Counted from the first letter of the stretch, positions 1 through 64,000 are shown. The stretch: DNA of 64,000 nucleotides from an uncultured Winogradskyella sp. (GCF_937958655.1 NZ_CALGNH010000018.1:1-64000), one strand, 5' to 3'. Numbers and translations are program-made. The notes: generated by a model not told the origin, from the letters alone.

Positions 1-1346
1 CCACCATAAGTTCTAAGTAGTACTTTTACTAAGGTATTGAGCTTTAAATTGTTTTCTAAATAGCCAAATAAAACAGCATTAGAGGTTAAAAACTGAATCT
101 TGGTTCTAAAATTAAACTGTTGTGTAAGCGAAATAATAGAATTTCTATCTAAAATAGTTAGTGCATTATAGGTAATACTTGGCTTTAATTTATAGGTATT
201 ACAAAATGTTTTAAAATCCAATTGATGCGTACTATCCTCACCTTCACCATAGGCGATTTGAAAATAATTACACAGCTTTACGTAAACTTTTTTCACATAA
301 TTTACCGATGCTAATGAGCTTAAAAATTGGTTGCGTAGATGATCTTCGTCAATATGCTGTTTTAAAATTATAGCATAGGCTAACTGTCCGTCTCGCCCAG
401 CTCTACCAGCTTCTTGGTAGTAGCTTTCTAAACTTTCTGGTAAATTATAATGAATAACGGTTTTTACATTAGGTTTGTCAATTCCCATCCCAAAGGCTGT
501 AGTAGCTACCATAATTTGCTTTTGTTCATGCAGCCATTGTTGTAAGCGCTTTTGCTTTTCTTTATTGGTAATACCACCATGGTAGTAAGTAGAAGAAAAG
601 CCTTTAGATTCTAAATAACTATGTATGTCTTGTGTTGCTCGTCTATTTCTAACGTATATAATAGAGGGACCAGATTTAACTTTAAGAACCTGTTCTAATT
701 GAAATAATTTATCGTCTGTATGTAAGACCTGGTAAGAAATATTTGGTCTTTCAAAAGATGCCTTAAATAGCTTTGGTGCTACAAAATCTAAATTTTCAAT
801 AATATCTTTAACCACATTATCCTTAGCAGTAGCTGTAAGCGCAATACAATTAACATGAGGATGGAGTTGTCTTAGCGCAGTAATAGTTTTGTAGGCTGGT
901 CTAAAATCATTTCCCCATTGGCTAATACAATGCGCTTCATCAATAGCAATAAGGTTAACTTTCATTTGTTGTATGCGTTCTTTTACAATAGATTGTTGTA
1001 GGCGTTCTGGCGAGAGGTACAAGAATTTGTAGTTGCCATAAACGCAATTGTCTAACTGTGTGTCTAAATCACTGTAAGACATACCAGAACTTAAGGCTAT
1101 GGCTTTTATGTCTTTTTGTTTTAAGGTGTTAACCTGGTCCTTCATTAAGGCAATTAAAGGCGACACTACAATACAAATGCCCTCTTTTAGTAATGCAGGG
1201 ATTTGAAAACAAATAGACTTGCCACCACCTGTAGGTAATAAGGCAAAGGTGTCTTCATTGTTTAAAACAGAGTTTATAATCTCTTCTTGTAGCGGCCTAA
1301 ATGCGGTATGCTTCCAGTAACGCTCTAAGACTTTAATTGGATGCAT
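1..1346 (-). CDS. recQ: ATP-dependent DNA helicase RecQ (N-terminal part; runs off the window start)
   Basis: Minus-strand reading from ATG at 1346: MHPIKVLERYWKHTAFRPLQEEIINSVLNNEDTFALLPTGGGKSICFQIPALLKEGICIVVSPLIALMKDQV; Walker A and the RecQ FRPLQEEII motif. The start overlaps the stop of the upstream ORF (TAATG). Confidence 0.9.
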   Translation of the reverse strand, partial: MHPIKVLERYWKHTAFRPLQEEIINSVLNNEDTFALLPTGGGKSICFQIPALLKEGICIVVSPLIALMKDQVNTLKQKDIKAIALSSGMSYSDLDTQLDNCVYGNYKFLYLSPERLQQSIVKERIQQMKVNLIAIDEAHCISQWGNDFRPAYKTITALRQLHPHVNCIALTATAKDNVVKDIIENLDFVAPKLFKASFERPNISYQVLHTDDKLFQLEQVLKVKSGPSIIYVRNRRATQDIHSYLESKGFSSTYYHGGITNKEKQKRLQQWLHEQKQIMVATTAFGMGIDKPNVKTVIHYNLPESLESYYQEAGRAGRDGQLAYAIILKQHIDEDHLRNQFLSSLASVNYVKKVYVKLCNYFQIAYGEGEDSTHQLDFKTFCNTYKLKPSITYNALTILDRNSIISLTQQFNFRTKIQFLTSNAVLFGYLENNLKLNTLVKVLLRTYG

Positions 1347-1906
1347 TACTGAATATTTAGTGTTTTTAAAATGAAATGAGTGCGGTGTTCAACTGAGCCA
1401 AAAGGCACATCGATTAATTTATAACCAAACCTCGTGTAGGTTTGTAATAAATGCTCATGGATGTCTATGGCTTGTTCAAAATTTTCATAACGTTCATTAT
1501 CACTAGTAAATATGTCTTGCCATGGCGCAAGCACAAACACATAATCATAGCTATAATCATTACAGGCTTTTGTAAAATCTTTTGGGTATGTATCTCCAAT
1601 ATAATCCATGTAAGCCAAAACATCTGGGATACCTCTATCTAAAAAAACTACAGGTTCTGATTCATCTGTAGCTGCTTTAAATTGCCGAATTCTTCCTTCT
1701 AAAAGTTTTTTACTAAATAGTAAGGGCTTAGTAAGAAATAATTGGTCTATACCATCTTTACGAGCCTTAAGCGTTATTTGCCTAGAAATTTCATCATAAC
1801 ATAATAAACCAAGTGCTTTTAAATGATTAATGATTGTGGTTTTTCCGGTGCCAGGACCACCAGTAATGACTACTTTTTTCGAATTCAAATCGGCAATATT
1901 TTTCAC
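1346..1906 (-). CDS. AAA family ATPase / NadR-like P-loop kinase
   Basis: N-terminal VVITGGPGTGKTTIINHL P-loop, LDRGIPDVLAYM; resembles AAA_28-type proteins. Confidence 0.75.
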   Translation of the reverse strand: MKNIADLNSKKVVITGGPGTGKTTIINHLKALGLLCYDEISRQITLKARKDGIDQLFLTKPLLFSKKLLEGRIRQFKAATDESEPVVFLDRGIPDVLAYMDYIGDTYPKDFTKACNDYSYDYVFVLAPWQDIFTSDNERYENFEQAIDIHEHLLQTYTRFGYKLIDVPFGSVEHRTHFILKTLNIQ

Positions 1907-1951
1907 TAAAATATGTGATTAAAAATAGAGATTAAAATGTAAAGTTAAATG

Positions 1952-1959
1952 TATCTTTG
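1952..1959 (+). promoter_or_regulatory. Bacteroidetes-type -7 box (TATCTTTG)
   Basis: TATCTTTG matches TAnnTTTG about 19 nt upstream of the ATG at 1978. Confidence 0.5.
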
Positions 1960-1977
1960 CAATTGAAAAATTTTGAC

Positions 1978-2271
1978 ATGGATAGTTCTAAGAAAAGTGA
2001 CGAATTTTACGAAAAATTAAAGGCGCAATTATATGATACCGCACTTTGGCCTGCAGAGTATCTGTATAAGTTTATAGTGATTTCTAAAGGAACAGGAATT
2101 AAAGCTATAGAAGCCTTGTTTAACGACTTAGGAGCTGTAATAAATACTAAAGCATCTAAAAACGGAAAGTACACAAGTGTATCTATAAATGTTAGAATGA
2201 AAAATCCTGAAGAAGTCATTGCCAAATATAAAGAGGTGGCAGAAAAGGTTGAGGGAGTAATTTCTCTTTAA
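1978..2271 (+). CDS. DUF493 family protein
   Basis: MDSSKKSDEFYEKLKAQLYDTALWPAEYLYKFIV; ATG at 1978 preferred over the longer ORF start. Confidence 0.8.
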   Translation: MDSSKKSDEFYEKLKAQLYDTALWPAEYLYKFIVISKGTGIKAIEALFNDLGAVINTKASKNGKYTSVSINVRMKNPEEVIAKYKEVAEKVEGVISL

Positions 2272-2361
2272 AATTTCTTTTAGGCTGCTTAATTTTTTGT
2301 ACTTTGCAGCAAAACCTAGAGACTTCGGGTTTTACATTTATTTACTACACAATTTACAATT

Positions 2362-3006
2362 TTGATTGACAATTTAGAATACAACACAGAACGCGAGCAT
2401 TTAATTATACCAGAGTATGGCCGTCATTTACAAAAAATGATTAATCATGCTAAAATGCGCGAAACAAAGGAAGAACGAAATAAATTAGCCAAAGCCATTA
2501 TTTCCGTAATGGGAAATTTACAGCCTCACTTACGTGATGTTGCAGATTTTCAGCATAAACTTTGGGATCAGCTTTTTATAATGTCCGATTTTCAATTAGA
2601 CGCAGATTCCCCTTTCGATAAACCTTCAAAGGAAGAATTAACCTCTAGACCAGAACCGCTAGAATATCCACAGAATTTTCCGAAATACCGTTTTTACGGT
2701 AACAATATTAAAACAATGATTGATGTGGCATGTACGTGGGAAGATGGTGAAATGAAAGAAGCATTGACCTATACCATTGCTAATCATATGAAAAAATGCT
2801 ATCTCAATTGGAATAAAGATACCGTTGAAGATGCTGTCATTTTTGACCATTTGTTTGAGCTTTCTAACGGTAAAATAGACTTAAAAGACAGCGAAGAAGA
2901 TTTAAGCGATTCCAGCAGTTTAATGCGTGCAAAATCTAAGTATAGCAATAAAAATAACTCAAAGAAACCCAAAAAGAAATATTCCAATAACAGAAAACGT
3001 TACTAA
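2362..3006 (+). CDS. DUF4290 domain-containing protein
   Basis: LEYNTEREHLIIPEYGRHLQKMI; located directly upstream of murA as in other Bacteroidetes. Confidence 0.8.
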   Translation: MIDNLEYNTEREHLIIPEYGRHLQKMINHAKMRETKEERNKLAKAIISVMGNLQPHLRDVADFQHKLWDQLFIMSDFQLDADSPFDKPSKEELTSRPEPLEYPQNFPKYRFYGNNIKTMIDVACTWEDGEMKEALTYTIANHMKKCYLNWNKDTVEDAVIFDHLFELSNGKIDLKDSEEDLSDSSSLMRAKSKYSNKNNSKKPKKKYSNNRKRY

Positions 3007-3011
3007 AACGT

Positions 3012-4319
3012 ATGGGAACATTTAAAATAGAAGGAGGGCACCAGCTTAAAGGAAAAATTCAACCTCAAGGTGCAAAAAACGAAGCTTTACAAATACTATG
3101 TGCAGTTTTATTAACTGCAGAAGAGATTACAATTGATAATATACCAGATATTATTGATGTTAATAAACTTATAGCCCTGCTCAAAAAGTTAGGCGTAAAG
3201 ATTAATAAATTAGGGAAAGGCTCATATACCTTTAAAGCAGATGACGTAAATCTTAAGTATTTAGAATCTGCAGAATTTAAAGAAGACGGAAAAGGACTAA
3301 GAGGTTCTATTATGATTGTAGGGCCGTTACTTGGACGCTTTGGCAAAGGGTATATCCCAAAACCTGGTGGCGACAAAATTGGACGTAGACGTTTAGACAC
3401 CCATTTTGAAGGCTTTATAAACCTAGGTGCTAAATTTAGATATAATAAAGAAGATTTATTCTATGGCGTAGAAGCTGAAAAACTCAAAGGGGCTTACATG
3501 CTCTTAGATGAAGCTTCTGTTACAGGTACCGCTAATATTGTTATGGCTGCAGTTTTAGCCGAAGGAACAACGACGATATACAACGCAGCTTGCGAACCCT
3601 ACTTACAGCAATTGTGTAAAATGCTAAATCGAATGGGTGCAAAAATCTCTGGTGTTGGCTCTAATTTACTAACTATTGAAGGGGTTAACAAGCTAGGTGG
3701 TACAAACCATAGAATGCTACCCGATATGATTGAAATTGGTAGCTGGATTGGCCTAGCAGCAATGACCAAAAGTGAATTAACCATAACTAATGTTAGTTGG
3801 GATGACCTTGGTGTTATACCAAGTGTGTTTAGAAAAATTGGAATTACAGTGGAGCGACAAGGAGACGATATTTTTATCCCAGCTCACAAAGAGGGTTATG
3901 AAATTCAGAATTATATCGATGGCTCTATTTTAACCATTGCAGATGCGCCTTGGCCAGGTTTTACGCCAGATTTACTCAGTATAGTATTAACAGTGTTAAC
4001 GCAAGCTAGAGGTAGTGCTGTAGTACATCAAAAAATGTTTGAGAGCCGTTTATTCTTTGTAGATAAGCTTATAGATATGGGCGCAAAAATAATACTATGC
4101 GATCCTCATAGAGCAACAGTAATAGGTCACGATTTTAAATCTACCTTAAAAGCAACAACAATGACCTCACCAGATATTAGAGCAGGTGTTTCCTTATTAA
4201 TTGCTGCATTATCTGCTAAGGGCACATCTACCATTCATAATATTGAACAGATTGATAGAGGCTACGAAAATATAGATGAAAGACTAAGAGCCATAGGCGC
4301 TAAAATAGAGCGTGTATAA
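3012..4319 (+). CDS. murA: UDP-N-acetylglucosamine 1-carboxyvinyltransferase
   Basis: GAKNEALQILCAVLLT...; full-length MurA-like protein, 435 aa. Confidence 0.95.
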   Translation: MGTFKIEGGHQLKGKIQPQGAKNEALQILCAVLLTAEEITIDNIPDIIDVNKLIALLKKLGVKINKLGKGSYTFKADDVNLKYLESAEFKEDGKGLRGSIMIVGPLLGRFGKGYIPKPGGDKIGRRRLDTHFEGFINLGAKFRYNKEDLFYGVEAEKLKGAYMLLDEASVTGTANIVMAAVLAEGTTTIYNAACEPYLQQLCKMLNRMGAKISGVGSNLLTIEGVNKLGGTNHRMLPDMIEIGSWIGLAAMTKSELTITNVSWDDLGVIPSVFRKIGITVERQGDDIFIPAHKEGYEIQNYIDGSILTIADAPWPGFTPDLLSIVLTVLTQARGSAVVHQKMFESRLFFVDKLIDMGAKIILCDPHRATVIGHDFKSTLKATTMTSPDIRAGVSLLIAALSAKGTSTIHNIEQIDRGYENIDERLRAIGAKIERV

Positions 4320-4347
4320 AGTTATTAGTAATTATATTTCATGAATT

Positions 4348-4384
4348 TAAAAAAGCTTCAAAATTAATTTTGAAGCTTTTTTTT
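4348..4384 (+). terminator. Rho-independent terminator after murA
   Basis: AAAAAAGCTTCAAAATTAATTTTGAAGCTTTTTTTT hairpin with T-tract. Confidence 0.85.
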
Positions 4385-4459
4385 TAATACAAAAACTCTA
4401 TAGACTAATACAGAGATTTTAAATTTTTGAATGATGGTTTTACTACAAAAACAAAGCTA

Positions 4460-5764
4460 TTAATTTAAGGCAGATTTGTAAGTTGCTAAACAACGTTCTC
4501 TTGCGGCCTTGTGATCTACCATAGGTTGAGGATAAGTGAGTTCTTGATAATCTGGAACCCACTTTTTAATGTACGTATGCTCTTTGTCAAACTTTTGAAT
4601 CTGCGAAGTAGGATTAAAAATTCTAAAGTAAGGTGCAGCATCTACACCACTACCTGCAACCCATTGCCAATTGCCAACATTGCTTGCCATTTCATAATCA
4701 TGCAGTTTTTCTGCAAAATAGGCTTCGCCCCAGCGCCAATCAATCAATAGGTGCTTACATAAAAAGCTTCCAACCAGCATCCGTACACGATTGTGCATAA
4801 ATCCTGTTTCGTTGAGTTCTCTCATGCCTGCATCAACAAGTGGGTAACCTGTTTTACCCTCGCACCAGCGTTTAAATTCGTCTTCATTATTTCGCCATGC
4901 AATACGGTCGTATTTAGATTTAAAGGCTTTATCCTTGGTGTGTGGAAAATGCCATAGGATTTGCATAAAAAATTCGCGCCAAATAAGCTCTTGCCAAAAA
5001 ATTTCATTCTTTTCTGCAATGGCCTTTTTCATCATTTTTCTAACACTAACAGTGCCAAAACGTAGGTGAGGGCCTAAACGCGATGTTGCGTCTTTACTAG
5101 GAAAATTTCTAGTTGCTTCGTACTCTTGAATGAGTGTTGGTGTTACGGTATATGTTGTAATTTCTTGACTCGATTTTTCAAAACCAATATCAGACAGACT
5201 AAGGTTTGGTAGTCTAGAATGTTCTATTAAGTTATCTAAATACGAATTGGTATAGAAAATTTCTAGGTCAATGGTTTTGAATTTTTCTTTCCATTTACGC
5301 ATATAAGGCGTGTACACTACATAAGGATCCCCATCGTTTTTTACAACCTCACTTTTTTCAAAAATTACTTGGTCTTTGTAGGTTTTAAATTCAATATTGT
5401 TTTTATTAAGAAAAGCTTTTATAGCTTCATCACGCTCTTTTGCATATGGCTCGTAATCGTGGTTAGTATAGACTGTTGTAACGTTATAATCTTTTATGAT
5501 TTGTTTGTAGATGTCTAAGGGTTTACCATGAAACATAGCAATGCTACTACCATAGTCGTGTTGTAATGTTTGTCGCATGGTTTGAAGCGTCTCGTGTATA
5601 AATGTAACACGTGCATCGTCTTTTGGTAGTTTATCCAATATGTCGGAATCAAAGATAAATATTGGTAAGACAGGATGTTCGTCTTTTAGTGCTTGGTAAA
5701 AACCAACATTGTCGTCTAGTCTTAAATCTCTCCGAAACCAGAATATGTTTACTTTTTTTGACAT
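4460..5764 (-). CDS. phrB: Deoxyribodipyrimidine photo-lyase (class I CPD-type)
   Basis: NIFWFRRDLRLDDNVGFYQAL; ETGFMHNRVRMLVGSFLCKHLLIDWRWGEAYF; DYEMASNVGNWQWVAGSGVDAAPYFRIFNP (canonical FAD and Trp-chain region). Confidence 0.93.
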   Translation of the reverse strand: MSKKVNIFWFRRDLRLDDNVGFYQALKDEHPVLPIFIFDSDILDKLPKDDARVTFIHETLQTMRQTLQHDYGSSIAMFHGKPLDIYKQIIKDYNVTTVYTNHDYEPYAKERDEAIKAFLNKNNIEFKTYKDQVIFEKSEVVKNDGDPYVVYTPYMRKWKEKFKTIDLEIFYTNSYLDNLIEHSRLPNLSLSDIGFEKSSQEITTYTVTPTLIQEYEATRNFPSKDATSRLGPHLRFGTVSVRKMMKKAIAEKNEIFWQELIWREFFMQILWHFPHTKDKAFKSKYDRIAWRNNEDEFKRWCEGKTGYPLVDAGMRELNETGFMHNRVRMLVGSFLCKHLLIDWRWGEAYFAEKLHDYEMASNVGNWQWVAGSGVDAAPYFRIFNPTSQIQKFDKEHTYIKKWVPDYQELTYPQPMVDHKAARERCLATYKSALN

Positions 5765-5776
5765 TTTATTTTATTT

Positions 5777-5870
5777 TGTCATTGCGAGGAAGAATGACTG
5801 CGGCAATCTCTTTTTATTTACTATTAAAGCGATAGCCACGCTGTTCGTGCCTCACAACTCACTATGACGG
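5777..5870. repeat. Intergenic dispersed repeat (TGTCATTGCGAGG... type)
   Basis: TGTCATTGCGAGGAAGAATGACTGCGGCAATCTC ... GCCACGCTGTTCGTGCCTCACAACTCACTATGACGG; terminal GTCAT/ATGAC inversion; noncoding. Confidence 0.5.
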
Positions 5871-5907
5871 ATTGGTTTAGTACTGCCTTCGCAGCAATGG
5901 CAAAGAA

Positions 5908-6369
5908 TCAATACGTCCCAAACAATTCTTCTAACTTCTTGGTGCGATACTCAAAAATCTCTTCCAATTTTGGTTTTACTAATATTGGGTGTACCATTTG
6001 CCCAAAAATGCCCAGTGGGACTTTGTAATCTATAATATCTTCCATTTCTACACCACCATCAATAGCTTTTATAAAATGCTTGTGATGCCAAAGTGCGTAG
6101 GGTCCAAAACGTTGCTCGTCTACAAAATATTCCTTATCTCTTACATGTGTAATTTCTGTAACCCATTTAGTCTTAATGCCTAAAACTGGCGTTACAATAT
6201 ACTGAATAATTTGCCCAGGATACATTGGTCTATCGGCACCAGAAAGAATATGAAAACCCATATAATTTGGTGTAATAGTCTTTAAATTTTTAGGGCTCGA
6301 TAAAAAATCCCAAGCTTCATCTATTGAAATAGGAAGATTCTGTTTTTTATGTAGGGTGTATATTTTCAT
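5908..6369 (-). CDS. SRPBCC family protein (ligand-binding/cell-division-inhibitor-like)
   Basis: MKIYTLHKKQNLPISIDEAWDFLSSPKNLKTITPNYMGFHIL; start reassigned to M29 of the listed ORF. Confidence 0.8.
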   Translation of the reverse strand: MKIYTLHKKQNLPISIDEAWDFLSSPKNLKTITPNYMGFHILSGADRPMYPGQIIQYIVTPVLGIKTKWVTEITHVRDKEYFVDEQRFGPYALWHHKHFIKAIDGGVEMEDIIDYKVPLGIFGQMVHPILVKPKLEEIFEYRTKKLEELFGTY

Positions 6370-6401
6370 GTTATAAATTAGGTAACTAACTACCTTTGGT
6401 T

Positions 6402-6866
6402 TTAGTTGTTTAATACAATGTATCCATTTAGAGACGTTGCAATACACAACCAAATAATATAGGGTAACAGTAAGTATTTGGCATATTTTAATCGGTCGCT
6501 TCGAAAGGTTATAAAAAAGTAAATGATAACTAATAATAATAAAACTAAAACCAGTAGGCCTACTTTAGTATGGTGTTGGTTGAAGAAAAACCAATTCCAG
6601 CTTATATTAAGCGCTACCTGAAAAGCGTAAACGAGCCACAAATTAACAGATTTTCTCAACACAAAAAGCTCAGCTAAATACCATGAGAAACATAGCATTA
6701 TAAGCGTCCATGCAAATCCAAAAACCCAACCAGGTGGTGTCCAAGGTGCTTTATTAAGATTAGTATACCACTCGCCAGTTACGGCATCACCCATAAAGAA
6801 ATTACCTAAAGCTAAGCCTCCAAAATTAACCATTAAGAAAAAAATGAAATAGTAGAATTTTTTCAA
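6402..6866 (-). CDS. tspO: TspO/MBR family tryptophan-rich sensory protein
   Basis: WYTNLNKAPWTPPGWVFGFAWTLIM, ALNISWNWFFF; typical TspO/MBR Trp-rich motifs. Confidence 0.9.
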   Translation of the reverse strand: MKKFYYFIFFLMVNFGGLALGNFFMGDAVTGEWYTNLNKAPWTPPGWVFGFAWTLIMLCFSWYLAELFVLRKSVNLWLVYAFQVALNISWNWFFFNQHHTKVGLLVLVLLLLVIIYFFITFRSDRLKYAKYLLLPYIIWLCIATSLNGYIVLNN

Positions 6867-6870
6867 TGTG

Positions 6871-7038
6871 CTATGATTTTAGCTTTTCTATTTGTTCAAG
6901 AATGTTTTGTGCTTCGGCATATTTTTTATCGCTCTCAGCTCTATTTGTGGTAGAGAGTTTATGCCAATCTGCCATTAGCTTTTCGTATTTTTTTTGAAGC
7001 TTGTCTGCCTCAGATGTTTTTTTGAATAATCCGAACAT
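6871..7038 (-). CDS. Small conserved protein, Lacal_2735-like (55 aa), not in ORF track
   Basis: MFGLFKKTSEADKLQKKYEKLMADWHKLSTTNRAESDKKYAEAQNILEQIEKLKS*; tightly packed between tspO and gpx. Confidence 0.65.
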   Translation of the reverse strand: MFGLFKKTSEADKLQKKYEKLMADWHKLSTTNRAESDKKYAEAQNILEQIEKLKS

Positions 7039-7040
7039 TT

Positions 7041-7583
7041 TTAATGGTCTAAGTGGTTTGTAATTCTAGAATTCATGGGTTTAGTGATAGAGTAGAAGTA
7101 ATCTAAAAATTCGCCATCTTTATCAATTAAATACTTTTGAAAATTCCACTTAACGGAAGAGTTTTGTTTCCCGTTAATAGCTTTTTTTGTAAGCCATTCG
7201 TATAGTGGATGCTGCGCACTACCTTTAACGTTAATCTTTTCTGTAATTAAGAAAGACACACCAAAGTTAACCTCACAGAAACTATTAATTTCATCCGCAG
7301 TCCCAGGCTCTTGACTGCCAAATTGATTACAAGGTACACCAATAACCACAAGTTGCTCCTTGTAGGTTTCATGCAGTTGTTGTAACTCTCTATATTGTGG
7401 TGTAAACCCACATTTAGACGCTACATTAACAAAAAGGATATACTTCCCCTTATATTCTGATAAATCAATTGGCTGGCCAGTAAGACTATTAATTTTAATG
7501 TCGTAGATTGGTTTCGTAGCCTTTTGGACTTCATTTTTATCTGTGGCGGTTAATGTACCGACAAAAGCTTTTAGTGGATTCAT
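7041..7583 (-). CDS. Glutathione peroxidase
   Basis: YKGKYILFVNVASKCGFTPQYRELQQLHETYKEQLVVIGVPCNQFGSQEPG, VKWNFQKYLID. Confidence 0.92.
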   Translation of the reverse strand: MNPLKAFVGTLTATDKNEVQKATKPIYDIKINSLTGQPIDLSEYKGKYILFVNVASKCGFTPQYRELQQLHETYKEQLVVIGVPCNQFGSQEPGTADEINSFCEVNFGVSFLITEKINVKGSAQHPLYEWLTKKAINGKQNSSVKWNFQKYLIDKDGEFLDYFYSITKPMNSRITNHLDH

Positions 7584-7621
7584 TACTAAATATAGTATTT
7601 TAATTATTTCTTTAATAAATC

Positions 7622-7703
7622 ACACCCCTAAAGTCCCCTCAAGGGGACAAATGTATCAATGTTTATTTAAAGGATTGTCCCCTTGAGGGGACTTTAGGGG
7701 TGT
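7622..7703. repeat. Class I palindromic repeat, copy 1 (29-bp perfect inverted arms)
   Basis: ACACCCCTAAAGTCCCCTCAAGGGGACAA (7622-7650) / TTGTCCCCTTGAGGGGACTTTAGGGGTGT (7675-7703); spacer 24 nt; each arm holds a GTCCCC-TCAA-GGGGAC mini-hairpin. Confidence 0.9.
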
Positions 7704-7736
7704 ATTACTTCCAATAATTTTCCTAAAAACAATTAT

Positions 7737-8423
7737 CTATATTTTAAAACTTACGATACCGCAATCCATCTCAAAAACCTGACCCGACAGTGATGCTGCC
7801 TTTTCCGACAGTAAAAATCCTGCCATATCAGCTACTTCTTGTGGTTGTAAATATTTTTTAAGTGGATGACGCTCATTCATGTTTTCTATCATCCTCTCAT
7901 TACGTAATAATTTTGAAGCTAAATCTGTGTCTGTGACGGTAGGTGCAATGGCGTTAACACGAATCGTTGGTGCTAATTCTGCACCCAAAGACTTTGCAAG
8001 TCCCTCAACAGCCGATTTTGATGCAGCTACACTAGCATGAAACGGCATTCCTAATTTTGCCGCAACTGTACTAAAAAGAACAATTGACGGATAATGGCCA
8101 TTTTTTAATGCCGGTAGATACTTTTGAACAGCTTTTACTGCGCCGAGCACATTAATTTCAAAGTCGTTTTTAAAATCATCAATACTTAGTCTGCTAATGG
8201 GTTTAAGGTTAATGCTTCCTGGGCAATAGACAAGACCATCTGCACTATCAATATCTGGTAATTCATCATTAGTAACATCACACTTATAATGTTTTAAATT
8301 ACTGTACGATTCCTCTGGTGCTGTTCTGCTTATATTAACAACTTCGTCATAAGAAGAGAGCAAAGATGTGACAATTGCATTGCCAATACCTTTGCTTCCT
8401 CCAATTACTATTAATCTACTCAT
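7737..8423 (-). CDS. SDR family oxidoreductase
   Basis: LIVIGGSKGIGNAIVTSLL; SKSAVEGLAKSLGAELAPTIRVNAIAPTVTDT. Confidence 0.88.
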   Translation of the reverse strand: MSRLIVIGGSKGIGNAIVTSLLSSYDEVVNISRTAPEESYSNLKHYKCDVTNDELPDIDSADGLVYCPGSINLKPISRLSIDDFKNDFEINVLGAVKAVQKYLPALKNGHYPSIVLFSTVAAKLGMPFHASVAASKSAVEGLAKSLGAELAPTIRVNAIAPTVTDTDLASKLLRNERMIENMNERHPLKKYLQPQEVADMAGFLLSEKAASLSGQVFEMDCGIVSFKI

Positions 8424-8426
8424 CTG

Positions 8427-8654
8427 TTATGCTGCTGTAAGAGGACGTCCCTTAAGACGCTTCTCTATTTTTTGTTTAATTAAAGTTAAACGCTTCATTA
8501 AATCCATTAATTTGGCGTCTTTTTTCTTTTTGTAAATTTCATTAACGCCTAGAATAATTTCTTTAGCTTCTCTTGCTGCTAAAATTCTGTCGCTTGTAGT
8601 TTTAAACGAATGCTTTCTCGTCTCAAATTCGTTTGCTCTTTTTAAGATATCCAT
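8427..8654 (-). CDS. Small basic protein of unknown function (75 aa), photolyase-cluster member
   Basis: Tight spacing between folE and the SDR; Lys/Arg-rich helical sequence. Confidence 0.65.
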   Translation of the reverse strand: MDILKRANEFETRKHSFKTTSDRILAAREAKEIILGVNEIYKKKKDAKLMDLMKRLTLIKQKIEKRLKGRPLTAA

Positions 8655-8657
8655 AGC

Positions 8658-9344
8658 TTAATTGTTTAAATAATTTTGCAATTCAACAATTTTTTCTGGT
8701 GTGTCGAATATTCCACCATAATAGGTCGTTACTGTAGCCGATGTGTCATCTTTTACACCTCTAGACGATACGCAGAGATGTTTGGCATCTATAATAACGG
8801 CAACATCTTCGGTGTTTAAAGCTGTTTTTAATTCATTTGCAATCTGCTGTGTTAAGCGCTCTTGTACTTGAGGACGTTTAGCGTAGTATTGCACTATTCT
8901 ATTAAGCTTAGATAAGCCAATAACTTTACCAGACGATTTGTAGGCAATATGCGCTTTACCAATAATTGGTACAAAATGATGCTCGCAGTTAGAATAGAAT
9001 GTAATATCCTTTTCTACTAGCATTTGATTGTATTGATATTTATTATCGAAAAGCGCTATTTTTGGCTTATTCAGTGGGTCTAAGCCAGAAAATATCTCTT
9101 CTACATACATTTTAGCAACACGGTCTGGTGTTCCTTTAAGGGAATCGTCAGTTAAATCTAAGCCTAAGACATCCATTATCTCTGAAAATAAAATTGAGAT
9201 ACGTTGCTTTTTTTCGTCATTGCACATGTCAAAAGCAGTGGGCTTCATTGGTGTTTCAAGACTCGTAAATAGATGATCGTCTCCGATATCTTCAATCGAA
9301 AATCCATTCATTTGGTGTCCATTCTTAGTAGTAGTTGTGTTCAT
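8658..9344 (-). CDS. folE: GTP cyclohydrolase I
   Basis: FYSNCEHHFVPIIGKAHIAY...GLSKLNRIVQYYAKRPQVQERLTQQIA...VIIDAKHLCVSSRGVKD. Confidence 0.94.
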   Translation of the reverse strand: MNTTTTKNGHQMNGFSIEDIGDDHLFTSLETPMKPTAFDMCNDEKKQRISILFSEIMDVLGLDLTDDSLKGTPDRVAKMYVEEIFSGLDPLNKPKIALFDNKYQYNQMLVEKDITFYSNCEHHFVPIIGKAHIAYKSSGKVIGLSKLNRIVQYYAKRPQVQERLTQQIANELKTALNTEDVAVIIDAKHLCVSSRGVKDDTSATVTTYYGGIFDTPEKIVELQNYLNN

Positions 9345-9400
9345 AAAAATCTTTTTAATGTGCTGTTTTTAAATAATCTGTATCTAAATCAAAGCACGTG

Positions 9401-9673
9401 TTAACGTTTTGTTATAGAGTTGTTTGTTATTGTTCGTTGTCTTGAACATTTAAATCTGCCTTCTTCAAATGTTCTTAATTTCTTATGTTTTGTTGCTCTG
9501 CCTTGTACACGTTCTCTCCACATTCTAAAGCTACTTGGCTTCATTTCGCGACGCATTACATCAATAACCTCTTGTTCCTTTAAGCCAAATTGAAATGTAA
9601 TAGCTTCAAAGGGTGTTCTATCTTCCCAAGCCATTTCAATTATGCGGTCTATATCTCTAGTGCTTAAATTCAT
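9401..9673 (-). CDS. TIGR03643 / DUF2805 family protein
   Basis: DIDRIIEMAWEDRTPFEAITFQFGLKEQEVIDVMRREMKPSSFRMWRERVQGRATKH. Confidence 0.82.
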   Translation of the reverse strand: MNLSTRDIDRIIEMAWEDRTPFEAITFQFGLKEQEVIDVMRREMKPSSFRMWRERVQGRATKHKKLRTFEEGRFKCSRQRTITNNSITKR

Positions 9674-10101
9674 ATACTTTGGGGCATGGAAAATTGCGCA
9701 TCATACTTTACTTTTTTGTCTAATAGCTTGTCAAAAAACTTTTTATTTTCTTTAAATGTTTTATTGTTTTTAAAGTGAACAAATCGACCTTGTGCATGGA
9801 TGCTAGAGCCATTGACTTTATAAAGCACTAATTGGTAGTAAGGTATAATCCAAGTGAAATTTTTTAAGCCTTGGTTTATCATTACTAAGATTCCTTTTGG
9901 TCTTAATTCTATGTTAGCGTAATTGATATCAGATACTTTATTCATCATACTCTGCATATTAGGACTAACGTCATCAATAATCATACGTTTAGACCCTACA
10001 CCCTTCATTTTCAATTTCTGTACCAAAGTAAAAGGATGACCTATAAGGTTGTCTATTATTTTACTGTGTTCAGGGTTATTATGTGTTGTATTTAATATCA
10101 T
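9670..10101 (-). CDS. Conserved hypothetical protein, first gene of the downstream half of the photolyase cluster
   Basis: ATG at 10101 (M18 of listed ORF); 4-nt overlap with the DUF2805 gene; PH-like/beta-rich sequence of unknown function. Confidence 0.65.
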   Translation of the reverse strand: MILNTTHNNPEHSKIIDNLIGHPFTLVQKLKMKGVGSKRMIIDDVSPNMQSMMNKVSDINYANIELRPKGILVMINQGLKNFTWIIPYYQLVLYKVNGSSIHAQGRFVHFKNNKTFKENKKFFDKLLDKKVKYDAQFSMPQSI

Positions 10102-10121
10102 TACAAAGTAAATATACAAAA

Positions 10122-10160
10122 TGTTTAATCTTATGCGATTAAGGTTAAACAAAAATTAAC
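10122..10160. promoter_or_regulatory. Putative operator A: TGTTTAA-N16-TTAAACA plus GTTAA-N7-TTAAC
   Basis: TGTTTAATCTTATGCGATTAAGGTTAAACAAAAATTAAC; matches module B at 19164-19202 in sequence and exact spacing. On the minus strand it is followed by TATATTTAC (-7-like) before the ATG at 10101. Confidence 0.6.
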
Positions 10161-10324
10161 ACAGAATTAAGAATGTAAGAAAATTATAGTAAGATTTTGA
10201 CTTGAACCAGCACCAACAACTGTGTTTTCAAGTTTTTTGAAACTTAAACTTTTATCTAAAATTTGTAAGATGAATTGCTGTGTGTTTATCTAATTTTCAA
10301 CAATGACTTAATGTTATTAGCGTA

Positions 10325-11815
10325 TTATTCATTTCTAAGCATACGATTTCTGTCACTTATAGTGTGTCGTTTTAGGATTCTAAAACTTTCACTTAAGACC
10401 TCTGGGTCTTTTTTCATGTTCCAAAGAATATCACTGGCACGTTTTCGATTTACTTTGATATCTACTATAGGATACGGATAATGCTCACCGAGTTTAAAGT
10501 TGTAGAATGTCTGTTCCATGTCCGTCATTAAATAAGGCTCATGTACAAAAGGAGTTTGTAAATCTGCTAATTCTGGGACCCATTTTCTTATAAAGACTGC
10601 ATCGGCATCGTGCTTTAAGCTATTAACAGTTGGGTTGTATATTCTTAGATTATTAATACCTGTTTCTCCAGCTTGCATTTGTAATTGTGGAAAATGAATA
10701 CCAGGTTCAAAATCCAAAAACTGTTGCGATAGGTGCGTTGTGGCTGCTTGCCAAGGTTGCCAAAGTATGTGGGTAAAAAATGACACTAACATAGCACGCA
10801 TCCTAAAATTTATGTAGCCTGTCTCTATTAAGCAACGCATGCTGGCATCTACTAATGGAAAACCGGTTTGTCCTTGTTTCCAGACTGTTTGGTACTTTTC
10901 GGAAATACTTTTTTTGAGCTTATAATAGCCTTTGTTAACACTGCTATTTTCCATGGTGTGTTCCATTTCAAACTTTTGAATAAAATGAGCTTGCCATCGT
11001 AATCTACAAAGAAAAGCACCAATGTGTTGTTTGTCCTTGGTTTTTGTTTTTAATTCTTGGCCTTTTTGAAACACTTGCCTAATGGAGATATTTCCCCATG
11101 CAATATAAGGCGAAAGCCTACTGCAACTTGTCCGTGATGCCTCTGGTTTTGAAATGTTGAACATGTAGTCGCTGTAACGACTCTCAAAAAATGAATTGGC
11201 ATATTTCCAAGCTGTAGCGCTTCCACCTTTTTGAAATTTTGTAGTTAGCGGTGTGTCTAAATCAGTTACCGTTAATACTTTTTCTAATGTTAAAATTTCT
11301 TCGGTATTTAATAATTGACCTGCTTTTGGTTGAAAAACTTCTAAGTCTTGATGCATGTAGGCTTCCCAATTTTCAAACCAGTTGTCTCTGTTAACTAAAC
11401 CACGCTCAACACCGTTGTTTTTGCTTTCTTTCCATTCAATTAGGTTGTTCCTGCAATAGCGTGTAAATTCTTTATCTCTATTATAGGTAACTAACAAGCC
11501 TGTTTCAACATGAGAATAGATGGTATTTACTCTGTAGAATTCTTGTATGAGATTAAACGCACTCTGTATATCGCAAGTTACCGAAAGTACTTTTGAATTA
11601 TAAGTTGTTAGTTTGGAATTAATATCGCTAATAGATTCTTTTATAAAATTGAAATGCCTTTCACTATAATGGTCGTTGTTTAATAATATGGGTTCAAAAA
11701 CATAAAGTAAAAGCGTACGTCTTTTAGACCTAAGGGCATTGGCAATAGCCTCGTTATCCACTAACCTTAAGTCCCTCTTTAACCAAACAACATTAATACG
11801 TTCTCTATCTATCAT
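10325..11815 (-). CDS. Photolyase/cryptochrome-superfamily FAD-binding protein (divergent paralog)
   Basis: NVVWLKRDLRLVDNEAIANAL; WKQGQTGFPLVDASMRCLIETGYINFRMRAM; DFEPGIHFPQLQMQAGETGINNLRIYNP. Confidence 0.88.
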   Translation of the reverse strand: MIDRERINVVWLKRDLRLVDNEAIANALRSKRRTLLLYVFEPILLNNDHYSERHFNFIKESISDINSKLTTYNSKVLSVTCDIQSAFNLIQEFYRVNTIYSHVETGLLVTYNRDKEFTRYCRNNLIEWKESKNNGVERGLVNRDNWFENWEAYMHQDLEVFQPKAGQLLNTEEILTLEKVLTVTDLDTPLTTKFQKGGSATAWKYANSFFESRYSDYMFNISKPEASRTSCSRLSPYIAWGNISIRQVFQKGQELKTKTKDKQHIGAFLCRLRWQAHFIQKFEMEHTMENSSVNKGYYKLKKSISEKYQTVWKQGQTGFPLVDASMRCLIETGYINFRMRAMLVSFFTHILWQPWQAATTHLSQQFLDFEPGIHFPQLQMQAGETGINNLRIYNPTVNSLKHDADAVFIRKWVPELADLQTPFVHEPYLMTDMEQTFYNFKLGEHYPYPIVDIKVNRKRASDILWNMKKDPEVLSESFRILKRHTISDRNRMLRNE

Positions 11816-13284
11816 TTTAGTGTCTCTAAGAATTGTTCTGCGTTATTAAAGTGATTTTCTAAAGTTTCTTTTTTCATTTTATCCAAATTACCAAGTAGCA
11901 TGCCTAAGCGAGGATTGCTAGCGAAAAAATTGCGATGCTTATCCATAAAGGTCCAAAACAATCCATCCCAAGTGGCTTGCCAATCTCCTTTGCTATAATT
12001 GCTCATTTTCATAATATAATTGCTGCTACTTATGTAGGGTTTGGTAGACATTAATCCGCCATCTGCAAATAAGCTCATGCCGTAGACATTAGGCACCATT
12101 ACCCAATCATAAGCATCGATAAAGAGTTCCATAAACCATTGGTAGACTTCATCTGGGTCAAACTCGCAAAGCACCATAAAATTACCAAGTATCATTAAGC
12201 GCTCAATGTGGTGTGCATAGGCTGTTTTGTTTACCTTTTTTATGACATCGTCAATTGGTTTTATACCTGTAGTACCGTTGTAAAAGGATTTAGGGATTTT
12301 TCTACTAAAATTCCAGAAATTTTTAATGCGTTCTTCGGTACCTTTTACTTCGTAAACACCTCTTATAAACTCGCGCCAACCCAATATCTGACGTACAAAA
12401 CCCTCTAAAGAATTAAGTGGTACATCATTGGCTTTTGCATACGTAATGGCTTTGTTAATAACATCCATTGGGTCTAACAAACCCACATTAATTAAAGGGG
12501 ATAGTAAGCTGTGGTTAAGAAAATGTTCCTCTTTAACTATTGCATCTTCATAAGGGCCAAATTCATGAAAACGCTGTTCTAAGAATTGGGTTAACCATTG
12601 TTCTGCGGCTTTAGGAGAAATGGGATAATTAATTAAATCATTTAATTCTCCATAATTATTATTAAAGTTTTTGTTGACGTAAGCTTCCGCTTCTGTATGA
12701 TATTTTGATTTATCTGGAAACTGTAAATATGGTGGTGTTTTAGCTTTTGGGTATTTTTTTCTGTTGTCTGAGTCGTAAGTCAGTTTCCCACCATGTGGCT
12801 CGCCATTAACCATCAATAAATTTCTGTCTTTGCGTTGCTGTTTGTAAAACGAGGTTTGAAAAAATTTCTTTTTATTCGGTTTAAAAAATGTGCTCAGTTC
12901 GTCCTTGGTATTAATAAACAAAGGACTTTCATACGACTTTAGCTCAATGGTATTAGATACTGAATTAATATGTTTTTGCAACCAATTATCGGTTGGGTCT
13001 ATGATGTGAAACGTCTCTAGTCCTTTGTCAATTAAATGTGGAATTAATTCTCTTACATCGGAGTGGTCTGAAATGGCTTCTATATAATGAATCGTTTTCC
13101 CTTTAGATTTTAAATAGTCTTCGTAACATTTGAGCGTTGCTCTGTGGAATAAAATTTTCTGTTTATGGAATTTATAATGTTTGAAAAATAAAAATTCTTC
13201 AACCAGATAGATATCACAGTCTAAGTTAAGAATTGGTGAATTCTTAAAGAGTTGGTGTGGGAATATTAATGCTGCTTCTTTCAC
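11812..13284 (-). CDS. Cryptochrome/photolyase-related protein (PF04244, FeS-BCP/CryPro-like)
   Basis: EAALIFPHQLFKNSPIL; LGWREFIRGVYEVKG; AYAHHIERLMILGNFMVLCEFDPDEVYQWFMELFIDAYDWVMVPNVYGMSLFADGGLMSTKPYISSSNYIMKMS. Confidence 0.9.
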   Translation of the reverse strand: MKEAALIFPHQLFKNSPILNLDCDIYLVEEFLFFKHYKFHKQKILFHRATLKCYEDYLKSKGKTIHYIEAISDHSDVRELIPHLIDKGLETFHIIDPTDNWLQKHINSVSNTIELKSYESPLFINTKDELSTFFKPNKKKFFQTSFYKQQRKDRNLLMVNGEPHGGKLTYDSDNRKKYPKAKTPPYLQFPDKSKYHTEAEAYVNKNFNNNYGELNDLINYPISPKAAEQWLTQFLEQRFHEFGPYEDAIVKEEHFLNHSLLSPLINVGLLDPMDVINKAITYAKANDVPLNSLEGFVRQILGWREFIRGVYEVKGTEERIKNFWNFSRKIPKSFYNGTTGIKPIDDVIKKVNKTAYAHHIERLMILGNFMVLCEFDPDEVYQWFMELFIDAYDWVMVPNVYGMSLFADGGLMSTKPYISSSNYIMKMSNYSKGDWQATWDGLFWTFMDKHRNFFASNPRLGMLLGNLDKMKKETLENHFNNAEQFLETLK

Positions 13285-13313
13285 TTTTTTGTTTAGGTTG
13301 TTTTTTCTCTTTT

Positions 13314-13395
13314 ACACCCCTAAAGTCCCCTCAAGGGGACAATAATTTCAATGTTTGTTTTATAGAATGTCCCCTTGAGGGGACTTTAAGGGTGT
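13314..13395. repeat. Class I palindromic repeat, copy 2
   Basis: ACACCCCTAAAGTCCCCTCAAGGGGACA (13314-13341) / TGTCCCCTTGAGGGGACTTTAAGGGTGT (13368-13395), one mismatch; spacer also resembles copy 1 (TCAATGTTT.TTT). Confidence 0.88.
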
Positions 13396-13397
13396 TC

Positions 13398-14711
13398 TTA
13401 AAACAAACTTGGCTGTAACCAAAGCTTTCTAAACTTTCCGTTAGTGTCATACCGTTCTGCCTGCAGTTGTACGTTAAACTTTCGGTCTCTTGGGTCATTA
13501 CCTACACCGGCAACATACATCCAATTGCCATAGTTACTATGCACGTCATAGTCTATTAATAAAGACTCAAAATGAGCTGCACCAATGCGCCAGTCTAGCT
13601 CTAATTCTTTAGCAAAGTAGGATGCTACATTTTGCCGACCTCTATTACTCATCCAACCGGTTTCTTTAAGTTCTATCATATTGGCATTTACAAAATCAGA
13701 GTGTGTTTCTCCGTTAATCCATTTTTGTATGTGATTTTCATTTGTGGACCAGTCGTAATCTTTTTGAAGAATACCCTCTAGCTTAAAAATTTCGTTACCG
13801 TGTTTTAGTGAAATATATTTAAAGTAGTCTCGCCAAATGAGCTCAAATATGAGCCAATATGTTGATTGATTTTTGAAATGTTCTTTTTCAAATTGCTTTA
13901 CGTTCCAATAGATAGTTCGTGCAGAAATACTACCATTTGCCAACCAGGGTGAAAATTTAGAACTATAGTCTACGCCAACTAATCCATTACGGGTTTTTTT
14001 ATAAAACCCCAATTTTTTAGTGTTGAAGAAATAATTATCCATGCGATGTAAAGCTTCGGTTTCGCCACCTCTATAAGGGAATGCCGAATGTGGATGTGTT
14101 TCAAAAGTATCAAAACCTAAATCTGAAAGAGACGGTATGTCCGTATGATTTTCAATTTTATTATTTTGAGATTGTTTTTCTATGCTAATTTCTTCACGAA
14201 TAGATACATATTTTTCAAGCTTCTTTCTAAATGCTGTAAAAACTTGTGGTGTTTTTGAAACCTCAAAGTTGATATCCTCAGGATGAAATAAAAATTGGTT
14301 GTAAAATGAATGGAATTGAACATTGGTGGCTTCGAATACTTTAGCTACCAGAGCTTTTTTAACCTCAAGTTCAGTATTAACTTCTTCTTGCGTCCATTCC
14401 TTTTGTAGGTATATGTCTGTGATTCTATAGTCTGTATAAAGCTTTGGGATGATGTTTTCGGGTAAGTCATTAAATACCAATAAATCAATGTTTAGTTGAT
14501 TAAGCTGCTGTTTTAAATCTATAACCGTTTCAATTAAAAATTTAGCACGATACTTCTCGGTCTTTTTAAAACCAAACGTATCAGCTTTAAAATGTCTTGG
14601 GTCAAAACAATACACCGCAATGGTTTTTGTACCATTTGAACACGCTTGGTTTAAGACCAAATTATCCCGTGTTCTTAAATCATTTCTAAACCAGACTAAA
14701 TTTGTTTTCAT
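13398..14711 (-). CDS. DASH-family cryptochrome
   Basis: NLVWFRNDLRTRDNLVLNQA; ETGWMSNRGRQNVASYFAKELELDWRIGAAHFESLLIDYDVHSNYGNWMYVAGVGNDPRDRKFN (CRY-DASH signature). Confidence 0.93.
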   Translation of the reverse strand: MKTNLVWFRNDLRTRDNLVLNQACSNGTKTIAVYCFDPRHFKADTFGFKKTEKYRAKFLIETVIDLKQQLNQLNIDLLVFNDLPENIIPKLYTDYRITDIYLQKEWTQEEVNTELEVKKALVAKVFEATNVQFHSFYNQFLFHPEDINFEVSKTPQVFTAFRKKLEKYVSIREEISIEKQSQNNKIENHTDIPSLSDLGFDTFETHPHSAFPYRGGETEALHRMDNYFFNTKKLGFYKKTRNGLVGVDYSSKFSPWLANGSISARTIYWNVKQFEKEHFKNQSTYWLIFELIWRDYFKYISLKHGNEIFKLEGILQKDYDWSTNENHIQKWINGETHSDFVNANMIELKETGWMSNRGRQNVASYFAKELELDWRIGAAHFESLLIDYDVHSNYGNWMYVAGVGNDPRDRKFNVQLQAERYDTNGKFRKLWLQPSLF

Positions 14712-14744
14712 CAGTTTTGATTTTAGACCTTTTAGTTATTTATT

Positions 14745-14885
14745 CTATTTAGTTCTTTTACAGCGTTCGCTACAATATTTTACATCTTTCCAATTCTTTT
14801 CCCATTTTTTGCGCCAGCTGAAAGGACGCTCGCATACAGGGCAAACTTTAGTTGGTAGATGTCGTTTTTTTATTCCTGTTGGCAT
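14745..14885 (-). CDS. DUF2256 domain-containing small Cys-rich protein (46 aa), not in ORF track
   Basis: [50 protein letters not shown]...C...C zinc-ribbon-like. Confidence 0.85.
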
Positions 14886-14898
14886 TCTTTATCTTTTT

Positions 14899-14978
14899 CA
14901 CCCCTAAAGTTCCCTCAAGGGGACAACCCTCAAAACGCAAGTTGGTACCAGCGTCCCTTTTAGGGGACTTTAGGAGTG
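14899..14978. repeat. Class I palindromic repeat, copy 3 (diverged)
   Basis: CACCCCTAAAGTTCCCTCAAGGGGACAA ... CGTCCCTTTTAGGGGACTTTAGGAGTG. Confidence 0.75.
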
Positions 14979-14998
14979 TTTTTTCGTTATGTTAGATT

Positions 14999-16420
14999 TC
15001 ATTTCGGTTCCACTAGTGCATTAATCATCCCTTTAAACACAAAGGCATGAAATGGCAGTACCATATACCAATACAGGCGTCCCAAAACCCCTTTAGGTCT
15101 AAAAACTGCACGTTGGTATAATCGGTCTTTTACAATTTTAAATTCTAGCCAAGCTTCGCCAGGTAGTTTCATTTCTGCAAAAAGTAATAATCGTTTTTCT
15201 TTTTTATCGGCTAATAGTACACGCCAAAAATCTAATGGGTCACCTGGTTCTAAATAGGTGTCGTGTGTGCGTCCTCTTCGTAATCCTACACCACCAAACA
15301 GTTTATCTACATAACCTCTTATCTTCCATAAGCCGTTAAAGCTATACCAACCATTGCGACCACCAATGCCCCAAATTTGATTTATGGTGAATTTTTCGTC
15401 CTTTATTTTTCTGGACCGTACATCCTTAAAACAACCATATTGAGGTAATTCTATATGCTTAGACAGCTGGTCTTTAAAAACTCCGCTACTTACCGCATCC
15501 TTCCAACTAGATACCACCGAGTTTTGCTGTATTTTCTGAAAAGCTAATTCTACCGCTGTTCTATAAGTCATTGGCGTAATAGCAATATGGTCGTTGATAT
15601 TGCTTGATTTTCCGATGACTTCAACCTTCATACTATCAACCAAAGCTTGCGCTAACTGAAACGACGTTGATGTAACAAAATACAACCAGTAGGATGATAA
15701 CTTAGGAGATAATAGAGGTAAGGTGTATATGTATCTTTTAAGCCCGCGCACTTCGGCAAACTGCAATAACATTTCTTTGTAGGTTAAAATTTCTGGGCCA
15801 AAAATGTCATACGAGTTATTGTATAGTTTCTCTTTAGTTAAGGCGCCAGAAAGATAAGTGAGTACATCTCTTATGCCTATAGGTTGCGTTTTGGTATTCA
15901 ACCATTTTGGCGTTATCATTACAGGCAGTTTTTCTACAATATCTCTTATGATTTCAAAGGAAGCACTGCCACTGCCTACGATGATTCCTGCCCTAAATGT
16001 GGTTAAACCATAGCTGTTAGATTTTAGTGTTTCTTCTACCTGTAAGCGCGATTTTAAGTGTTTAGATAATGAGTCATCATTAACAATACCACTTAGGTAG
16101 ATAACGTGCTTACAATTAGTAGCTTCAACAAGGTTTTTAAAGTTTTGAGCACACTGGCGTTCTAAACTTTCAAAATCTTTAGAGTTTGTTGCCATGGAAT
16201 GAATGAGGTAGTAAGCCGCATCAATATTTTTTGGAATTTTATTGGGTTCTGGACTTAAAAAGTCCATTTTAATAAAAGTACAATTGGGATGTTCTTCAAT
16301 CTCATCTGGAATACGATTCATATCTCGTACGCAGCATACCAATTGGTGCTCAGCTTCAACGAGTTGAAGTGCTAGTCGTTTGGCGATGTAGCCAGTTGTG
16401 CCTGTGATGAGTATTTTCAT
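14999..16420 (-). CDS. NAD(P)-binding SDR-like protein with C-terminal DUF2867-type region
   Basis: MKILITGTTGYIAKRLALQLVEAEHQLVCCVRD; AAYYLIHSM; C-terminal GDPLDFWRVLLADKKEKRLLLFAEMKLPGEAWLEF. Confidence 0.82.
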   Translation of the reverse strand: MKILITGTTGYIAKRLALQLVEAEHQLVCCVRDMNRIPDEIEEHPNCTFIKMDFLSPEPNKIPKNIDAAYYLIHSMATNSKDFESLERQCAQNFKNLVEATNCKHVIYLSGIVNDDSLSKHLKSRLQVEETLKSNSYGLTTFRAGIIVGSGSASFEIIRDIVEKLPVMITPKWLNTKTQPIGIRDVLTYLSGALTKEKLYNNSYDIFGPEILTYKEMLLQFAEVRGLKRYIYTLPLLSPKLSSYWLYFVTSTSFQLAQALVDSMKVEVIGKSSNINDHIAITPMTYRTAVELAFQKIQQNSVVSSWKDAVSSGVFKDQLSKHIELPQYGCFKDVRSRKIKDEKFTINQIWGIGGRNGWYSFNGLWKIRGYVDKLFGGVGLRRGRTHDTYLEPGDPLDFWRVLLADKKEKRLLLFAEMKLPGEAWLEFKIVKDRLYQRAVFRPKGVLGRLYWYMVLPFHAFVFKGMINALVEPK

Positions 16421-16433
16421 AAATCCGAAAGAC

Positions 16434-16500
16434 TGCCATTTTGAGTGTAGTTGAGAAACATAATGATATTTATAACATCTCGACTACGCTCGATGTGACA
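16434..16500. repeat. Class III imperfect palindromic repeat (TGYCAYWYYGAGYGTAGTYGAGA...)
   Basis: Left TGCCATTTTGAGTGTAGTTGAGA; right TCTCGACTACGCTCGATGTGACA; imperfect inverted arms in an intergenic region. Confidence 0.65.
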
Positions 16501-16510
16501 GATGCTATAA

Positions 16511-17143
16511 TTATTGTTTTATTGCTTCTTTTTTTGGGCGCTGGTACTCTAAGCGTTGTTTTAACTCTGGTATGGCGTAACCATCTAACCCGTTTATAGA
16601 GGCTACTTTTCCTTTAGAAAGATTAATAAACCCGTCCTTTTCTATCAATTCATCAGGAACGTATAGCTTTTCTATTTTTCCTATTAACAAGATAGTGTTA
16701 TTGGCCTTAATTGGGTATTCTTCAACATAGCTCATCGCAAGTTGTACAGGGCAACCTTTAACAAATGGCGCAATAAAATTATCTTTGTACTCTTCATCTA
16801 AAGTGGTGACATCAAATTCTGAAATTGACGCGTCGTATTTAGCTGAAGTATGGTGGGCATCTTCTAAAATACCCTCATGGATGTGATTTAGTGTGTATTT
16901 TCCTGTGGTTTTTATATTATCATAGGTATTTCTTATTACCGTGGTTGGCCTTAAGAAAAAACCTAATAATCCTGGATTAGAGCCCAAGTGCGTAACGGAA
17001 CTAAAAACTGCTACATTACTACTGCCTAAAGCATCTTTTGTGCCTATGAGGTTGGCAGATTTGTAACCGCTACAACTATTTATGAGGTTGATGCGATACA
17101 AATGATGCATCTTATTAATGTCGTCTAAGCTAAATTCTGCCAT
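16511..17143 (-). CDS. Flavin reductase family protein (FMN-binding split-barrel)
   Basis: YKSANLIGTKDALGSSNVAVFSSVTHLGSNPGLLGFFLRPTTVIRNTYDNIKTTGKYTLNHI; start reassigned to M41 of the listed ORF. Confidence 0.82.
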   Translation of the reverse strand: MAEFSLDDINKMHHLYRINLINSCSGYKSANLIGTKDALGSSNVAVFSSVTHLGSNPGLLGFFLRPTTVIRNTYDNIKTTGKYTLNHIHEGILEDAHHTSAKYDASISEFDVTTLDEEYKDNFIAPFVKGCPVQLAMSYVEEYPIKANNTILLIGKIEKLYVPDELIEKDGFINLSKGKVASINGLDGYAIPELKQRLEYQRPKKEAIKQ

Positions 17144-17144
17144 T

Positions 17145-18455
17145 TTACAAGGTTGTGAAATTGTTGATTTTAATATTTTCTGCTTTAAGATCGAACATAA
17201 GATTATAGAGACCAAAAAATGTTCTGTTGATATATATAAAATGTTTAGAGCCACGGTTACCATTCATGTTTCGCAGTTCAGTACTCTTGGAATATTTTTG
17301 TCCCATTTCTGCAACTTGATTAAAGAATTCTGCATCTGAGAAATCAAAAATTTCATTTTGAAATGGTTGTGTAAACAAACTTAACAACTCATGAAACATG
17401 TTAGAGAAAAACGTCATTTCTTCCTCGGAATCGTCCTTGCGTAAAATTTCGAGCTCATACATTTTTTCCTTAAATGCTACAGGGTCATTAATGCAGTTTT
17501 TATCTGCCAACTCAAAATAGGGTTTGTAGAAATTTTCTGGAATAGCTTTCATACATCCAAAATCTAAAGCAATAAGCGCACCATCCTTTGATACTAAGAA
17601 ATTACCAGGATGAGGGTCTGCATGTACTTTTTTTAGATTATGAATTTGATACATGTAAAAATCCCATAAGGCCTGTCCTAATTTGTTAGAAAGCTCTTGG
17701 TCTTTATTATGCGCTACAAATTCTGAAAGGTGTTCACCCTCCATATAATCCATAGTGATAATTCGCTCAGACGAATATTGTTCGTAGTAGTTTGGAAATT
17801 TTAGGTTGGGTATGTGTTTGCAGGCTTCTACGACGGCTTTACTCTGTTCTATTTCTAATAAATAGTTGGTTTCCTCTACAAGTTTATCTTCAACTTCTTT
17901 AAAGTATTTGTCAGAATCTTTTCCTTTAATATTAAACATTTTAATAGCAATAGGTTTTACTAAAGCTAAATCAGAAGTGATACTCTCCGCAACTCCGGGA
18001 TATTGGATTTTCACAGCAAATTTTTTCCCATCTTTATCTGCAAGGTGTACTTGACCAATGCTCGCAGCATTTACCGAAGTTGCGTTGAAAGTATCAAAAA
18101 GTTCATTAGGATGTTTACCAAAGTATTTTTTAAAAGTTTTTATTACTAAAGGCGGTGATAATGGTGGTACAGAAAATTGTGATAACGAAAATTTTTCTAC
18201 ATATGCTTTCGGCAAAATGCTCTTTTCCATACTTAACATTTGTGCGACTTTAAGCGCACTCCCTTTAAGTTTTTTAAGGCTATCGTATATATCTTCTGCG
18301 TTATTTTGATTAAGGCGTTCTTTGGCTTCCTCTTTAGGATTTACCATTTTATCACCATAATATTTTAAATAATTGACACCAACTTTAGCACCAGTAGATA
18401 CTAATTTTGAGGCTCGAGATATTTTGGTAATTGGTATGCTGTCAATTGTTTTCAT
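17145..18455 (-). CDS. AarF/ABC1/UbiB-family protein kinase-like protein
   Basis: LKKLKGSALKVAQMLSME (KxGQ-like), NAASIGQVHLADKDGKKFAVKIQYPGV, HADPHPGNFLVSKDGALIALDFGC. Confidence 0.92.
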   Translation of the reverse strand: MKTIDSIPITKISRASKLVSTGAKVGVNYLKYYGDKMVNPKEEAKERLNQNNAEDIYDSLKKLKGSALKVAQMLSMEKSILPKAYVEKFSLSQFSVPPLSPPLVIKTFKKYFGKHPNELFDTFNATSVNAASIGQVHLADKDGKKFAVKIQYPGVAESITSDLALVKPIAIKMFNIKGKDSDKYFKEVEDKLVEETNYLLEIEQSKAVVEACKHIPNLKFPNYYEQYSSERIITMDYMEGEHLSEFVAHNKDQELSNKLGQALWDFYMYQIHNLKKVHADPHPGNFLVSKDGALIALDFGCMKAIPENFYKPYFELADKNCINDPVAFKEKMYELEILRKDDSEEEMTFFSNMFHELLSLFTQPFQNEIFDFSDAEFFNQVAEMGQKYSKSTELRNMNGNRGSKHFIYINRTFFGLYNLMFDLKAENIKINNFTTL

Positions 18456-18476
18456 TTGTTCTGAAGGTGTTTCAGT

Positions 18477-19133
18477 TTAATTCATGTGAATTTTTTCTTT
18501 GTACAAAAACTTACCTAAATCCATTAAACTTTTTAAAGGTGTAGTGTCTATAAGGTCAAAACTGGCTTTAACTGACTTTTCTATAAAAAGATCTGTTTTT
18601 TCAAACGATGCAGAGGTATCATCAATCCAAAATTTAAGGGTAATGAGTAATTGTAGCCATGCGGACTCTTTAAGACTTCTTCTTTGAATTTTTTCTAATT
18701 GTTCTTGCTTTAAGTCTAGTGTTGGTATATTAAGATGCTCAATATAATTAAAGAATCTACTCTTTAATTGCGATAATGTTCTCAATGACTTTAAGGATTT
18801 CTTATGGTCGTTTAAAGTATGTATAACATAGCTTCTGTTGGCTGTAAGAATTTCGAAAAAGGTGAAATAAAAGCTTAATAATTTATTTCGGGCATCAAAA
18901 GTTAAATAATCATCACTTTTCTCTAACACAGCATGGGCGCTATCAAAAAATATTTTAAAAATGGATTGCTCTAAAACTTCAAACGAAGTAAAAAATTCAT
19001 AGAACTTTTCTTCTTTCATATTATTGTTTTTAGCAAATGCATAAACAGTTTTTGGTTGTTCATTATGCATTAAAACATAATCCATGTATGCGCTAATAAC
19101 GTCGTTTTGTGTTACTGATTTTTTCTTTGCCAT
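18477..19133 (-). CDS. TetR-like transcriptional regulator
   Basis: N-terminal HTH-like VISAYMDYVLMHNEQPKTVYAFAKNNNMKEEKFYEFFTSFEVLEQSIF, followed by an all-helical C-terminal domain. Confidence 0.72.
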   Translation of the reverse strand: MAKKKSVTQNDVISAYMDYVLMHNEQPKTVYAFAKNNNMKEEKFYEFFTSFEVLEQSIFKIFFDSAHAVLEKSDDYLTFDARNKLLSFYFTFFEILTANRSYVIHTLNDHKKSLKSLRTLSQLKSRFFNYIEHLNIPTLDLKQEQLEKIQRRSLKESAWLQLLITLKFWIDDTSASFEKTDLFIEKSVKASFDLIDTTPLKSLMDLGKFLYKEKIHMN

Positions 19134-19163
19134 AATAACTGATTTATAATGTAAAGATACAAA

Positions 19164-19202
19164 TGTTTAACTATGTAAGTAAATTGTTAAACAAAATTTA
19201 AC
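19164..19202. promoter_or_regulatory. Putative operator B: TGTTTAAC-N14-GTTAAACA plus GTTAA-N7-TTAAC
   Basis: TGTTTAACTATGTAAGTAAATTGTTAAACAAAATTTAAC, 31-69 nt upstream of the TetR-like start; on the minus strand followed by TATCTTTAC (-7-like). Same layout as module A. Confidence 0.65.
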
Positions 19203-19222
19203 ATCAACGTTATAAGTTATAT

Positions 19223-19891
19223 TTAGCAACCCTCATCGCAACACTTATCGTCTTTTACGATTTTACAGCTAATTACTGCTAGTATAGCTCCTAAGAATGG
19301 TGCAATTAAGTAGAGCCAAAGGTGTTGCAGATTACCAGAAATTACGGCAGGTGCTAATGAGCGAGCCGGATTCATTGACGCCTTTGTCATTGGGCCAGCA
19401 AACATGGCTTCTAAAAGTATAATTGCTCCCACAGCAATAGCTGCCATGGTGCCAATTTCTTTACTTCCTGTAGAAACGTTAATTATAACCACCATTAAAA
19501 AAAAGGTGAGTAATACTTCTAAAATAAATGCTTTGTAGGGTTCAAATCCATCGGCAGGGTAGGTGTGTCCAAAACTAGTGCTCTCTGGGAATAAGACCCA
19601 TAAAAGACTAATGGCAAGAAATGCGCCTGCAATCTGAAAAAGGATATAAAGCGGAACGTTTTTCCAACTGAATTTTTTTGCGAAAGCAAAAGCAACCGTC
19701 ACCGCAGGATTAAAGTGTGCTCCAGAAATTTCACCAAACGCGTAAATCATGGCCATAACAATAAGTCCCCAAGTGATAGCTACACCAACATGAGATATGC
19801 TACCACCTGTAATTTCGTTAACCGTCATGGCACCACAACCGCAAAACACCATTATAAAAGTGCCGATTAATTCAGCAATTTCTTTTTTCAT
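19223..19891 (-). CDS. MIP/aquaporin family channel (AqpS-like, ars operon)
   Basis: GAHFNPAVTVAFAF and SMNPARSLAPAV NPA motifs; downstream of arsR/arsC-type genes. Confidence 0.9.
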   Translation of the reverse strand: MKKEIAELIGTFIMVFCGCGAMTVNEITGGSISHVGVAITWGLIVMAMIYAFGEISGAHFNPAVTVAFAFAKKFSWKNVPLYILFQIAGAFLAISLLWVLFPESTSFGHTYPADGFEPYKAFILEVLLTFFLMVVIINVSTGSKEIGTMAAIAVGAIILLEAMFAGPMTKASMNPARSLAPAVISGNLQHLWLYLIAPFLGAILAVISCKIVKDDKCCDEGC

Positions 19892-19909
19892 TTATTCTGA
19901 ATTTATTTC

Positions 19910-20085
19910 GAGGCTGTCTAAAACGTACCCTTTTTTGTCATTTCGAGAGTAGTAGAGAAATCTAAAATTTTGATTTTCAAAGCATTTCGACTTCTTCGCA
20001 ATGTGCTTTCAATCAAAGTTTACTTTGCTTTTAACCAATGCTCAATGTGACAGATTAGAATTTTATTGACTTTTTAGACAGTCTC
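19910..20085. mobile_element. MITE-like 176-bp element with 14-bp terminal inverted repeats and a nested palindrome
   Basis: GAGGCTGTCTAAAA (19910-19923) / TTTTAGACAGTCTC (20072-20085), 13/14 match; inner TGTCATTTCGAG ... CTCAATGTGACA; noncoding, 2 nt from the arsC-like stop. Confidence 0.6.
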
Positions 20086-20087
20086 AA

Positions 20088-20702
20088 TTATTTATTAACT
20101 TTTGAAAACACATACTTCAATTCTGTGGCTATTTGAAGACTCCTCTCCAAATATTTTTCGGCTTGTAAAGGCATATTATCATAGGCTTTTGGGTCTTTAT
20201 ACGTTAGTGGAATACGTTTTTCTGCACCGGAAATAATTGGACAAGCTTCATTGGCAGAATCACAAGTCATAATTGCAGCAAACTCTTTCGTTGGGTTAAA
20301 ATCTGCGTCGTAAGTTTTAGAGAAGCCAATAACAGGATGCTTTAAATCTGAATATTTAATCACATAGACAGGATTTTTTTCGTTGGAAAGCGATGTGATA
20401 TTAAATCCTGAAGCACGTAATGCTTCTGCGGAGGAAGGGAAAAGGGCAGTAGCCTCCGTTCCACCAGAGTAGCAAAATACATTCTCAATTTTGTAATAAC
20501 TCGCCATAGTTTGCGCCCAAACCTGCGATAAGTGGCTGCGACGCGAGTTGTGTGTACAGATAAAATTGAGGTTGACAATTTTATTTTTATCACCTTTATT
20601 TTGAATAAAATCTACTAAAGTTTGAAGGATAGCTTTACGTTCTGACGCTATAGTGTTGATATCTAAAGATTCAATTTGTGAACTAATTTGAGGATATAGC
20701 AT
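20088..20702 (-). CDS. Arsenate reductase-like low-molecular-weight protein-tyrosine phosphatase
   Basis: NLNFICTHNSRRSHLSQVWAQTMA (CX5R-like loop), MTCDSANEACP. Confidence 0.85.
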   Translation of the reverse strand: MLYPQISSQIESLDINTIASERKAILQTLVDFIQNKGDKNKIVNLNFICTHNSRRSHLSQVWAQTMASYYKIENVFCYSGGTEATALFPSSAEALRASGFNITSLSNEKNPVYVIKYSDLKHPVIGFSKTYDADFNPTKEFAAIMTCDSANEACPIISGAEKRIPLTYKDPKAYDNMPLQAEKYLERSLQIATELKYVFSKVNK

Positions 20703-20731
20703 GGTTGTATTTTAATAGTTATAGTTTGGGT

Positions 20732-21202
20732 TTAGCAACAACCAGATTCTGGTGTACAACATGAGGTTTGATTTTGAATATCGGATAGTTTTACTTTAGG
20801 TTTAGATACTGCAATTCCGCAAGCATCTAATGCTAAACAGGCAGTTTTTTTTGTGGTTAAAAGAAAATTAATACCATCAAAATCTAATCCAAATTTTCCT
20901 ATGGTATCCCCTTGGTATTCGACTTCAATTTCTAAATCTTCAATTTTTAAAACCTTTTCGGATAGCTCAATGATATTTAATAGTTTTTCTGGATGTAATC
21001 TATGGTCGTAGTCATCGGCTTTCCAAAGTTGAAAGTTGGCGACTTCCTCGTGTCTTACCATTCCGCCACAATCAATAAAGTCTTTTGTTATTTTGCCGAC
21101 TTCTGTGACATGAAAATGGGCAGGCACTAGCGCGCCATTTGGTAATTGAAACCCTATGGTTTCTAAGGTTTTTAATGTCGATTTTATTTCGGATAGTTTC
21201 AT
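20732..21202 (-). CDS. DUF6428-like family protein (ars operon)
   Basis: MKLSEIKSTLKTLETIGFQLPNGALVPAHFHVTEVGKITKDFIDCGG; C-terminal SCCTPESGCC. Confidence 0.72.
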   Translation of the reverse strand: MKLSEIKSTLKTLETIGFQLPNGALVPAHFHVTEVGKITKDFIDCGGMVRHEEVANFQLWKADDYDHRLHPEKLLNIIELSEKVLKIEDLEIEVEYQGDTIGKFGLDFDGINFLLTTKKTACLALDACGIAVSKPKVKLSDIQNQTSCCTPESGCC

Positions 21203-21212
21203 ATACTTTTAT

Positions 21213-21539
21213 TTAACAGCAGTTATTATTTATATCTTGATTTAGAAATTCGTTAATAATGGATTTCATGGTTGTCCAGTTATCATTATTTATACAGTAA
21301 CAAATACTGGTACCTTCTATGTTTCCTTTAATTAAACCAATGTTTTTTAATGCTCTAAGATGCTGAGAAATTGTAGGCTGTGCCAAGCCTATTTCGTCCA
21401 CTAAATCACCGCAAATACAAGAGTTGATTTTAAAAAGGTATTGTAGAATAGCCACTCTTGCCGGATGCCCAAATACTTTTGCAATGTTTGCAATTTGGTT
21501 TTGTTGCTCTGTAAAGATTTCGCTTTTAGTTAATCCCAT
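21213..21539 (-). CDS. arsR: ArsR-family metalloregulator
   Basis: VFGHPARVAILQYLFKINSCICGDLVDEIGLAQPTISQHLRALKNIGLIKG. Confidence 0.92.
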   Translation of the reverse strand: MGLTKSEIFTEQQNQIANIAKVFGHPARVAILQYLFKINSCICGDLVDEIGLAQPTISQHLRALKNIGLIKGNIEGTSICYCINNDNWTTMKSIINEFLNQDINNNCC

Positions 21540-21552
21540 TGATTGTATTATT

Positions 21553-21570
21553 ATATTGCAATATTACGAT
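21553..21570. promoter_or_regulatory. Candidate ArsR operator
   Basis: ATATTGCAATATTACGAT: perfect 12-bp palindrome ATATTGCAATAT, and a 16-bp pseudo-palindrome ATTGCAATATTACGAT, just upstream of the arsR start. Confidence 0.5.
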
Positions 21571-21690
21571 AAAAGAATTAATAATAGTATTTATAGTCAA
21601 CTTAATATGGTACCTTTTAAGTATTCTTTAACATATAAGGCTTCGCTTAAGTTGTAATTTTACGGCATAAAACACTTAATACTATATAAA

Positions 21691-22539
21691 ATGAAGAAAT
21701 TAGCATTGTTTGCATTTACATTAATTGCAATGTTTGCTGTAAACGCACAAGTTGAAACACCACAACCAAGCCCTATAACTAAAATTGAGCAAAAGGTAGG
21801 TTTAACAGATGTCACTTTAGAATACTCGCGTCCGAGTATGAAAGGACGAAAAATATTTGGCAATTTAGTGCCTTACGGAAAAATGTGGCGTGCAGGCGCT
21901 AATAAAAATACTGTCATAACATTTAGTGACGATGTTACTATAGATGGTAATGCTGTTAAGGCTGGTTCTTACGCCATTTTTGTATCACCAAATAAGAAAT
22001 CTTGGGATGTTGTATTTTATGCTGATACCAATAATTGGGGCACACCTCAAAACTGGGATGACGCTAAAGTAGCTGCTAAAGTTTCTGTAGAAACGTATAA
22101 TATGCCAATGACTATTGAAACATGGACTATAGGTTTTGACGAATTAAAAAACAGCTCAGCACACATAGGTTTTGTTTGGGAAAACACGTATGCTGCCGTT
22201 AAGTTTGAGGTACCTACGGATGCTGCTGTAAGCGCTTCTATTGAAAGAACAATGGCAGGCCCATCTGCAAACGATTATTTTTCTGCTGCTGTTTATAACC
22301 TATCTGAAAAAAAGGATTTAGATAAAGCCTTAGTATGGATAGATAAAGCTGTGGAAATGACTAAAGATCAACCACGTTTTTGGTATTTAAGACAACAATC
22401 TTTAATCCATGCTGCTAATGGAGATAAAAAAGGTGCTATTGCTGCAGCTAAGAAGTCTTTAGGTGGAGCAACTGCTGCAGGTAATGCAGATTATATAAAA
22501 ATGAACAAAGATTCATTAAAAGAATGGGGTGCGATGTAA
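21691..22539 (+). CDS. DUF2911 domain-containing secreted protein with C-terminal TPR-like helices
   Basis: Signal peptide MKKLALFAFTLIAMFAVNAQ; PSMKGRKIFGNLVPYGKMWRAGANKNTVITFSDDV. Confidence 0.85.
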   Translation: MKKLALFAFTLIAMFAVNAQVETPQPSPITKIEQKVGLTDVTLEYSRPSMKGRKIFGNLVPYGKMWRAGANKNTVITFSDDVTIDGNAVKAGSYAIFVSPNKKSWDVVFYADTNNWGTPQNWDDAKVAAKVSVETYNMPMTIETWTIGFDELKNSSAHIGFVWENTYAAVKFEVPTDAAVSASIERTMAGPSANDYFSAAVYNLSEKKDLDKALVWIDKAVEMTKDQPRFWYLRQQSLIHAANGDKKGAIAAAKKSLGGATAAGNADYIKMNKDSLKEWGAM

Positions 22540-22575
22540 GTCTTGGAGACTTTAGATATTAGAAATAGATTGATT

Positions 22576-22605
22576 GGCGCAACTCCCTGAGTTGCGCTTT
22601 TTAGT
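22576..22605 (+). terminator. Intrinsic terminator
   Basis: GCGCAACTCCCTGAGTTGCGC followed by TTTTTAGTTTTT, after the DUF2911 gene. Confidence 0.85.
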
Positions 22606-23581
22606 TTTTGTACTCTAGGCCAATAATTTCTCTAACCTTATCTAGTGTAGAAATGAGGGCGATACTTTTGTTAAAAGTCATAATGTCACTCTCTTTCTTA
22701 TTGGTTCTTATGAGCTGGTTAAAATGTTCTATTTCGTAGTTGTAGCCTATGGTATTGTAATCAAAAGTTTTTAGTTCTGAATTACCATGCTTGTCAATTA
22801 AAGTAACCGAAGACGCTTCATGAAAGCGACCGTTAATTATAATATTGCCTTCTTCGCACTTAAATATGGCTTCCGTTTTTGTTTCCGCTACAATTGTGCT
22901 TTTTAAAAAAGCTTTACAGGTATTGTAGTGAAAAGTCATTTTGCATTCAGAATCTGCGCCATTCTCAAAAAAATCAGCTTTAGCCTCAATTAAATTGGGT
23001 TGTCCCAAAGTAGAGAGTGCAGCAAAGATTGGATAAATACCGATATCTAATAAACTACCACCACCAACTGATTTATCGAACAATCTAGAGGTTTCATCAT
23101 ATTTTGGACGAAAACCAAAATCAGCTTCTAAAGCGATAACATTACCATAGTGTTTTCTTTTTATAAGGTCTAGCACATACTGAAAATGTGGTAAAAAAGC
23201 GGTCCACATGGCTTCCATTAAAAGGGTATTGTTTGCTTTTGCTAAGGCAATCATTTGTTGCACTTCTGTATGATTCATAGCAAAAGGTTTTTCGCATAAA
23301 ACAGGGATTTGTTGTTCTAAGCAAAGTAGTGTATGTGTTTTATGGAAACTGTGCGGTGTTGCTATATAAATAGCATCGATATTAGGGTCTAAAGTCAATG
23401 CTTCGTAATTGCCATAAGCCAGGTTGGCATTATACTCTGAAGCGAAATGTTCTGCTTTTTTAAGACTACGAGATGCTATTGCGTATAATTCTGAATCAAA
23501 GACAGTGTTTAAATCTTCAGCAAATTTCTTAGCGATTTTACCTGCACCAATAATTCCCCAACGTATCACTTTTTTATTCAT
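22601..23581 (-). CDS. Gfo/Idh/MocA family oxidoreductase
   Basis: VIRWGIIGAGKIAKKFAEDL; IDAIYIATPHSFHKTHTLLCLEQQIPVLCEKPFA. Confidence 0.92.
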   Translation of the reverse strand: MNKKVIRWGIIGAGKIAKKFAEDLNTVFDSELYAIASRSLKKAEHFASEYNANLAYGNYEALTLDPNIDAIYIATPHSFHKTHTLLCLEQQIPVLCEKPFAMNHTEVQQMIALAKANNTLLMEAMWTAFLPHFQYVLDLIKRKHYGNVIALEADFGFRPKYDETSRLFDKSVGGGSLLDIGIYPIFAALSTLGQPNLIEAKADFFENGADSECKMTFHYNTCKAFLKSTIVAETKTEAIFKCEEGNIIINGRFHEASSVTLIDKHGNSELKTFDYNTIGYNYEIEHFNQLIRTNKKESDIMTFNKSIALISTLDKVREIIGLEYKN

Positions 23582-25406
23582 TATTATTGATTTTCTTAGG
23601 CGATATTGATTGCAATAAATTGGCTATAATTATAACAATAACACAGCCAATTAAATTTAACCATAAGTATGGTAAATTAATAATATCTTCTCTATCCAAA
23701 ACGTATAAAGCAATGATTAAGATCTGTGTAGCTAAAGCACTTATAAACACGGCATTTCCTTTAACGTGTTTAAAGAAAAATGCTAATAGAAAAATTCCTA
23801 AAACATTACCATAAAAGATAGAGCCAATGATGTTAACTAGCTGAATTAAATTTTCGGCAAGGTTAGCAAAACAGGCTATAATAATGGCGATAATTCCCCA
23901 ACCGAACGTAAACCACTTGGTCATATTAACCATGTGCAGTTCGCCCTTGTCTTCTTTAAGGTTTCTACCATATAAGTCAATAGACGTAATGGTTGCCAAA
24001 GCGTTAATTTCTGATGCTGTAGACGACATGGCAGCAGATAATATAACCGCTAATAATAAACCTATTAGACCCGTCGGAAGATGATTAAGAATAAACCGAA
24101 TAAACATATAATCTCTATCGTTGGTCTGCGTGTCTTTTGCTGCATCTTTATAGAGTGCAGTTAAGACCGCAGATTTTTCTTTATAGGCTTCACTTTTAGT
24201 GTTAGATTCTAATGCTGCAATTTCTTTTTCAAGTTTGTTGTATTCCTCTTTGTATTCCGTGTCTACCGCTTTTTTGATTAAAAATTTTGATTCTAATCGG
24301 TATGTTTTTTCAATACTATCAATAGTGAATAATTGCGACTTTAAATTAGCATCATTATCTTTTGCATAGGCTAAACTTAAGCGTTGTTTTTGGTTAAAAA
24401 GTTCGGTTTGTTTTGCTTGAAGTGCTTTGTACTCATTACCATATTCCGAAGCTAAAACAGTTTGTGTTGAAGCATCAATAAAGTTTAATGGAGAAGGATT
24501 AAATTGGTAAAACACAAATACCATAACACCTACTAAAAGTATAAAGAATTGCATAGGCACTTTAAATAAACCATTAAATAGCAAACCCATTTGCATTTCT
24601 CTCATGGATTTACCAGAAAGGTAACGTTGTACTTGGCTTTGGTCTGTCCCAAAATATGAGAGCATTAAAAAGGTTCCACCAATAAGCCCTGTCCAAACGG
24701 TGTACCTGTTTTCTAAATCAAATGAAAAATCTAAGACTTCCATTTTGCCTGTAGCACCTGCAATGTTTATAGCTTCTGTGAATGATACTGCATCTGGAAT
24801 TAAGTTTATTATAATGATTAAAGCCGCAATCATACCTGCAAAAATCACAAACATTTGTTGCTTCTGTGTTACGGTAACCGCTTTGGTACCACCAGAAACG
24901 GTATAGATAATTACAAGCACGCCTATGATGATGTTAAGTGTAATGATGTTCCAGCCGAGGACTACAGATAGTATAATTGCTGGTGCAAAAATGGTAATAC
25001 CAGCTGCTAATCCACGTTGTATTAAAAACAATATCGCAGTTAAGCTTCTTGTTTTTAGGTCGAATCGATTTTCTAAAAATTCGTAAGCGGTGTAAACTTT
25101 AAGACGATGATAGAGCGGTATAAACACCAAACAAATAATTACCATAGCAATTGGAAGCCCAAAATAAAATTGAACAAAGCCCATACCATCAGAAAATGCT
25201 TGACCTGTTGTGGATAAAAAGGTTATAGCACTGGCTTGGGTTGCCATTACAGATAATCCGATAGTCCACCATTTGGTAGTATTTCCGCCTCTTACATAAT
25301 CCTGAACATTTTTACTACCTCTTGTTTTCCAAGTTCCGTAGCCTACAATAATGGCTAAGGTGGCAATGAGAACTACCCAGTCTATCCAATCTAAAGTTTG
25401 TTGCAT
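23574..25406 (-). CDS. Sodium:solute symporter (SSS family) with a soluble coiled-coil insertion
   Basis: QDYVRGGNTTKWWTIGLSVMATQASAITFLSTTGQAF; GTDQSQVQRYLSGKS; hydrophilic insertion of roughly 100 aa. Confidence 0.9.
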   Translation of the reverse strand: MQQTLDWIDWVVLIATLAIIVGYGTWKTRGSKNVQDYVRGGNTTKWWTIGLSVMATQASAITFLSTTGQAFSDGMGFVQFYFGLPIAMVIICLVFIPLYHRLKVYTAYEFLENRFDLKTRSLTAILFLIQRGLAAGITIFAPAIILSVVLGWNIITLNIIIGVLVIIYTVSGGTKAVTVTQKQQMFVIFAGMIAALIIIINLIPDAVSFTEAINIAGATGKMEVLDFSFDLENRYTVWTGLIGGTFLMLSYFGTDQSQVQRYLSGKSMREMQMGLLFNGLFKVPMQFFILLVGVMVFVFYQFNPSPLNFIDASTQTVLASEYGNEYKALQAKQTELFNQKQRLSLAYAKDNDANLKSQLFTIDSIEKTYRLESKFLIKKAVDTEYKEEYNKLEKEIAALESNTKSEAYKEKSAVLTALYKDAAKDTQTNDRDYMFIRFILNHLPTGLIGLLLAVILSAAMSSTASEINALATITSIDLYGRNLKEDKGELHMVNMTKWFTFGWGIIAIIIACFANLAENLIQLVNIIGSIFYGNVLGIFLLAFFFKHVKGNAVFISALATQILIIALYVLDREDIINLPYLWLNLIGCVIVIIIANLLQSISPKKINNNE

Positions 25407-25410
25407 GGTT

Positions 25411-25524
25411 TTAAGCGAATGATGCTGTTATAAAGTAAAAGAGAATAATGTATAAAGCATTTGCTATTAGTACAATCGTATACATCTTATTCCATTTTTG
25501 TTTTGGTTGTGGTTGGTTGTTCAT
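25411..25524 (-). CDS. Small single-pass membrane protein (37 aa), not in ORF track
   Basis: MNNQPQPKQKWNKMYTIVLIANALYIILFYFITASFA*; ends 5 nt before the SSS transporter start. Confidence 0.6.
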   Translation of the reverse strand: MNNQPQPKQKWNKMYTIVLIANALYIILFYFITASFA

Positions 25525-25532
25525 TAGTTAAG

Positions 25533-25573
25533 TTGTTAGTTGTTAGTTGTTAGTTGTTAGTTGTTAGTTGTTG
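25533..25573. repeat. Heptanucleotide tandem repeat (TTGTTAG)x5 plus partial
   Basis: Five exact TTGTTAG units at 25533-25567, then TTGTTG. Confidence 0.9.
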
Positions 25574-25591
25574 TTTTTGGTTAATTTTATC

Positions 25592-25626
25592 TAAAATCTA
25601 AAATCTAAAATCTAAAATCTAAAATC
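25592..25626. repeat. Heptanucleotide tandem repeat (TAAAATC)x5
   Basis: Five exact TAAAATC units, 19 nt from the preceding heptad array. Confidence 0.9.
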
Positions 25627-25646
25627 TCATGTCTCATCTCTTTCAG

Positions 25647-28166
25647 CTACTCTTTTCCTGCCGAAAGCAAGTTAGCAAATAATCGGTATGCGCCAGAGAC
25701 TCCAGCTGGGAATTCCCTAAAAAAACTTAAACCTGTATAGATATAATTGCCTTTTCCGTATTTAGCGACGAGCAAACTCCCTTGTTTTGAGGTTTCTCCT
25801 TTATCCCTCATTTCTAAAAGCGGAGTAAATTCTTTAGCCCATTGATTTGGGAAATATAAACCACGTTCTTGCACCCAGCCATCAAAATCCTTTTGGGTTA
25901 TTTTATTTGGAAAATTAAGAATGGGATGATTTGGGTCTAAAATTGTTACTTCTGCAGTTTCGTCTGTTACCCTGTCTCTAGATAGTTGCAAGTCGTATGG
26001 TGCAATAGTATTAGTTTTTAGACGACGGCTAGTGTTATATTGCACTATCATATTGCCACCATTCTTTACATAATCTAAAAGAAACTTTTGTTTAAATTTT
26101 AGTCCATCTAAGATGTTATAAGCCCTTATGCCTATAACTATTGCATCAAAATTTACAAGATTCTCTGCTGAAATTTGCTCAGGTTTTATGATAGTGACAT
26201 TATATCCTATTTGACGCAGACTTTCAGGTACAACATCACCTGCACCTTCAATATAACCAATGTTATTACCTCGTTTTTCAATATCTAAGCGCACTACTTT
26301 GCTAACGCTAGGCATTAAAACACTTTGGTAGGGTATGTGTGCGTAATCTATTTCTATAAGCTCGTCTGTGTAGAATTGACCGTTAAGATTTACCATTGGT
26401 GTAATTAAACCTTCGCTTTGCTCCTTTGGAGGAATAACAGTAAAGACTAATTTTTGTATGTCTCCTTTATTTACGATTTCAATTTTTTGTTTTTCAGGAT
26501 AAACGCTCCAATCGTTAGGGTATGCCATTTGTACGAAGCCCTCAATAGCGTCTCGACCAGCTTTTACTGTGATTTCTATTTCCTTTTGTTCAGTATTTTC
26601 AAAAATGAATACTTTGTCAGTGATACGTGCAGATACTGGTGGAATGATTTCAAAAGGTCTATATAATTCACCTTTATCTGGTTTAGAATATCTGTAAATT
26701 ACAGGTTTGGTTATGGTAATAGGTGTTTTATCGATAATTAAATTGAAGTCTACAAAAACTGCTCTTGGTGTTTCGGGTAGTCCTATGAGCTCTTGGTCTT
26801 TAACATGATACATGCCTAAGGTGCTTTGTTTGTTTAGCCAATAAGGAGCAGTGTAATCCATGTCTTTAGGAATGGTGATGCCTTCTTCAAAATTCAACTT
26901 TTGATTTTCTGGCATGTCCATACTTTTTAGAATTCCGATTTCTAATGTTGATGGTTGATAAGATTCTAGTATAATCTTGGCGCTACTGCGATTTAATGCT
27001 TCAATTTTTAGATTTAAAGTAGAATTTGGTGCCGAAGTAGGTAAGCTCGCAGAAGCTTCTAAATATAGTCCAGCACAAGCCTCTATAATAGTTTTAAGTT
27101 CTTTTGATTTAATGGTTTTCCAATGCTCATCTTTCACCATTTGCAGCAGTTTATAGGCCATTAAAAGCTGAGGTAGGTGCGCCGCAGGATTCACGAAATT
27201 AAAATCCTTTTCAATCGCGTTTAAAATGTTCCCGACTACTTGTCCGCCTTCAACTCGGTTCCAAGACGTGTCAATACCAGCAAACATATTATTACTGCCA
27301 TCTAAAGGCTCACCTTTTAAAAGTTCGATGTATTCGTCTTGAGTACCACGTGTGGTTAATCTGCCAAAACCTTGGCAGAGGTGCTGACTGCTTGCTAAGG
27401 AAGCCACTTCGTTATTAGATAAACCTTTAGTTGGGTAATACACACCAATATCAAAATTAAGCATATTGCTTTTATCTGCTTGTTCAAATTTTTCTCTACT
27501 ACCATAAAACCACCAAGAGGTATTAAAGAATAAGCGTTTTGGTTGCCATGTTTCTGTTAGATTTAATTGCGATGCGTATTTGGTGGCATCGCTTGCCAAA
27601 TCAAAAGCTTCTATACTTAACATGGCTGATGCTGTGTGATGTCCGTGTGTTCTTCCTGGTGTTCGGTGGTCAAAACGATTTATGATAACATCTGGTTTAA
27701 ATTGCCTAATAGCCCAAACTACATCAGAAAGTACGTCGTCTTTATTCCAAATTTCTAAGGTTTCATTTGGGTGTTTTGAATAGCCAAAATCATTAGCTCT
27801 CGTAAAACGTTGTTCGCCACCATCAACTCTACGAGCAGCAAGCAGCTCTTGTGTTCTTATAACACCAAGTAGTTCTCTTAGTTCTGAACCAATAAGGTTT
27901 TGGCCTCCATCGCCGCGTGTTAACGACAAATAAGCTGTGCGTGCTTTTACCTCGTTGGACATGTAAGAAATTAACCGTGTGTTTTCATCATCTGGGTGCG
28001 CTGCTACATAAAGTACTGAGCCTAAAACATTAAGTTTTTGAACGGCTTCATAAATTTCAGACGAATTTAGTTTTTTGGGTTGTTGTGCTTGTAGCGATAC
28101 TATTGTGCTTAATAGTAGTAATAGGCAGAGTTTTATATGGTGCATTTTTATTTTAGTTAGTTGCAT
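25647..28166 (-). CDS. Large PIG-L family deacetylase-like secreted protein
   Basis: SVLYVAAHPDDENTRLISYM; ARTAYLSLTRGDGGQNLIG; C-terminal GATase/ThuA-like region. Confidence 0.87.
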   Translation of the reverse strand: MQLTKIKMHHIKLCLLLLLSTIVSLQAQQPKKLNSSEIYEAVQKLNVLGSVLYVAAHPDDENTRLISYMSNEVKARTAYLSLTRGDGGQNLIGSELRELLGVIRTQELLAARRVDGGEQRFTRANDFGYSKHPNETLEIWNKDDVLSDVVWAIRQFKPDVIINRFDHRTPGRTHGHHTASAMLSIEAFDLASDATKYASQLNLTETWQPKRLFFNTSWWFYGSREKFEQADKSNMLNFDIGVYYPTKGLSNNEVASLASSQHLCQGFGRLTTRGTQDEYIELLKGEPLDGSNNMFAGIDTSWNRVEGGQVVGNILNAIEKDFNFVNPAAHLPQLLMAYKLLQMVKDEHWKTIKSKELKTIIEACAGLYLEASASLPTSAPNSTLNLKIEALNRSSAKIILESYQPSTLEIGILKSMDMPENQKLNFEEGITIPKDMDYTAPYWLNKQSTLGMYHVKDQELIGLPETPRAVFVDFNLIIDKTPITITKPVIYRYSKPDKGELYRPFEIIPPVSARITDKVFIFENTEQKEIEITVKAGRDAIEGFVQMAYPNDWSVYPEKQKIEIVNKGDIQKLVFTVIPPKEQSEGLITPMVNLNGQFYTDELIEIDYAHIPYQSVLMPSVSKVVRLDIEKRGNNIGYIEGAGDVVPESLRQIGYNVTIIKPEQISAENLVNFDAIVIGIRAYNILDGLKFKQKFLLDYVKNGGNMIVQYNTSRRLKTNTIAPYDLQLSRDRVTDETAEVTILDPNHPILNFPNKITQKDFDGWVQERGLYFPNQWAKEFTPLLEMRDKGETSKQGSLLVAKYGKGNYIYTGLSFFREFPAGVSGAYRLFANLLSAGKE

Positions 28167-28266
28167 TTCAAATATAAAAAAGATATGTGCTAAAGTTTTT
28201 GTTTTTTGTTTTGTTTAACGTTGAAGAAGCTGTACGTTTTATGCTTACTATTTTCGCAACAAATCT

Positions 28267-29349
28267 TTACAGCCATTTCTTTCGTTTGAAGTAAAAAATT
28301 AAACTGATAAAAAGAATGAGCATAACGCCTAAAAGCACAAAATAACCGTATCGGTATTTAAGCTCTGGCATGTATTCAAAATTCATTCCGTAGAGCCCAG
28401 CTAAGAAGGATAAAGGAATAAAAATGGAAGACATTATAGTAAGAACTTTCATAACTTCATTCATCTTATTACTAATGGTAGTCATGTACATATCCATTAA
28501 ACTCCAAATCATTTCTCGATAAATATCTATATTTTCTGATACTTGAATTAAATGGTCGTAAATATCTCTGTAATAAGTGATTGTACGTTTGTAAATTAAT
28601 GTACTTTCGCTTTTTTCAATACGGTTAATAATCTCTCTTAATGGAAAAATAGCACGTCGTACTTTTAAAATTTCGCGCTTTAATTTTTGTACATCTATAT
28701 TAACGTTTTCTCTGGCATTACCAGTAAATAATTCGGTTTCTAAATCTTCAATTTTATTGCCTAATGTTTCTATAATGCTAAAATAATTATCTACAACAGC
28801 ATCGATTAAGGCATACATTAAATAATCGGATTTTAAGTCGCGTATTCTGCCGTTAGAATGACGCAAACGCTCGCGAATAGTACCAAAAACATCACCCTCG
28901 GATTCTTGAAATGTGTGGACATAATTTTTTCCTAGCACAAAGCTAACTTGCTCAATTACAATATCCTCATTAGCATCGTAATACAACATTTTTAAGACAA
29001 CGAATAAATAGTTGTCGTACTCATCTATTTTGGGTCTTTGTGTGGTGTTAACAATATCTTCTAGAACTAAAGGGTGTAGGTCGTATTGTTTTCCTATGTT
29101 TTCAATTTTGTCCGTATGTTTTAAACCGTCTATATTAATCCAAGTAACAGAGTCTGTTTCTTTATAATCTGAGGCTTCGTCAATTTTTAAAAGAATAGAT
29201 TCTTCTATCTTATCCTTGGTGTAATCAAAACATTCTACTTGAAAATCTTTATCAGATTTTTCCCCTGTATATATTAATGTGCCTGGGACTTGTCCAATAT
29301 GTTTTTTAGATGCTGCAATACGCTTTTTTTTAGTTTTATTTCGTACCAT
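28267..29349 (-). CDS. corA: Magnesium/cobalt transporter CorA
   Basis: C-terminal YGMNFEYMPELKYRYGYF (GMN motif) and two TM segments. Confidence 0.94.
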   Translation of the reverse strand: MVRNKTKKKRIAASKKHIGQVPGTLIYTGEKSDKDFQVECFDYTKDKIEESILLKIDEASDYKETDSVTWINIDGLKHTDKIENIGKQYDLHPLVLEDIVNTTQRPKIDEYDNYLFVVLKMLYYDANEDIVIEQVSFVLGKNYVHTFQESEGDVFGTIRERLRHSNGRIRDLKSDYLMYALIDAVVDNYFSIIETLGNKIEDLETELFTGNARENVNIDVQKLKREILKVRRAIFPLREIINRIEKSESTLIYKRTITYYRDIYDHLIQVSENIDIYREMIWSLMDMYMTTISNKMNEVMKVLTIMSSIFIPLSFLAGLYGMNFEYMPELKYRYGYFVLLGVMLILFISLIFYFKRKKWL

Positions 29350-29351
29350 TT

Positions 29352-29897
29352 TTAGAGGGTTTTGTTATGGTCTGTAAAATCGTCTAATGCTCCTTTTTGA
29401 ATTAGCGTTACTGCTTTCTGTAGAATAAGGTTATTAGGATAAGTTACTAAGTCTCCATTGTCTTCTCTTAGAATGAGCTGAAAAGCTCTAATGTCTTCTA
29501 TAATGACTTCTAGAGGGTAATCTTTATCGTGTATTTTAATTTTATCTCCCACTTTATACGGAAATGAAAAAAACATAATAACACCAGAGGTTACATTACT
29601 AAGAATAGACCAAATTGCAAAAAGCGCAATGCCAATAACGGCAAAAACAGATGAAAATACTAAGGTAATTTCTTGTGTTCTAAAACCAAGTATAAATGCT
29701 TCAAGAAGTAAGGCTATGAGTATTAAGGTTACTGTGGCATAACGACCAATAAGATTGGCTCTGGCTTCAGTAGTTCCACTTTTTTTACCAATCTTTCTTA
29801 CTGTAAAAACAATAGTGGATCTTATGATGAGTAATACAATCAGAAGAATAATTGTATTTATAATTTCTGATTGATGGTTTTCAATAAAATTAGACAT
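29352..29897 (-). CDS. Small MscS-type mechanosensitive ion channel
   Basis: SGVIMFFSFPYKVGDKIKIHDKDYPLEVIIEDIRAFQLILREDNGDLVTYPNNLILQKAV. Confidence 0.85.
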   Translation of the reverse strand: MSNFIENHQSEIINTIILLIVLLIIRSTIVFTVRKIGKKSGTTEARANLIGRYATVTLILIALLLEAFILGFRTQEITLVFSSVFAVIGIALFAIWSILSNVTSGVIMFFSFPYKVGDKIKIHDKDYPLEVIIEDIRAFQLILREDNGDLVTYPNNLILQKAVTLIQKGALDDFTDHNKTL

Positions 29898-29934
29898 AGT
29901 AACGCTGGTTGGTCAATAACAAATATAGCGCAAT

Positions 29935-30873
29935 CTATTGTAATTTTAATACACCTCTTAATTGCTCATCTGCATTACTATTCTTGCTCCAATAAGCGGA
30001 TTTAATGGATTCTAATCTTGTAGCTTTAGTTGTTACTATTTCATCAGAAGAGCCGGAGCCAGGCTTTGACGTTTCTTGCCAACTGTATATTTCATAAGGA
30101 AAATCAGAATTAAATTCAATGTTTAATGATCTATTTAGTTCTGGGTAATTTAAGGTGTAGTTGCCATTTTTTAGTTTAGCGTTGGCAGTGTAGGCTTTTA
30201 TGGGCTTATGTTTTAGTCTTGTAAACTCTAGCGATGGAACGATTTTAAAGGTGCCAGTTGGTAAACTTTTAGGATCGATACGCAGTTTGCTCCAAAGTTC
30301 GTTTTCTGTCCAAGTTTTTGCAATATTGAAGTTTTGATCTGCTTCATTTTGAAAGTAAGAGTGTGCCATTACTTCAAAATCATCACGATTATTAAGTTGC
30401 GCATATACATGGCCACACCACTCTTGTATAGAAGCTGAAGCTTTGAGTAAATGTTGGTTGTTAGAAACGGGAAAAAACGTACTTTGCATTATGGAATAGG
30501 GATAGATCCCAGTATTAAAATTCTTGGTAGTATTGAGCTTTAAGACAGGAATATTGTCTGGGCTATAATTATCGGCCTTAACCTGCTTTTCTGTTAAAAA
30601 ATCTTCGGTTACAAAAACCATAACGGCTTTGCCTTCTCGTATTTCTCCATAGCGTGCTTGCTCTAATTTGTAGGATGTGATTTCTGCTTTGCCAGCATAC
30701 CAGTAGTCCTTAAATTCTTTTGATAGTTGTTTTTTTGGTTGTGCGAGTTCTTCTTTTGGTTGTGAAAAAGCTAATTCATTTTGGTTTTTGGACGTGTTTT
30801 CTTTGCAAGACATTGCAACTGTAAGTATGCACAGGGCGCATAAAAAAACAACTGCTCTTATGGACTTGTTCAT
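29935..30873 (-). CDS. Conserved lipoprotein of unknown function
   Basis: Lipobox LTVAMSC; secreted protein immediately downstream of maf. Confidence 0.7.
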   Translation of the reverse strand: MNKSIRAVVFLCALCILTVAMSCKENTSKNQNELAFSQPKEELAQPKKQLSKEFKDYWYAGKAEITSYKLEQARYGEIREGKAVMVFVTEDFLTEKQVKADNYSPDNIPVLKLNTTKNFNTGIYPYSIMQSTFFPVSNNQHLLKASASIQEWCGHVYAQLNNRDDFEVMAHSYFQNEADQNFNIAKTWTENELWSKLRIDPKSLPTGTFKIVPSLEFTRLKHKPIKAYTANAKLKNGNYTLNYPELNRSLNIEFNSDFPYEIYSWQETSKPGSGSSDEIVTTKATRLESIKSAYWSKNSNADEQLRGVLKLQ

Positions 30874-30905
30874 TTTTAGATTTTTTTTATAAAAATACGA
30901 AGTAA

Positions 30906-31496
30906 TTATCCGTTTGTAATGTTAATTAACGTTTCGTAAAGTAGGTGCGTGGGTAAGCCTACAACATTGTTGTAAGATCCCTCAATGTTTGTAATTGCGA
31001 TGGCTCCAATCCACTCTTGTATACCATAAGCACCAGCTTTGTCTAATGGTTTGTAGGTGTTAATGTAGTACCTTATTTCTTGATCCGTGAGTGCTTTAAA
31101 CGTTACTTTTGTAGTTGTATTGACTAGCCTTTGCTTACTCTGATGTGTAAAACAAATAGATGTCATTACATGGTGCGTTTTATTGCTCAACGCCTTTAGC
31201 ATTCTAAAGGCGTCGACTTCATCTTTTGGTTTTGCAATTGCTTTATTATCTAACCAAACTATGGTGTCGCTTGTTATTAAAATATCAGCTGGCTTTAGTT
31301 TGTCTTTAAAGGCTTCAGATTTAAGTTTAGCAAGAACATCTGTGATTTCGGTACCTTTTAAATGGTTTGGGTAAATTTCTTCTACAGGATGAAGCCTAAC
31401 TTCAAAATCTATATTCATGGCTTTTAAAAACGCATGGCGTCTTGGTGATGCAGAAGCAAGTATGATATGGTATTTTTTTAATTTTTCGTTGAGCAT
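30906..31496 (-). CDS. maf: Maf family nucleotide pyrophosphatase
   Basis: IILASASPRRHAFLKAMNIDFEVR; ITSDTIVWLDNKAIAKPKD; YGIQEWIGAIAITNIEGSYNNVVGLP. Confidence 0.94.
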   Translation of the reverse strand: MLNEKLKKYHIILASASPRRHAFLKAMNIDFEVRLHPVEEIYPNHLKGTEITDVLAKLKSEAFKDKLKPADILITSDTIVWLDNKAIAKPKDEVDAFRMLKALSNKTHHVMTSICFTHQSKQRLVNTTTKVTFKALTDQEIRYYINTYKPLDKAGAYGIQEWIGAIAITNIEGSYNNVVGLPTHLLYETLINITNG

Positions 31497-31497
31497 T

Positions 31498-32424
31498 TTA
31501 TTTTAAAATATACGGATAAAATAATAGGGATAATATACCTGTGAGCATTACCAGTTTTAGCACCAAGCTAATGTGTTTGTAATCGGCTTTATATTCTGCG
31601 TTAAATAATTTTATAGTAATGTAGAGTAGTGGTGCAATGACAAATATTAGGAAATAACCTACTAATAATTGTTGCTTAAAAAGGTTTACTATGACGTAAT
31701 AGGTGACCGTAAATAATGGTATTAGAGATACTATACTGACAATTTTTGTGGTACGCGCTCTTCCTAATACAATAGGTAGTGTTTGTATTTTGGTTTTATG
31801 GTCGCCATCAATATCTTCAATATCTTTTACAAGTTCTCGTAAAAAATTAATGATGAAAGCAAAAATAGCGTAGTCTAATATGAGTTTAAAAAAGAAAATT
31901 TGTACTGCTCTATTAGAGGGTGAAATAACGGGTAGTAATTCAAAAACACCAACTAATAAAACGCTCAAAGTCACCACTAATGAAATTACAATGTTACCAA
32001 CTAAAAGGATCTGCTTAAGATATGACGAATACATGTAGAGTAGTGCTGAGGCTATGAAGAATATAACAAAATAACCAGATTTGTCTATACCATTAGAGAG
32101 ATAAAATCCTAACCCAACACCTATAATATTTAATATTATAAATAAATTTAGAGCGACTTTTTCAGAAATGTGTTTGCTTATAATAACTTTAGTAGGTCTG
32201 TTTATTTCATCGGCTTTTATATCGTAAATATCATTAATAACGTAACCAGCTGCGGCAATACAAATCGTAGCGAAAACAAGTAGAAAAAATGCTAATGGTG
32301 TTAAGGCTGTTTCTACGCCATGACTTTCATAAAATGGCAAAAGCAATGCGTATTTAATTAGGATCTGCACAAGGGCAATTATTAGCAGGTTTTTATAACG
32401 GATAAGATTAAGGAAATGAATCAT
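31498..32424 (-). CDS. UbiA-family prenyltransferase (geranylgeranylglycerol-phosphate geranylgeranyltransferase-like)
   Basis: YVINDIYDIKADEINRPTKVI; LVKDIEDIDGDHKTKIQTLPIVLG. Confidence 0.87.
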   Translation of the reverse strand: MIHFLNLIRYKNLLIIALVQILIKYALLLPFYESHGVETALTPLAFFLLVFATICIAAAGYVINDIYDIKADEINRPTKVIISKHISEKVALNLFIILNIIGVGLGFYLSNGIDKSGYFVIFFIASALLYMYSSYLKQILLVGNIVISLVVTLSVLLVGVFELLPVISPSNRAVQIFFFKLILDYAIFAFIINFLRELVKDIEDIDGDHKTKIQTLPIVLGRARTTKIVSIVSLIPLFTVTYYVIVNLFKQQLLVGYFLIFVIAPLLYITIKLFNAEYKADYKHISLVLKLVMLTGILSLLFYPYILK

Positions 32425-32494
32425 TAATGGATTTACGATTTTTAGATTTTTTAGAATTATGATATGCTAACTACTACGAGCTGAATACTGAAAA

Positions 32495-33028
32495 CTAGTC
32501 ATACTTAGCATTAAAATTACCATTCCATTTGCCTTGTACTTTTAAGACCTGCTCTATAACATCTCGTACAGCACCTTTACCACCATTTTTATGAGAAATA
32601 TATTTTGAAATTGATTTTATTTCTGGTACTGCATCTTGCGGACAGCATGGTAAACCTACCAATGCCATTACAGGATAATCTGGGATGTCATCTCCCATGT
32701 AGAGTACTTCGGATGGTTTAATTGTGTTTTTACTTAGAAACTCGTTAAGTTGTTCAATTTTATTATGAGCGCCTAAATAAATGTCTTTTATACCTAATCC
32801 TGCTAAACGTTTACGTACACCCTCGTTTGAGCCTCCAGAGATAATACACATTTTAAAACCTGCATCAATAGCAATTTTAAGTGCAAATCCGTCTTTAACG
32901 TTCATTGTTCTTAGTAGTTCGCCATCAGTATTTACGGTTACCGAACCATCGGTTAAAACACCATCTACATCAAAAATAAATGTGGTGATTTGGGATAAGT
33001 ATTCTTTGTAACTTTTAGTATCGTCCAT
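32495..33028 (-). CDS. KdsC-like HAD phosphatase
   Basis: TFIFDVDGVLTDGSVTVNTDGELLRTMNVKDGFALKIAIDAGFKMCIISGG. Confidence 0.9.
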   Translation of the reverse strand: MDDTKSYKEYLSQITTFIFDVDGVLTDGSVTVNTDGELLRTMNVKDGFALKIAIDAGFKMCIISGGSNEGVRKRLAGLGIKDIYLGAHNKIEQLNEFLSKNTIKPSEVLYMGDDIPDYPVMALVGLPCCPQDAVPEIKSISKYISHKNGGKGAVRDVIEQVLKVQGKWNGNFNAKYD

Positions 33029-33819
33029 TAGTGTTTTGTTTTATTAGGCTTTCTGTTTTTTAAAATGCCATGCGTTTTTTTGATTGAAGCGGTTAATAAT
33101 TCGTAAAGCGATTTATGCGCTTCTGATTCTATTAATTTCAGGTGACGTTTTATGGTCTTTTTGTCATTCCGTTTTGCTGGGCCTGTCTGCGCCATATAAG
33201 GTGACATATCTTGTACCTTTTTTGCGGTCTCTAAAATCAGAGGTTTTAAAATATCGAAATTAATACTTTTGGCATCGCTGATTTCGTGTGCAATTCTATA
33301 TAATTGATTGGTGAAATTATTTACAAAAACTGCAGATAAATGTAAGGTCTGTCGTTGTTCGGTATTAATTTTATAAGGTTGGCAACCCAGCGTTTCAGCT
33401 AGAGTTTTCATAAACTGAAGATTACCTTTTTCTGTAATCTCAATACAAATTGGGATTTGGCTAAAGTCTAATGTTGCATTCTTAGAAAAGGTTTGTAATG
33501 GATAAAATACAGCCCGTTGGTTTTTCTTATCCAAATCATGAATAGAAACACTACCAGATGTATGAGCAACCAAACGATTTTGAAATGGTAAATTACTAGA
33601 CAATTTAGAAATGCTATCATCGCTTACGGCAATAATGTAAATGTCAGCTTCTTTTAATTGTGCTAAATCATTAATAGTTTCAGTTTCATTAGCGTAGGAA
33701 GAAATAGCACTATAAGTGCGATTATACCATTGCTTAACAAAAGTGCCATCTGCTTTTGTAAAGGCTTTATATAAATGTGTGGCGACGTTACCCGCACCAA
33801 GAAGTACAACTGAAATCAT
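33028..33819 (-). CDS. Rossmann-like and DUF2520 domain-containing protein
   Basis: VVLLGAGNVATHLYKAF; VAHTSGSVSIHDL; HLSAVFVNNFTNQLYRIA. Confidence 0.88.
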   Translation of the reverse strand: MISVVLLGAGNVATHLYKAFTKADGTFVKQWYNRTYSAISSYANETETINDLAQLKEADIYIIAVSDDSISKLSSNLPFQNRLVAHTSGSVSIHDLDKKNQRAVFYPLQTFSKNATLDFSQIPICIEITEKGNLQFMKTLAETLGCQPYKINTEQRQTLHLSAVFVNNFTNQLYRIAHEISDAKSINFDILKPLILETAKKVQDMSPYMAQTGPAKRNDKKTIKRHLKLIESEAHKSLYELLTASIKKTHGILKNRKPNKTKH

Positions 33820-33864
33820 GTTGTAAAAATAGTAAGAATTAGATTAAAAGAATAACTTTGAATT

Positions 33865-34251
33865 ATGCCTAAAACTGATATAAAAAATAGGGACGATATT
33901 TTGAGATTAGTTACTCAATTTTATACCAAAGTGAGAGCAGATGATGTGCTTGGCTCTTTTTTTAATAAACGCATAAAAGATTGGGATACGCACCTAGACC
34001 AAATGACTACCTTTTGGGAATCGAGCTTGTTTTTAAAAACAAAATATTATGGCGATCCTGTAGCGGCTCATGTAAAGCTTGATGCAGAATATAATAACGG
34101 TATTACAGAACTTCATTTTGGGCTTTGGCTAAATCTTTGGTTTCAAACGATAGACGAATTATTTGAGGGCGACTATGCAAGGAATGCCAAACGACGTGCT
34201 CGTAAAATGGGATCATTTTTGTATCTAAGCATTTTTGAAGCTAGATGTTAG
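33865..34251 (+). CDS. Group III truncated hemoglobin
   Basis: LVTQFYTKVRADDVLGSFFNKRIKDWDTHLDQMTTFWESSLF; TAACTTTG -7-like box at 33853. Confidence 0.88.
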   Translation: MPKTDIKNRDDILRLVTQFYTKVRADDVLGSFFNKRIKDWDTHLDQMTTFWESSLFLKTKYYGDPVAAHVKLDAEYNNGITELHFGLWLNLWFQTIDELFEGDYARNAKRRARKMGSFLYLSIFEARC

Positions 34252-34360
34252 AAGTTAGTAGTTAGAAGAGAGATTAGAGAAGGGAGAATAGTAGTTAGAA
34301 TGACCTATTATAATATATTGTAAATATTAGTTAAACATAAATTAACAGTAAATAACAGAA

Positions 34361-34810
34361 ATGAAACTCATAAAAGAATTTAAAGAATTTGCAGTAAAAG
34401 GAAATATGATGGATATGGCCATTGGTATTATTATTGGCGCTGCATTTAACAAAGTTATAGATGTCTTGGCCAAACAAGTTTTATTACCACCATTGTCTTT
34501 GTTGTCTGATGGTGTTAATTTTCAGGATAAGAAAATAGTATTACGAGATGCTATTGTTGATACTACAGGAGCCATAAGTACAACTGAAGTAGCAGTAGCT
34601 TATGGTGCCTTATTTGAGGTATTCTTAGATTTTTTAATTATAGGCTTTACTGTTTTTATTGTGGTCAAAGCTATGAATCGTTTACGTAGTAAAGCACAAG
34701 ATACCAAAGACGAAACGGTAGTAACACCAAAAGATATACAGTTACTGTCAGATCTTAAGCAACTTATGGAAGAACAAAATGAATTACTGAAAGCTAAAGT
34801 TTCAAAATAA
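34361..34810 (+). CDS. mscL: Large-conductance mechanosensitive channel MscL
   Basis: EFKEFAVKGNMMDMAIGIIIGAAFNKVIDVLAKQVLLPPLSLL. Confidence 0.95.
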   Translation: MKLIKEFKEFAVKGNMMDMAIGIIIGAAFNKVIDVLAKQVLLPPLSLLSDGVNFQDKKIVLRDAIVDTTGAISTTEVAVAYGALFEVFLDFLIIGFTVFIVVKAMNRLRSKAQDTKDETVVTPKDIQLLSDLKQLMEEQNELLKAKVSK

Positions 34811-34828
34811 TTGAAAATATGCTAACAT

Positions 34829-34860
34829 TTTTTAACCCTATTTGAGGGTTAAAAATAAAA
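34829..34860 (+). terminator. Putative intrinsic terminator / hairpin
   Basis: TTTTTAACCCTATTTGAGGGTTAAAAA between mscL and ccsBA; no strong T-run follows. Confidence 0.6.
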
Positions 34861-34915
34861 AACAAAATCATCAAAAAGCCTTATCTTTGCACGAGCTTAA
34901 AATAGGCCAAATGCT

Positions 34916-37900
34916 ATGCAAAAGAAAATTCTAAATTTCCTGTTCTCTACTAAGCTAACAGCTGTATTATTTATCGTTTTTGCCATTGCTATGGCCACCG
35001 GAACTATTCTCGATAGAAATATGGAGACCTCACCAACTCCTTACACCAGAACATTAATTTACAATGCTTGGTGGTTTGAAACTATTATGGTACTTTTTAT
35101 GATAAATTTCATCGGAAATATTGGTAGATATAGACTCTGGCGAAAAGAAAAATGGGCTACGCTTATTCTGCATTTAGCATGGATCCTAATTATATTAGGT
35201 GCTGCAGTAACCCGTTACATCGGCTATGAAGGCATAATGAATATAAGAGAAGGAGCTACAGAAAGTCAATTTCGTTCGCAAAAATCATATATCAGCGGGC
35301 GTATATTAGGCGATTATAAAAAAGACGGTCAATTACAACAACGAAATATTTTAGAAGAGGTTGATTTTTCTCCACGATTAGATAATAATTTTAATAAAAC
35401 TTACGACTATGGTGGTACTGCAGTTAATTTTAAACTTAAAAAATTCATTAAAGGGGCAGAAAAAGAAGTTATTCCAGATGATAATGGAGAAAGTTATTTA
35501 AAAGTAGTTGAAGCTAGCGAGGGTAAACCTCACAATCATTTCTTAAAACTAGGCCAAGTCTCTAAATTGCATAACATACTTGTATCCTTAAACAAAGAGC
35601 AAGCAGGAGCCATTAATATTACAAATACCAAATTTGGTCTTTTTATTAAATCGCCATTTGAAGGAGAGTATATGACTATGGCAACTGGCGCCACAGGTAA
35701 GCTTGTAAAAGATAGTTTACAGCCATTAATTTTAAGATCTAGATATGTCATCGGAGATATGCAATTAGTGTTTCCAGACCCTGTAGTAAAAGGTGTTTTT
35801 GATATTGTAAAGAAGCCAACCTTTTTAAAAGGAGATGAGAGTGGTGCTGTATTAGATGTAAGCGTTAATGGTGAAACTAAAAGCGTTAACCTTCTTGGTG
35901 GTCCTGGCGCTTATCCTAGTATTGAAGAGGTTAATGTTGGTGGCTTAGATATAGCCTTACGTTACGGGTCTAAATTAGAACAATTACCCTTTGAGATTAA
36001 GCTCAACGATTTTATTGCAGAAAAGTATCCAGGCACAGAAAAAGCCTATTCTTCATACGAAAGTAAAGTCACTGTTTTAGATAAGGAACAAGGAGATTTT
36101 GATTATCATATCTACATGAATAATATTTTGGATCATAGAGGGTATCGCTTTTTTCAAGCGAGTTTTGATCCTGATGAAAAGGGAACCATATTATCCGTAA
36201 ACCATGATCGTTGGGGCACCTACATAACTTATGCAGGCTACATTATGTTGTATATAGGTTTAATGGCAATATTGTTTGCAAAACATACCCGTTTTGATGA
36301 TATAAGAAAACGCCTTGGTAAGATAAAAGCTAAGAAAGCAGAGGTAATGGGTATAATCGCTTTATTGATTAGTTTTTCTGGTTTTTCGCAACAGTCTTTA
36401 GCTAATGATGACCCTGCAAAACTAAAGGAAGAAAAAGTCTCTAAAGTTCAGTTAGATTCGGTATTAAAAGCAAATATTACACCTAAAGAACACGCCGATA
36501 AGTTTGCTAAAATGGTGATACAAGATTATAGTGGTCGTATGATGCCTATACACACATATGCTTCAGAAATGCTTCGTAAAATTAGTAAAAGCGACACTTA
36601 TGAAGGCTTAGATGCGACACAGATTTTTTTGTCTATACAAGAAAGTCCAATGCTATGGTACAATATGCCAATTATTTACTTAACTCCACGCAAGGCAGAT
36701 AGTATTAGAACCATTATAGGTATAGATAAAAGTCAAAAATATGTAAGTTTATTAGACTTTTTTACACCAGACGGACGCAATAAATTAGGACCATACTTAG
36801 AGGACGCCTTTAGTGCTAATGTTGTTGGTGGGTTTTCAAAAGAAGTACAAAACACGTATGGGCGCTTAAGCTTATTATCTGACGCTATTGAAGGACGGAA
36901 TGTTAAAATTTTCCCGGTACCTAATGATGAGAATAATAAGTGGATTTCAGCTTTTGAGTATAACCAAGATGATTATACCAGTAAAATAAAGGATTCGTTA
37001 TATCGCGGCTTTATAAGCAAGGGGTTTAATTATTATTTAATGACGCTTAATAACGCAAAACAAACAGGCAACTTTGCAAATGCTGATAAACTCTTAAATG
37101 ATATTAAGTTAACCCAGCAAAAACTTGGCGCTGAGGTTATGCTTTCCGATGAAAAAGTAGAGTCCGAAATTCTTTACAACAAGTATGATATTTTTAAGAA
37201 GTTATTTAGTTGGTATATGTATGCTTCTGCTTTATTGTTTGTTTTAATTATAATTCAAATTTTAAATTACAAATCCAAATGGCTAAAAATAGCTATTAAT
37301 ATTCTTATAGGTGTTGTCTTAGTTTTATTACTACTACATACCGTAGCTTTAGCCTGGCGTTGGTACTTGTCTGGGCATGCTCCTTGGAGTGATGCTTATG
37401 AGTCTATGATATATGTAGCTTGGTCTACTATGCTGTTTGGCTTTATAGCTGGCATTAGTAAAAGTTATCATAAAAATAATAAGACTAGTACCGAAAAAGT
37501 AAGTAAGATTAGGGTCTCTAGCCTTACAGTGGCTGCAAGTGCGTTTATTACATCAATGATTTTAATGATTGCACATTGGAATTGGATGGATCCGGCAATT
37601 GCCAATTTAGAACCTGTACTACAAGGGTATTGGTTAATGATACATGTCTCTGTTATTGTTGGGAGTTATGGACCTTTAGCATTAGGTATGATATTAGGGG
37701 TTGTAGCTTTATTACTTATGATATTTACAACAAGCTCTAATAAAACCCGAATGGATATTAACATTAAAGAGTTAACTATTATAAATGAAATGGCGCTAAC
37801 GGTTGGCTTAGTTATGTTAACTATAGGTAATTTCCTTGGTGGTATGTGGGCTAACGAAAGTTGGGGACGTTATTGGGGCTGGGATCCTAAGGAGACTTGG

Positions 37901-38170
37901 GCTTTAATAAGTATTATGATTTATGCTTTTGTAATCCATATGCGACTTATCCCAGGCCTACGTGGCCGTTGGTTATATAATCTAATGTCTGTATTAGCGT
38001 TTGGCAGTGTGTTAATGACCTATTTTGGTGTTAATTTTTATTTGTCAGGCTTACATTCTTATGCTAGCGGAGATCAAATATTAAGCTTTCAGTTTATAGC
38101 AATAACAATAGCTGTTATAGCTGTAATAGGAGCCTTAGCATTGAGGAAATATAGGGTACATTATAAATAA
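34916..38170 (+). CDS. ccsBA: Cytochrome c biogenesis protein, CcsBA-type fusion (ResB plus CcsA)
   Basis: N-terminal ResB-like TMs; C-terminal WGWDPKETWALISIMIYAFVIHMRLIPGLRGRW haem-handling WWD domain. Confidence 0.92.
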   Translation: MQKKILNFLFSTKLTAVLFIVFAIAMATGTILDRNMETSPTPYTRTLIYNAWWFETIMVLFMINFIGNIGRYRLWRKEKWATLILHLAWILIILGAAVTRYIGYEGIMNIREGATESQFRSQKSYISGRILGDYKKDGQLQQRNILEEVDFSPRLDNNFNKTYDYGGTAVNFKLKKFIKGAEKEVIPDDNGESYLKVVEASEGKPHNHFLKLGQVSKLHNILVSLNKEQAGAINITNTKFGLFIKSPFEGEYMTMATGATGKLVKDSLQPLILRSRYVIGDMQLVFPDPVVKGVFDIVKKPTFLKGDESGAVLDVSVNGETKSVNLLGGPGAYPSIEEVNVGGLDIALRYGSKLEQLPFEIKLNDFIAEKYPGTEKAYSSYESKVTVLDKEQGDFDYHIYMNNILDHRGYRFFQASFDPDEKGTILSVNHDRWGTYITYAGYIMLYIGLMAILFAKHTRFDDIRKRLGKIKAKKAEVMGIIALLISFSGFSQQSLANDDPAKLKEEKVSKVQLDSVLKANITPKEHADKFAKMVIQDYSGRMMPIHTYASEMLRKISKSDTYEGLDATQIFLSIQESPMLWYNMPIIYLTPRKADSIRTIIGIDKSQKYVSLLDFFTPDGRNKLGPYLEDAFSANVVGGFSKEVQNTYGRLSLLSDAIEGRNVKIFPVPNDENNKWISAFEYNQDDYTSKIKDSLYRGFISKGFNYYLMTLNNAKQTGNFANADKLLNDIKLTQQKLGAEVMLSDEKVESEILYNKYDIFKKLFSWYMYASALLFVLIIIQILNYKSKWLKIAINILIGVVLVLLLLHTVALAWRWYLSGHAPWSDAYESMIYVAWSTMLFGFIAGISKSYHKNNKTSTEKVSKIRVSSLTVAASAFITSMILMIAHWNWMDPAIANLEPVLQGYWLMIHVSVIVGSYGPLALGMILGVVALLLMIFTTSSNKTRMDINIKELTIINEMALTVGLVMLTIGNFLGGMWANESWGRYWGWDPKETWALISIMIYAFVIHMRLIPGLRGRWLYNLMSVLAFGSVLMTYFGVNFYLSGLHSYASGDQILSFQFIAITIAVIAVIGALALRKYRVHYK

Positions 38171-38226
38171 TCCTTTAAATTATTAGAATTTTTTATAACT
38201 TCATAATCTCAAACTAACCATCATTA

Positions 38227-38418
38227 ATGAATAGTTACTTCAAAAAATTAGGAACACCAAACCTATTTATGCTCATTTTGTGTGCTGTAATAATCCTGGT
38301 TGCTGAATATTTATTTTTAACCGGAGATCAATTGCACGGCATATTTGTTGGCCTTTGGGCGCCAACATTACTTGGTGTAATGATTTACTTAAAACTTGTA
38401 GATCATGATGGCAGATGA
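38227..38418 (+). CDS. Small membrane protein (63 aa)
   Basis: Two hydrophobic segments; follows ccsBA. Confidence 0.6.
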   Translation: MNSYFKKLGTPNLFMLILCAVIILVAEYLFLTGDQLHGIFVGLWAPTLLGVMIYLKLVDHDGR

Positions 38419-38515
38419 TGTTATATTATGGTTTTCAGTTATAGTTATTGTTTTAGTAGCTTTATGGGCTGTACTAATGATTAGAGCTTATAATAAAGCG
38501 ACTAGGAACGATTGA
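38405..38515 (+). CDS. Small single-pass membrane protein (36 aa), overlapping the previous ORF, not in ORF track
   Basis: MMADDVILWFSVIVIVLVALWAVLMIRAYNKATRND*; 14-nt overlap in another frame. Confidence 0.5.
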   Translation: MMADDVILWFSVIVIVLVALWAVLMIRAYNKATRND

Positions 38516-38618
38516 GTCTCTTTCTTTTAGTATTTTTATTTTCTTTAGACTAACACTTTTATAAATAAGGTTGTTTGGTATATTCTCACTATTTTTATAC
38601 TTCATTTAATTAGGATTT

Positions 38619-39773
38619 ATGGTTAGTAAAAGATTAGGTTTAAATACTATTTGTACGCATGTTGGTGAGATTAAAGATGAACAATTTAAAGGTGCGGTTT
38701 CTCCTATCTATTTAAGTTCATCCTACGAATTTTTAGATGTGGATGTAAAGCGTTATCCACGCTATTTTAACACTCCCAACCAAGACTATTTGTCAAAAAA
38801 AGTTGCTGCTCTCGAAAATACTGAAGCTGCTATGATTTTTGGCTCTGGTATGGCGGCAATAAGCCACATGTTTCTGGCTTTTTTACAAAAAGGAGACCAT
38901 TTGGTGGTGCAGAATACCTTGTATGGTGGCACTGTAAATTTTATAAAAGAAGAATTTCATAAATATGGTATTGAGTATACGTTTACCAATGGATATAAAG
39001 TTGAAGACTTTGAAGAAGCAATTCAAAAGAATACCAAATTAATTCATATAGAATCTCCATCTAATCCTTTATTAACAGTAACAGATATAAAGGCTATTGC
39101 CGACTTGGGTAAATCCAAAGGGATTTTAACATCAATAGATAATACCTTTGCATCTCCAGTAAATCAAAATCCGATAGACTTAGGCATAGATATGGTGATG
39201 CATTCGGCTACAAAATACTTTGGTGGTCATAGCGATATATGCGCAGGGGCAGTGGCAAGTTCACAACAATACATAAATCGTATCTGGAATGTGAGTAAAA
39301 ATCTTGGTGGTAGTTTAAGTGATATGACCGTTTGGATGTTAGAGCGTAGTATGAAAACGTTAGGATTACGAGTAAAAGCACAGACCAAAAATGCCATGAA
39401 ATTAGCAAAGTGGTTAAATAAGCATCCAAAAGTTAATAAAGTGTATTACCCAGGGTTAAAGTCGCATCCCGAATATGAATTATCAAAATCACAGATGAAA
39501 GGTTTCGGCGCTATGTTATCTTTTGAGCTTACAGAAGATTTAGACGCCTACGAGTTTCAAAAATCTTTACACTTAATTAAATCCTCAATGAGTCTTGCAG
39601 GTGTAGAAAGTACAGTTATCTCACCGCATCTAACGTCCCATGCATTACTAACATCAGACGAACGACAACAAGTTGGTATTAGCGATCAATTACTAAGGTT
39701 TTCAGTAGGGATAGAAGACGTTAAGGATTTAAAACGTGATATTAATATTGCAATTGATAAAATTTCAAAATAA
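38619..39773 (+). CDS. Trans-sulfuration PLP-dependent enzyme (cystathionine gamma-synthase/lyase or methionine gamma-lyase family)
   Basis: NTICTHVGEIKDEQFKGAVSPIYLSSSY; DMVMHSATKYFGGHSDICAGAV PLP-Lys region. Confidence 0.9.
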   Translation: MVSKRLGLNTICTHVGEIKDEQFKGAVSPIYLSSSYEFLDVDVKRYPRYFNTPNQDYLSKKVAALENTEAAMIFGSGMAAISHMFLAFLQKGDHLVVQNTLYGGTVNFIKEEFHKYGIEYTFTNGYKVEDFEEAIQKNTKLIHIESPSNPLLTVTDIKAIADLGKSKGILTSIDNTFASPVNQNPIDLGIDMVMHSATKYFGGHSDICAGAVASSQQYINRIWNVSKNLGGSLSDMTVWMLERSMKTLGLRVKAQTKNAMKLAKWLNKHPKVNKVYYPGLKSHPEYELSKSQMKGFGAMLSFELTEDLDAYEFQKSLHLIKSSMSLAGVESTVISPHLTSHALLTSDERQQVGISDQLLRFSVGIEDVKDLKRDINIAIDKISK

Positions 39774-40495
39774 TGAAGTTAGATGTATTAGCTATAGGTG
39801 CGCATCCAGATGATGTAGAATTAGGTTGCGGAGCAACGCTTGCCAAAGAAATTGCCAATGGTAAGAAGGTAGGAATTATAGATTTAACGCGTGGTGAATT
39901 AGGCACTCGTGGCACTGCTGAGACCAGAGATGAAGAGGCGTTTAACGCAGCTAAGATCCTAGGTGTTCATTCAAGAGTTAATTTAAGATTTTCTGATGGT
40001 TTTTTTAAAAACGATAAGGCACATCAGATTGAACTGATAAAAATGATTCGTTTTCATAAGCCAGAAATTGTGCTTTGTAATGCTATAGATGACCGTCACA
40101 TAGACCATGGAAAAGGGAGTCAATTGGTAAGTGATGCTTGTTTTCTTAGTGGATTACGCAAAATTGAAACAGTTCATAGTGATAAAAATGTTTCACAAGA
40201 GACCTGGAGACCAAAGGCAGTGTATCATTACATACAGTGGAAAGACCTAAAACCAGATGTTGTAGTTGATGTTTCTGGATTCATAGATAAAAAAATGGAA
40301 GCCGTATTGGCCTATAAAACACAATTTTTTGATCCAAATAGTGATGAGCCAGAAACACCAATATCTAGTAAAAACTTTACGGACAGCATTGCCTATAGGG
40401 CTCGAAATTTAGGACGATTAATCGGTGCAATACACGGAGAAGGGTTTTCTGTAGAGCGGTATCCTGCGGTAAATAGTTTGTTTGATTTAAAATAA
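39773..40495 (+). CDS. bshB1: Bacillithiol biosynthesis deacetylase BshB1 (PIG-L family)
   Basis: LDVLAIGAHPDDVELGCGATLAKEIANGKKVGIIDLTRGELGTRGTAETRDEEA. Confidence 0.93.
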   Translation: MKLDVLAIGAHPDDVELGCGATLAKEIANGKKVGIIDLTRGELGTRGTAETRDEEAFNAAKILGVHSRVNLRFSDGFFKNDKAHQIELIKMIRFHKPEIVLCNAIDDRHIDHGKGSQLVSDACFLSGLRKIETVHSDKNVSQETWRPKAVYHYIQWKDLKPDVVVDVSGFIDKKMEAVLAYKTQFFDPNSDEPETPISSKNFTDSIAYRARNLGRLIGAIHGEGFSVERYPAVNSLFDLK

Positions 40496-40509
40496 GTAAA
40501 GAAAACCTT

Positions 40510-40539
40510 TTGCAGAAATTTGTAAATAATTTACATTTG
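40510..40539 (+). promoter_or_regulatory. Flavobacterial promoter of the tRNA gene (TTG-N19-TACATTTG)
   Basis: TTG at 40510-40512, 19 nt, TACATTTG at 40532-40539; matches the Bacteroidetes TTG/TAnnTTTG consensus. Confidence 0.75.
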
Positions 40540-40556
40540 CAGTCCTAATTAAAAAC

Positions 40557-40631
40557 GGTGGTTGTAGCTCAGTTGGTTAGAGCGCTGGTTTGTGGTACCA
40601 GATGTCGTGGGTTCGAGTCCCATCTTCCACC
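40557..40631 (+). tRNA. tRNA-His (GTG)
   Basis: G-1 plus cloverleaf; anticodon stem CTGGT-TTGTGGT-ACCAG gives anticodon GTG; T-arm GTGGGTTCGAGTCCCAT; CCA not encoded. Confidence 0.93.
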
Positions 40632-40651
40632 CAAATTCTTTTAATTTCAAA

Positions 40652-40681
40652 AAGCGATTCTCTCTAAGAATCGCTTTTTTA
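40652..40681 (+). terminator. Intrinsic terminator after tRNA-His
   Basis: AAAGCGATTCTCTCTAAGAATCGCTTTTTT. Confidence 0.85.
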
Positions 40682-41003
40682 GTATAACAGTTTCTAATGT
40701 TATTTTTGGTACAGTATGTCTTCTTTAATTATTATGGATCATTTCAATTTTTTTTAAACTATAACATAAGTTTCAAACGCATTAAAGGACGTTAAGACAA
40801 TAACATAAGTATACAAGTATCACCTCGGTTGTAAAGTATGTAACATCTGCTTAAAACTTAGAGATAATGGTCTTTTAGCATAGCCAACGCATGTTAATAT
40901 CATTCGTGTTGCACCGTCTTTGGTAATCATCGATGATGAGTTGTTAGGTTGTGTATTTATAATTAATAATACGTTGAAAGAATTTGATTACTAATTTCTA
41001 TTG

Positions 41004-41037
41004 TAAAAAAAACCACGCATTTGCGTGGTTTTTTTTG
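41004..41037. terminator. Bidirectional intrinsic terminator
   Basis: AAAAAAAACCACGCATTTGCGTGGTTTTTTTT. Confidence 0.85.
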
Positions 41038-41054
41038 ATAAGTTAGACTTTTAT

Positions 41055-41417
41055 TTATCTACAGCCTGCTTTTTCTGCGGCATCATAAATTTGCTGCATT
41101 TGTTCTGCAGTTATACTCGGATTATCTTTAAACATTTCTATATACCAATCAAAGAATGTACAAGGGTTAAGGTTTATCCATATAAATATAGTAAGGCCAA
41201 TAAACGAAATTATTAAAGAAACAATGGCAAAAATTCTAGCTCCTTTAATTGCAGAACCGTTACTGTATTCCTCTGGGTTGGCGTTATATTTCTTTTGCTC
41301 TTTATTGGCAATTACTATAGCTATAATTGCTGTAATTGTTCCTATTCCGTAAGCACAGCAACATAATATCCCTATTACAGATAAAATATAAACTGCCGTT
41401 GTGTTAAGTTTTTGCAT
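41055..41417 (-). CDS. CCC-motif membrane protein
   Basis: LSVIGILCCCAYGIGTITAIIAIVIANKEQKKYNANPEEY. Confidence 0.8.
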   Translation of the reverse strand: MQKLNTTAVYILSVIGILCCCAYGIGTITAIIAIVIANKEQKKYNANPEEYSNGSAIKGARIFAIVSLIISFIGLTIFIWINLNPCTFFDWYIEMFKDNPSITAEQMQQIYDAAEKAGCR

Positions 41418-41433
41418 AAATTAAATATATTTA

Positions 41434-41727
41434 TTAGTAAAATTTTAAAATAAAATTAATAACTACGGTAATTAGTGTTAATATCGCTAACCCAAGCTTA
41501 AGTTTTTCACTGTGCTTAATTTTAAGCACACAATCAAAAATAAGAAAAACAAAAAGAATTAACATAGGATATATTGCAGGATACATATAAAAGGCATCAA
41601 TAAATTCTCCTCTAATGATATGTGCCATAGATCGCTGAATGCCACAACCCATACAATCTATACTGATTGTTTTTTTCCAAAAGCATGGAAGCATATAATC
41701 TTCTAAGTCTTTTATGAGTAAAAGCAT
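41434..41727 (-). CDS. DUF2752 domain-containing membrane protein
   Basis: CFWKKTISIDCMGCGIQRSMAHIIRGEFIDAFYMYPAIYPML (CxGCGxxR motif). Confidence 0.85.
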   Translation of the reverse strand: MLLLIKDLEDYMLPCFWKKTISIDCMGCGIQRSMAHIIRGEFIDAFYMYPAIYPMLILFVFLIFDCVLKIKHSEKLKLGLAILTLITVVINFILKFY

Positions 41728-41806
41728 AGAGCGAATTTACATATTTGTTAAATATCAGCCTTGTAAAATAGCTTCAAATCTTATTTTTGTATAAAATATT
41801 GAAATT

Positions 41807-42025
41807 ATGAATATATCTAGAACTATCAATTATGTTTTTATTTTAATAGGTGGTGGCACGGCGTTATATGCCCAAGCAGGTGCAGAACAAAACAAATATT
41901 TACTTATTGGAGGTGTCATAATATTAATAGTAGGAATTTACAGAACATCTCGTAACATACCTAGTAAGTATGATGAAGATGCAGAAGAATTAATGCAAAA
42001 TAAATCTTTTGATAATGAAAATTAA
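41807..42025 (+). CDS. Small membrane protein upstream of the Smr-domain gene
   Basis: Two TM-like segments; overlaps the start of the 42009 ORF. Confidence 0.6.
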   Translation: MNISRTINYVFILIGGGTALYAQAGAEQNKYLLIGGVIILIVGIYRTSRNIPSKYDEDAEELMQNKSFDNEN

Positions 42026-42566
42026 TAAAGGCGACCTTGTTGAAACCTTAGATGATGACATCATTGGTGTTGTAACTGCAATTAATGGAAGTACAATTAC
42101 TATTAAGGATAACTCTGGCTTTACCTTTGCATTTGAAACACATGAATTAATGAAATCTGCAAAAGGTGATGCCATTGATAGCGCTATTTACAATTCGGAT
42201 TTTGAGGCAGTTATAAAAGAGAAAGAATCTAAAAAACGAAGAGCAGTGCCAACCTCTAAGGCTAAAGAGCGTCATGCTCCTAAGTTTGAAGTTGATCTAC
42301 ATATTCATCAACTAACAGATTCTACCAAGGGTATGTCTAATTTTGATATGTTGAATCTACAGTTAGATACAGCAAGACGGCAATTAGAATTTGCTATACG
42401 TAAACGCATTCCTAAAATGGTGTTTATCCATGGAGTAGGAGAAGGAGTACTTCGCCAAGAGTTAGAAACCATGCTTGGCAGATACAATAACGTACAGTTC
42501 TATGATGCCGATTATAAAACCTATGGCCTAGGTGCCACAGAAGTAAAGATTTTTCAGACTAAATAA
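42009..42566 (+). CDS. Smr/MutS2-like domain protein (DUF2027-type)
   Basis: FEVDLHIHQLTDSTKGMSNFDMLNLQLDTARRQLEFAIRKRIPKMVFIHGVGEGVLRQEL. Confidence 0.87.
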   Translation: MIMKINKGDLVETLDDDIIGVVTAINGSTITIKDNSGFTFAFETHELMKSAKGDAIDSAIYNSDFEAVIKEKESKKRRAVPTSKAKERHAPKFEVDLHIHQLTDSTKGMSNFDMLNLQLDTARRQLEFAIRKRIPKMVFIHGVGEGVLRQELETMLGRYNNVQFYDADYKTYGLGATEVKIFQTK

Positions 42567-42578
42567 CGCTCAATCCTT

Positions 42579-43526
42579 CTATGGTTCTGTGATTGTTATC
42601 TCATAAATTAAATCACCAAAATCTAATTCTTCAGAAGATAAAATTTCAAGATTAAAATTAATAATAGCAAAGGATGCTCTTATGGTTCGGTTAAACTGAT
42701 TACCCGTTGTTAAGCCTGGGAATGGATAAGGAACAGCTTCTAATTCATTAAGGTAGTGTGGTACTAATTCTCCTTGAGTATTAGTATTAACATCATTTGT
42801 AGGGTTCATATTACCGTCTTCATCCTCTTCAGCTGTAGGTATGCCGTCTCCATCATCATCAATATCTAAATAGTTGGGACTGTTATCTGGGTTTAAATTG
42901 CTATTAGCATCCGTATTTAAAGGGTTAGTTGTAGGGTCGCCATCGCCATCTAAATCTTCTGTATCAATTTCAAAACGAGTGGGAACATTATCGTTATCAT
43001 CATCTTGGTCTTGGTAATCTGGTATGCCGTCACCATCCCAATCTTGTGCATTAGAATAGAGACCATTTTCATCTGGTTCACCACGTCCTTCAAGATCTGA
43101 AGGAATGCCATCTCCATCGTCATCGTCTACCGTAACATTTATAACTATGGTACCATCGCTGGCCTCATAATCTTCTTGTACAATAAGGTTTGATGGTGTT
43201 ATTGGCTCACAAAGCTCTTGGTTGTCTATGGCTCTATTATAAGTTCTATAAATAAAACGAGTAGTACTGCCATTTATTGGAAGTTCTAAAGGAGCACCTG
43301 GTACAGTATTTTCAACAAATGGTAGATCTTGGTTTGTTCCTCTGGGAATAATAATAGAGAGGGTTTCGTTAGGATCTTCTCTAGTATCGTAAATTAAAAA
43401 TGAGTCTATATTGTTATCGCAAAACTCTAGATCTCCCTCAAACTCTAAGTTAACAGTAATAATATCTCCATCATCGCACCTTGTAAATAGGATAAGAGCA
43501 AAGACGGCAAAAAAACGACGAATCAT
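42579..43526 (-). CDS. Lipoprotein with thrombospondin-type-3-like calcium-binding Asp repeats
   Basis: MIRRFFAVFALILFTRCDD lipobox-like; DDDGDGIPSDLEG, DWDGDGIPDYQDQDDDND, DLDGDGDPTTNP, DIDDDGDGIPTAEED. Confidence 0.82.
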   Translation of the reverse strand: MIRRFFAVFALILFTRCDDGDIITVNLEFEGDLEFCDNNIDSFLIYDTREDPNETLSIIIPRGTNQDLPFVENTVPGAPLELPINGSTTRFIYRTYNRAIDNQELCEPITPSNLIVQEDYEASDGTIVINVTVDDDDGDGIPSDLEGRGEPDENGLYSNAQDWDGDGIPDYQDQDDDNDNVPTRFEIDTEDLDGDGDPTTNPLNTDANSNLNPDNSPNYLDIDDDGDGIPTAEEDEDGNMNPTNDVNTNTQGELVPHYLNELEAVPYPFPGLTTGNQFNRTIRASFAIINFNLEILSSEELDFGDLIYEITITEP

Positions 43527-43612
43527 AATATCAATTTTCAACAAAAATAACGGATTTGTAAAATTATAACGTTGCATTGTCTAAATAATTTTATTTATAA
43601 TATTTTTGTTTT

Positions 43613-44758
43613 ATGAATAAGGTATACTTAGATAATGCAGCAACGACAAGGCCGAGAGTTGAGGTGGTAGAAAAAATGTCCGAGGTTTTATTAAAATCTT
43701 TTGGTAATGCGTCTTCTACGCATAGTTATGGCCGTTCTGCTAAAGTGCTACTAGAGCAATGCCGAAAGAATATTGCGAATTATTTTAACACTTCAGCTTC
43801 AGAAATTGTTTTTACTTCTGGCGGTACGGAGGCAGATAACTTAGCACTTCGTAGCGCTGTGAGAGATTTAGGCGTTACCGAGATTATAACTTCAAAAATA
43901 GAACACCATGCCGTTTTACATACAGCCGAACAGTTAAAAAACGAATACGACGTTAAACTAAGTTTTGTAGAATTAGAAAACGATAGTACCGTTAATTATT
44001 TGCATTTAAAAGCTTTGTTAGAAAAATCTGATAAACCTATGGTTAGCTTAATGCATGTTAATAATGAGATAGGGACTATTTTAGATATTGAAAAAGTAGC
44101 TCAATTATGTAAAGAATACAATGCGCTATTTCATTCTGATTGTGTGCAGTCTGTAGGGCATTTTAAATTAGACTTAAGCACAACGCCAATTGACTTCATA
44201 GCTGCAAGCGCACATAAATTTCATGGTCCTAAAGGTGTTGGTTTTTGTTATGTAAGAAAAGATTCTGGGCTTAAACCCTTAATTTATGGAGGTGAGCAAG
44301 AGCGTGGTTTTAGAGCAGGAACCGAAGCTATACATAATATTGTTGGTATGGATATTGCCTTAAAGTATGCCTACGATAAACTAAATGAAGAACAACAATA
44401 CATAACACATTTAAAGACTTATTTTATACAGCAACTCAAATCCAAGATTTCTGGAATTCGATTTAATGGAGTTTGCGAATATGATAACAAAAGTACATTT
44501 ACCCTTATTAATATCGGTTTACCAATAGCACCAGAAAAAGCAGCTATTCTGCAATTTCAGTTAGATTTAAAAGGTATTGCCTGTTCTAAAGGCAGTGCAT
44601 GCCAGAGTGGTAGTACACAACAGTCTCATGTTTTAAGTGAACTTGTAGATGAGAATCAATTGAATATGCCTTCCGTTCGGTTTTCATTTAGTATCTACAA
44701 TACTAAGGACGAATTAGATTATGTTGTTGGTGTGTTAAGCGAGTTTGTTAATTCTTAA
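43613..44758 (+). CDS. Cysteine desulfurase (NifS/IscS family)
   Basis: VYLDNAATTRPRVEVVEKMSEVLLKSFGNASSTHSYGR; SAHKFHGPKGVGFCYVRK; SKGSACQSGS. Confidence 0.92.
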   Translation: MNKVYLDNAATTRPRVEVVEKMSEVLLKSFGNASSTHSYGRSAKVLLEQCRKNIANYFNTSASEIVFTSGGTEADNLALRSAVRDLGVTEIITSKIEHHAVLHTAEQLKNEYDVKLSFVELENDSTVNYLHLKALLEKSDKPMVSLMHVNNEIGTILDIEKVAQLCKEYNALFHSDCVQSVGHFKLDLSTTPIDFIAASAHKFHGPKGVGFCYVRKDSGLKPLIYGGEQERGFRAGTEAIHNIVGMDIALKYAYDKLNEEQQYITHLKTYFIQQLKSKISGIRFNGVCEYDNKSTFTLINIGLPIAPEKAAILQFQLDLKGIACSKGSACQSGSTQQSHVLSELVDENQLNMPSVRFSFSIYNTKDELDYVVGVLSEFVNS

Positions 44759-46541
44759 CCAATATTTTTTCAGAGATGGTAGCATCATTGAGTGCAATAT
44801 TTACAATATAAACACCATCGCTTAAATTTGCTGTAGATAGCTTGTATTTACTTTCAGTACGCTTAACCAACTTTTTGCTAATACGCTTACCATTTATATC
44901 AATAATCTCAATGGTAGCAACGTTTAGGTAGTTAGGATTATTGACGTGTAACTCTTGTGCACCATTGTCTTGCCTTATTGTTAGTGCATTGTCCTCTGCA
45001 AAATCTTCCAAAGTTAGAGTAGTCGCTTCTGCAAAAACAATTTTAAAACGGTTGGTGTAATTATTAGGATCAATAGTTAATTCGTAGTTCTGATCTCTTA
45101 AATTATTGTAGGTGTCTGTTTCTGTATCATATATAAATATGGGCTGATTTTCTTCAAAATTTTGAATATCAAAAATTCTAAAGCGAAGTGTTTGTTGGGC
45201 TTCAATATCAACAATGACTGGTATAATTAGCGTTTCATTAAAAGGATAAGCTAGCCCAGAAAAAGACTTATTATTTAATGTAAAATAGACATCTGAAGGG
45301 TAATTTGATGCGCGAACTAATTCTAAACCGCGATCAAAACCTGCAGTGGCTGAGTCATGAAAATTTAGTACAACTTGTCTTGTATATTCAGCTTCATTAA
45401 CTGTAAAATCTACATTAATTCTAAAGCGTTTATAATCTTCAGGAACTAACGATAACCCATTGTCTTGGTAGGCTATATCCGTATCATCAGAGCGTCTGGT
45501 GCTATTACCACTTCTAAAGAAAAAACTATTTGAGCCTTCAATTTCGTAAGCCCTATGTGAATTCTTAGCAAAAACAGTTCCGGTAGAGCCGGTCTCACCT
45601 TTTACCATAAAGCCTTGTCCTATAGGTATATATCTACCTGCTGATTTTACTCCATCTTGCGGAGTGCCTAAAGCAAAGGTATTATCTTGTTCATCGTAAG
45701 TATTAAAAACTGCAGGTGTATCGGTAATTACATCTCCTGCAACATTGATTGTAAAAGTATAGTATCCACCAACATAATCTCTTAGTACATGCGAATTAAT
45801 GGTGCCGTCTTGTTCCCAATAATATAAGCTCCCATCAATTGCATTTACATTGTCTACGTCGTGAATGTACGCAGCAGCATCCATAGCGCTAGGATAGGGA
45901 TTTCCTACAAGTGTAAATAAACCATCGGCTACTGAGTTACCAATGGTACCACTATTTGGTTTACCTCTAAAGTCGTAGGTCTGGTTTCCTGTTGTGGCTG
46001 TACCAATACCTTTCATTGTATAACCTAAGCCAGGGGCTATATCGTTGGTACTACCTACAAAAATCCAATTACTATAAGAACCTGACGATACAAAGGCATA
46101 TAGCCAGCGATTTGATATCACAAGCGGAGAATTAGCGCCTTCAAAATTATTTGTAAACCCGCTATTTTGGCTATCAATAGGACTTGCTGTTGCTAGTAAA
46201 GGGTCATCGGTTTGATTTACCCTAAACGCATTATTACCAAAATTATTAACTAATATTCCTCCAACAGGAGAACACCAATAATTGTAAGACCATTGATTTG
46301 TTGTACCATCTTGGTAAACACTAAGTTCACCAATACCACTATTACCAGTGGTACCGTCGCCTTGTATTAGTTGTCCGTCACTTCTTAAATATATTTTTGA
46401 ATCTGCTTCATTAAGATTTACATCATCTTTTACAAATACAATTTCATCGTTAACATAGATATAAGCATTATTACGTACACTAAGCTGTGCAGAAATTAGT
46501 GACACAAATCCTAAAAGTAAACAAGTAATTGGGGCTCGCAT
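44748..46541 (-). CDS. T9SS type A sorting domain-containing surface protein
   Basis: Signal peptide; C-terminal VATIEIIDINGKRISKKLVKRTESKYKLSTANLSDGVYIVNIALNDATISEKILVKN. Confidence 0.88.
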   Translation of the reverse strand: MRAPITCLLLGFVSLISAQLSVRNNAYIYVNDEIVFVKDDVNLNEADSKIYLRSDGQLIQGDGTTGNSGIGELSVYQDGTTNQWSYNYWCSPVGGILVNNFGNNAFRVNQTDDPLLATASPIDSQNSGFTNNFEGANSPLVISNRWLYAFVSSGSYSNWIFVGSTNDIAPGLGYTMKGIGTATTGNQTYDFRGKPNSGTIGNSVADGLFTLVGNPYPSAMDAAAYIHDVDNVNAIDGSLYYWEQDGTINSHVLRDYVGGYYTFTINVAGDVITDTPAVFNTYDEQDNTFALGTPQDGVKSAGRYIPIGQGFMVKGETGSTGTVFAKNSHRAYEIEGSNSFFFRSGNSTRRSDDTDIAYQDNGLSLVPEDYKRFRINVDFTVNEAEYTRQVVLNFHDSATAGFDRGLELVRASNYPSDVYFTLNNKSFSGLAYPFNETLIIPVIVDIEAQQTLRFRIFDIQNFEENQPIFIYDTETDTYNNLRDQNYELTIDPNNYTNRFKIVFAEATTLTLEDFAEDNALTIRQDNGAQELHVNNPNYLNVATIEIIDINGKRISKKLVKRTESKYKLSTANLSDGVYIVNIALNDATISEKILVKN

Positions 46542-46679
46542 TTAGGTATTTTTAAAATGGATGTAATTTTTAAAATAACATTGCAATATAGAAAAAGTAG
46601 TACTTTTAACATTGAATTTTCACCTTTAATCGATGAAAAGCATATTTCTGTAACAGAATACCCCAAATCTACTTTATAA

Positions 46680-47634
46680 TGAAACATGCAATCACCGCTT
46701 TGTTTTTTTCGTTGTATTCAGCATAGAAGCACAGGTTGGTATAGGAACAACAAACCCTGATGCCTCTTCAATTTTAGAATTATCATCTAGTTTCCAAGGT
46801 TTATTAACACCCAGAATGACTTCTGGTCAACGTGTTGCTATTGCCAGTCCTGCGGCGTGTTTATTAGTTTATGATACAGACTTAGATGCCTTTTATTACT
46901 ATACTTCGGGAAATTGGACCTATTTAAAAGGTAGCTTAGTACGAGATAATTATAAATTGGTAAAATCTATTGCAGATTTAAGCGATGAGCTTGCTGCAGG
47001 CGATGGTACTCAAAATGTTTTAAATTCTTCATTTTTGTATGGAATTAATGGAAGTGCATCAATAGCTCAAGTTAGTTTTGATGGTATTGGAATTAATGTA
47101 AATCCTTACACAGTGGGTGCTTATACCAATTTTAATTTTACTAACGATTGGTATGTGGAATCTCAGGGTATTCCATGAGAAACGCATGGCGTTGCCTCGG
47201 GTAATTTTTATTTCAACGGTAATTTTGTAACTGGTTTTGTGCAAACTATAGCTAACGAAACGCCAGTAGAGTTTCAAGTTAATGAGTCGTTTAATGCAAA
47301 CAGTTTATTTATAATTTCTGCCGCTGGCGGAGCCTATAGGTTAACTTATGAAGGGAACTAGGAAAGGGAATTTAAAATAAACGTATCTCTATCTTCTAGA
47401 ATAGCTAATGCTGCTAAAGATTTTTATGCTCTTATCATTGCTAAAAATGGTACTTTGGTTACCGAATCTAATTCGGTAGTTTATATAGATAACGATCTTC
47501 AAATACAAAATATAGCACTCAATGCCAAGGTAAGTTTAGATAATGGCGATTTTATATAAGTATTTATTCAAAGATTAACAGGTACAGGAACCGATACCGT
47601 AGTAATTTTTTCTAAAAATCTCAGTATAAGATAA
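46680..47634 (+). pseudogene. Decayed surface/secreted protein gene (VGIGTTNPDASSILEL-type)
   Basis: ATG at 46680 needs a frameshift in a T7 tract to reach QVGIGTTNPDASSILELSSSFQGLLTPRMTSGQR; the same frame then has TGA (47176), TAG (47359) and TAA (47557) before the terminal TAA (47632), with coherent coding sequence between. Confidence 0.8.
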
Positions 47635-47639
47635 TACAT

Positions 47640-50105
47640 TTAAAATCTAGCAGATAATCTAAGATTAAATACCCTAGGAGTTAAGAAGTTTGGAATTGCA
47701 AATTGGCGCTTGCTATATACATCTCTAACCCAAGTATTGGTTATTGTATTTTGGTTATTAAACATATTATAGATTTCAAAACCGAGTGCTAATTCTTTAA
47801 ATTTCTTTTTCCAGCCTGTATTATACGTTTTGGTAGGGTTAACTAACTCTAACGAAATACCTAGATCTGCACGTCTATAATCTCGTAACCGTATTTGAAA
47901 ATCGTAAGGATCAGCATAACTTGGTGATCCACCAGGTACACCTGTATTATATACTAAATTAAGGTACATCTTTAAATGGGGCATATTAGGCACATAATCT
48001 TGAAACAGTGCACCAAATTTTAATCGTTGATCTGTTGGTCTTGCAATAAAGCCTCTATTGTCTATATTTTCTTCGGTCTTTAAATAACCAAAACTAAACC
48101 ACGATTCTGTACCAGGAACAAATTCACCATTTAAACGCATATCTAAGCCATAAGCATAAGCTACAGCATTATTTTGTGCTCTGTATCGAATTCTGACGTT
48201 TTCTAAAGTGTAAGGATTAACATCGCTTAAGCCTTTATAATAGGCTTCAGTAACAAGCTTAAATGGTCTGTCCCAAATATTAAAGCTATACTCATTACCC
48301 ACAACAATATGATAGGACTTTTGGGCTTTTACATTGGGTTGAACCACACCAGAGGAATCTCTTAACTCTCTGTAAAATGGTGGTTGGTGGTACAAACCAC
48401 CTGCAACTCTAAATAACATGTCTTTATCCCAATCTGGTTTAATTGCAAATTGAGCTCTAGGGCTAATTACAGCTTGAGAATTGCGCTGAATGTTTTCTCC
48501 ACTTATTGTCCAACGATGTGCTCTAACACCAACATTGTAAAACACTTCGTTATAACCTAATTGGGTACGTTTACTATATTGCGCAAAAGCTTGCAGACGA
48601 TCAATCTTAACTTTATTTAGTGCTCTTATATTTTCAAAAGCCGTTAATGGGCCGTTAAAAGGCTCGTAAGGTTGCTCATTTGGTAGGTTAAAATTGGGTG
48701 GACGTATAGAAAAACCAGCAGAATCAATTATTTCGTATTCAACCAGTCGGTCTCTAATATCCTCGTGCGTGTATTTTACAGACCATTCTAATGTACTCTC
48801 TTCGTCAACTTTATAGTCTCCTCTGTGCTCTGTGTTAACTATAAAGGCATCCAAATTATTTCGAGCGTGTGTTAGTTGAGAGCCAATGCCTTCACTAAAT
48901 TCTACTTCACCTAAGTCTTCATCTCCTATATTGGTATTGACTTCGCCTAAACGATATTGCGCCAAAATATCAAAATACTCTTGCTCAGTTGTGTGGTATG
49001 CAGACCCAATAAACTTTAATGTTAAGTTTTTATTAGCAAAATAATTGGCTTTTAAAGCCCCAAAATAAGTTTGATAAGCATCTTCTTCGTTACCTTCATA
49101 AAAAACCAAAAGGGCTATAGGATCTTGTAAAGTTCCAAAATTAGTTTGTCTATTTTCAGGTTGAAAGTTATACTGGTTTAGGGATACGTTTCCTAAAAAG
49201 TTTAATTGAAACTTATCTGAAAATCTATAGGTTAAATACGTTTGAGCATCAGCAAACACAGGTTCTACATTACCTTCCGTTTCTAGATTGTTTAAAATGA
49301 GACTATTATCTCTGTAGCGTACGCCTGCAATACCTGAGAATTTACCGTCTTTAGAAATTGTTTCTGCGGCAATACTTCCGCCGAGCAAGCTTAAGTCTGT
49401 TCTTATGCCAAAACCTACTGGATTTCGGTAAGTAATGTCTAAAACAGAAGAAAGTTTATCTCCGTACTTAGCTTGGAATCCACCAGCTGAAAAATCCACA
49501 TTTTGAACAAGGTCTGTATTAACAAAACTCAATCCTTCTTGGTTACCAGAACGAATTAAAAAAGGTCTGTATACTTCAATTTCGTTAACATATACTAGGT
49601 TTTCATCAAAATTACCACCTCTTACCGAATACTGTGTACTCAATTCATTAGATATATTTACTCCAGGTAGTGTTTTTAATATATTCTCTACACCAGGCTG
49701 AGCACCTTTTATAGTTCGTATTACATTTGGAGAAATAGTGGTTACGCCATCTACAGATTGCCTTGTGTTAGAATTAATTACAACAGTTGCTATTTGTTCT
49801 GCTTCAACTTTCATTATAGGGTTAAACTCTAACTCTTGCCCATTCTTTAGTTTAAATTTTTGCAATATTCGACTGTGACTTATGTGTGTAAACTCTAGGG
49901 TTATTTCTAGATTCGAAGGTATTTTTATTTCGTAAAATCCATTACTATTTGTGGCAGTGCCTTCTCCAGAAGAGGATTTTATATTTACGTTTTCTATAGG
50001 CTTATTTTGTGCATTAAGAATAACACCTCTAATTGTTGCAGATTGCGAAAAAGAATGCGCACTAAAAAGTAAGCTTAAAAGTAGAAAGAGTTGTAGTCGT
50101 TTCAA
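47640..50105 (-). CDS. TonB-dependent receptor with N-terminal carboxypeptidase-like regulatory domain
   Basis: SATIRGVILNAQNKPIENVNIKSSSGEGTATNSNGFYEI; plug GVENILKTLPGVNISNELSTQYSVRGGNFDENLVYVNEIEVYRP; C-terminal LRLSARF. Confidence 0.92.
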   Translation of the reverse strand: MKRLQLFLLLSLLFSAHSFSQSATIRGVILNAQNKPIENVNIKSSSGEGTATNSNGFYEIKIPSNLEITLEFTHISHSRILQKFKLKNGQELEFNPIMKVEAEQIATVVINSNTRQSVDGVTTISPNVIRTIKGAQPGVENILKTLPGVNISNELSTQYSVRGGNFDENLVYVNEIEVYRPFLIRSGNQEGLSFVNTDLVQNVDFSAGGFQAKYGDKLSSVLDITYRNPVGFGIRTDLSLLGGSIAAETISKDGKFSGIAGVRYRDNSLILNNLETEGNVEPVFADAQTYLTYRFSDKFQLNFLGNVSLNQYNFQPENRQTNFGTLQDPIALLVFYEGNEEDAYQTYFGALKANYFANKNLTLKFIGSAYHTTEQEYFDILAQYRLGEVNTNIGDEDLGEVEFSEGIGSQLTHARNNLDAFIVNTEHRGDYKVDEESTLEWSVKYTHEDIRDRLVEYEIIDSAGFSIRPPNFNLPNEQPYEPFNGPLTAFENIRALNKVKIDRLQAFAQYSKRTQLGYNEVFYNVGVRAHRWTISGENIQRNSQAVISPRAQFAIKPDWDKDMLFRVAGGLYHQPPFYRELRDSSGVVQPNVKAQKSYHIVVGNEYSFNIWDRPFKLVTEAYYKGLSDVNPYTLENVRIRYRAQNNAVAYAYGLDMRLNGEFVPGTESWFSFGYLKTEENIDNRGFIARPTDQRLKFGALFQDYVPNMPHLKMYLNLVYNTGVPGGSPSYADPYDFQIRLRDYRRADLGISLELVNPTKTYNTGWKKKFKELALGFEIYNMFNNQNTITNTWVRDVYSKRQFAIPNFLTPRVFNLRLSARF

Positions 50106-50210
50106 GTATTAGTTTTTTAGTTAGGATTGCTGCCGCTTTTAGATCTTTGAGTGTAAATTAGTCTCAAATTTAATGTCTAAAACCGAAGCAGTCTAATTAG
50201 TCCTTAATAA

Positions 50211-51899
50211 TTATTTCCTGAAAAAAGTTGCTTCAAATGTAGAACTATTTCCAACATTATCTGTAACAATTATTTTTAATTCGTTTTCGGTGTCCTTAAT
50301 CACATCATCATTAAAATCGTGCACAAGGGTTTTTGTTTTATAATCGTACTCCATCAAAATCCATTGACCATTTACAGTTGCTCTGTATTTGCTTATACCA
50401 GATAAATCATCATCAATCTTTATCTTTAAATATCTGTATTTACTAAGCCATTTTTTATTCTGAAAATTTAGTGGTTTAATGGTCGGTGCTATAGTATCGG
50501 TTACTAAGGTATATGTACCAAAAGTTTTACTACCTGCACTTAATATATTACCCTTTCGTTTGGTATTAACATAACTCGGTTTTTTGTAAAAGCCGTAAAG
50601 GCGCGCAATAAAAATTTTATCGAGATGTTCCGTTTTATAATGGCTTAAGTCATAATTAATGTAAAAATTCTTCTGAAGTGGAATATTATCTTCATGAAGC
50701 ATAAGAGTGTCTGAGCTTACACTAAAATTAATCATAACATCGTCGTAAACGGTATTGCTATAAAAATTAACACTCACATGGCCAGACTCTAATGTTGTAG
50801 GTTGGTCACTATAGATTAAAGTCGTTTTACTCATAGCATCATAAGGCGCCTCCTCTAGTGTTTCTTTTTTACCACTTATTGGGATGTTTACCCAAGTTTC
50901 ATTACCCTTATAATCTCTTAGTCTTACTTTGTATACAGATGACGTGCTGTCTTCTACTCGGATATAACCATCATTAGCAGCGTCTTTGTAAAGACTTAAT
51001 GGATTATTTTTTTGAATAAATAATTTTTGAATGCGCGAGCGTTTTTCTTTAAAATGAGCATAATCTATAAATCGTTTTATATGTTTAGTTTCGCTAAAAC
51101 TAAAGCGTTTAAAGTCTATTTCTAAACGCTTGTTTCCATTAAAAAAGGTTTGGATATTACTTAAACCATTAGTATTTGGTGCTAAATCTTGTTTATCATA
51201 GGAGGTAATCCCAAAACCTATATCACCATAGGCTTTAATTTTTTCAACTTCGTAATCTCCAGTTTTTTTAGGAATAAGTCGCAGCTGAACACGTTTATTT
51301 TTGCCGTTAATAGTTGCATTTTTATCTTTTGGATAGGCATAAATTGCCGACACAAAAGGACGTGTTGTATCTTTTACATCTATGCCAAAGTACATAGGAT
51401 TAATAGGGCGTTCTTGGTTATCTCTAATTTCAAAATGAAGGTGAGGGCCTCCAGATCCTCCAGTATTACCAGAATAGGCTATAACTTCATCAGTTGCTAC
51501 AACAAGTTCATCTGGGTTTGGAAACACTTCCACTTCAAAACTTTCCTTTTCGTATTGACATTCTTTGATATAGGCTTCTAAACGGTCCGAAAATTTTTGC
51601 AAATGACCATAAACCGAAGTATAACCATTTGGGTGTGTAACGTAAAGCGCCTTGCCATACCCATAATGAGAAATTTTTATTCTACTCACATAACCGCTTG
51701 CGCTTGTGTAAACTTTGAGACCTTGTTTTTGCTGGGTTTTAATATCGATACCAGAATGAAAATGAGACGAACGCAGTTCTCCAAACGTACCAGACAGTAC
51801 CAACGTTATGTCTAACGGATCTCTAAAATAGTCTTGTGGATATTCAGATTGCGCATATGTTACAAACGGTATTAATATTAAAAGGAGAACTTTTTTCAT
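50211..51899 (-). CDS. M23 family metallopeptidase
   Basis: GELRSSHFHSGIDIKTQQKQGLKVYTSASGYVSRIKIS...HPNGYTSVYGHL...GNTGGSGGPHLHFEIRD. Confidence 0.93.
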   Translation of the reverse strand: MKKVLLLILIPFVTYAQSEYPQDYFRDPLDITLVLSGTFGELRSSHFHSGIDIKTQQKQGLKVYTSASGYVSRIKISHYGYGKALYVTHPNGYTSVYGHLQKFSDRLEAYIKECQYEKESFEVEVFPNPDELVVATDEVIAYSGNTGGSGGPHLHFEIRDNQERPINPMYFGIDVKDTTRPFVSAIYAYPKDKNATINGKNKRVQLRLIPKKTGDYEVEKIKAYGDIGFGITSYDKQDLAPNTNGLSNIQTFFNGNKRLEIDFKRFSFSETKHIKRFIDYAHFKEKRSRIQKLFIQKNNPLSLYKDAANDGYIRVEDSTSSVYKVRLRDYKGNETWVNIPISGKKETLEEAPYDAMSKTTLIYSDQPTTLESGHVSVNFYSNTVYDDVMINFSVSSDTLMLHEDNIPLQKNFYINYDLSHYKTEHLDKIFIARLYGFYKKPSYVNTKRKGNILSAGSKTFGTYTLVTDTIAPTIKPLNFQNKKWLSKYRYLKIKIDDDLSGISKYRATVNGQWILMEYDYKTKTLVHDFNDDVIKDTENELKIIVTDNVGNSSTFEATFFRK

Positions 51900-52077
51900 G
51901 GCATAATCAATTAAGGCTAAAATATTAATTTGATTAAGATTAGCAAATGGTAGAACCTTATTATTTTGATAAACGACTTAAAGTATCTCTTGGTATATAA
52001 AGCAAAAATTTTTGCAAAAGAATTGTGTTTTTTCAATTGGTATGTTAACTTTGTTTCAACGGTATTGAATTTTATTA

Positions 52078-52368
52078 ATGAGTAAAATAGAAGACATTGT
52101 TGATACGCTAGAAAATAAAATTAGTAAGGTATTACATAAGCAAGATATCTTAAAAAAGACTAATGCTCAACTTACTGATAAAATAGAGAAGCAACAACAA
52201 GAAATCATTAAACAGCAAGAGCAAATTGCAACTTGGGCTGATAAATATGATACACTCAAAATAGCGAATTCAATGCTTGGCAGTGACGAAAATAAACGAG
52301 AAACAAAGCTCAAAATAAACGCACTTATTAGAGATATTGACCATTGTATAAGTCAAATCTCAGAATAA
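52078..52368 (+). CDS. Coiled-coil protein upstream of zapA
   Basis: Heptad-rich MSKIEDIVDTLENKISKVLHKQDILKKTNAQLTDKIEKQQQEIIKQQEQI; 19 nt before zapA. Confidence 0.7.
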   Translation: MSKIEDIVDTLENKISKVLHKQDILKKTNAQLTDKIEKQQQEIIKQQEQIATWADKYDTLKIANSMLGSDENKRETKLKINALIRDIDHCISQISE

Positions 52369-52387
52369 AGTTGTAAATTGAAATTAA

Positions 52388-52675
52388 ATGTCAAATCAGT
52401 TAAAAATTAAACTATCCATTGCAAATAGGGTTTATCCATTAACAATAAATCCAAAGCAGGAAGAAGGTTTAAGAAAGGCTACTAAGAAGATAGAAGCTAT
52501 GATTGGTCAATTTGAGCAAAATTATTCTGTAAGAGATAAGCAAGATGTATTAGCAATGTGTGCATTACAGTTTGCCTCTCAAGTAGAACAAAAGTCCATT
52601 GATAAAGAATATGTTAATGAGGAGGTAAAAGATAAGTTAGACGCTTTAAACAACCTACTACAAGACTATATTTAA
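52388..52675 (+). CDS. zapA: Cell division protein ZapA
   Basis: LKIKLSIANRVYPLTINPKQEEGLRKATKKIEAMIGQFEQNYSVRDKQDVLAMCALQFASQ. Confidence 0.88.
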   Translation: MSNQLKIKLSIANRVYPLTINPKQEEGLRKATKKIEAMIGQFEQNYSVRDKQDVLAMCALQFASQVEQKSIDKEYVNEEVKDKLDALNNLLQDYI

Positions 52676-52707
52676 CTCGTACGTTCTTTAAAATAACAGA
52701 GGTTACT

Positions 52708-52897
52708 GCCTATATTAGTTATAATTTTTGATAAACTCAACGTTAATTCTTTAAAAAGGGTGAGTTTAAGTTGTAAAATCGTGCCATTAGTGCTGAACTT
52801 GTTTCAGTATCTCAGATGGATTTTTGATCAGCTTGTTAGCCCTAAACTTGTTTTTAAGGAGTTTATACAAAATCCAAAACTGATATAGGCTTTTTTT
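52708..52897 (+). ncRNA. ssrS: Probable 6S RNA (6S-Flavo-like), about 190 nt
   Basis: Located between zapA and rny; closing stem GCCTATATTAG (52708-52718) / CTGATATAGGC (52880-52890) followed by T7; internal stems TAAACTC/GAGTTTA and TAAACT/AGTTTA; no ORF. Confidence 0.7.
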
Positions 52898-52921
52898 ATA
52901 TATACTAACTAAACAACTAAC

Positions 52922-54499
52922 ATGGATACAACGACCATAATATATATCGTAGGCGCAGTAATTTTAGGCTTAATCCTAGGCTACGTTGTCGCTAAATCTT
53001 TAGAAAAAGGCAAAGCTTCAAAATTAATTACTAATGCAGAGCTAGAGTCTAAATCTATTTTAAAGCAAGCAAAAAAGGATGCAGAGGTCTTAAAAAAAGA
53101 TAAAATACTACAAGCCAAAGAAAAGTTTATAGAGCTTAAGGCCGAGCATGAAAAAGTGATTCTGTCTAGAGACAAGAAAATGGCTGAAGCTGAAAAACGC
53201 ATTAGAGACAAAGAATCTCAGATTTCTAGTGAATTATCTAAATCTAAAAAATCTAACCAGTCATTAGCAGATAAAATTAAGGACTATGACTTTAGATTAG
53301 ATTTTTTAGAGAAACGAAAAGAGGAAGTAGAAAAGGCTCATAAAAGTCAAATTAAACAATTAGAAGTTATTTCCTCGCTATCAGCAGAAGAAGCCAAGGA
53401 ACAATTGGTAGAGTCGCTAAAACAAGAGGCTAAAACGGACGCCATGGCTTATGCTCAAAACCAATTAGAAGAAGCGAAGCTCACAGCAGAACAAGAAGCC
53501 AAGAAAATTATTATTAACACCATACAGCGCATTGGAACTGAAGAAGCTGTAGACAATTGTGTTTCTGTTTTTAATATTGAATCCGACGACGTTAAAGGAA
53601 GAATTATAGGAAGAGAAGGTCGAAATATTAGAGCTATTGAAGCCGCTACAGGTGTAGAGATTATAGTAGACGATACACCAGAGGCGATTATATTATCTTG
53701 TTTTGATTCTGTAAGACGTGAGATAGCACGTTTATCGCTTCATAAATTGGTGACCGATGGTAGAATTCACCCAGCGCGCATAGAAGAAGTAGTGCGTAAA
53801 ACACAAAAACAGATAGAACAAGAGATTATAGAAGTAGGAAAGCGTACCGTAATAGATTTGGGTATTCATGGTTTACACCCAGAGTTAATTAAGATGGTAG
53901 GTCGTATGAAGTATCGTTCATCTTACGGTCAAAACCTATTACAACATTCTAGAGAAGTAGCAAAACTTTGTGGCGTTATGGCAGCCGAGTTAGGCTTAAA
54001 CCCAAAACTTGCCAAAAGGGCAGGTCTTTTGCATGATATTGGTAAAGTACCATCTTCTGAAACCGATGTAGAAACACCTCACGCTATATTAGGAATGCAG
54101 TGGGCAGAAAAGCATGGAGAAAAACCTGAAGTCTGTAATGCTATTGGAGCACACCACGATGAAATAGAAATGACCACTTTATTATCACCAGTAATTCAAG
54201 TTTGTGATGCTATCTCTGGTGCTCGTCCAGGCGCAAGACGCCAAGTCTTAGACTCATACATACAACGTCTTAAAGATTTAGAGGATGTGGCCTTTGGTTT
54301 TAATGGAGTAAAGAAAGCTTATGCAATCCAAGCAGGTAGAGAATTACGTGTCATAGTAGAAAGCGAAAAAGTATCGGATGATAAAGCAGCAAGCTTATCG
54401 TTTGAAATTTCTCAGAAAATTCAAACCGATATGACGTATCCTGGACAGGTAAAAGTTACTGTAATAAGAGAGACTAGAGCAGTAAATATTGCTAAGTAA
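52922..54499 (+). CDS. rny: Ribonuclease Y
   Basis: N-terminal TM plus coiled coil; [46 protein letters not shown]. Confidence 0.96.
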
Positions 54500-54523
54500 A
54501 ATTTTAATTAGCTTAAATTTATA

Positions 54524-54557
54524 AAATAGGCGTTCAAATTAAATTTTGAATGCCTAT
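54524..54557. terminator. Hairpin terminator between convergent rny and xerD
   Basis: ATAGGCGTTCAAATTAAATTTTGAATGCCTAT. Confidence 0.7.
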
Positions 54558-54559
54558 TC

Positions 54560-55468
54560 TCATTTTCTAGGATGGTATTTGTTTAAAACATCACTGAGGT
54601 GCGAGCGGTCTACATGCATGTAAATTTCCGTAGTCGTTATACTTTCATGACCAAGCATCATTTGTATTGATCGTAAATCCGCTCCGTTTTCTAATAAGTG
54701 AGTAGCAAAAGAATGTCTAAATGTATGAGGAGAAACTGTTTTTTTTAATCCAGACTTCTCCACTAATTTTTTAATAATTGTAAAAATCATTGCTCTAGTA
54801 AGTTGATTTCCTTTATAGTTTAAAAATAGAATATCCTTAGAACTAGATTTTATATCAATATGCTTTCTAATCTCTTGCCATATATTTATATACGTCTTTG
54901 TGGTCTCTCCAATAGGAACAAAACGCTGTTTATTGCCTTTACCTGTAACTTTAATAAAATCTTCATTAAAGTAGAGGTCAGATACTTTTAAGTTAATAAG
55001 CTCGCTTACTCTTAGGCCACAACTGTAAAGTGTCTCTATAATTGCTCTATTGCGCTCTCCTAAATTAACGCCATTGTATTGGTAGCTTAAATCTATGTTT
55101 TTAATAATTAAATCTATATCATCTACAGATAAGGTGTCGGGCAGTTTACGACCAATTTTAGGCGACTCAATAAGATCTACCGGGTTGTTTTCTCTGTAGT
55201 TTTCAAAAACAAGATAGTCAAAAAAATTGCGAAGTCCAGAGATTAATCGTGCTTGTGATCTAGAGTTTATAGTTTTTGAAATGGTGTATATAAACTCCTT
55301 AATACAGGTATTATCTATCTGATCTGGAGACGTATTAATAGCATTTTCCTCAAGGTATGATATGAGTTTTTTAATATCGTAATGATAATTTTCAATGGAG
55401 TTAATAGAAAGGCCACGCTCTATTTGTAAGTAAAGTTTGTAATCTGTTATTGCATGTTGCCATTTCAT
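54560..55468 (-). CDS. xerD: Tyrosine recombinase XerD
   Basis: LYSCGLRVSELINLKVSDLYFNEDFIKVTGKGNKQRFVPIG; SPHTFRHSFATHLLENGADLRSIQMMLGHESITTTEIYMHV; start at internal M8. Confidence 0.9.
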   Translation of the reverse strand: MKWQHAITDYKLYLQIERGLSINSIENYHYDIKKLISYLEENAINTSPDQIDNTCIKEFIYTISKTINSRSQARLISGLRNFFDYLVFENYRENNPVDLIESPKIGRKLPDTLSVDDIDLIIKNIDLSYQYNGVNLGERNRAIIETLYSCGLRVSELINLKVSDLYFNEDFIKVTGKGNKQRFVPIGETTKTYINIWQEIRKHIDIKSSSKDILFLNYKGNQLTRAMIFTIIKKLVEKSGLKKTVSPHTFRHSFATHLLENGADLRSIQMMLGHESITTTEIYMHVDRSHLSDVLNKYHPRK

Positions 55469-55483
55469 ATCTAAAAATAAAAA

Positions 55484-55513
55484 AAACACTTCACTGTAAC
55501 AGCGAAGTGTTTA
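55484..55513 (-). terminator. Intrinsic terminator downstream of the TM2 gene
   Basis: Minus strand AACACTTCGCTGTTACAGTGAAGTGTTTTTT. Confidence 0.8.
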
Positions 55514-55538
55514 AATAATTTAGTGCTTTTATTCTATT

Positions 55539-55910
55539 TTAGAAAAAATCACTTTTAAAGTTTGCATTTGGATAGTTTTCGTTAAAAATGTCAATTAAGT
55601 CAATTATCCACCAAATGCCTAAACCACCAAAAGTTAGAATAAATAAAATGTTCCACCCTACAGGACTTTTTAAGTACCATCTATGGGCAGCTAACCCGCC
55701 AAGAAAGAACCATAATAAAATGGCGATACCCTTACTTTGGTTACCTGCTCTTGCAACTGGCGTTGACATTGCTTGTGTTTTAACCACGTCATTGGCTGAA
55801 ACATTTTCTGTTTCAGCAGTAGCAGTTGGTCTATCCACAGGAAAAGACGCATAGGAACTACCGAAAACGAACATCATTAAAAATGCTGATAAGAATAATT
55901 TAATTTTCAT
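55539..55910 (-). CDS. TM2 domain-containing protein
   Basis: KGIAILLWFFLGGLAAHRWYLKSPVGWNILFILTFGGLGIWWIIDLIDIF. Confidence 0.88.
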   Translation of the reverse strand: MKIKLFLSAFLMMFVFGSSYASFPVDRPTATAETENVSANDVVKTQAMSTPVARAGNQSKGIAILLWFFLGGLAAHRWYLKSPVGWNILFILTFGGLGIWWIIDLIDIFNENYPNANFKSDFF

Positions 55911-56004
55911 TTTAAAAGTTTTAAGTTTAGCCTAAATTTAAAAAAAATATGGCAATATCTCATTTATTTTATTTGCTCATATAATAACACCTTACATATT
56001 TTTA

Positions 56005-56898
56005 ATGAAATCATTCAATCTTAGTTTAAACAAAGTCTTATTATTGGTGTCTTTTATAATGTTTATTGCTGCGGGTAATTCGCAGAATAAAAATGTTTTT
56101 ATGGGATTCATAAAAATAAAAGATACTTTATTGATTAAATATAAAGTAGAATTTGAATCAGTTAATGGCAATGTAAGTGGCTATAGTTTAACAGATTTTG
56201 GCGGAGAACATGAGACAAAATCAAAAATAGTTGGTAATTATAATGAAGAAAAAAATTTACTTTCCTTTAAAGAGGTTGGACTAATTTACACTAAGTCTAA
56301 TTATGCCGAGCAAGATTTTTGTAATATTCACCTAGAGCCAACGAAGTTTAAATTAGGAGGTACAAAATTAATGGGCGAATTTAAAGGAAGATTTAGTGAT
56401 GGAACCGAATGTATTCACGGAGAGTTGGCCATGAATTCTATTGAAAAGATTGATAAACGCGTTACAAAATTTAAAAACAAACTACAAAAATCTAATCGCG
56501 TACCAGATAGTATTAAACAGCAAATCAAAAACTTAAAATTAGCGGATACACTCAATTTTAATATACTTAAAAAAGACGAAGTGACCTCCGTGATAACTTC
56601 TGCAAATACTATTACTTGTACGGTTTATGATGGTGGTCAAATTGATAATGATATAATAACTGTTTACTTAAATGATAAAATAGTGTTATATAAGTATGTT
56701 ATTTCCGATCAAAGAAAAATTCTAAACTTGCCTATAACAGAAAAAAAATCTAGAATTAAAATAAAATCTGAATCGGTTGGGAATATTGGAGAAAACACAA
56801 CGTATTTTATTATTTCAGATAAGGCAAATACTGTTAAAACCGTTACTAATCTTAAGCTAGGTGAAATTACCAATGTAGATATAATAAAAAAAGAATGA
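56005..56898 (+). CDS. Secreted hypothetical protein
   Basis: Signal peptide; repeated ITCTVYDGGQIDNDIITVYLND motif typical of Bacteroidetes secreted proteins. Confidence 0.65.
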   Translation: MKSFNLSLNKVLLLVSFIMFIAAGNSQNKNVFMGFIKIKDTLLIKYKVEFESVNGNVSGYSLTDFGGEHETKSKIVGNYNEEKNLLSFKEVGLIYTKSNYAEQDFCNIHLEPTKFKLGGTKLMGEFKGRFSDGTECIHGELAMNSIEKIDKRVTKFKNKLQKSNRVPDSIKQQIKNLKLADTLNFNILKKDEVTSVITSANTITCTVYDGGQIDNDIITVYLNDKIVLYKYVISDQRKILNLPITEKKSRIKIKSESVGNIGENTTYFIISDKANTVKTVTNLKLGEITNVDIIKKE

Positions 56899-57000
56899 AA
56901 AACATGTGGTAAAATACCATACCTGTAGTAAGAATCTCTTCAATTAACTTTAGCAATGGGTAACAAAGAGGTTGGTGTTAATTTATTGATTAAAAAGAGA

Positions 57001-57030
57001 AACTGTCTTAAATATTGAGATGGTTTTTTT
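57001..57030 (+). terminator. Putative intrinsic terminator
   Basis: AACTGTCTTAAATATTGAGATGGTTTTTTT (8-bp stem with two G-U pairs). Confidence 0.6.
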
Positions 57031-57057
57031 ATGTCCATATTTTAATATCTTTACCTT

Positions 57058-57477
57058 ATGAAGCAGATTATTATAATAAACGGACCTAACCTTAACCTGT
57101 TAGGAAAAAGAGAACCAGAGATTTACGGTAGTGAAACGTTTGAAGATTATTTACAAACGTTAAGAGCTAAGTATAAACAGTGTAAAATTGACTATTTTCA
57201 ATCTAACATAGAAGGTGAACTTATTGATAAACTGCAAGAGTTTGGGTTTAGTTACGATGGTATCATATTAAATGCAGGTGCCTACACACATACGTCGGTT
57301 GGCATTGGTGATGCCGTAAAAGCTGTTACAACACCAGTTGCAGAAGTGCATATTTCTAATACATTCTCTAGAGAAGACTTTAGACACCAATCCTATATAT
57401 CATCAAATGCTAATGGTGTTATCATTGGTTTTGGTTTAAAAAGTTACGACTTAGCTATAGAAAGTTTTATCTTTTGA
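57058..57477 (+). CDS. aroQ: Type II 3-dehydroquinate dehydratase
   Basis: IIIINGPNLNLLGKREPEIYGSETFEDYL; VEVHISNTFSREDFRHQSYISSNANGVIIGFG-like active-site region. Confidence 0.95.
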   Translation: MKQIIIINGPNLNLLGKREPEIYGSETFEDYLQTLRAKYKQCKIDYFQSNIEGELIDKLQEFGFSYDGIILNAGAYTHTSVGIGDAVKAVTTPVAEVHISNTFSREDFRHQSYISSNANGVIIGFGLKSYDLAIESFIF

Positions 57478-57950
57478 TTATGAAAAAAATTGTTCTATTA
57501 ATATGCTTACTTATTTCAACCTTTTTTATTTATAGCCAAGAATTTGGTGTAAAAGGTGGGTTAAATTTCACTTTTTTTAAAATTACTGAAGGTGATTTTG
57601 GTACTAATCCTAATACTGAAGTTGGGTACTATGGTGGTGCCTTTGTTGATTTTAAAATAGATAATGGTTTTCATTTTCAGCCAGAACTATTGTATAAGGG
57701 TATCGGTGATTTTAGATTTTTAAATGCACCTTTATATTTAAAATACGATATATACAATACGGTACATATTTTAGTTGGCCCTAGTTTAAATTATTTTTTC
57801 GATTTTTTCACTAATAATTTTAAAGTTAGAGCAGATCTAAGTTTAGATTATGATTTAAGTAAAGACTTAAGCATGCATATGAAATATACTATTGGGTTTG
57901 AAGAGCTGTCACCTAATGTTTTATTCTTGGGATTAGGTTATAGATTATAG
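57474..57950 (+). CDS. Outer membrane beta-barrel protein
   Basis: Signal peptide; GVKGGLNFTFF and a C-terminal FLGLGYRL aromatic strand. Confidence 0.78.
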   Translation: MIMKKIVLLICLLISTFFIYSQEFGVKGGLNFTFFKITEGDFGTNPNTEVGYYGGAFVDFKIDNGFHFQPELLYKGIGDFRFLNAPLYLKYDIYNTVHILVGPSLNYFFDFFTNNFKVRADLSLDYDLSKDLSMHMKYTIGFEELSPNVLFLGLGYRL

Positions 57951-58092
57951 TATTAAGAATTATTTATCATAAATTATTAAGTTTTTTTTAAAATAATTAA
58001 CGTTAATTTTCATTTTAATTAGGATTTAGTTGGGGTTTTTTAACAGCAAGCACATCTAGTTTTGATATTATTAATTCTAACAACAATCAATT

Positions 58093-58641
58093 ATGAAAAC
58101 CACAATTTTATTTTCAGCATTTTTTCTATGCTTTAGTTCTACATTAACAGCCCAGGATGTTCCCACTTCCGATAATACTACTAATCCGTATAGTTTTGGT
58201 GTAAGAATAGGTGCTAATTTATACGACATAACAGCAACCAGTAATAGAACAGGTGATACAGGGTTTTTTGGTGGTCTATTTATAGAAAGAAAATGGTCTC
58301 AAAATTGGGCGCTTCAGTTTGAAGCTAATTATGCAGGCCTTTACACATTACAATTTCCACTAATCCTAAAATATAATCTTGGCGAAAGGTTGGTGATATA
58401 TGGAGGCGCTCAATTAGATTTTTCCTTAGAGCAACAACGTATGGATAATGCCTTTAGAAATAAACGTTTTGGTGCATCTCTTTTGCTCGGAGCACAATAC
58501 AATATTAACTCTAAATGGTTTTTAGAGGGTAGATATATACATGGACTTAGCGATCAATTCCCTATTTTTCAAGGTCTTGGTGTAGAATCTATATATGGTA
58601 AGAAACGTTCATTTAATTTTGGAATAGGGTATAAATTTTAA
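58093..58641 (+). CDS. Outer membrane beta-barrel protein
   Basis: Signal peptide; alternating strands, terminal FNFGIGYKF. Confidence 0.8.
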   Translation: MKTTILFSAFFLCFSSTLTAQDVPTSDNTTNPYSFGVRIGANLYDITATSNRTGDTGFFGGLFIERKWSQNWALQFEANYAGLYTLQFPLILKYNLGERLVIYGGAQLDFSLEQQRMDNAFRNKRFGASLLLGAQYNINSKWFLEGRYIHGLSDQFPIFQGLGVESIYGKKRSFNFGIGYKF

Positions 58642-58644
58642 AAA

Positions 58645-59094
58645 ATGAGATTTAAAATATATTCATTTGTGCTAGTTATAGTCTTCGGTATTTTAGGCGT
58701 TTTTTTGTGTAATGCACAAAATGAAAATGCCAATAGTAAATGGGATTTAGCCTTTAAAGGAATAACGCTCACCGACGATAAAACTGTATTTATTAGGGAG
58801 AATAGAATTCAAGGTTTTGAATCATCTATGATAGAACTTCCTGTTTTACTTAAGATAAATATCAATGAAAAGTTAAGCGCACTAGCAGGAACAAAACTTG
58901 ATTTTTTCATAAACAGTCAAGGGTTTTCAACTAATATTGGTATAAACACATCCTTCGGTTTGCAATACAATCCGAGCGCTAACTCATATATACAAGGTGT
59001 ATTCAATTATCAAATTAACAATGTAAATAATGTATATCAATACAATTACGGAAGTAAATCTAGTTTTATGCTAAATACAGGCATCAAATTTTAA
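58645..59094 (+). CDS. Outer membrane beta-barrel protein (short paralog)
   Basis: Signal-like N-terminus; LPVLLKININEKLSALAGTKLDFFI parallels LPLILKYNLGERLVIYGGAQLDF-like strands of the upstream gene. Confidence 0.68.
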   Translation: MRFKIYSFVLVIVFGILGVFLCNAQNENANSKWDLAFKGITLTDDKTVFIRENRIQGFESSMIELPVLLKININEKLSALAGTKLDFFINSQGFSTNIGINTSFGLQYNPSANSYIQGVFNYQINNVNNVYQYNYGSKSSFMLNTGIKF

Positions 59095-59100
59095 AACTTA

Positions 59101-59136
59101 AAAAGCGATTCAAACTATTTGAATCGCTTTAAATTT
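59101..59136. terminator. Terminator hairpin
   Basis: AAAGCGATTCAAACTATTTGAATCGCTTTAAATTTT. Confidence 0.75.
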
Positions 59137-59183
59137 TATGATTTGCGTTAGAGATGCTGCCTTCAGGGAAGGCTAGGATGGGC

Positions 59184-60560
59184 TTATAAATGAATCACTT
59201 CATCATAAGCATCAGCAACCGCCTCCATAACGGCTTCACTCATAGTTGGGTGAGGATGGACTGTTTTTAATACTTCGTGTCCGGTAGTTTCTAATTTTCT
59301 ACCTAAAACAGCTTCAGCAATCATGTCTGTAACTCCAGCTCCAATCATGTGGCAACCAAGCCATTCACCATACTTAGCGTCAAATATCACTTTTACAAAA
59401 CCGTCTTTATGTCCACCTGCACTGGCTTTACCTGATGCGGAGAATGGGAATTTACCGATCTTAACGTCTATACCTTGTTCTTTAGCTTGGGCTTCAGTTA
59501 AACCAACACTAGCTACTTCTGGTGAGCAATACGTACAACCAGGAATGTTGCCGTAGTCTAAAGCTTCAACATGCATGCCGGCAATTTTTTCAACACAAAG
59601 AATACCTTCTGCAGAAGCTACATGCGCTAAAGCTTGTCCTGGTGTTACATCGCCAATGGCATAGTAACCTGGTATATTAGTTTGATAAAAATCATTTACT
59701 AAGATTTTATCTCTATCTACAACAATACCTACATCTTCAAGACCTATATTTTCTATATTTGATTTAATGCCTACCGCAGATAATACAATATCAGCTTCTA
59801 AGACCTCTTCACCCTTTTTAGTTTTAACTGTGGCTTTAACACCGTTACCAGAGGTATCTACCGAAGTGACTTCAGCCGAAGTCATTATTTTAATTCCAGA
59901 TTTTTTAAAGCTACGTTCTAATTGTTTTGACACTTCATCATCTTCTACAGGTACAATTTTAGGCATATATTCAACAATGGTAACCTCAGTACCCATAGAA
60001 TTGTAGAAATAAGCAAACTCAACACCAATAGCGCCAGACCCAACAACAATCATTTTCTTTGGTTGCTTATCTAAGGTCATAGCTTGTCTGTAACCAATAA
60101 CTTTTTTACCATCTTGCGGTAAACTAGGTAATTCTCTAGAACGTGCACCTGTTGCTATAATAATATGGTCTGCTGAATATTCTTTACCATCAACGTCAAC
60201 TTTTTTTCCAGGCTTTACTTTTCCATAACCTTCAAGAACATCAATTTTGTTCTTTTTCATTAAGAATTTTACGCCATTACTCATGCCATCAGCAACACCA
60301 CGACTGCGCTTAACTACAGCATCAAAGTCGTGTTCTGCATCTTTAACTTTAAGTCCATAATCTTCAGCATGTTTAAGATATTCAAATACTTGTGCAGATT
60401 TTAAAAGTGCTTTTGTTGGGATACAGCCCCAATTTAAACATACACCACCTAAGTTTTCTTTTTCTACAACTGCAGTTTTTAATCCTAATTGAGAAGCTCT
60501 TATTGCAGTTACATAGCCACCAGGACCACTTCCTAATACTATAACATCGTATTTACTCAT
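59184..60560 (-). CDS. lpdA: Dihydrolipoyl dehydrogenase
   Basis: YDVIVLGSGPGGYVTAIRASQLGLKTAVVEKENLGGVCLNWGCIPTKALLKSA; HPHPTMSEAVMEA. Confidence 0.96.
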   Translation of the reverse strand: MSKYDVIVLGSGPGGYVTAIRASQLGLKTAVVEKENLGGVCLNWGCIPTKALLKSAQVFEYLKHAEDYGLKVKDAEHDFDAVVKRSRGVADGMSNGVKFLMKKNKIDVLEGYGKVKPGKKVDVDGKEYSADHIIIATGARSRELPSLPQDGKKVIGYRQAMTLDKQPKKMIVVGSGAIGVEFAYFYNSMGTEVTIVEYMPKIVPVEDDEVSKQLERSFKKSGIKIMTSAEVTSVDTSGNGVKATVKTKKGEEVLEADIVLSAVGIKSNIENIGLEDVGIVVDRDKILVNDFYQTNIPGYYAIGDVTPGQALAHVASAEGILCVEKIAGMHVEALDYGNIPGCTYCSPEVASVGLTEAQAKEQGIDVKIGKFPFSASGKASAGGHKDGFVKVIFDAKYGEWLGCHMIGAGVTDMIAEAVLGRKLETTGHEVLKTVHPHPTMSEAVMEAVADAYDEVIHL

Positions 60561-60617
60561 GCGTAAGTTTTTTAGTTGAATTTTAAGGCTACGAATTTAC
60601 AAAACCAAAACGTAATA

Positions 60618-61172
60618 TTAAAGGTCTTCTGTAAAATGTCTTTGTGTTTTATTATTTGAGAATTTAAGGGTATTGTAATTCTGCGATTGCCCTTTTGGTA
60701 TTGACAAAGATTGCCAATTTTCACCTTTTATGAGTTTACCTAAATATACAATTTGGCCGATATGGTAGGCATAGTGCATCATTTGCCTATTAATAGCTTC
60801 TGTAACAGTATGACCTTGGTTTCTTATGTAAATTATTTTATCTAAGTCCTCATTTGTTAGTGGTTTAATTGCTTTAAAAAGACAACACCAACCTTTATCC
60901 CAATAGTTTACAATAGCAGTTTTAGTTTCTAAGGTGTCTACAAATTCTAAATCTCGTTTACGCCATTCTTTCTCGCCATCCTCAGTTAAGAAATTAGTCC
61001 AACGGCTCAGCATGTTTCCAGCAATATGCTTAACTATTATAGAGATAGAATTTGAGTCTTTTACAAATTCTTTTTTAAGCTCTTCTATTTTAAGTTGCTC
61101 AATTGTTTTATCACCTAGGTTTTTGTAATATTCAAACTGCTTTAAAACACTACTCAAATAGGACTTTTCCAT
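60618..61172 (-). CDS. DUF1572 / DinB-like family protein
   Basis: SISIIVKHIAGNMLSRWTNFLTEDGEKEWRKRDLEF; HYAYHIGQIVYLGKLI. Confidence 0.8.
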   Translation of the reverse strand: MEKSYLSSVLKQFEYYKNLGDKTIEQLKIEELKKEFVKDSNSISIIVKHIAGNMLSRWTNFLTEDGEKEWRKRDLEFVDTLETKTAIVNYWDKGWCCLFKAIKPLTNEDLDKIIYIRNQGHTVTEAINRQMMHYAYHIGQIVYLGKLIKGENWQSLSIPKGQSQNYNTLKFSNNKTQRHFTEDL

Positions 61173-61199
61173 AACATAATTAAGATGAAGTATATGGTT

Positions 61200-61730
61200 T
61201 TATTGTTCGTATTTTTCTTTCCACGCTTTTACAATTTCTGGTAAATCTTCACCTTCTTCAACAAAAATTAAAGATGCAGAATTCATACAATATCTTAAGC
61301 CTGTAGGTTTAGGTCCATCATTAAAAACATGCCCTAAATGAGAACCACTTCCGCTATCAATAACTTCGGTTCTAACCATTCCATGGCTTCTGTCGGATAA
61401 TTCTAATACGGCGTTCTCATCAATTGGTTTATAAAAACTCGGCCAGCCTGTACCAGATTTATATTTGTGCGCAGAGCTAAACAAAGGTTGTCCGGTTGCT
61501 GCTGAATAGTAAATGCCTTTTTTTTTGTTATCCCAGTATTTTCCGGTAAAAGCTCTTTCAGTTCCAGCTTTTCTTAAGACGTAATACTGATTATCTGTCA
61601 ATTGTTTTTTCCATTCGCTATCCGTTTTTGTAACAGGAAATGGATTTTGTTCTCTAGTCTCGCTTTTTTGAGCTGTAGAATTACAACCAAAAAGACCACT
61701 AATCAATAATAAAAATATAATCTTTTTCAT
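61200..61730 (-). CDS. msrB: Peptide-methionine (R)-S-oxide reductase MsrB (lipoprotein)
   Basis: [71 protein letters not shown]. Confidence 0.94.
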
Positions 61731-61887
61731 GCTATAAAGTTACGGAATTCTAGTGTAGTTAGTTGTAGTTCTTTTCTTAATTTTAACACAAACTACTTTT
61801 TGGTTATATTTATGTTAAGTATTATTCTAATTTGCCTATATTGAAAGAATCTTTTCTAATTTTAACATTAAAACCAATCAAAAATAA

Positions 61888-63099
61888 ATGAAGGCATTAT
61901 TCTTAACTAGAGAATTTCCACCACATGTCTACGGAGGTGCTGGTGTGCACGTAGAGTACCTAGCAAAAGAACTTTCTAAACTCATGGAAGTAGAAGTTAG
62001 AGCATTTGGTGACCAAAATATAGAAAGTGAAAATCCAGCTGTTAAAGGATATCCTTTTAGTGACGGTAATTTTGCTAACAGTAATGAAAAATTAAAAGCT
62101 GTTTTTAAAACTTTGAGTACCAGTCTTCATATGAACGCTAATCCTATTAAAGCCGATGTTGTACATTGTCATACTTGGTACTCTCATTTTGCAGGTATTA
62201 TGGCTAAGTTGTGTTACGGTAAACCATTGGTAGTAACCACACATTCTTTAGAACCGCTAAGACCATGGAAACGAGAACAACTAGGTAGAGGTTACGATGC
62301 GTCTTCTTGGATAGAAAAAACGGCCATTGAGATGGCAGATTGTCTAATTGCTGTATCTAAAGAAACAAAAGACGATGTTTTAAAACACTTTGATGTTGAT
62401 GAAAACAAAATTGAAGTCGTTTACAACGGTATAGATCTCAAAGAATACGTTTCTGTTAAGGAAACCAATGTTTTAGAAACCTATGGGATTGATACGCAAA
62501 AGCCTTATGTACTTTTTGTAGGAAGAATAACAAGACAAAAAGGAATTATTCATTTAGTTAATGCTATTAAATATATAGACCCAGACACACAAATTGTACT
62601 CTGTGCTGGTGCACCAGATACTAAGGAAATAGCCAAAGAAATGGAAGACGCTGTAGCTAAAGCTTCAAAGTCTAGAGCTAATATTTTTTGGATAGATAAG
62701 ATGTTAGATAAGAAAGACGTGATTCAACTCTATTCTCATGCAGAAGTGTTTTGTTGCCCATCTATTTACGAGCCATTTGGTATCATTAATATTGAGGCCA
62801 TGGCATGCGAAACCGCAGTAGTAGCAAGTGCAGTTGGAGGTATAAAAGAAGTCGTTGTGGAAGGAGAAACTGGCTTGTTAATCAACGTTAAACAACAAAC
62901 AGAAGCACCATTTGAACCTATTGTTCCCGATAAATTTTCGAGGGATCTTGCAGATGGTGTCAATCAAATTATAAAAAACGCTCCACTACGACATAAAATG
63001 GCAAAAGCAGGTCGTAAACGTGTTGAAGACTTTTTCGACTGGCAAGCCATTGCACAACAAACAAAATCCATTTACCAATCTTTAATAAATAACAAATGA
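61888..63099 (+). CDS. glgA: Glycogen synthase (GT4 family)
   Basis: LTREFPPHVYGGAGVHVEYLAKEL; VLFVGRITRQKGIIHLVNAI; YEPFGIINIEAMACETAVVASAVGGIKEVV; followed by glgC. Confidence 0.9.
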   Translation: MKALFLTREFPPHVYGGAGVHVEYLAKELSKLMEVEVRAFGDQNIESENPAVKGYPFSDGNFANSNEKLKAVFKTLSTSLHMNANPIKADVVHCHTWYSHFAGIMAKLCYGKPLVVTTHSLEPLRPWKREQLGRGYDASSWIEKTAIEMADCLIAVSKETKDDVLKHFDVDENKIEVVYNGIDLKEYVSVKETNVLETYGIDTQKPYVLFVGRITRQKGIIHLVNAIKYIDPDTQIVLCAGAPDTKEIAKEMEDAVAKASKSRANIFWIDKMLDKKDVIQLYSHAEVFCCPSIYEPFGIINIEAMACETAVVASAVGGIKEVVVEGETGLLINVKQQTEAPFEPIVPDKFSRDLADGVNQIIKNAPLRHKMAKAGRKRVEDFFDWQAIAQQTKSIYQSLINNK

Positions 63100-64000
63100 T
63101 AAACGATAAAGTTATATCCATTATTTTGGGTGGAGGCCAAGGCTCAAGATTATATCCATTAACAGAAAACAGATCTAAACCAGCAGTGCCTATAGCTGGT
63201 AAATACAGGTTAGTAGATATTCCTATTTCTAACTGTATAAATTCCGATATAAAGAGAATGTATGTGTTAACACAATTTAATTCAGCCTCATTAAATAGGC
63301 ATATTAAAAACACGTATCATTTTAGTTTTTTTAGTTCGGCATTTGTTGATGTTTTGGCTGCAGAACAAACCACTAAAAGCGATAAATGGTTTCAAGGTAC
63401 TGCAGATGCGGTTAGACAGAGTATGCACCATGTGCTGGAGCACGAATTTGAATACGTATTAATCCTATCTGGTGACCAACTTTATCAGATGGACTTTAAT
63501 GAAATGATTTCTGCACACATAGAGAGTGGTGCAGAGATTTCAATAGCTACCCAACCCGTTGGTGCAAAAGATGCCACTGCTTTTGGTATTTTAAAAACAG
63601 ATCAAAAAAATATAATTAAGTCTTTTATTGAAAAACCAGATGCATCTTTGTTGCCAGATTGGACCTCACCTGTGAGTGAAGAAATGAAAAACGATGGTAG
63701 ACATTATTTAGCATCTATGGGAATTTATATCTTTAATAGAGATCTTTTGGTAAACTTAATGGAAGAACCAGATAAAATTGATTTTGGTAAAGAGATTATT
63801 CCAGATGCGATTAAAAAACATAAAACGTTAAGTTACCAGTTTGAGGGCTATTGGACGGATATAGGAACTATTGATTCCTTTTTTGAAGCTAATTTAGGCT
63901 TAACCGATGAAATTCCGAAGTTTAATTTATACGATAACAATCAGCGTGTTTATACAAATGCAAGGATTCTTCCAACTTCTAAAATATCAGGAACTTTATT
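63096..64000 (+). CDS. glgC: Glucose-1-phosphate adenylyltransferase (partial, runs off the window end)
   Basis: MINDKVISIILGGGQGSRLYPLTENRSKPAVPIAGKYRLVDIPISNCINSDIKRMYVLTQFNSASLNRHI; ATGA overlap with glgA. Confidence 0.94.
   Translation, partial: MINDKVISIILGGGQGSRLYPLTENRSKPAVPIAGKYRLVDIPISNCINSDIKRMYVLTQFNSASLNRHIKNTYHFSFFSSAFVDVLAAEQTTKSDKWFQGTADAVRQSMHHVLEHEFEYVLILSGDQLYQMDFNEMISAHIESGAEISIATQPVGAKDATAFGILKTDQKNIIKSFIEKPDASLLPDWTSPVSEEMKNDGRHYLASMGIYIFNRDLLVNLMEEPDKIDFGKEIIPDAIKKHKTLSYQFEGYWTDIGTIDSFFEANLGLTDEIPKFNLYDNNQRVYTNARILPTSKISGTL

Follow-up and report, generated by a model that had tools for sequence, protein, structure and literature searches.

A conserved operator upstream of flavobacterial photolyase operons and its likely LitR/CarH-type regulator

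Introduction

Regulating photolyases and pigments by light is fundamental to marine flavobacteria, and the literature searched still calls the regulator unknown (PMC7064467). Which protein might fill this role is a question raised by a photolyase island of an uncultured Winogradskyella sp., found within a 64,000-nucleotide stretch of DNA (the window; GCF_937958655.1, NZ_CALGNH010000018.1:1-64000), where two near-identical promoter modules, A and B, precede the two halves of the island. The original prediction, made from this sequence, offered two readers for them: an autoregulated TetR-like repressor, or a trans-encoded light regulator such as a B12-binding MerR/LitR-type protein. In the sequences of this genome and its relatives we found the element itself, its conservation, its genes and position, the domains and motifs of a candidate regulator, and a change in the operator that goes along with one in the recognition helix. 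In a search of the open-licence literature, no account of this element in Flavobacteriaceae came up, nor any LitR operator from a flavobacterium.

Results

Two exact dyads overlap the promoters of the photolyase island

Both modules contain the dyad TGTTTAA-N16-TTAAACA exactly and in the places originally given for it (Table 1), two copies in the window against 0.01 expected, and none of 100 shuffled windows held two copies. The predicted -7-like boxes are also present on the minus strand. The second arm, GTTAA-N7-TTAAC, occurs in both modules (10144-10160 and 19186-19202) but fails as a universal part of the element, as the third half-site is found in only 17 of 63 orthologous promoters.

A genome-wide motif search, suggested with the original prediction and carried out by pattern matching across the 3.03-Mb genome, found the extended form TTTGTTTAA-N16-TTAAACATTT exactly at the two modules alone, with two further places at two mismatches. 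The bare 14-letter dyad with two mismatches allowed gave 93 sites versus 82 for the reversed control, which is mostly chance in an AT-rich genome, so what makes the element specific is its fixed spacing together with the TTTG...CATTTTGTAnnTTT flanks. A third exact TGTTTAA-N16-TTAAACA is situated 8 bp before the beginning of a gene for a secreted repeat protein (L003 1380-1409, G000:C80); it has no -7 flank and is probably a chance occurrence.

By the Flavobacterium johnsoniae numbering of the -7 box, with its T at -12 (PMC6847099), both dyads are predicted to span about -47 to -18, and the putative transcription starts fall at 10104 (module A) and 19147 (module B). A clear TTTG at -33 is found in neither module promoter, and F. 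johnsoniae promoters generally show little -33 motif (PMC6847099). The -7 box of module A is very near the ATG at 10101 (window 10099-10116), giving a predicted leader of about 3 nt; unlike most F. johnsoniae mRNAs, the module A mRNA would be near-leaderless.

Table 1 Predicted operator features and genes of the photolyase island, in window coordinates
Feature	Position	Strand	Remark
Module A operator dyad TGTTTAA-N16-TTAAACA (predicted)	10122..10151	-	upstream of 9670/DUF2805/folE operon
Module A optional third half-site GTTAA	10156..10160	-	sequence
Module A -7 promoter box TATATTTA	10109..10116	-	sequence; F. johnsoniae numbering
Module B operator dyad TGTTTAA-N16-TTAAACA (predicted)	19164..19193	-	upstream of TetR-like/ABC1/photolyase operon
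Module B optional third half-site GTTAA	19198..19202	-	10 bp upstream of GTTTAA
Module B -7 promoter box TATCTTTA (Bacteroidetes TAnnTTTG type)	19152..19159	-	conserved in orthologs
TetR-fold protein (TetR_C_23), operon B gene 1	18477..19133	-	regulon member, unlikely operator reader
ABC1/UbiB-like atypical kinase	17145..18455	-	
Flavin reductase-like protein	16511..17143	-	
NAD-binding/DUF2867 protein	14999..16420	-	
DASH cryptochrome	13398..14711	-	
DPRP/PF04244 photolyase-related protein	11812..13284	-	
Photolyase/cryptochrome-family protein, operon B last gene	10325..11815	-	
Conserved protein, no assigned function, operon A gene 1	9670..10101	-	
DUF2805/TIGR03643 protein	9401..9673	-	
GTP cyclohydrolase I (folE)	8658..9344	-	
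Small conserved protein	8427..8654	-	homolog in G136 with TTGTCTAA/TTAGACA operator
Short-chain dehydrogenase	7737..8423	-	
Glutathione peroxidase-like protein	7041..7583	-	
TspO/MBR protein	6402..6866	-	
Conserved protein	5908..6369	-	SRPBCC-like by eye; no Pfam match
DNA photolyase, island end	4460..5764	-	

The element recurs across Flavobacteriaceae in front of one gene set

Conservation of the motif upstream of orthologous islands, proposed earlier as a check, extends to dozens of genera. A gap-free profile of the orthologous promoters broke on 1-bp changes in the ATTTTG spacer, with module B scoring low, and was replaced by spacing-aware patterns. Upstream of the TetR-like gene orthologs of other genera the sequence reads TTTTGTTTAAC-N14-(A/G)TTAAACATTTTGTATCTTTAC, with GTTTAA and TTAAAC 16 bp apart. 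Among 151 genomes of the family, one per genus, 56 carry GTTTAA-N16-TTAAACATTTTGTANNTTT when a single mismatch is tolerated and none carries the reversed control, and the element was absent from the roughly 265 genomes outside the family among 297 searched throughout the phylum. Carriers include Winogradskyella (the closest), Tamlana, Bizionia and Polaribacter, and most Winogradskyella species have a second copy about 8.5 kb downstream, like the layout of the window. On these comparative grounds the element is a real conserved promoter element.

The gene that follows it nearly always belongs to a photolyase-associated set, usually at a distance of 6-30 bp and about 200 bp in some genomes. The targets are the TetR-like/ABC1 operon and the 9670/DUF2805/folE operon; in rearranged islands they are 5908-type, SDR and photolyase genes, the 8427-type small protein with glutathione peroxidase, or DUF2452/DUF2805 genes with photolyases. 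A few lone sites precede other genes, e.g., KAS III in G145. The proposed co-control of both operons gains support from this conservation.

A LitR/CarH-type regulator is encoded upstream of crtI

Three MerR-domain proteins are encoded in the genome. One of them, the C54 regulator (300 aa, G000:C54:17130-18029), lies directly upstream of crtI and combines an N-terminal MerR winged-helix domain (PF13411, E 1.9e-15) with a B12-binding_2 four-helix bundle (PF02607) above the cut-off; the Pfam Rossmann model gave no score on this protein. Most of its length, 220 residues, aligns with Thermus thermophilus CarH (E about 2e-12). Across 60 regulator sequences the Wx9EH motif is invariant (60/60) and the lower-ligand histidine motif [ED]xHxxG is found in 56, the C54 protein included, while the equivalent of CarH His132 is Q in 30 of 32 proteins with an RIW recognition helix and G in 24 of 26 with RKW. 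The features of the LitR/CarH family are therefore present as the MerR domain, the B12 bundle with Wx9EH and [ED]xHxxG, and His132 is missing. Because His132 is not known to be needed in every LitR class, its absence is of more consequence for the mechanism of light response than for membership of the family.

In the promoters of the C54 gene and its RIW-type relatives a GTTTAA half-site is fused to the -7 box, and the half-site TAnnTTTGTTTAA stands within 60 bp upstream of 22 of 29 RIW-type genes, against 0.1 expected. Two genomes, both incomplete, have the element and yielded no regulator (G080 and G149), and among TetR-positive genomes presence of the regulator was no significant predictor of the strict element (p = 0.30). 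Of the two other MerR proteins, one (C63, 109 aa) has no effector domain, resembles the MliR-type short MerR regulators (PMC9478572) and was set aside; in the other (C1) the MerR domain is joined to a DNA methyltransferase.

Operator letters change together with the recognition helix

In some genomes of the family a sister clade of the regulator has KAHTLRKWETRY as its recognition helix where the others have KAHTIRIWEKRY (RKW versus RIW). The operators of this clade read TTGTCTAA-N16-TTAGACA, with unchanged spacing and a symmetric alteration of both half-sites (T-to-C/A-to-G). Half-sites of this GTCTAA type (TTGTCTAA/TTAGACA) were found at 29 of 30 RKW regulator loci versus 2 of about 33 RIW loci, a few genomes being represented twice in these counts. 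Full dyads precede the orthologous TetR-like gene in four genomes (G038, G263, G264 and G347) and lie elsewhere before crtI (G186) and near folE and the homolog of the small 8427 protein (G136). Since the operator changes in step with the MerR helix, the LitR/CarH-like protein is the likely reader, and of the two readers first proposed it is the trans-encoded one that holds up, with its gene in the genome and a half-site in its own promoter.

The correlation does not represent many independent events, because the change from RIW to RKW is about one event on the regulator tree, where Lys has a single origin (support 98/93); residues other than Ile/Lys also differ between the two types. One genome (G025) that falls with the RKW types in the tree nonetheless has the RIW helix and a GTTTAA/TTAAAC operator. 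Exceptions are a mixed site in RIW-type G255, a hybrid in RKW-type G067, and the lack of a dyad at the TetR-like gene in G014 and G398.

The GTCTAA operator beside the RKW regulator gene is often common to a divergent fasciclin-domain gene. At four loci (L375, L387, L389 and L239) lipoprotein-like genes with several fasciclin domains diverge from the regulator gene and share its GTCTAA operator. At a further locus (L248, G067:C21), TTGTCTAA-N16-TTAGACA precedes a gene of the 6-pyruvoyl-tetrahydropterin synthase family, a second pterin gene alongside folE.

Discussion

We consider it probable that both modules are operators of the C54 LitR/CarH-type MerR regulator, which would repress until it is inactivated by light. 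The protein would bind half-sites with a TnnACA core, here TAAACA, arranged as TGTTTA-N18-TAAACA; the bound sites would cover the -33 region and reach the -7 box, and in some promoters a third half-site lies one turn of the helix further upstream. Once bound, the protein would block RNA polymerase. Inactivation, by analogy through light acting on bound adenosylcobalamin, would then turn on both photoprotection operons and the crt operon. We infer physical binding, repression over activation, the B12 cofactor and the light signal; repression in the dark by the AdoCbl-bound protein, and its release in light, are carried over from the known systems. The observation is real and wider in scope than first stated: the element is a conserved operator that probably serves a photoprotection regulon of the LitR/CarH type in flavobacteria.

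The repeated TnnACA half-sites over a promoter that mark LitR/CarH operators appear here as TAAACA or TAGACA at about -47 to -18; both fit the core, as does TGTACA, and the two flavobacterial types differ at the variable nn. Pseudomonas LitR proteins bind T(G/A)TACA-N12-TGTA(C/T)A and their regulon includes PhrB, FolE, CryB, SDR and other genes (PMC9758184). The class II LitR proteins of Pseudomonas (PplR1/PmlR2) share with the flavobacterial system a MerR-type regulator, light-inducible photolyase, cryptochrome-like, FolE and SDR genes, and two spaced half-sites with a TnnACA core overlapping the -35 region. They differ in the half-site TGTACA with N12, in phylum and promoter type, and in a regulator that has no full B12 domain and acts through a short LOV protein. 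Thermus CarH binds nAnnTnnACAn repeats, and the Myxococcus xanthus CarA operator extends from -70 to -19, overlapping the -35 box (PMC8156234). CarH of Thermus and Bacillus and CarA/CarH of Myxococcus have the same MerR and B12 domains, Wx9EH, ExHxxG and carotenoid gene linkage, and their operators likewise overlap the promoter, with a right edge near -19 and a TnnACA core. In contrast, the Thermus and Bacillus operators are direct 11-bp repeats where the flavobacterial half-sites are inverted, and the flavobacterial regulator lacks His132 and has targets that include two photolyase operons in trans.

CarH carrying H132A was reported to stay mostly tetrameric in light, although an earlier report cited there differs (PMC10442372); with Gln or Gly in place of His132, this makes the light step uncertain. 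It is conceivable, and we put it forward tentatively, that the family has a B12-type MerR light regulon whose specificity was switched by Ile/Val to Lys (GTTTAA to GTCTAA), and whose regulator leaves DNA without the His132 switch and hence by a different light/B12 mechanism. The system thus also bears on whether CarH-type light release works without His132. With one specific regulator gene, an exactly defined operator, a list of genes and a natural operator/recognition-helix variant pair to hand, binding, light response and specificity become directly testable in culturable Winogradskyella, Polaribacter or Bizionia.

The MerR regulator could instead bind and activate, or sense B12 status, redox or another signal rather than light. 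It is common for MerR proteins to activate from sites lying between the promoter boxes, and both the lack of a clear -33 TTTG and the missing His132 suit such a reading. We regard it as unlikely, since the characterised LitR/CarH relatives are mostly light-released repressors (PMC9758184, PMC8156234), the targets are light-damage genes, the motifs required for AdoCbl are conserved, and a poor -33 motif is general in F. johnsoniae.

The TetR-like protein as an autoregulating repressor that binds both modules is a considerably weaker proposal, and we think it improbable. Its gene is the first behind module B, its predicted structure (pLDDT 87) shows an HTH within a TetR fold and has TetR regulators as its best PDB matches, its profile weakly matches FadR-type TetR regulators, and presence of the gene correlates with the element (p 2e-7 over 151 genera; p 0.012 within MerR-positive genomes). 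In part this correlation is trivial, the gene being one of the targets. Against the protein as reader, the element is present in six genomes that lack the TetR-like gene (G051, G066, G073, G107, G131 and G145), elements also precede photolyase-associated genes unlinked to that gene, Pfam scores the C-terminal domain of the protein alone, the exposed recognition-helix positions vary freely among 90 orthologs while the operator is fixed, and operator type tracks the MerR helix. All six of these genomes encode the MerR protein, and the element occurs in none of 30 genomes without either (p 0.006). With its fold intact, the TetR-like protein may nevertheless bind DNA.

That the element is a core-promoter type or a chance AT-rich dyad with no dedicated regulator is scarcely credible, for all its AT-rich letters and a mismatched bare dyad about as frequent as its reversed control, given a 16-bp spacing fixed in dozens of genera with zero control matches, its confinement to one gene set and the symmetric half-site change in the sister clade.

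The LitR/CarH-type reading leaves the TetR-like protein a place among the targets. The TetR_C_23 protein and the ABC1/UbiB-like kinase are adjacent family-wide (window 17145-19133), recalling the Coq9/Coq8 pair even though menaquinone is the quinone of these bacteria, and likeness to both TetR/AcrR repressors and Coq9 is seen in the TetR fold and in the ABC1/Coq8-type kinase as the next gene. Human Coq9 is among the fold matches (TM 0.59) with true TetR regulators ranking higher, and it is one of many TetR-fold matches. Together with the neighbouring kinase, the match makes a lipid-related role a plausible alternative.

On the other side of module B, ending about 20 bp from it, genes for an ArsR-family regulator, a DUF6428 protein, an ArsC-like phosphatase (a call by eye, with no Pfam match) and an aquaporin follow one another on the minus strand (window 19223-21539) and resemble an arsenic operon that includes an AqpS-type channel.
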